From positions 1-20,317 of IMG/VR virus record IMGVR_UViG_3300035145_000162: a DNA stretch of 20,317 bases; one strand, written 5' to 3'. The notes under the pieces are model-generated. The model saw nothing but the letters and a program-made list of their open reading frames with translations, was not told the origin of the DNA and ran no database searches. Below are positions 1-20,317 of the stretch, piece by piece. Position 1 is the stretch's first letter. Every line of letters begins with the position of its first letter. The DNA is from a virus. The translations under genes were made by a program, and so were the position numbers.

Positions 1-2737
1 CTGCTTGTGTAGCATATTGTACAGTTGCACGAACAAGATTGTTATCTGCATCAGAGAACTGAACAAGGTCACCTTGCTGAACCAAAGCAGAAGCATCAGC
101 ACTGAAACTTGTAGATTCTACAAACATAGTGCCCTTTGCACCAAAGAAAGTGTAATCAGTTACTGCTTTGATATCAGAGAAAGACTGATTGTCTACAACT
201 AGGTCAGCACTAAACTTATTAGCACCACCAGAACCATAAGAACTACCAATAGACTTGACGTTCTGTGGAGTGTAAGTTGTTACTGCGTTTCTTACCAATA
301 CAGCACGGACACTAGCAGCACCAGCACTGTCACTAGTTCCACTAACAATAATTTCAGGTGGTCTTGTAAATTCTAGATTACGGAGGAATGCTTGATTGTT
401 TACAACAACTTTGTAAATTTTACCACCATAAACAGTCGCTTCGATCTTAGAACTATCATATTCAACACCATTCAACAGAACAGCAGCATCAGCAGAATAA
501 CCTGATCCTCTATCAATTGTTACAAAGTGAGAGATAGTATTGTCTTTTGCAATTTTTACAGTGTTAGAATCTTCATCTCTGATTGTTTCACCAGATTGGA
601 ATTTTCCAGACAAAGTTTTAACAAACAGAATTCTATCTGTGCTGTATACACCAGATGCAGGACCTTCTACAACACCGTAAGCACCACTGTCTAGACCAAA
701 TACATACTTACCTTCATCAAAACCTGTTGGAACAGTTTCCAACATAATCTTAGTGAAGAACTGTGGATCAAAATATGAGAACCCAAAGATACTATTGTAA
801 CTAGCAGTTCCTCCTGCTAGACGACCCTTAGAAAGAATTACATCAGAATCAGCATTGAAACCTTCACCACGTTGCTTGAGGAAGAAGTTGCTTGGTTTTA
901 CTTTACCAATAACAGGAGTAATTGTAGGACGATGATCTACAACCTCACCCCAGTAATCAGTATTTGCCTGTGCATCTCCAGTAGACAAGAATAGTTTTCT
1001 CTTCTTCTCTGTATCTCCTTCATCAAATTCTTGTAGGAGATTTTCTAGTTCTGCTTTATTACCAAATACAGTTAGTTCCAAGAACTGTTTGTTTTCGTTA
1101 CTGTCAATTCCTGGTCTGTTAATAGTAGCAAATGCTAGTGTAGTAACAGTTCCAATAGAAGTTGCTGTGCCAGTTTCACTTCTGGACTTAATATAGTAAA
1201 TTGTTTTATAATCTGATTGGAAATTAGCATCTGTAATAGAACCAAGATTTGGTTGACCATTCAATCCTAATACATCAATAGTAATAGTTTTGATTGCATC
1301 ATTAGCAGTAAAAGTCAAACCACGTCTAGCGACAGTTTGTCTATGATCTGTTGATCCTTCAGTTCCGTTTGATCCAATAGATCCATCACTGAATGATCCA
1401 TACAAGAATACATCAGGATATGCAGTAAGATCAGATCCTTCTTTGTTTAGAGGAACACTACCAAATACGTTAGTTACAGTAAATGATGGGAGACCCTTAG
1501 TCTTAATTGTTACGTTGTCACTAGAGAGACTTTCTCTTGCTTTGTTTACTTCAAGATACTTAGTTTCTTTGTTAACAATTTCGTATCCTTTAATATATGC
1601 TTTACCAGGACCAATGCTGGTAACCATCTTTCTAGCAGCTTCACTAGCACTCTTTCCATTGTATAGACCGAATTCATCAGCGCCGTAGATACCTCTGTTA
1701 CCGTCTTTCTGCGCCCACTCACGCATGTCGATATCAAAGTTATCAACAACGTAATCACCACTCTCATCAAATGTTCTACGTGCTAGAGTTTGCTCTAGTA
1801 CACTAAAGTCAGTAGAACTAATTTTTCTTTGTACAACACCTCTCTTGACAGTCAGGAGTTGAATGAAGTTTTTATCAGTAATTGCATCTAGAGCAAACTC
1901 TTTGATTTCTAGACTAATCTTTAGTCTATGTGCGCCAGGTGCTGTATAGTTAGAAGAACCAATTGCATTATCATATAGAGTTGGATCTGCTTCTGGTGTT
2001 ACAATTTCTTCTTTAATTGTAAATCCAACCTTTGCAGATGGTTTGTCATAATACTCATCAATAACTAGGAGTTGCTCATCGTTACGAACAAAATAACCAT
2101 TGACAAAATAGATACCTTCTTCTACCTTAACAGCAGAACCAAATCCCATCGCAGGGCTTTCTAGAGAAGTTGTCTCTCCAGTATCAGGATTTGTAATTTG
2201 AATACTTGTAGGAAGAACACTACCATCAGTTCCAACAACTAGAAGTGGAGTATTGACACCATCGACAACTTCTAATGTTTCACCTTGACGGAAGGTTGGT
2301 TCAGTGTTGGAGTTACCACTGTTAATGTAACTTACAAATACTGTATCAGCAGTGCTCTCTGTTGCTAGTTTTGCGGATAGTACGGTTCCGACAACACCAG
2401 ACGTAAGACCCCTTAACTGCTGTCCTACTAATTGTGTAATATCATACTTCTTATAAACGATATCGTCTCCCTCTGAGATAGCAACCTCTGAGACAGATGA
2501 TAGTTTAACGTAGTCTAGTTTAGTATTAAGACCTACCTCGCCAGGAATTACCTGCTCACCCTGCTTGAAAGCATACTTTCCAAAACTTTCAATCTGGTTC
2601 TGGAGAATGGATTGAACTTGTGTTAATTCTCTACCTTGAATAGAGTATCCAGGACGGAATAGAATCTTATAAAAATTCTTACTCGCGTCAAAGTCCTCGT
2701 AATAAGGATTTACATTTAGGTTTGTCTTCTGTGGCAT
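1..2737 (-). CDS. Large virion structural protein, DUF4815-type, partial (C-terminus beyond window)
   Basis: An uninterrupted minus-strand frame runs from an ATG at 2737 to the window edge, giving 912 complete codons and no stop, so the C-terminus is missing. The protein begins MPQKTNLNVNPYYEDFD and continues with the block FRPGYSIQGRELTQVQSIL (about residues 27-45), the pattern I associate with the DUF4815 family of T4-like cyanophage tail proteins. The rest is beta-rich, with a Gly-Ser-Gly-Tyr module at about residues 731-757. A GGAG ribosome-binding site lies just before the ATG (GGCGGAGTACG), and a perfect TATAAATA late promoter lies about 35 bases upstream. It directly follows gp8, the place where T4 has the baseplate-peripheral genes 9 and 10. 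A role as a baseplate-periphery or tail-fibre-linker protein is inferred from position; no enzymatic motif was seen. The family call is from memory. Confidence 0.85.
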   Translation of the reverse strand, partial: MPQKTNLNVNPYYEDFDASKNFYKILFRPGYSIQGRELTQVQSILQNQIESFGKYAFKQGEQVIPGEVGLNTKLDYVKLSSVSEVAISEGDDIVYKKYDITQLVGQQLRGLTSGVVGTVLSAKLATESTADTVFVSYINSGNSNTEPTFRQGETLEVVDGVNTPLLVVGTDGSVLPTSIQITNPDTGETTSLESPAMGFGSAVKVEEGIYFVNGYFVRNDEQLLVIDEYYDKPSAKVGFTIKEEIVTPEADPTLYDNAIGSSNYTAPGAHRLKISLEIKEFALDAITDKNFIQLLTVKRGVVQRKISSTDFSVLEQTLARRTFDESGDYVVDNFDIDMREWAQKDGNRGIYGADEFGLYNGKSASEAARKMVTSIGPGKAYIKGYEIVNKETKYLEVNKARESLSSDNVTIKTKGLPSFTVTNVFGSVPLNKEGSDLTAYPDVFLYGSFSDGSIGSNGTEGSTDHRQTVARRGLTFTANDAIKTITIDVLGLNGQPNLGSITDANFQSDYKTIYYIKSRSETGTATSIGTVTTLAFATINRPGIDSNENKQFLELTVFGNKAELENLLQEFDEGDTEKKRKLFLSTGDAQANTDYWGEVVDHRPTITPVIGKVKPSNFFLKQRGEGFNADSDVILSKGRLAGGTASYNSIFGFSYFDPQFFTKIMLETVPTGFDEGKYVFGLDSGAYGVVEGPASGVYSTDRILFVKTLSGKFQSGETIRDEDSNTVKIAKDNTISHFVTIDRGSGYSADAAVLLNGVEYDSSKIEATVYGGKIYKVVVNNQAFLRNLEFTRPPEIIVSGTSDSAGAASVRAVLVRNAVTTYTPQNVKSIGSSYGSGGANKFSADLVVDNQSFSDIKAVTDYTFFGAKGTMFVESTSFSADASALVQQGDLVQFSDADNNLVRATVQYATQA

Positions 2738-2771
2738 CGTACTCCGCCAAATACTAGTATCTAGTCCCTAG

Positions 2772-2779
2772 TATTTATA
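2772..2779 (-). promoter_or_regulatory. T4-type late promoter for the DUF4815-type gene
   Basis: The minus strand reads TATAAATA, an exact match to the T4 late promoter consensus that is read by the phage late sigma factor (gp55 type). It is 34 bases upstream of the ATG at 2737 and immediately downstream of the gp8 terminator, so this gene appears to have its own late transcript. Confidence 0.85.
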
Positions 2780-2784
2780 GAGAT

Positions 2785-2812
2785 AAAAAAAATCCCCCGA
2801 TCTCTCGGGGGA
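2785..2812 (-). terminator. Rho-independent terminator after gp8
   Basis: On the minus strand an 8-bp perfect stem, TCCCCCGA paired with TCGGGGGA, closes a GAGA (GNRA-type) tetraloop and is followed by eight T residues. It begins about 20 bases after the gp8 stop codon. The stem is G+C-rich and the T-tract immediate, so this should be an efficient intrinsic terminator. Only 5 bases separate the T-tract from the next late promoter. Confidence 0.93.
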
Positions 2813-2832
2813 CTTAACAATACTTGTTTTGA

Positions 2833-4635
2833 TCAGAATTCGATAACTAGTTTGATGTCTTCAATCTGGTCAGGAGCACGAGTAATTAGACGACGGTTTT
2901 CAACGTAGATAACGTCACCAGAATTATTCTGGATCTCAGAATCTGCGACACCATCAGCAAATGTTACACCGAGTAGTGTTCCAGCGTAGTTTTGAACAGT
3001 ACCAGAAGCAGTAGATCCAGTACCAGTAACTGCAGCAGGAGTTTGTGAAGCATTTTCAAATGCTCTTACAACACCATTATCAGCGTGTGCATCAACAGTT
3101 TGGATATACTTAAGAACACCAGCGGTTGTAGAACCACTGTCTAGTGTCCAAGAAACGACGGTTCCTTTTGCAGTACCACCAGCAACTGTCTGTGTGATTG
3201 TCTCGTCAACGTTATAGTCTGCGCTAGCACCAGTGATCTTGATAGACTTAAGACCAGAGAGAGTGTCATCGATAGCAAACGTAGAAGTTCCGTTGTCAAC
3301 AGGATCAGCAATGATACCAATACGACGGAAATCGTTATCAACAGGGAAGTCACCAGAACCTTCAGAATAGGTTAGACGGATGTTTGTCATCACGCGCTTA
3401 CCATTAAGTTCTGTTTCATGGTCAGAACCATGACCACCTTCAGGAGGAAGAATTGGTTCTAGAGCACCAGTTGCACCACCAGGTGTTGCGACTGCGCTGC
3501 TTAGACCAGCATCAGAGAAGAGATTACCGTTACCAAGTAGAACAGATGCATAAGTGTAACCTGATCCTCTTGCTTGAATAGAAGCAGAAGTGATTGTACC
3601 AGCACCATTAGTTACTAGTTGTACAACGCCATTTGAACCATCACCCTTGATACCAGCATATAGTGTCTGAGAAGCAGGAAGACCAGCACCAGCATCTTCT
3701 ACAACAACTGCATCAATTGCACCAGCAACTGCTAGACCCTCAACAGTTTGACGGGAAGCGTTAGTTGAAAGAACAATTGGCATGAAGTCAGAAGAAAGGA
3801 ACTTCAGAACATCATCAGTAGGAATAGTATACATGTACTTCCAAACATAACCGTTACCAGTTGTCTCGGTGTATAGACCAGTGGAAGAGTTGTAGTTAGC
3901 ACCTGCTACAGATGGTTCCTCAGTAGCATTTTGGTTTGTGGAAGGATCTCCATTGAAGAGACACTTGAATACTTCATACTGGGAGTTCATTACATAGAAC
4001 TTAGCATCAGCAATGCTAGTAGCACCAGTTTTACCTGCTTTACCAATCTGACCACCGCCACCAGGTGTATCAGAATAGTCAGGTTTCCACATATCGTATG
4101 CTGGGTTAGCAGATAGGTCCCAGTTATAACGTCTGATAACTGTTCTTGCGTATGCAGAAGTAATTCTCTTAGCAGCAATCAATTCGTCATATAGAGCAAC
4201 CTTTTCTGATTGGTTGTCTAGAGGCAGAGGAGGAACGTTCTCATCTGCATAACGATAAACGCCAGACTTTGCTGTGGCACCAGTGTCGGATCCACCAGCA
4301 CCGCCAGTACGGCACTTGAGGGCGGCACCAACTCCAGGAACTGAAGTTGTGGTTGGGAAAACGTCGGTCAGAAGGAGGGCACTATCATAAACTTTTGCAA
4401 TCGTTGCACGGAAGGTGGTGGAACCATATGTTCCAGTATATACTTCGTCACCTTCTGTAAAAGATGTTGCGTTCTTAGAGTAGATCTCTAGATATGCTCT
4501 CCAAGGTTGCGGACGACCCACAAAGAAGTACATTCGCGAACGCTCTGTACTTGTGTCCGTTGGACCTTCAGTAAGAGATTCTAGGAATTGTTTCGCGTTA
4601 AAAATACGAAACTTATCAGAAATAATAGCAGCCAT
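2833..4635 (-). CDS. 8: Baseplate wedge protein gp8, enlarged
   Basis: This 600-residue protein matches T4 gp8 (334 residues) at several landmarks. The N-terminal block YFFVGRPQPWRAY (about residues 36-48) corresponds to the ITFGRSEPW region of T4. GYVWKYMYTIPTDDV (about 260-275) corresponds to GYVWEYLFEIPPDV. The C-terminus GDVIYVENRRLITRAPDQIE (just before the end) corresponds to GEMIYMENRPPIIMAMDQTE. gp8 is a wedge component of the baseplate and in T4 sits between gp7 and gp10. The extra length lies mainly after residue about 290 and includes a beta module with ARGSGYTYASVLLG near residues 323-370, related to modules in the neighbouring gp7-like protein. The ATG at 4635 has only a weak ribosome-binding site. 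The gene has its own tandem late promoter and ends at a strong terminator, so it may form a monocistronic late transcript. Confidence 0.95.
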   Translation of the reverse strand: MAAIISDKFRIFNAKQFLESLTEGPTDTSTERSRMYFFVGRPQPWRAYLEIYSKNATSFTEGDEVYTGTYGSTTFRATIAKVYDSALLLTDVFPTTTSVPGVGAALKCRTGGAGGSDTGATAKSGVYRYADENVPPLPLDNQSEKVALYDELIAAKRITSAYARTVIRRYNWDLSANPAYDMWKPDYSDTPGGGGQIGKAGKTGATSIADAKFYVMNSQYEVFKCLFNGDPSTNQNATEEPSVAGANYNSSTGLYTETTGNGYVWKYMYTIPTDDVLKFLSSDFMPIVLSTNASRQTVEGLAVAGAIDAVVVEDAGAGLPASQTLYAGIKGDGSNGVVQLVTNGAGTITSASIQARGSGYTYASVLLGNGNLFSDAGLSSAVATPGGATGALEPILPPEGGHGSDHETELNGKRVMTNIRLTYSEGSGDFPVDNDFRRIGIIADPVDNGTSTFAIDDTLSGLKSIKITGASADYNVDETITQTVAGGTAKGTVVSWTLDSGSTTAGVLKYIQTVDAHADNGVVRAFENASQTPAAVTGTGSTASGTVQNYAGTLLGVTFADGVADSEIQNNSGDVIYVENRRLITRAPDQIEDIKLVIEF

Positions 4636-4672
4636 GGGTTTCTTTATCCGACGTGTTGAGTTGTGCCTGTGT

Positions 4673-4686
4673 TATTTATATTTATA
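4673..4686 (-). promoter_or_regulatory. Two overlapping late promoter elements before gp8
   Basis: The minus strand reads TATAAATATAAATA, in which two exact TATAAATA late elements (4679-4686 and 4673-4680) overlap by two bases. A weaker CATAAATA variant lies at 4691-4698 across the gp7 stop codon. The ATG of gp8 is at 4635, leaving a leader of roughly 30 bases. Either register could position the late sigma factor. Confidence 0.82.
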
Positions 4687-4705
4687 GCAATATTTATGAT
4701 ATTGC
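4687..4705 (-). other. Inverted repeat containing the gp7 stop codon
   Basis: GCAATAT (4687-4693) and ATATTGC (4699-4705) form a perfect 7-bp stem with a 5-base loop, and the TAA stop (4694-4696) is in the loop. It is A+T-rich and not followed by a clean T-tract, so it is at best a weak terminator. It could instead be a transcript 3'-end stabiliser or a processing site. The fold is directly visible; the function is not known. Confidence 0.45.
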
Positions 4706-7700
4706 ATAAGGAATTAACTCATCTCCGCTTGATACGTTTGTAGGTCCGCTAATAACGGTACAACCTTCAAACTGAGATGATGTCTTTCCTGTGTACTGAA
4801 TGACAGTTCCCGCACTAGTGAACAGGTAACCTGTAGTTGGGAAGTAATTTGTATTTTGTACAACCAAGTTTCCAGCAATAGCGCCAGTTGCGCTACTAAT
4901 GGCAACAGGATTTTGAATTGATGGTGGTACAAGGTTGAAAATAGGACCAGCAAGGGTGTAACTGGATTTACCTCTATCAGTAAAGTCTTTTAATGTAAAC
5001 GCTGGGAAGTAGAAATCAAACTCTTTAATTGTTAGCGCGGAAACACCTGCCGCACCATCATTAAATATACCATCAAAGAAACTGATAGTATGACCAGCAT
5101 TGGTCTTGGTGTATTGTCCAATGTATTCGGAACCAACACCAAACAATGAGTTGAAGATCTCAATTTCAGTGGCATCTCTCTTAGTTACAAAGTATTTGCC
5201 ATTGACATCAATGAGATCAACCTCACCATCATGTGTTCCCTGAGTGTTACCTGCTCTGATTGCTGTAGGATCAACGATGAACGCTTGTTCTTCATATCCA
5301 TCAACAACACCGCCAGGTGGAGGAGTGATTACAACCTCTAGTGCTTCTCTAGTAATGGAGAAGTCAGCAGGAGCTTCAATTTCTCTTTGGACACTTCTTT
5401 CAAATCCAGCAGCAGATGCGCTTGCGGATACCATAGTAACATCGCTTTCGCTTTCGATGGTGACGACACCAACAGATGCGACAGAAACAAGTTCTGGAAC
5501 CTGTCTCATGAATGTGCCTGCTGCCCAGAATTGTGCAGTAGTTCCTTTTCTGCCTCTTAGGACATTGAGGAAACGATCGTTCAACTTACGACCGTACTCA
5601 ACCATTTCATTACCAATGAGCAACTGACCCATTGCATCAAACTTGGCAGTATCAGCAATGTAAACAACATTATCAACAGGGTCAAGGTCAACCTGCAAGA
5701 ATGCACCAACCTCGAAGAAGTTGACGTTATCAAGAGCATTGTTAGGAATTTCAATCTGCTGTGTCTGGGTGATTACTCTGCTTACAGTAGAGATAGAATT
5801 GACTGTTACAATGTCCTGCAATTCTGCAGATACAACAGTTGCTTCATAATCCAAAGTATGTACTACAACATCTTCAGCTGATGGATCAGAAGAACTATTG
5901 ATTTCAATAATATCTCTCTTAGGATCTAATGCTCCACCGATAGAGAATACCTCAATCTCTTTAGGAGTGAGTTCTCTTTCAATCTTAATGGTTGCATCAG
6001 TGAGTGGACCGAATGTAACACTAGAGATACTATCGATAGCATTGAGACCAGCATCACTAATGGTATCAATAACAGACAATGCACTCATTCCAAATCCACT
6101 GATGTTAGTCTCAATACCTAGATTGATTAGAGATACACCAATGTCTCTTTCAGAAAGAATATCAAATCTTCTTGCAACAACTACCTTAGGTGCTTCTGTA
6201 TATCCAGATCCACCATCAATGAGGTCAACACTGATTACTTGACCTTTATTTACTAGAACATTTGCTTTAGCACCACCACCTTGTCCATTTTCAGGAATAA
6301 ACTCTAGAACTGGTGGCGTATCATATTGATATGCTGTTGGTTGTGTGATAGGTTCATAACTACGTTGGTTCCAAGTCAAAGAAACAACAGAACCATTCTC
6401 AATAGTAGCAATAACTGATAATCCTTCACCACGAGTGATACCAGTGTAACTTTCGATTTCTACTTGACCGTAGATATCATCAGTTACCATCTCGCCAGGT
6501 CTACCATCTTTACTGGTTACAGTAGTTGGTAGCTTCTTGATATTTCTAAACTCATTTTCACCTTCTACTCTGATCTTGTCACCACTAGAAAGATATACAA
6601 ATGGAGACTTGTATATTTTGCCTAGTACAGTTCCAGACCAAATACCAGTATCATCTTGTAGTTGTTTTCTGCCATAATCATCTACATCGAATGTAATAGT
6701 AGCAGTAGTATAATTAGCAGTTGTGATGGTATAATTTAAGTTATAGTAACTCTTGACACCAAATACTAAATCCAGTCCTGGTTTGACAAAACCATTTTGA
6801 GATTGTAGATTAAACTGCATGGTTGTGCCAACAACATACAGGTTAGATACTGTACCAATTGTATTGTATGTTCCATCTGGATTTACCTGCCAGCAGTCGA
6901 TTGGAAGACCAATCTTGTCGCCCATCCATGTATATGTGGAGTATCCACTAACAGTATTAGCGTCAACACCAGTAATTTCAAATACACCACTTGAGAAGTA
7001 AGTATCAGGAGCAAAATCATAGATGTTAAGAATTTGACCGACATCTCTACCATAAAGATATCTCATGTCAATCTTCATTTCCTTCTTAATAGGAACATTA
7101 AAACTAATGTTAGGACCAGAGATAGTGTAAGAATAAGTTTCTCTTTGTAGAACACCATCTAGGAAGACATACAAGTTGTCATTAGATTCGATGCTTTGTA
7201 CACTATTGTCTTCTACATCCAAAATCAAGAAAGGACCAGACTTAACATCATCTACTAGATCATAGTCAATTGTAAGTCTCTTATAATTACCAACACCAAC
7301 CATAGATGTTTTTTCTACAGCAGTTGGTTCACCAATAGATTTTGCACCAAAGTCTTGATCCCAAATAGGAGCAACATCAAACTTGATCAAGTTTGGAATT
7401 ACACTTCTATCAATAAAGTATGCGTCAAACAATGGGAAGTTTTCAGTATACTTTGGTCTTTGTAGAACGGCATTTAGAGTTACAAACAGATCTTCATCTT
7501 CTTCTAAGATAACTTCTGTATTGTCATCCCAATATAGTTCAAACTCTTTAGTTTCTCCATCAATAAAATCAGGTAGTGCTTTAGTTACAGAGTTTTGTGC
7601 TAGAATATCTCTAACGTTACCAAACAGAGCATCAACAGAAGAAATTACATCATTACATTCTTGTGCTGGTAGCAATGGATCACCAATAATATTATAGTTG

Positions 7701-10700
7701 GAGTATGTAAGAGATTGAGACCAATTACCTGCTTTATTTGGATTTTGTTTTGTAATTTCAACTAGTCCTCTACCTTCTGTTAGAATAGTATTAACAATAC
7801 CATAGAAAGTATCAAGAGAACTTTCTACTTCTGCACAATATGGAGAGAGACTATCAACTAGTACAGCAGGATCAGTAACTGGAGCAATATTGGTATAAGT
7901 TCCTGCTACAAGAGAGTTTCTCATTGCTTGAACCATTAGGTCTTTTGCATATTCAAATGCTGCAAGACTTTCAGTTAGTTCGCCATTGATAGAAAGAAGA
8001 TTTTCGGAACTTGGATAGTCTGCCTTCACATAGTATAGTTGACCGAATTCAACAACCTTTTGGTTACCACCAAACTTGAGGTGATAAACAAAGGCATCAA
8101 CCAAGAAACCTAGATCACGCTGACACTTAGCACCTTTTGCATTCCAGTTAATGCCAGGATAAGTTGCTTCTGCCCAACCAACAGTCTCTTCTTGGATATA
8201 TGCTTTGTTAGCATCAATTAGATTACCAGCATCATAGAATGTGCCATTGTTGATGCCACTCCAAGAGAATGTTGCTTGGTCAGTTCCAGAGAACGATACT
8301 GGTGCAGTAACAGTAACGCCAGGTGGTAGTGCATATGTATTACCAGGTGCAACAGCACCAGTGTTAGTAGCAATGCTGCCAGTAGTCGCTGTGCCACTTA
8401 GCAAAGTGGTCCCTGCAGGAGCACCGCCACCACCAGAGGAGTTTGCCATAGCACTATTGTTTAGTGTTACCTGAGTATCACTATCAATAGAGATAATTTT
8501 AGTTCCAGTATGGAATGCTCTACCAGAACTTACAAACATACCAACAGCAACATTAGCAGTGCTAGTAAGGTTCATGATATTTGAACCTTGAATGTAAGTT
8601 ACACCAGTGTCAGTCCAATCCCAATTACGGATTGCTAGTTTTGCTAGTCTGGAAGCATAGTCAAAAATATCTGTGCTTTCTGTTCTGTAATTTTGAATAT
8701 ACAAATATGCAGAACCTTCATTGAAAATAGAAGTATAGTCTACAGTCTTGACGTTACCACCAAATCTTAGGTCATGATCATATGCATCAATAATTGATCC
8801 AATGTTAACTTCATAATCATCTTGCTTTGTGCTCCAATCTAGTGATGGATGAGTTGCCTTTGCATAACCAATAGTTTCTTCTACAATAAATTTACGATTT
8901 CTTTCTAGTTGATTTGCTGCATCAATCCATCTACCATTTCTTTGGTAGATATTACGAATACCTCTAAAGTATCTGTCATTGTACTGATTATCTTTAAATG
9001 CAACATACTTACCATAGAATGTGACACCAACATAATCTGTAACGTCAGTCAGTGAATTGCCAGTCTGTTTGCTGTTTGGACCTAGAGGTGGTTGACTGAA
9101 GATAATTCTATCGCCAGATACAGTATATGATACGCCAGGTTCTTGTAGCACACCATCTAGACTGATGATGAGATTTTCTACAGAGTATGGATTGAATGGT
9201 GTTCCTTGCTCATTCAGAACTTGGAAACTTGTGGTTCCTTGTAACCTACCATCAGTATCATAATATCCATCGAAAGCAGCACCCAATGTAACTGGGAATG
9301 CACGCATTTCATTGAAGTTAAATTCTGTAGTTGATGCAGATCCAACTGCTTTACGAATTCTTTGATTTTCAAACTTCTCAATACTTTGAGTAATAGTTCT
9401 CTGTGTGCTCTCAACAGTAATCTTATTCTTATTTGGATCCCAAAGTTGGATTACTGAGAAGTGAGATGCTTTAGGCATCTCCACAGGCATTTCTGTAGAG
9501 GCAGTTGCTTCTAGATCAACTTCACCAAATAATTTGAAACCAGCAGGGTGTGTGGTAGACTTAATAAGTTCACGCCATTGGTCAATAGGTGTCTTTGACT
9601 TAACAACGTAAGAATAATCTTGATAGAAGTAACTATCAACAATCTTCTGATTAGAGTTGCCTAGTCTACCTCTATCTGATTTGTAGTATCCTAGGTTGTC
9701 ATAGAAACCAGAAAGTTCTTTTGTGAAAGTCGTTGCAAATACAGTCTTAATAGTGGCCGCGGCGTTAGTAACAAGACCAATGATTTCTACGTTCTCTCTT
9801 AATGTACCCTGTACATTTTCTAGTTTAAGTAAATTACCACCAGATCTAAACTCAACGACTTCTGCTCTAGCAACCTCAGAACCTGATAGTCTTTGTACTA
9901 CAATTTCACCTTTTTTGAAAGTGTAGTTACTACCAGATAGAGAGACAATAAAGTTTGAATTGAATGCAGATGCAATAGTCTTGTCTAGGTGATATGCACC
10001 ACCATTGTCAATGATAGAAATACTTCTAGGAAGACCTATTGTATTACTTTCAACAAACGCCTCTACATCACCTTCTACAATCTCAATGGTAGGAGCATAT
10101 GAGTATCCCTTACCAGCATTAGTAACAACAATAGAGAATACGCTACCATCTCTAATGACGATACCGAATTCTGCGTTCGATCCATCACCATCAGTGATAA
10201 CAACTTTTGGATTTACATAGTTAGACCCTTTTTCTTTTACAGAAACACCTGTAATTGTTTGTGATGCATTATCAAACAACACAGTAGCAGATGCTCTATA
10301 ATCTACGTTAGGTTCTACACCATCAATGATAGGAACTTTCTTATAGTTTAGTCCGAGGTTTGTGATTGAGAACGAGTTGATCTCGCCAACAGCGAACTGA
10401 CCAGTAGTAGTATAAGAAATGGATCCAGAACCATCCCAAAGAGGCTCACTAGGTATATCGTAAACAAAACGAGTGGAGGTAACATAATTGATTGTCTTTA
10501 CACCTTGAAGAGGATCGGTAATAATCTTGAGTGACTTACCTTCAGAATTAACAACACCTTTTCTATCAAAGTAATAGAAATTAGTAAAATCAGTTCCTAT
10601 CTTTTTAGTATATGTGTTGTCACTAAGTCTTGCACCAAATCCAAATTTTACATCTGTATAAGAACCAGCATTTCCTGGTAGAATTGTGGTAGCAAACTTC

Positions 10701-13700
10701 TCTAGAGTTTCTAGATTATAGTTTCTACTTGGAGACATATCAAAATAAGTCCCAGTAAGACTAGAATGAGACGTATCAAACTTATACTTGTAATATTCCT
10801 GAATATTAATATCAGGGTTAGGGGTAAATGTAGTGTTGTCTTCTGAAAATTCAAATTTATTAATTGTTTCACCCGCAGAACTTACAGCAACTAATCTTGC
10901 AGGAGTGCTGCTATCAAAGAAACTAGAACTTTGTGCTACTACATTTGGATTTGTAACACTATAGTTGTAGATGACTGTAATTTTTTGAGTGTCTCTATCA
11001 TAAGACTGGATAAATCCAGAATTGTTTCCAGTAAAGATCTGGAAGTTAGCATCAAAGTTATATCTTGGTTTATACAAAGATACTGCCTGACCATCATAGT
11101 GATCAACTGCAGTAGTTCCCTCTCTTGCAGTAGAAACAGTAAGAGTGCTTCCATCAATAGAAGAAATTTCTAGGATCTCTTCTCCAACTTGAATTAGATC
11201 ACCGTTAGCATACTTAACTGCATCGTCAACAATCAGTTGTGTAGATCCTGCTGCAAAACCAACATGGTCAACATAAATGACTAGACGCATCGTGCTCTGT
11301 GATCCACCAGACCTTACTAGATCTTCATCAGCAACACCAAGGTAGTCTGCTTTACGATACCCAGATCCCTTTGCTTGAATTTGTACAGATGATACAATAC
11401 CAGCATCAGAAACTACAATAGTTGCTGTAGCACCTGTACCAGTTCCTCCAGTCAATGGAATGTTAGTATATGTGCCAGCAGTGTAATCTGCACCACCATT
11501 TAGAATTTGGAACCTACCAATACCAGTATCATTAATTGTAGTATTGACTTTAGGTGGAATTAGAGTTGCCTCTTGATATAGTCTTTTTCTAATCCAGTAA
11601 TTCTTGGTTTTTGTACTATCATCTGGGTTGATATCGATAGTTGCTTTGTCACCAATACCAAGACCATGCGCTGTAGATGTTTCTATCAAAGCAACACTTT
11701 GATTTACATCAAATGGTTCTAGGTTATCACTCAAAGAAGTAAGTGTGATAATCTTGGAACCAATAGTATTGAAGAGGTTATCAGATTGTATAAAGTAATC
11801 GTCATTGATTACCCATGTTCCTGTAAGAACTTTAATAGTTACAACATTCTGACGATTTGTGCTTTCTAAGATTTCTGCTGTTGCAACTGGTGGGTTAATA
11901 CCATCGGTTAGACTTAATACAGCACCTTCTGTATAAGAACTATCTTGATCTAGTAGAACTGTAAAAGTTTTGATGTCAGCAGAGAATGTACCAGTATTAT
12001 TAAACGTACCATTAACGTTCTTGAGAACAATTACGTTATCGTTAGCAACTGTACCTACAATCTCGCCAAATGCACCAGAAGATGGTTGTCTTAGTGTATC
12101 ATCAGCAAATAGGTATGCAGTTTGAATAGTCGTTAGTTTTACAACTTTAGTTTCTTTACTTTGTAAGTAATTAACAGTCTTGCCTTTTACAGAAGCAACT
12201 AGTGCCTCTGCTTCAGAACCCTGCGTTCCTTGATTGTTGAAAAATACTTTATTGTTTACTGTGAAGTTAGCAGATGATCTATCAATATTGATACTATCTA
12301 CTGTACCAGATGAAACATCGGAAATAGTTCCAACAAATCCTTCACCATTTCTTGGCATTGCTGCGACAGATAGTCTCTTCGCATTCTTAGGAACTTCAGA
12401 CTGAGTGATATCAGAGTTGTAATTACTATCTACTGGCAATGAGTAGAAATTAGCACCTAGAATGTATGGGAATTGCGGTACTTGATTGCTATCAATAGTA
12501 ATGAAATAAGCATAAGTTCCTTTCGGAAATTCTGGGGTAATACAAAATCGTCCATTGTTTTCGTCTAATGACCCGCTACGGTGGGTGTAGGTGTAATCAT
12601 CAACAAAAGTACCCATGGGGTATTGTGTCAATGAAGGACCACCTGAACGAGTTCCGTTGATAGAATAACCAGATGTCATTCTAACGATAGATGAATTTGT
12701 ATCTAGTGGGTCTTCGTAACCGAACGCACCATAGATAGGGTTGCCATCATAAGCAAAACCAATAATTGGAGAGTGAGTTTTACTTGCTGGTTCTGATCCT
12801 GCTTGGTTTAAATTATCATTTAGTGTAACACGAACTGCTTTAGGGTTAGCAATGTAACCATAACCATACTTAAGAACAGGATTATAGTTCTCAAAGATAT
12901 ATCCGTTCTCAGTGTCTAGTTTGTTTTCTAGTTTCTTGTATCTGTTGAAGTTCCATTCTTTTAATTGTGGAATACCAACTGCACCACTACCAACAGGAAT
13001 GATGTCTACAATAACACTGTCTTGAGTGTAGAAGTTACCTTCGTCAATTTTATCAAATCCTGTAATTCTACCCTCAGCATCAATGATAGCATCATAACTA
13101 GCAAATCTACCACGACCTGCATTGTCTCTAATTCTTACTAGAGGAGGAGAAGAATAGTATTCGCCAGGATTGTCAATGAGTAGAGTTGTTACCTTACCAC
13201 CAGTAACTACAGCACGTACAACTGCTTCTCTACCAGAAGTAATAGTGATCTCTGGTGTCAATGGGAAAGTATCTGTTGTATCTACAATGACGCTTTCAAC
13301 AACCTGACCAGACAATACTGCTCTTGCTTTGTTTGGAACTTGATCGACAAGAACAAATGGTGGTTTTACATAACCACGTCCTTGCTGATCTACAGTAATT
13401 TTCTCTAACGTTCCAAAGAAAACACTGTCATCATCTCTATAACTGTAAGTACGAACACCATTCAATAGAATACCAGTGTCTGCTTTTGGTGTCTTATATC
13501 TTTCTGTAGATGTAGTTGCTCTCTTTCTAATGAGACGCAAGATGTTTTGATCTAGTACCGTCTCAGTAACAACAGAACCATCTAGAATTTTATGTGATGG
13601 AAAACCAGAAGATGTGATATAATAGTATTGATCGTCCTCAAAAATAGCAGAGACATCTGTGGTTACTTGATCCAAAGATGTAGCAACTGCTGGTAGAGTT

Positions 13701-15043
13701 GGTACGTTGACATCTAGATGTTGACTTAGCAACCAACGTGTTTGGTTAGTTCCTACGTTTACAATTTTGGGATCAATAGTCTTAAATCCAGGATCAGAAA
13801 CTTGGATCTTATCTCCAACATTGGAATAAGGTTGTGGATCTGATGGACTTAGATTATATACGACGCCCATTGTGAGCAACGTTACACCAGTGCCTACCAC
13901 TGTGACTGGTTTGTATACAGCATCATCTACACTATGTGCTACAGCAGTAGATGGTTGTCTGTTCTTGATAATAAACTGCGTTACGTTCTTATCCTCAAAC
14001 GTAATCGTTTCTGTGCCTAGTAAGATAGATCCAGTGTTTCCCCAACCAACTGTTGAGAATACATTAATCCTGTCACCACTAGATGCAGTTCCAGAAACAT
14101 TTTTAGTTAGTTTTGTTTTTGTAGATACAGCAAACTCGCCAGTGACAGTCTCGGGGGCAAGAATGATGTTGTAAATTACTTCACCATCTTTCGTGCCATC
14201 AGACTGTACATTGTCAACAGTAGCAGATGCATAACCATATTCATCTGTCTCTGCTTGGACGATCTTATTACCGATCAACGCTTTAGGGTCACCAGATACT
14301 ACTTTGCACTTGAGTGCATAGTTACTGATCCAATCAGCGTTAGAAGACTTATATGTAAAATCTTTTGGTTTGTATACCTCAGGTTTATCAGTTGCATCCT
14401 GAGTTACAATAGTATTAAAAATAAATTTGATGGAACTTGTAGTTCCTTTTGCCTTATAGAACTTACTGATGTTCTTGATAAGGGTTCTCTTGTCTACCTC
14501 ACCTCGTAGATACTTTTCAGGAAAAGAACCTAGGTATTGCTTTTCAAAGTTCTTAACCAGTGCGTACAGGAAAAGGTTACTTACATTGAGAACTTTTGCC
14601 CCAGCATTATGCGATGCCGCATCTGTGCTAGTAAAATTACTTGCCTCATATAGATCACCAAGAGATGTGTTGCCACTAATACCTCTAGAACACTCTCTGA
14701 ACTCTGTGTCTGTTCTTGTAGCATAGAAGATGATCTCATCATCAATGCGGATGTATCCGTTCTTCTTTGGGAAGGATTGTGCATCTGTTACAGTGATTGT
14801 AGTATCGCTGTTTGTGATGTCTACTGTTAAACTATCGTTCTGCTTGAGAATGTTCTTCTCATAAAAATCGATGTCAGCATATTTCTGGATATTACTAATA
14901 ATATCCAAAGTGCCACCTTGCACCTCCTGTGCTTCATAATACTTCTGAACGAACTTGCCAAACAGTTCGTATTCATCAGCAATAAAAGCAGGAAGCTGTG
15001 TCTCGATCAGAGTGGAAATTCTCTTAGTCTTTACAGCAGGCAT
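4694..15043 (-). CDS. 7: Giant gp7-like baseplate wedge protein with YHYH-type domain
   Basis: This 3449-residue protein lies between gp6 and gp8, the place of T4 gene 7 (1032 residues). Two blocks resemble the C-terminal part of T4 gp7. Residues about 193-212 (KFYKAKGTTSSIKFIFNTI) match the T4 segment DFYSTKGIEASYKFLFKVL. Residues about 1815-1840 (DQWRELIKSTTHPAGF) match SRWKSDVIRFVHPVGF. In T4 these blocks are roughly 130-160 residues apart; here about 1600 lie between them. The insertion holds a YHYH-type domain (about 735-855, with HSPIIGFAYDGNPIYG and NNGRFCITPEFP) and Gly-rich beta modules (about 554-680, 1181-1236, 1558-1661). After the second block come a duplicated helical unit (about 2050-2110 and 2278-2340) and another Gly-rich module (about 2908-2960). 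A motif of the form G-x-hydrophobic-x-x-G-x-E-x-hydrophobic recurs five times, the last at the C-terminus. The TAA of gp6 ends 5 bases before the ATG. In T4, gp7 joins gp6, gp8 and gp10 in the wedge; the periphery is probably much larger here. Cyanophage proteins of this kind are sometimes given other names, such as VrlC-like; I cannot check that. Confidence 0.85.
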   Translation of the reverse strand: MPAVKTKRISTLIETQLPAFIADEYELFGKFVQKYYEAQEVQGGTLDIISNIQKYADIDFYEKNILKQNDSLTVDITNSDTTITVTDAQSFPKKNGYIRIDDEIIFYATRTDTEFRECSRGISGNTSLGDLYEASNFTSTDAASHNAGAKVLNVSNLFLYALVKNFEKQYLGSFPEKYLRGEVDKRTLIKNISKFYKAKGTTSSIKFIFNTIVTQDATDKPEVYKPKDFTYKSSNADWISNYALKCKVVSGDPKALIGNKIVQAETDEYGYASATVDNVQSDGTKDGEVIYNIILAPETVTGEFAVSTKTKLTKNVSGTASSGDRINVFSTVGWGNTGSILLGTETITFEDKNVTQFIIKNRQPSTAVAHSVDDAVYKPVTVVGTGVTLLTMGVVYNLSPSDPQPYSNVGDKIQVSDPGFKTIDPKIVNVGTNQTRWLLSQHLDVNVPTLPAVATSLDQVTTDVSAIFEDDQYYYITSSGFPSHKILDGSVVTETVLDQNILRLIRKRATTSTERYKTPKADTGILLNGVRTYSYRDDDSVFFGTLEKITVDQQGRGYVKPPFVLVDQVPNKARAVLSGQVVESVIVDTTDTFPLTPEITITSGREAVVRAVVTGGKVTTLLIDNPGEYYSSPPLVRIRDNAGRGRFASYDAIIDAEGRITGFDKIDEGNFYTQDSVIVDIIPVGSGAVGIPQLKEWNFNRYKKLENKLDTENGYIFENYNPVLKYGYGYIANPKAVRVTLNDNLNQAGSEPASKTHSPIIGFAYDGNPIYGAFGYEDPLDTNSSIVRMTSGYSINGTRSGGPSLTQYPMGTFVDDYTYTHRSGSLDENNGRFCITPEFPKGTYAYFITIDSNQVPQFPYILGANFYSLPVDSNYNSDITQSEVPKNAKRLSVAAMPRNGEGFVGTISDVSSGTVDSINIDRSSANFTVNNKVFFNNQGTQGSEAEALVASVKGKTVNYLQSKETKVVKLTTIQTAYLFADDTLRQPSSGAFGEIVGTVANDNVIVLKNVNGTFNNTGTFSADIKTFTVLLDQDSSYTEGAVLSLTDGINPPVATAEILESTNRQNVVTIKVLTGTWVINDDYFIQSDNLFNTIGSKIITLTSLSDNLEPFDVNQSVALIETSTAHGLGIGDKATIDINPDDSTKTKNYWIRKRLYQEATLIPPKVNTTINDTGIGRFQILNGGADYTAGTYTNIPLTGGTGTGATATIVVSDAGIVSSVQIQAKGSGYRKADYLGVADEDLVRSGGSQSTMRLVIYVDHVGFAAGSTQLIVDDAVKYANGDLIQVGEEILEISSIDGSTLTVSTAREGTTAVDHYDGQAVSLYKPRYNFDANFQIFTGNNSGFIQSYDRDTQKITVIYNYSVTNPNVVAQSSSFFDSSTPARLVAVSSAGETINKFEFSEDNTTFTPNPDINIQEYYKYKFDTSHSSLTGTYFDMSPSRNYNLETLEKFATTILPGNAGSYTDVKFGFGARLSDNTYTKKIGTDFTNFYYFDRKGVVNSEGKSLKIITDPLQGVKTINYVTSTRFVYDIPSEPLWDGSGSISYTTTGQFAVGEINSFSITNLGLNYKKVPIIDGVEPNVDYRASATVLFDNASQTITGVSVKEKGSNYVNPKVVITDGDGSNAEFGIVIRDGSVFSIVVTNAGKGYSYAPTIEIVEGDVEAFVESNTIGLPRSISIIDNGGAYHLDKTIASAFNSNFIVSLSGSNYTFKKGEIVVQRLSGSEVARAEVVEFRSGGNLLKLENVQGTLRENVEIIGLVTNAAATIKTVFATTFTKELSGFYDNLGYYKSDRGRLGNSNQKIVDSYFYQDYSYVVKSKTPIDQWRELIKSTTHPAGFKLFGEVDLEATASTEMPVEMPKASHFSVIQLWDPNKNKITVESTQRTITQSIEKFENQRIRKAVGSASTTEFNFNEMRAFPVTLGAAFDGYYDTDGRLQGTTSFQVLNEQGTPFNPYSVENLIISLDGVLQEPGVSYTVSGDRIIFSQPPLGPNSKQTGNSLTDVTDYVGVTFYGKYVAFKDNQYNDRYFRGIRNIYQRNGRWIDAANQLERNRKFIVEETIGYAKATHPSLDWSTKQDDYEVNIGSIIDAYDHDLRFGGNVKTVDYTSIFNEGSAYLYIQNYRTESTDIFDYASRLAKLAIRNWDWTDTGVTYIQGSNIMNLTSTANVAVGMFVSSGRAFHTGTKIISIDSDTQVTLNNSAMANSSGGGGAPAGTTLLSGTATTGSIATNTGAVAPGNTYALPPGVTVTAPVSFSGTDQATFSWSGINNGTFYDAGNLIDANKAYIQEETVGWAEATYPGINWNAKGAKCQRDLGFLVDAFVYHLKFGGNQKVVEFGQLYYVKADYPSSENLLSINGELTESLAAFEYAKDLMVQAMRNSLVAGTYTNIAPVTDPAVLVDSLSPYCAEVESSLDTFYGIVNTILTEGRGLVEITKQNPNKAGNWSQSLTYSNYNIIGDPLLPAQECNDVISSVDALFGNVRDILAQNSVTKALPDFIDGETKEFELYWDDNTEVILEEDEDLFVTLNAVLQRPKYTENFPLFDAYFIDRSVIPNLIKFDVAPIWDQDFGAKSIGEPTAVEKTSMVGVGNYKRLTIDYDLVDDVKSGPFLILDVEDNSVQSIESNDNLYVFLDGVLQRETYSYTISGPNISFNVPIKKEMKIDMRYLYGRDVGQILNIYDFAPDTYFSSGVFEITGVDANTVSGYSTYTWMGDKIGLPIDCWQVNPDGTYNTIGTVSNLYVVGTTMQFNLQSQNGFVKPGLDLVFGVKSYYNLNYTITTANYTTATITFDVDDYGRKQLQDDTGIWSGTVLGKIYKSPFVYLSSGDKIRVEGENEFRNIKKLPTTVTSKDGRPGEMVTDDIYGQVEIESYTGITRGEGLSVIATIENGSVVSLTWNQRSYEPITQPTAYQYDTPPVLEFIPENGQGGGAKANVLVNKGQVISVDLIDGGSGYTEAPKVVVARRFDILSERDIGVSLINLGIETNISGFGMSALSVIDTISDAGLNAIDSISSVTFGPLTDATIKIERELTPKEIEVFSIGGALDPKRDIIEINSSSDPSAEDVVVHTLDYEATVVSAELQDIVTVNSISTVSRVITQTQQIEIPNNALDNVNFFEVGAFLQVDLDPVDNVVYIADTAKFDAMGQLLIGNEMVEYGRKLNDRFLNVLRGRKGTTAQFWAAGTFMRQVPELVSVASVGVVTIESESDVTMVSASASAAGFERSVQREIEAPADFSITREALEVVITPPPGGVVDGYEEQAFIVDPTAIRAGNTQGTHDGEVDLIDVNGKYFVTKRDATEIEIFNSLFGVGSEYIGQYTKTNAGHTISFFDGIFNDGAAGVSALTIKEFDFYFPAFTLKDFTDRGKSSYTLAGPIFNLVPPSIQNPVAISSATGAIAGNLVVQNTNYFPTTGYLFTSAGTVIQYTGKTSSQFEGCTVISGPTNVSSGDELIPYAIS

Positions 15044-15048
15044 TTACT

Positions 15049-16842
15049 TTACTCTTTGTATGCAGTGAACGAGGAATTCGCAACGTCAACGTCAAGATAA
15101 ACCTCGCGGAGTGCCTTGATATCATTAGAAAGGGGTTTTACTCTAACAGAAATGCGATTATCAAAGAAACTACCCTTAATGATTGTAAGGGCATACATTT
15201 TCAATTCACCTTTTGCATAATCAATATCGCCAACTTCGCTGTCGAGAACAACTTTTTCACCAGTTACGGTATCTAGTCTATATAGGACGATTTTGCCCGC
15301 CTTGTCCTCCAGATAAACGTCAAAATTAGGGTATTCAGTAACCCTAAAGCCAGTAGACGAAAGAACAGGATCGTCGCAGTCAGTCTCGAACGTATTTTGG
15401 AAGCAAAGTTCATAATAGAATGTAGAGTTGAGCTGAGGATAGAAGTCTTTCCTCATTGTAACAGATGTTAAATTAGAATTGATCGCACGGTCTGCATCAT
15501 CGATTACACCTACTGCCTTACTATACCTAAACTTACCGTTAAACTTTTCAGTATCACTTGTATCAAGATAAGACTGTACAGAAGCAATTACCTTGTCTCT
15601 AATCTGAGCAGGTGTATCATCAGTCTTAGTTCTGTCATAGTAAATCTTACTTGACAGTTCTACAAACAAGATTGATGGGTCAACAATACGAGGTTCGACA
15701 GATGCTACTGTATATTTCTCTAGTTCCTCAATAATTGTCGCTTTTGTCAGTGAAGTTAGATAACTTGCATCTTTTGGTTTCAATGCAATGAAGACTTTAC
15801 CATATTCTGGTGGATCCTGATCTTCACCACCAAAGATAATGATGTCACTGGTTGCAGGATACACTCTACGAACGATTGCCTCATAGTCCTGAGAGGTCAC
15901 TGCACGGTCCTGTGTGCCGTATGCCTTAGGAGCAGTGTATTTGATGCTAGCAGTAGTTTCAATTGCCTCACCGCCTGCTGCAGCAATCGTAGAGTTGATG
16001 ACTACATCAGCATTAGGTGTAACACCGTTATTGTTCTCTAGTACACCAGAGAAAACGAATGATCTTACGCCATTGCTAGAAGGACCAGATGTAGTGATGT
16101 AAGAAACTTCAATTCTTGCACCATTATCAAGTTTCTTTCCTAGGACACCATCGCCCATAAGAATTTCGTATCTTTCATCTTCGATCTCATCGATGAAGAA
16201 TACTTTAGATGTGCTATCAACATCTAGAATGTTATCAGCACGAAGATATTGCTCACTCAAACTACCACCAGTAGGATATACCTTCACTCTGATAGTGTTA
16301 GTGTCAATGTTGCGGTTGTCAAGAATAAATCTTTGAGACTTGAGTGCTGTATTAACAGTAAAGGTATTAGTAAGGAACGTTCCCTCTCTTACAGGAACAT
16401 TTGTAAACACAGCAGTATCATTTGCTACCTGTGCTTTTGCCTCATCAGTAACAACATACTGATACAGTGTCTCATCATAGTTTGCTACAAATCCTGTACC
16501 TGCTCTTAGATTGAGTTCAGTATCAGTTGTAGGATTATTGTAAGTTACAGTAAAAGAGACATATGCAGTAGGAGCGGTAGCACTCTTGGGTTTGTACCCT
16601 AGTTGCTTCGCAATCGCTACTACATTGTCTCTCAGGGTGGCACTATCAATGAATAGTTCATTGACTACCATGTTGGTGTTAAACGCCGTATAGTAGGTGT
16701 TATAGGCAAGTGTATCGATCAAGGTCGATAATGCACTACCTTCAAAATCATAGTCAGTAAAGTCCGACTGTGCTCTCAAGTATTCCTTGAGCTGCGCTTT
16801 GATATCTTCAAAGTCTAAGTTAGCAACCTGTGTATATGGCAT
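15049..16842 (-). CDS. 6: Baseplate wedge protein gp6
   Basis: At 597 residues this is close to T4 gp6 (660 residues). The N-terminus, MPYTQVANLDFEDIKAQLKE, with the following segments DFTDYDFEGSALSTLIDTLA (about 27-46) and DSATLRDNVVAIAKQLGYKP (about 66-85), is the characteristic start of T4-like gp6 and of baseplate J-like proteins. gp6 forms the dimeric ring that links wedges and contacts gp25, gp7 and gp53. The ATG overlaps the TAA stop of gp25 by one base (TAATG) with no clear ribosome-binding site, so translation is probably coupled to gp25. The stop is 5 bases before the gp7-like start. The gene order gp25-gp6-gp7-gp8 supports the call. Confidence 0.95.
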   Translation of the reverse strand: MPYTQVANLDFEDIKAQLKEYLRAQSDFTDYDFEGSALSTLIDTLAYNTYYTAFNTNMVVNELFIDSATLRDNVVAIAKQLGYKPKSATAPTAYVSFTVTYNNPTTDTELNLRAGTGFVANYDETLYQYVVTDEAKAQVANDTAVFTNVPVREGTFLTNTFTVNTALKSQRFILDNRNIDTNTIRVKVYPTGGSLSEQYLRADNILDVDSTSKVFFIDEIEDERYEILMGDGVLGKKLDNGARIEVSYITTSGPSSNGVRSFVFSGVLENNNGVTPNADVVINSTIAAAGGEAIETTASIKYTAPKAYGTQDRAVTSQDYEAIVRRVYPATSDIIIFGGEDQDPPEYGKVFIALKPKDASYLTSLTKATIIEELEKYTVASVEPRIVDPSILFVELSSKIYYDRTKTDDTPAQIRDKVIASVQSYLDTSDTEKFNGKFRYSKAVGVIDDADRAINSNLTSVTMRKDFYPQLNSTFYYELCFQNTFETDCDDPVLSSTGFRVTEYPNFDVYLEDKAGKIVLYRLDTVTGEKVVLDSEVGDIDYAKGELKMYALTIIKGSFFDNRISVRVKPLSNDIKALREVYLDVDVANSSFTAYKE

Positions 16843-17234
16843 TATCGTGTGCGCTCTAAGAAGAATTCTACCGTTACTGCATCATCATCTCTACCTACAA
16901 TGGTAAAAGTCAGTTCAACTTCATAACCATTATTGGCGTCATCAGGAAAACACCTGATGTCATCTACTTTGACCCTAGGTTCGTATCTGTTAATGCACTC
17001 AGCAACAGATGCCTTGATCATACCTGCAGTGGCATAATCCAATGGTTCAAATAACATGCGATGAATATCGCTCCCCAACTCAGGTTGGAAAGGTCGTTCT
17101 CCTTTGTTTGTAAGAAGTAAATTAGAAATGGACTGCACAATCGCAGACTTATCCTTTACCTGTACCAGATCATCAGACACAGGATGCTTCTTAAACGTAA
17201 CACTCAGATCTTTAAATGTCTGAAAGGTTGGCAT
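16842..17234 (-). CDS. 25: Baseplate wedge protein gp25
   Basis: This 130-residue protein is almost the same length as T4 gp25 (132 residues). It carries the gp25/GPW core signature, visible as LLLTNKGERPFQPELGSDIH (about residues 37-56), followed by RMLFEPLD, and ends with a beta-rich half. gp25 is a sheath-initiator-like protein in the inner wedge and binds gp6 and gp53; homologues occur in most contractile injection systems. No convincing ribosome-binding site precedes the ATG. A late-type promoter (17259-17266) lies about 25 bases upstream, so gp25 is probably the first gene of the gp25-gp6-gp7 transcript. The one-base overlap with gp6 suggests coupled translation. Confidence 0.95.
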   Translation of the reverse strand: MPTFQTFKDLSVTFKKHPVSDDLVQVKDKSAIVQSISNLLLTNKGERPFQPELGSDIHRMLFEPLDYATAGMIKASVAECINRYEPRVKVDDIRCFPDDANNGYEVELTFTIVGRDDDAVTVEFFLERTR

Positions 17235-17258
17235 TTAGACACAGCAATAGGCTGTTTC

Positions 17259-17266
17259 TATTTATC
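17259..17266 (-). promoter_or_regulatory. Late-type promoter before gp25 (GATAAATA)
   Basis: The minus strand reads GATAAATA, one mismatch from the T4 late consensus TATAAATA. It overlaps the TGA stop of the upstream short gene and is 24 bases upstream of the gp25 ATG. The position is appropriate, and the same variant recurs at 19567-19574 before the first structural gene. Confidence 0.6.
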
Positions 17267-17435
17267 ACTTACCGCAGAATCCGTCCGCCCACTCCTCTTG
17301 ATTGTCAAAGATTTCTCCCTCCTTGACATCTTTCATCTTACTTGCTTTCTTTAAGTAACGTTCACTATCGATTTCCGTAATGAGTGTCATGCCAGACTTC
17401 CTAAAGTCTTCACTCTTGTCCACTCTCTTGTCCAT
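17265..17435 (-). CDS. Short protein of unknown function upstream of gp25
   Basis: The frame is open from 17489, but the best start is the ATG at 17435. It has a GGAG ribosome-binding site 9 bases upstream (GGAGACCTCTG) and gives a 56-residue protein that overlaps the preceding gene by only 26 bases. ATGs at 17489 and 17468 would give 74 or 67 residues with larger overlap and poorer ribosome-binding sites. The protein is hydrophilic and charged (MDKRVDKSEDFRKSG at the start, NQEEWADGFCGK at the end), with no membrane segment and no family I recognise. It is the last gene before the gp25 promoter, and its stop codon overlaps that promoter. Confidence 0.65.
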   Translation of the reverse strand: MDKRVDKSEDFRKSGMTLITEIDSERYLKKASKMKDVKEGEIFDNQEEWADGFCGK

Positions 17436-18099
17436 CAGAGGTCTCCGTTCGTTGTTTACGTTCAGCATTAGTTTCCCAAAAATAATCATCAGTGTCGCCT
17501 AGTCTCCCCCAGTCTACTCCTGCCTCCACTTGGTATTCTATGGTAGATACTTTGAAATCAGGTGTCAAGGGGTCTTCAGGCGTGATAGAGAGGTCATACA
17601 GACGCATCCTGTTATTAGGATACAATGCAAATTGACCATTCTCCAACGCAATGCAGTTATGTGACTTATGCTCCTGAGGAGTTTCACTCACATTATTATC
17701 TATCACATCAGGGTTCGCATGGTAGTTGTCTAATGTAAACAAATACTGACCATGCAACAAACCATGGTCTCTTGTTCGCACTTCACAATCCATTGAAGAG
17801 ATAAAACCCTTATTGATTGCCATCACCCCATAATCCATACAATTCCAAAATTGTAGGTTCTCTAGGGACATATCGGGCGTCGGTGTTTTCGGCGCTCGGA
17901 GAAAAGCAGATATAGGAAGTTTATCATACATTGCCCCATAAGTAGGCAGATAAGTCTCAAAGTAAAAAGCACGACCAGGTATACTCTTCGCAGATACCCA
18001 AACGCCCTCTACAAATTCTCCATGTCCACTCTGATGGTCTGTAAGGTATTCTTTCCTTACCCAAACTTTTTCTGAAGGCAGGTTACAAATAAGGTTCAT
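17410..18099 (-). CDS. Conserved cyanophage-type protein of unknown function
   Basis: This 229-residue protein begins MNLICNLPSEKVWVRKEYL. It contains a well-structured middle, for example GVWVSAKSIPGRAFYFETYL (about residues 33-52) and GQFALYPNNRMRLYDLS. It ends in a hydrophilic Glu/Gln/Ser-rich tail of about 20 residues that overlaps the next gene. Its ATG overlaps the TAA of the oxygenase gene by one base (TAATG), so the two are likely translated together. I recall similar proteins next to gp25 in T4-like cyanophages but know no assigned function. It has no signal peptide or membrane segment and many aromatic residues, which fits a folded cytoplasmic or virion protein. Conserved linkage to the oxygenase makes it a possible partner or substrate; this is inference. 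Confidence 0.88.
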   Translation of the reverse strand: MNLICNLPSEKVWVRKEYLTDHQSGHGEFVEGVWVSAKSIPGRAFYFETYLPTYGAMYDKLPISAFLRAPKTPTPDMSLENLQFWNCMDYGVMAINKGFISSMDCEVRTRDHGLLHGQYLFTLDNYHANPDVIDNNVSETPQEHKSHNCIALENGQFALYPNNRMRLYDLSITPEDPLTPDFKVSTIEYQVEAGVDWGRLGDTDDYFWETNAERKQRTETSDGQESGQE

Positions 18100-18635
18100 T
18101 AGTAATCTAAGTCAATCCAACCAGTGATAATTGTTTTCTCTGTATTACAGACACGTCCTCTGTGAGTATGTGTCCAATCAGCAGGCCATATGATAGTCTT
18201 ACCCACCTCGGCGCTGACGTATTTATTTTGATATTCAAACTCAGTGCCACCGTCAGGATTATCAGAAAGATACGTCATCCACACAAGGTGACGGTCTCTC
18301 GTTCCACGACGATCACTCCTCTCCCAATGCCATACTTTATAACCTTCGTTAGGTTCGTATCTCTGGATGTTAAACAACTCAGAGACCTTACAAGGCATTA
18401 CTCCAGCATATGGGAAGAGATCAAAGTATTTCTCACATACATCACTAAGTTGAGACATGTACTGAAGAATACAATCTTCACTCTTCTCTAACATGCGATG
18501 TAGGTGTAGGTCTGTTGAATGCTTCCCATCAGTATAGGATGTCTTCCGTAGGTACTTACACTCATCGTAGTACCTCAGAAGATCATCACATACTTTCTTA
18601 TCTACCCAACCCTCATAGATGAAGTTCGGTGTCAA
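18099..18635 (-). CDS. 2-oxoglutarate/Fe(II)-dependent oxygenase (prolyl 4-hydroxylase-like)
   Basis: The C-terminal half carries the double-stranded beta-helix signature of the prolyl 4-hydroxylase branch. WHWERSD gives His103 and Glu105 (an HxE form of HxD), RHLVWMTYLSD is the core strand, GGTEFEYQ follows, and THTHRG supplies the distal His158. Lys167, nine residues later in EKTIITGW, fits the 2-oxoglutarate carboxylate site. Numbering is from the TTG at 18635, which lies one base after the TGA of the small basic gene and gives 178 residues. A GTG at 18653 is also possible. An ATG at 18755 gives 218 residues, but its first 40 are an out-of-frame reading of the upstream gene and look non-native. 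The enzyme should use O2 and 2-oxoglutarate to hydroxylate a substrate that cannot be told from sequence. Such enzymes are common in marine T4-like phages, and the baseplate setting suggests a virion protein substrate. Confidence 0.88.
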   Translation of the reverse strand: MTPNFIYEGWVDKKVCDDLLRYYDECKYLRKTSYTDGKHSTDLHLHRMLEKSEDCILQYMSQLSDVCEKYFDLFPYAGVMPCKVSELFNIQRYEPNEGYKVWHWERSDRRGTRDRHLVWMTYLSDNPDGGTEFEYQNKYVSAEVGKTIIWPADWTHTHRGRVCNTEKTIITGWIDLDY

Positions 18636-18636
18636 C

Positions 18637-18786
18637 TCATTTACCCTGTCCACGGTAACGCTTCTTTGCCTTGTTCCGAGACGTTGCTGACAATTTCGTA
18701 TGCTGTCCAGATCCTTGACGAGTTTTCTTCGGACGACTTTCAATAGTAGGTCCACCGCTCAGTCCGACTTTTGCTCTTGTTGCCAT
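18637..18786 (-). CDS. Very small basic protein (49 residues), conserved-looking
   Basis: A 49-codon gene runs from ATG at 18786 to TGA at 18637-18639. The protein starts MATRAKVGLSGGPTIESRPK and ends KKRYRGQGK. It has 14 Lys/Arg, one acidic residue, and many Gly, Ser and Thr, so it is probably flexible and may bind nucleic acid or an acidic protein surface. I recall near-identical short proteins in T4-like cyanophages but no known function. The start is one base after the TAA of the PAAR-like gene (TAATATG), and the stop touches the oxygenase start, so the three are likely coupled. No own ribosome-binding site is evident. Its presence decides against the long ATG start of the oxygenase. Confidence 0.8.
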   Translation of the reverse strand: MATRAKVGLSGGPTIESRPKKTRQGSGQHTKLSATSRNKAKKRYRGQGK

Positions 18787-18787
18787 A

Positions 18788-19165
18788 TTATGTTGGTGTA
18801 GGATTTACAATATCAATTGTAGGATACTTGAACGGTCCTGTCAAGGTCCTTGGTGTACTTACTCCAACTAGACTTGCCTCATCACCAGTGACTGCGAATA
18901 ACTGTCCATTGATAAACACACTGTTGTTTACAACTGGATTGATCCTTCGCTGACCTGGTTGACATGGTGCAGGTACTAGTGGATTGACCTTTACACCATC
19001 CACTGCCTCTGGGAAGTTCGTAGAACTATAGTAATTAACTTGCTGTCCCTCAAAGTATACGTTAGGACTGACAGCAACGTTTCCTCCAAGTGGTTTTGCA
19101 GGATACAAACAGTTTCCATCCGTACTGGGCGAATCTACACAGTCTGGTCCAACTACATTTGGCAT
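18788..19165 (-). CDS. PAAR-like / small virion protein
   Basis: This 125-residue protein is rich in Pro, Gly, Val and Asn. It contains two related units, SPNVYFEGQQVNYYSST (residues 33-49) and NNSVFINGQLFAVTGDE (80-96). They resemble the xxNVFINGxPxxxxGD turns of PAAR-repeat proteins, which cap the central spike of contractile tails (gp5.4 in T4). It has no histidine at all, whereas classical PAAR tips bind a metal through His and Cys. Three Cys (9, 19, 68) are the only candidate ligands. A role at the tail tip is plausible from the repeats and from lying in the baseplate region, but a general small virion protein is the alternative. The ATG at 19165 has a GGCGG ribosome-binding site (AAAGGCGGTGTAAC) and follows the coiled-coil gene by one base. 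Confidence 0.6.
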   Translation of the reverse strand: MPNVVGPDCVDSPSTDGNCLYPAKPLGGNVAVSPNVYFEGQQVNYYSSTNFPEAVDGVKVNPLVPAPCQPGQRRINPVVNNSVFINGQLFAVTGDEASLVGVSTPRTLTGPFKYPTIDIVNPTPT

Positions 19166-19166
19166 G

Positions 19167-19394
19167 TTACACCGCCTTTGCTACTTTTACTAGATCTTGC
19201 TTGATCCCTTCTATGTTATTATGTAGATAGTCTAAAGTATCACTTAGCGTCTCGTGCTTACTCGTCGCTGGTCGCCTGTACATCAATGTAGGGCGCTCCA
19301 GATGGGATACTCGCTGCTCCAGGTTCTCTAACCTCTCTGACAACTTCAGGAGTGCTGTCTCCAATTTCTGCTGTCGCTTCATTAACTCTTCCAT
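19167..19394 (-). CDS. Small coiled-coil protein
   Basis: The preferred start is the ATG at 19394, giving 75 residues. It is preceded by GAGGTGATC six bases upstream, a nine-base perfect complement to the 3' end of bacterial 16S rRNA. A GTG at 19406 lies inside that site and is therefore less likely. Residues about 1-37 (MEELMKRQQKLETALLKLSE onward) form heptads with Leu/Met at a and d positions, so a coiled coil is expected. A short middle with Pro and Arg and a second amphipathic helix near the C-terminus follow. It probably oligomerises. It overlaps the upstream gene by 137 bases in another frame. I recognise no named family; a chaperone or baseplate accessory role is a guess. Confidence 0.75.
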   Translation of the reverse strand: MEELMKRQQKLETALLKLSERLENLEQRVSHLERPTLMYRRPATSKHETLSDTLDYLHNNIEGIKQDLVKVAKAV

Positions 19395-19509
19395 CGTTTT
19401 GATCACCTCTCATGAATGCATTAGATGCTCTACTTTCAAACTCGTCGCAGAACGCATCGAAGTTTTCCAAAATTTCATCATAATCTTTGAAGTCAACTTT
19501 TTGGGGCAT
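19258..19509 (-). CDS. Small acidic protein of unknown function, first gene of the structural cluster
   Basis: This 83-residue protein begins MPQKVDFKDYDEILENFDAF, a helical acidic N-terminal part of about 35 residues. The remainder (MRGDQNDGRVNEATAEIGDS onward) is Gly/Pro/Ala/Glu-rich and probably disordered. The last 45 or so codons share DNA with the coiled-coil gene in a different frame. The ATG at 19509 follows a long A-run with no strong ribosome-binding site, and a GATAAATA late-type promoter lies about 58 bases upstream. I do not recognise a function. The ordered, characteristic N-terminus makes it a likely real gene; the tail may be shaped by the overlap. Confidence 0.75.
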   Translation of the reverse strand: MPQKVDFKDYDEILENFDAFCDEFESRASNAFMRGDQNDGRVNEATAEIGDSTPEVVREVREPGAASIPSGAPYIDVQATSDE

Positions 19510-19566
19510 TTTTTTGCTGGGAAATTTTTTTAGAATTCAAGGTTTTGAAAAAACCATTTCGTAAAA

Positions 19567-19574
19567 TATTTATC
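19567..19574 (-). promoter_or_regulatory. Late-type promoter at the head of the structural cluster (GATAAATA)
   Basis: The minus strand reads GATAAATA, one base from the TATAAATA late consensus. It lies after the terminator of the preceding block and about 58 bases before the ATG at 19509, the expected place for the first late promoter of the cluster. Confidence 0.6.
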
Positions 19575-19647
19575 GATCGTCTGGATACTTTTGTAGGTTA
19601 GGGAAGTACCCCATTTTTGATATCGCTTGGCGCTTCGCGACCACATT

Positions 19648-19672
19648 AAAAAGGGGCATATCACTGCCCCCT
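19648..19672 (-). terminator. Rho-independent terminator after the accessory genes
   Basis: On the minus strand GGGGCA and TGCCCC form a 6-bp stem around a 6-base loop, extendable by a G-U and an A-U pair, followed by five T residues. It lies 17 bases after the stop of the gene ending at 19689 and separates it from the structural cluster. Confidence 0.88.
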
Positions 19673-19688
19673 GTCCCCTCGGACTGTG

Positions 19689-19934
19689 CTAGTAGTCGTT
19701 GCACAGTTCTTCGAGCATCTCGTCCATCTCGTCATGGTCGATGCCCTTGTCATCCCATGCGAGGTCGTCGCCGTTCTTCATGCCGAACACCTGAAGATGG
19801 GGGATCAGTTTGGCGTAACCGCTGTGCCCGTAGATGCGTGCCATGCGGTAGAGGTGCTCTTCGTTGTTGATCCAAAGACTGGCGCACCATGTCTCCCAGT
19901 TTGCCCATCCGTTGTAATCAGTTGCTGTGGTCAT
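19689..19934 (-). CDS. Small protein with NGWANWETW motif, function unknown
   Basis: This 81-residue protein contains NGWANWETWCASLWINNEE (about residues 8-26), the N-G-W-x-N-x-E-T-W signature of a family of short proteins seen in phages and bacteria. I believe it has only a DUF-type name. The remainder is helical with a strongly acidic C-terminal third (DDKGIDHDEMDEMLEELCND). Its codons are clearly richer in G and C at third positions than the structural genes. An extended -10 element (TGCTATAAT) lies about 30 bases upstream of the ATG, and a Rho-independent terminator follows the stop. It may therefore be expressed apart from the late genes. The function is unknown; a small early or auxiliary phage protein is the likeliest class. 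Confidence 0.82.
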   Translation of the reverse strand: MTTATDYNGWANWETWCASLWINNEEHLYRMARIYGHSGYAKLIPHLQVFGMKNGDDLAWDDKGIDHDEMDEMLEELCNDY

Positions 19935-19960
19935 GTGGTTCGTTTGTTGTGTATGTGTTT

Positions 19961-19969
19961 ATTATAGCA
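19961..19969 (-). promoter_or_regulatory. Extended -10 (sigma70-type) promoter element TGCTATAAT
   Basis: The minus strand reads TGCTATAAT, an exact TGnTATAAT extended -10 box that needs little or no -35 element; no good -35 was seen. The ATG of the downstream gene is 26 bases after the box, leaving a leader of about 20 bases. The element is followed by AAA, as in the similar box at 20251-20256. Confidence 0.6.
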
Positions 19970-19974
19970 GGCAC

Positions 19975-20244
19975 TCAACGCGCCCACCTGTCACCGTAGA
20001 CAGTTCCCCAACCGTCACGCTGTGCCCTGCGTCTGTCATAGTCCTCTGCTGTGAAGTGATCATCAAAATCACCCTCATCAGTGACACCGCGCACCATGTC
20101 CCCAAAGGTCACGGTTTCATATTGGGCGGCACGCCTACAGGTTGCCCGCTCGATGCGTTCCTGTTCTAGGACCTGCAACGCGATGCGGTTGAGTTCGGGA
20201 GAGGTGGCATAGATGCCGTTGCTGTCAAAGTTGATTTTGTTCAT
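19975..20244 (-). CDS. Small charged protein of unknown function
   Basis: The preferred start is the ATG at 20244, giving 89 residues that begin MNKINFDSNGIYATSPELNR. The frame is open to 20310, but the extra N-terminal 22 residues would be read through a TATAAT element and look unlike protein. The protein has a helical Arg/Glu-rich middle (VLEQERIERATCRRAAQYET) and an acidic-then-basic C-terminus (TAEDYDRRRAQRDGWGTVYG). No membrane segment or known domain was recognised. The third-position G+C preference is like that of its neighbour at 19689. It ends 40 bases before the next gene with no terminator between them, so the two may be partly co-transcribed. Confidence 0.72.
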   Translation of the reverse strand: MNKINFDSNGIYATSPELNRIALQVLEQERIERATCRRAAQYETVTFGDMVRGVTDEGDFDDHFTAEDYDRRRAQRDGWGTVYGDRWAR

Positions 20245-20250
20245 GCCTTT

Positions 20251-20256
20251 ATTATA
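20251..20256 (-). promoter_or_regulatory. TATAAT -10-like element immediately before the 89-residue gene
   Basis: The minus strand reads TATAATAAAGGC followed by the ATG at 20244. The box ends only six bases before the start codon, so a transcript starting at the usual distance would begin at or very near the ATG. No good -35 was seen. It shares TATAATAAA with the element before the neighbouring gene. Confidence 0.45.
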
Positions 20257-20317
20257 GGGGACAGGTTGCCTAGTTGGCGGCAGAGTAGGACACTTCGCCC
20301 ACTGACACACGCACCCA

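Follow-up and report, generated by a model that had tools for sequence, protein, structure and literature searches.

The window analysed here, the whole of a 20,317-base virus record, is a fragment of a T4-like cyanophage (Kyanoviridae); among annotated phages it is nearest to T4-like cyanophages, with S-WAM2 at the top, and its structural genes are carried on the minus strand. The structural block begins with two short genes, ORF1 and ORF2 (Table 1). An original prediction, made from the letters of the window, held that the two share 137 bases read in two frames, and this was confirmed in all its coordinates, ORF2 lying in the +1 frame.

Table 1. Features of the ORF1/ORF2 locus (positions in the window)
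Feature	Position	Strand	Remarks
ORF1	19509-19258	-	acidic protein of 83 aa that opens the structural block; phrog_10663
ORF2	19394-19167	-	75-aa helix-linker-helix protein; own Shine-Dalgarno (SD) site; ATG 19394 inside ORF1
Dual-coding overlap	19258-19394	-	137 nt including the ORF1 stop; ORF1 frame 0, ORF2 frame +1
SD GAGGTGATC of ORF2	19401-19409	-	within ORF1 codons R-G-D-Q
ORF2 start ATG	19392-19394	-	73/76 distinct sequences have an ATG at one or other of two adjacent codons
ORF1 core helix, residues 10-34	19408-19482	-	outside the overlap; predicted by AlphaFold2
ORF2 N-terminal helix, residues 2-33	19296-19391	-	inside the overlap; predicted by AlphaFold2
ORF2 conserved LMYRRP motif	19269-19286	-	its Met is the start of 6 truncated GenBank CDSs; 51-row alignment
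ATAAATA, T4-late-promoter-like, upstream of ORF1	19567-19573	-	in 103/152 distinct upstream regions
Terminator-like hairpin upstream of ORF1	19651-19672	-	1 found vs 1.2 expected by chance
Next gene, weakly PAAR-like	18788-19165	-	phrog_11361; phrog_281 PAAR at E 0.03

Gene order, protein families and public annotation

The ATAAATA motif upstream of the first gene looks like the core of a T4-type late promoter, by analogy with the TATAAAT given as the T4 late promoter in PMC3037559. After one simple shuffle of each of the 152 distinct upstream regions retained, it was found in 5 of them, as opposed to the 103 natural ones; the window as a whole has six copies on the minus strand and none on the plus strand. 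Downstream, a single base lies between the ORF2 stop and the ATG with which the following gene begins. Baseplate wedge genes occur in the block (gp25 in the window, gp25 and gp6 in S-WAM2), and to judge by gene order, with ORF1 and ORF2 heading a block that includes these and the weakly PAAR-like gene, the two may have a role in tail or baseplate assembly. A 2OG-Fe(II) oxygenase (17410-18099, minus strand) and a phrog_3704 protein (18099-18755, minus strand; PHROG label ‘ferredoxin’, no Pfam match) also lie among the baseplate genes, and a single open reading frame of 3449 aa (4694-15043, minus strand) is found within the structural block.

ORF1 matches phrog_10663 over residues 1-81 of its 83 (E 6.1e-40), as do all 59 members of its alignment. 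The match of ORF2 to phrog_14192 (E 6e-21) covers residues 38-75 only, i.e., from LMYRRP on, and further profile matches are with phrog_27895, phrog_37119, and phrog_699. Two public protein families, phrog_14192 (38 aa) and phrog_27895 (42 aa), describe ORF2 without its first, overlapped helix. In Pfam, ORF1 had no match and ORF2 had 15 weak ones, all under the cut-offs and many of them coiled coils; among solved structures the best E values (0.16 for ORF1, 0.08 for ORF2) were not credible.

The AlphaFold2 models, both with a pTM of 0.36, predict for ORF1 a core helix with block pLDDT values of 87 and 82 that drop to 69 over residues 31-40. A second helix (38-49) is of low confidence, and beyond it no secondary structure is predicted; the blocks from residue 41 on score 46-57. 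We read this low pLDDT as possible disorder of the ORF1 tail. For ORF2, helices are predicted at residues 2-33 and 50-74, with pLDDT values of 86, 90, and 78 over residues 1-30, 55 over residues 31-40 and approximately the same across the linker, and 68-74 in the second helix. Where a well-formed coiled coil had been foreseen for ORF2, the model agrees as far as the long first helix is concerned, and it is a helix that it supports.

From 57 phage records with an ORF2 match, 21 were picked for variety, i.e., non-randomly, and 20 of these are annotated. In 18 of the 20 this conserved gene near the cyanophage baseplate genes is omitted or shortened. It is annotated across the overlap in S-PM2 and Syn1, truncated in seven records (ACG-2014e, i, and j, two S-CAM4 isolates, S-CAM3, and Sf-FP1), and absent from eleven (S-WAM2, S-CAM1, S-RSM4, S-B43, Sf-CH1b, S-MbCM7, S-H9-1, two S-RIM44 isolates, S-H9-2, and S-RIM32). 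A likely cause is that gene finders penalise long overlaps. In S-WAM2 (L150:1962-2090), ACG-2014e (L157:1926-2147), and S-CAM4 (L160:1806-1976), minus-strand CDSs are recorded next to, or across, the position of the gene that follows ORF2; these look like annotation errors adjoining a missed or truncated ORF2.

Spread of the overlap and selection in the two frames

For comparison, 312 loci were gathered in addition to the window, 21 from phage records and 291 from viral contigs, many of which are covered twice. ORF2 was present in all 313 loci and an upstream partner in 312, which represent 184 distinct sequences after identical ones were collapsed; L261, a contig that begins inside ORF2, was excluded. 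All 69 loci retrieved with ORF1 as query also hold ORF2. ORF2 and the gene upstream of it overlap in the +1 frame, with both frames open, in 183 of the 184 distinct sequences; that both frames are open across relatives was one of our tests of dual selection. Overlap length was tallied from a plausible ATG in 179 of the 184, the start being ambiguous in several lineages (e.g., L144, L161, L162, and L302) and an ATG in the ORF2 frame being missing within the searched range in 6 of the 179. It is mostly 119-146 nt in the lineage of the window, mostly 89-107 nt in an S-CAM1-like group, 62-80 nt in two further groups, and 44-65 nt in the S-PM2/Syn1 group.

A homologue with one frame disrupted, which the original prediction regarded as evidence against dual coding, was encountered once among the 184 distinct sequences, in L310. 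There an inserted gene of the phrog_35149 type sits in the overlap and cuts the ORF1 tail short, while ORF2 remains intact. To judge from this arrangement, the tail can be lost and ORF2 can stand alone. The inserted gene (L310:756-1205) lies at the ORF2 start site with a 29-base repeat of that site on both sides, as read from the alignment ranges; its phrog_35149 relatives are labelled ‘chromosome segregation protein’ in some phages, e.g., Sf-FP1.

The original prediction had proposed an analysis of substitutions by codon position in relatives, and its outcome supports dual coding. Rates were compared only in sequences with the exact core spacing of the window and a full ORF2, indel lineages being excluded; the set comprised 76 and later 98 sequences, in 97 of which the ORF1 stop lies 20 nt or more beyond the start of LMYRRP. 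Diversity at ORF1 codon positions 1, 2, and 3 is 0.19, 0.09, and 0.47 before the overlap and 0.33, 0.23, and 0.20 inside it, where variability tracks the third position of ORF2 at a lower level and is nearly flat in the first half. Omega values, based on changes counted on a tree of the 97 sequences, reveal purifying selection on ORF2, with 0.40 (0.25-0.55) in the overlap vs 0.29 outside. For ORF1 they are ca. 1.0 (0.65-1.58, NN/SN) in the overlap vs 0.23 outside, and by this measure no purifying selection on the overlapped ORF1 residues was detected in the 97 sequences; the NS/SS ratio of ORF1 in the overlap, which comes from few sites in 76 sequences, is 0.18 (0.13-0.75). In the same 97 sequences the ORF2-synonymous rate in the overlap is 0.525 (0.40-0.69) of that outside and the ORF1-synonymous rate 0.26 (0.17-0.38).

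An ORF1 omega of this size would fit a situation in which the overlap genuinely codes for ORF2 alone and the ORF1 tail is an unselected by-product of a lost stop. The cut tail of L310 and the low-confidence model of the tail agree with it, as do the few nonsense changes that alter ORF2, for which no depletion was found (4 per 96.8 opportunity in the overlap vs 6 per 170.1 in the control, few events in both). However, the ORF2-synonymous rate would then not be roughly halved in the overlap, and the distribution of stops is also difficult to reconcile with an unselected tail: in 76 sequences the overlap contains no ORF1-frame stop except the own ORF1 stop of one sequence, whereas the stretch coding for ORF2 only contains 167. 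Among changes silent in ORF2, the nonsense/missense ratio in the ORF1 frame is 0.06 in the overlap vs 1.17 in the control, i.e., nonsense is about twentyfold rarer (Fisher p 7.6e-18 on the counts of the 76 sequences). An open ORF1 frame in any single sequence is not improbable; in 15 sequences it was retained in 4.6-72% of cases after shuffling the ORF2 codons and in 0.05-3.8% after resampling them.

The tail is, furthermore, far more acidic than the codons of ORF2 predict. Its net charge is -3.6 vs +3.8 expected from resampled ORF2 codons, or +5.0 if only stop-free resampled sequences are considered, and it has 7.0 D+E vs 2.5 and 8.3 P+G vs 3.8 expected, while the charge of the control stretch fits expectation (2.9 vs 2.7). 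With the own codon usage of ORF2 as reference, the charge contrast shrinks to -3.6 vs -0.2, and the compositional argument is weaker because the counts come from sequences that share ancestry and are, hence, not independent. The earlier description of the tail as low-complexity was overstated, since its entropy is 3.51 bits, where stretches of the same length from the 3449-aa protein have 3.71 ± 0.15 bits and 8.4% of them score below the tail. Altogether, an unselected tail seems improbable to us, and we read the comparison as pointing to selection on the ORF1 tail for length, charge, and flexibility rather than for residues.

The start site of ORF2

The predicted duplex of GAGGTGATC with the anti-SD, at -16.6 kcal/mol, is the strongest of the window starts scored; the next-best, -11.0 kcal/mol, belongs to the gene after ORF2, and 10 of the 15 starts in the main list, in which gene starts were the choice of the analyst, have a duplex weaker than -4. 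The sequence GGATCACCTCCT forms the 3' end of host-type 16S genes and was read in at least nine loci, seven of Prochlorococcus and two of other cyanobacteria, among the 80 matches listed. SD sites usually have their optimum at a spacing shorter than the 10 nt that separate GAGGT from the ATG in the window, and the duplex energy of ORF2 should, therefore, not be equated with an initiation rate. The claim that this site is far stronger than any other stands for the predicted duplex energy and is tempered by the spacing and by the variation of the site among relatives. In the 76 distinct sequences (window included) the Gly codon at the SD is GGA in 54, GGT in 21, GGG in 1, and GGC in 0; the relatives mostly have GGAGATC or GGTGATC at this place, followed by ATG-ATG, ACG-ATG, or ATG-ACG, and the median duplex energy of the 76 is -11.4 kcal/mol. 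None of the 64 sequences encoding Asn-Asp uses AAC-GAC, the sole synonymous pair that abolishes both ATGs. On this comparison, ORF2 has a conserved SD site, of which the nine-base match represents one variant. GAGGTGATC occurs once in the window and somewhere in 14 of 100 shuffles, so that the 9-mer by itself is not rare; what is notable is its position ahead of a conserved ATG. The GTG at 19406 was rejected as a start codon for ORF2, since it falls within the SD, is preceded by a site with a duplex energy of -2.7 kcal/mol, and is GAG in those sequences in which the Gly codon is GGA.

Alternatively, the true start of ORF2 could be the Met of LMYRRP, which would leave a protein of 38 aa in the window and a short overlap. 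Six of the 20 annotated records begin ORF2 at this Met, and phrog_14192 covers the corresponding residues only. The conserved ATG and SD upstream, the ORF2 omega of 0.40 and the predicted helix inside the overlap, and the annotations of S-PM2 and Syn1, which extend across it, all argue against this start, which we consider very unlikely. In lambda-type phages tail assembly chaperones are made by programmed frameshift. A comparable ORF1-ORF2 fusion might be suspected here, as two small overlapping genes open a block of tail/baseplate genes and both frames are open through the overlap. It is less likely still, given that ORF2 has its own ATG (73 of 76 sequences) and a strong SD, unlike a downstream frame without a start, that the required shift would be +1 or -2, that ORF2 is separate from ORF1 in L310, and that no conserved homopolymer run (at least four A, G, or T, or at least three C; 90% identity) was found in 97 sequences.

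Origin and significance of the shared DNA

We consider it quite probable that the 137 bases encode two proteins, of which ORF2 is independently initiated and dominant, and that the ORF1 tail is an acidic extension into ORF2. Within the cyanophage structural block, ORF2 would be a gene in its own right with its ribosome-binding site and ATG inside ORF1, and ribosomes would start on it, on a shared late mRNA, before ORF1 is finished. Its N-terminal helix would dictate most of the sequence of the overlap; the C-terminal tail of ORF1, extended into ORF2, would be nearly free in its residues, with the frame kept open and the composition acidic and rich in Pro and Gly. The tail is, then, probably a flexible acidic extension. 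That its bulk properties (open frame, acidity, and flexibility) are selected through synonymous codon choice in ORF2, and its residues hardly at all, is a more tentative proposition, in which we have somewhat less than even confidence.

Both overprinting and extension of the tail had been offered as origins of the overlap. Of these, extension into ORF2 fits the comparative data better than an overprinted new gene, because the conserved ORF2 core (LMYRRP...LDYLHNN) is situated where the overlap ends and past that point, because relatives of ORF2 are also found downstream of a gene without detectable relation to ORF1 (S-PM2/Syn1 group), and because the position of the ORF1 stop varies between -73 and +56 nt, counted from the LMYRRP codons of ORF2, while the ORF2 ATG keeps its aligned place in ORF1 in both the lineage of the window and S-CAM1. 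A young ORF2 arisen mostly over an older gene was rejected on the same grounds: its core outreaches the overlap and it is found behind another upstream family. From this we infer the direction of the extension.

Overlapping genes as such are already a known kind, and the pairing of a disordered with a structured protein is a known theme among them. The low-confidence ORF1 tail over the predicted ORF2 helix may be a further instance, with the difference that it is found in a large dsDNA phage and that the core of ORF2 lies past the overlap. A close parallel is the T4-GC 821/T4-GC 822 pair of S-PM2 and Syn1, in which the annotated ORF2 homologue likewise overlaps its upstream gene in the +1 frame. 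There, however, the overlap measures 44 nt in S-PM2 and 59 nt in Syn1, counted from the ATG, and the gene upstream encodes a phrog_9448 protein; homology of ORF1 with this T4-GC 821 protein is unsupported (hhalign probability 1%). The T4-GC numbers 821, 822, 823, and 394 were not found in the main text of PMC3037559, as far as this was available, and no literature on the ORF1/ORF2 overlap was found among the matches listed. For viral same-strand +1 overlaps, PMC8903798 gives a median of 14 nt (IQR 8-26); strand and shift are the same as here, where the overlap is 137 nt and the virus a T4-like phage.

The pair is a good test bed for the sharing of DNA by two proteins, as its sequences are numerous and diverse, the constraint on the two frames is clearly asymmetric, and the genes have been separated once in nature. 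If the more tentative proposition above is correct, a structured protein and a flexible tail tuned in its charge would here be naturally encoded on one stretch of DNA, with L310 as a separated pair for comparison.
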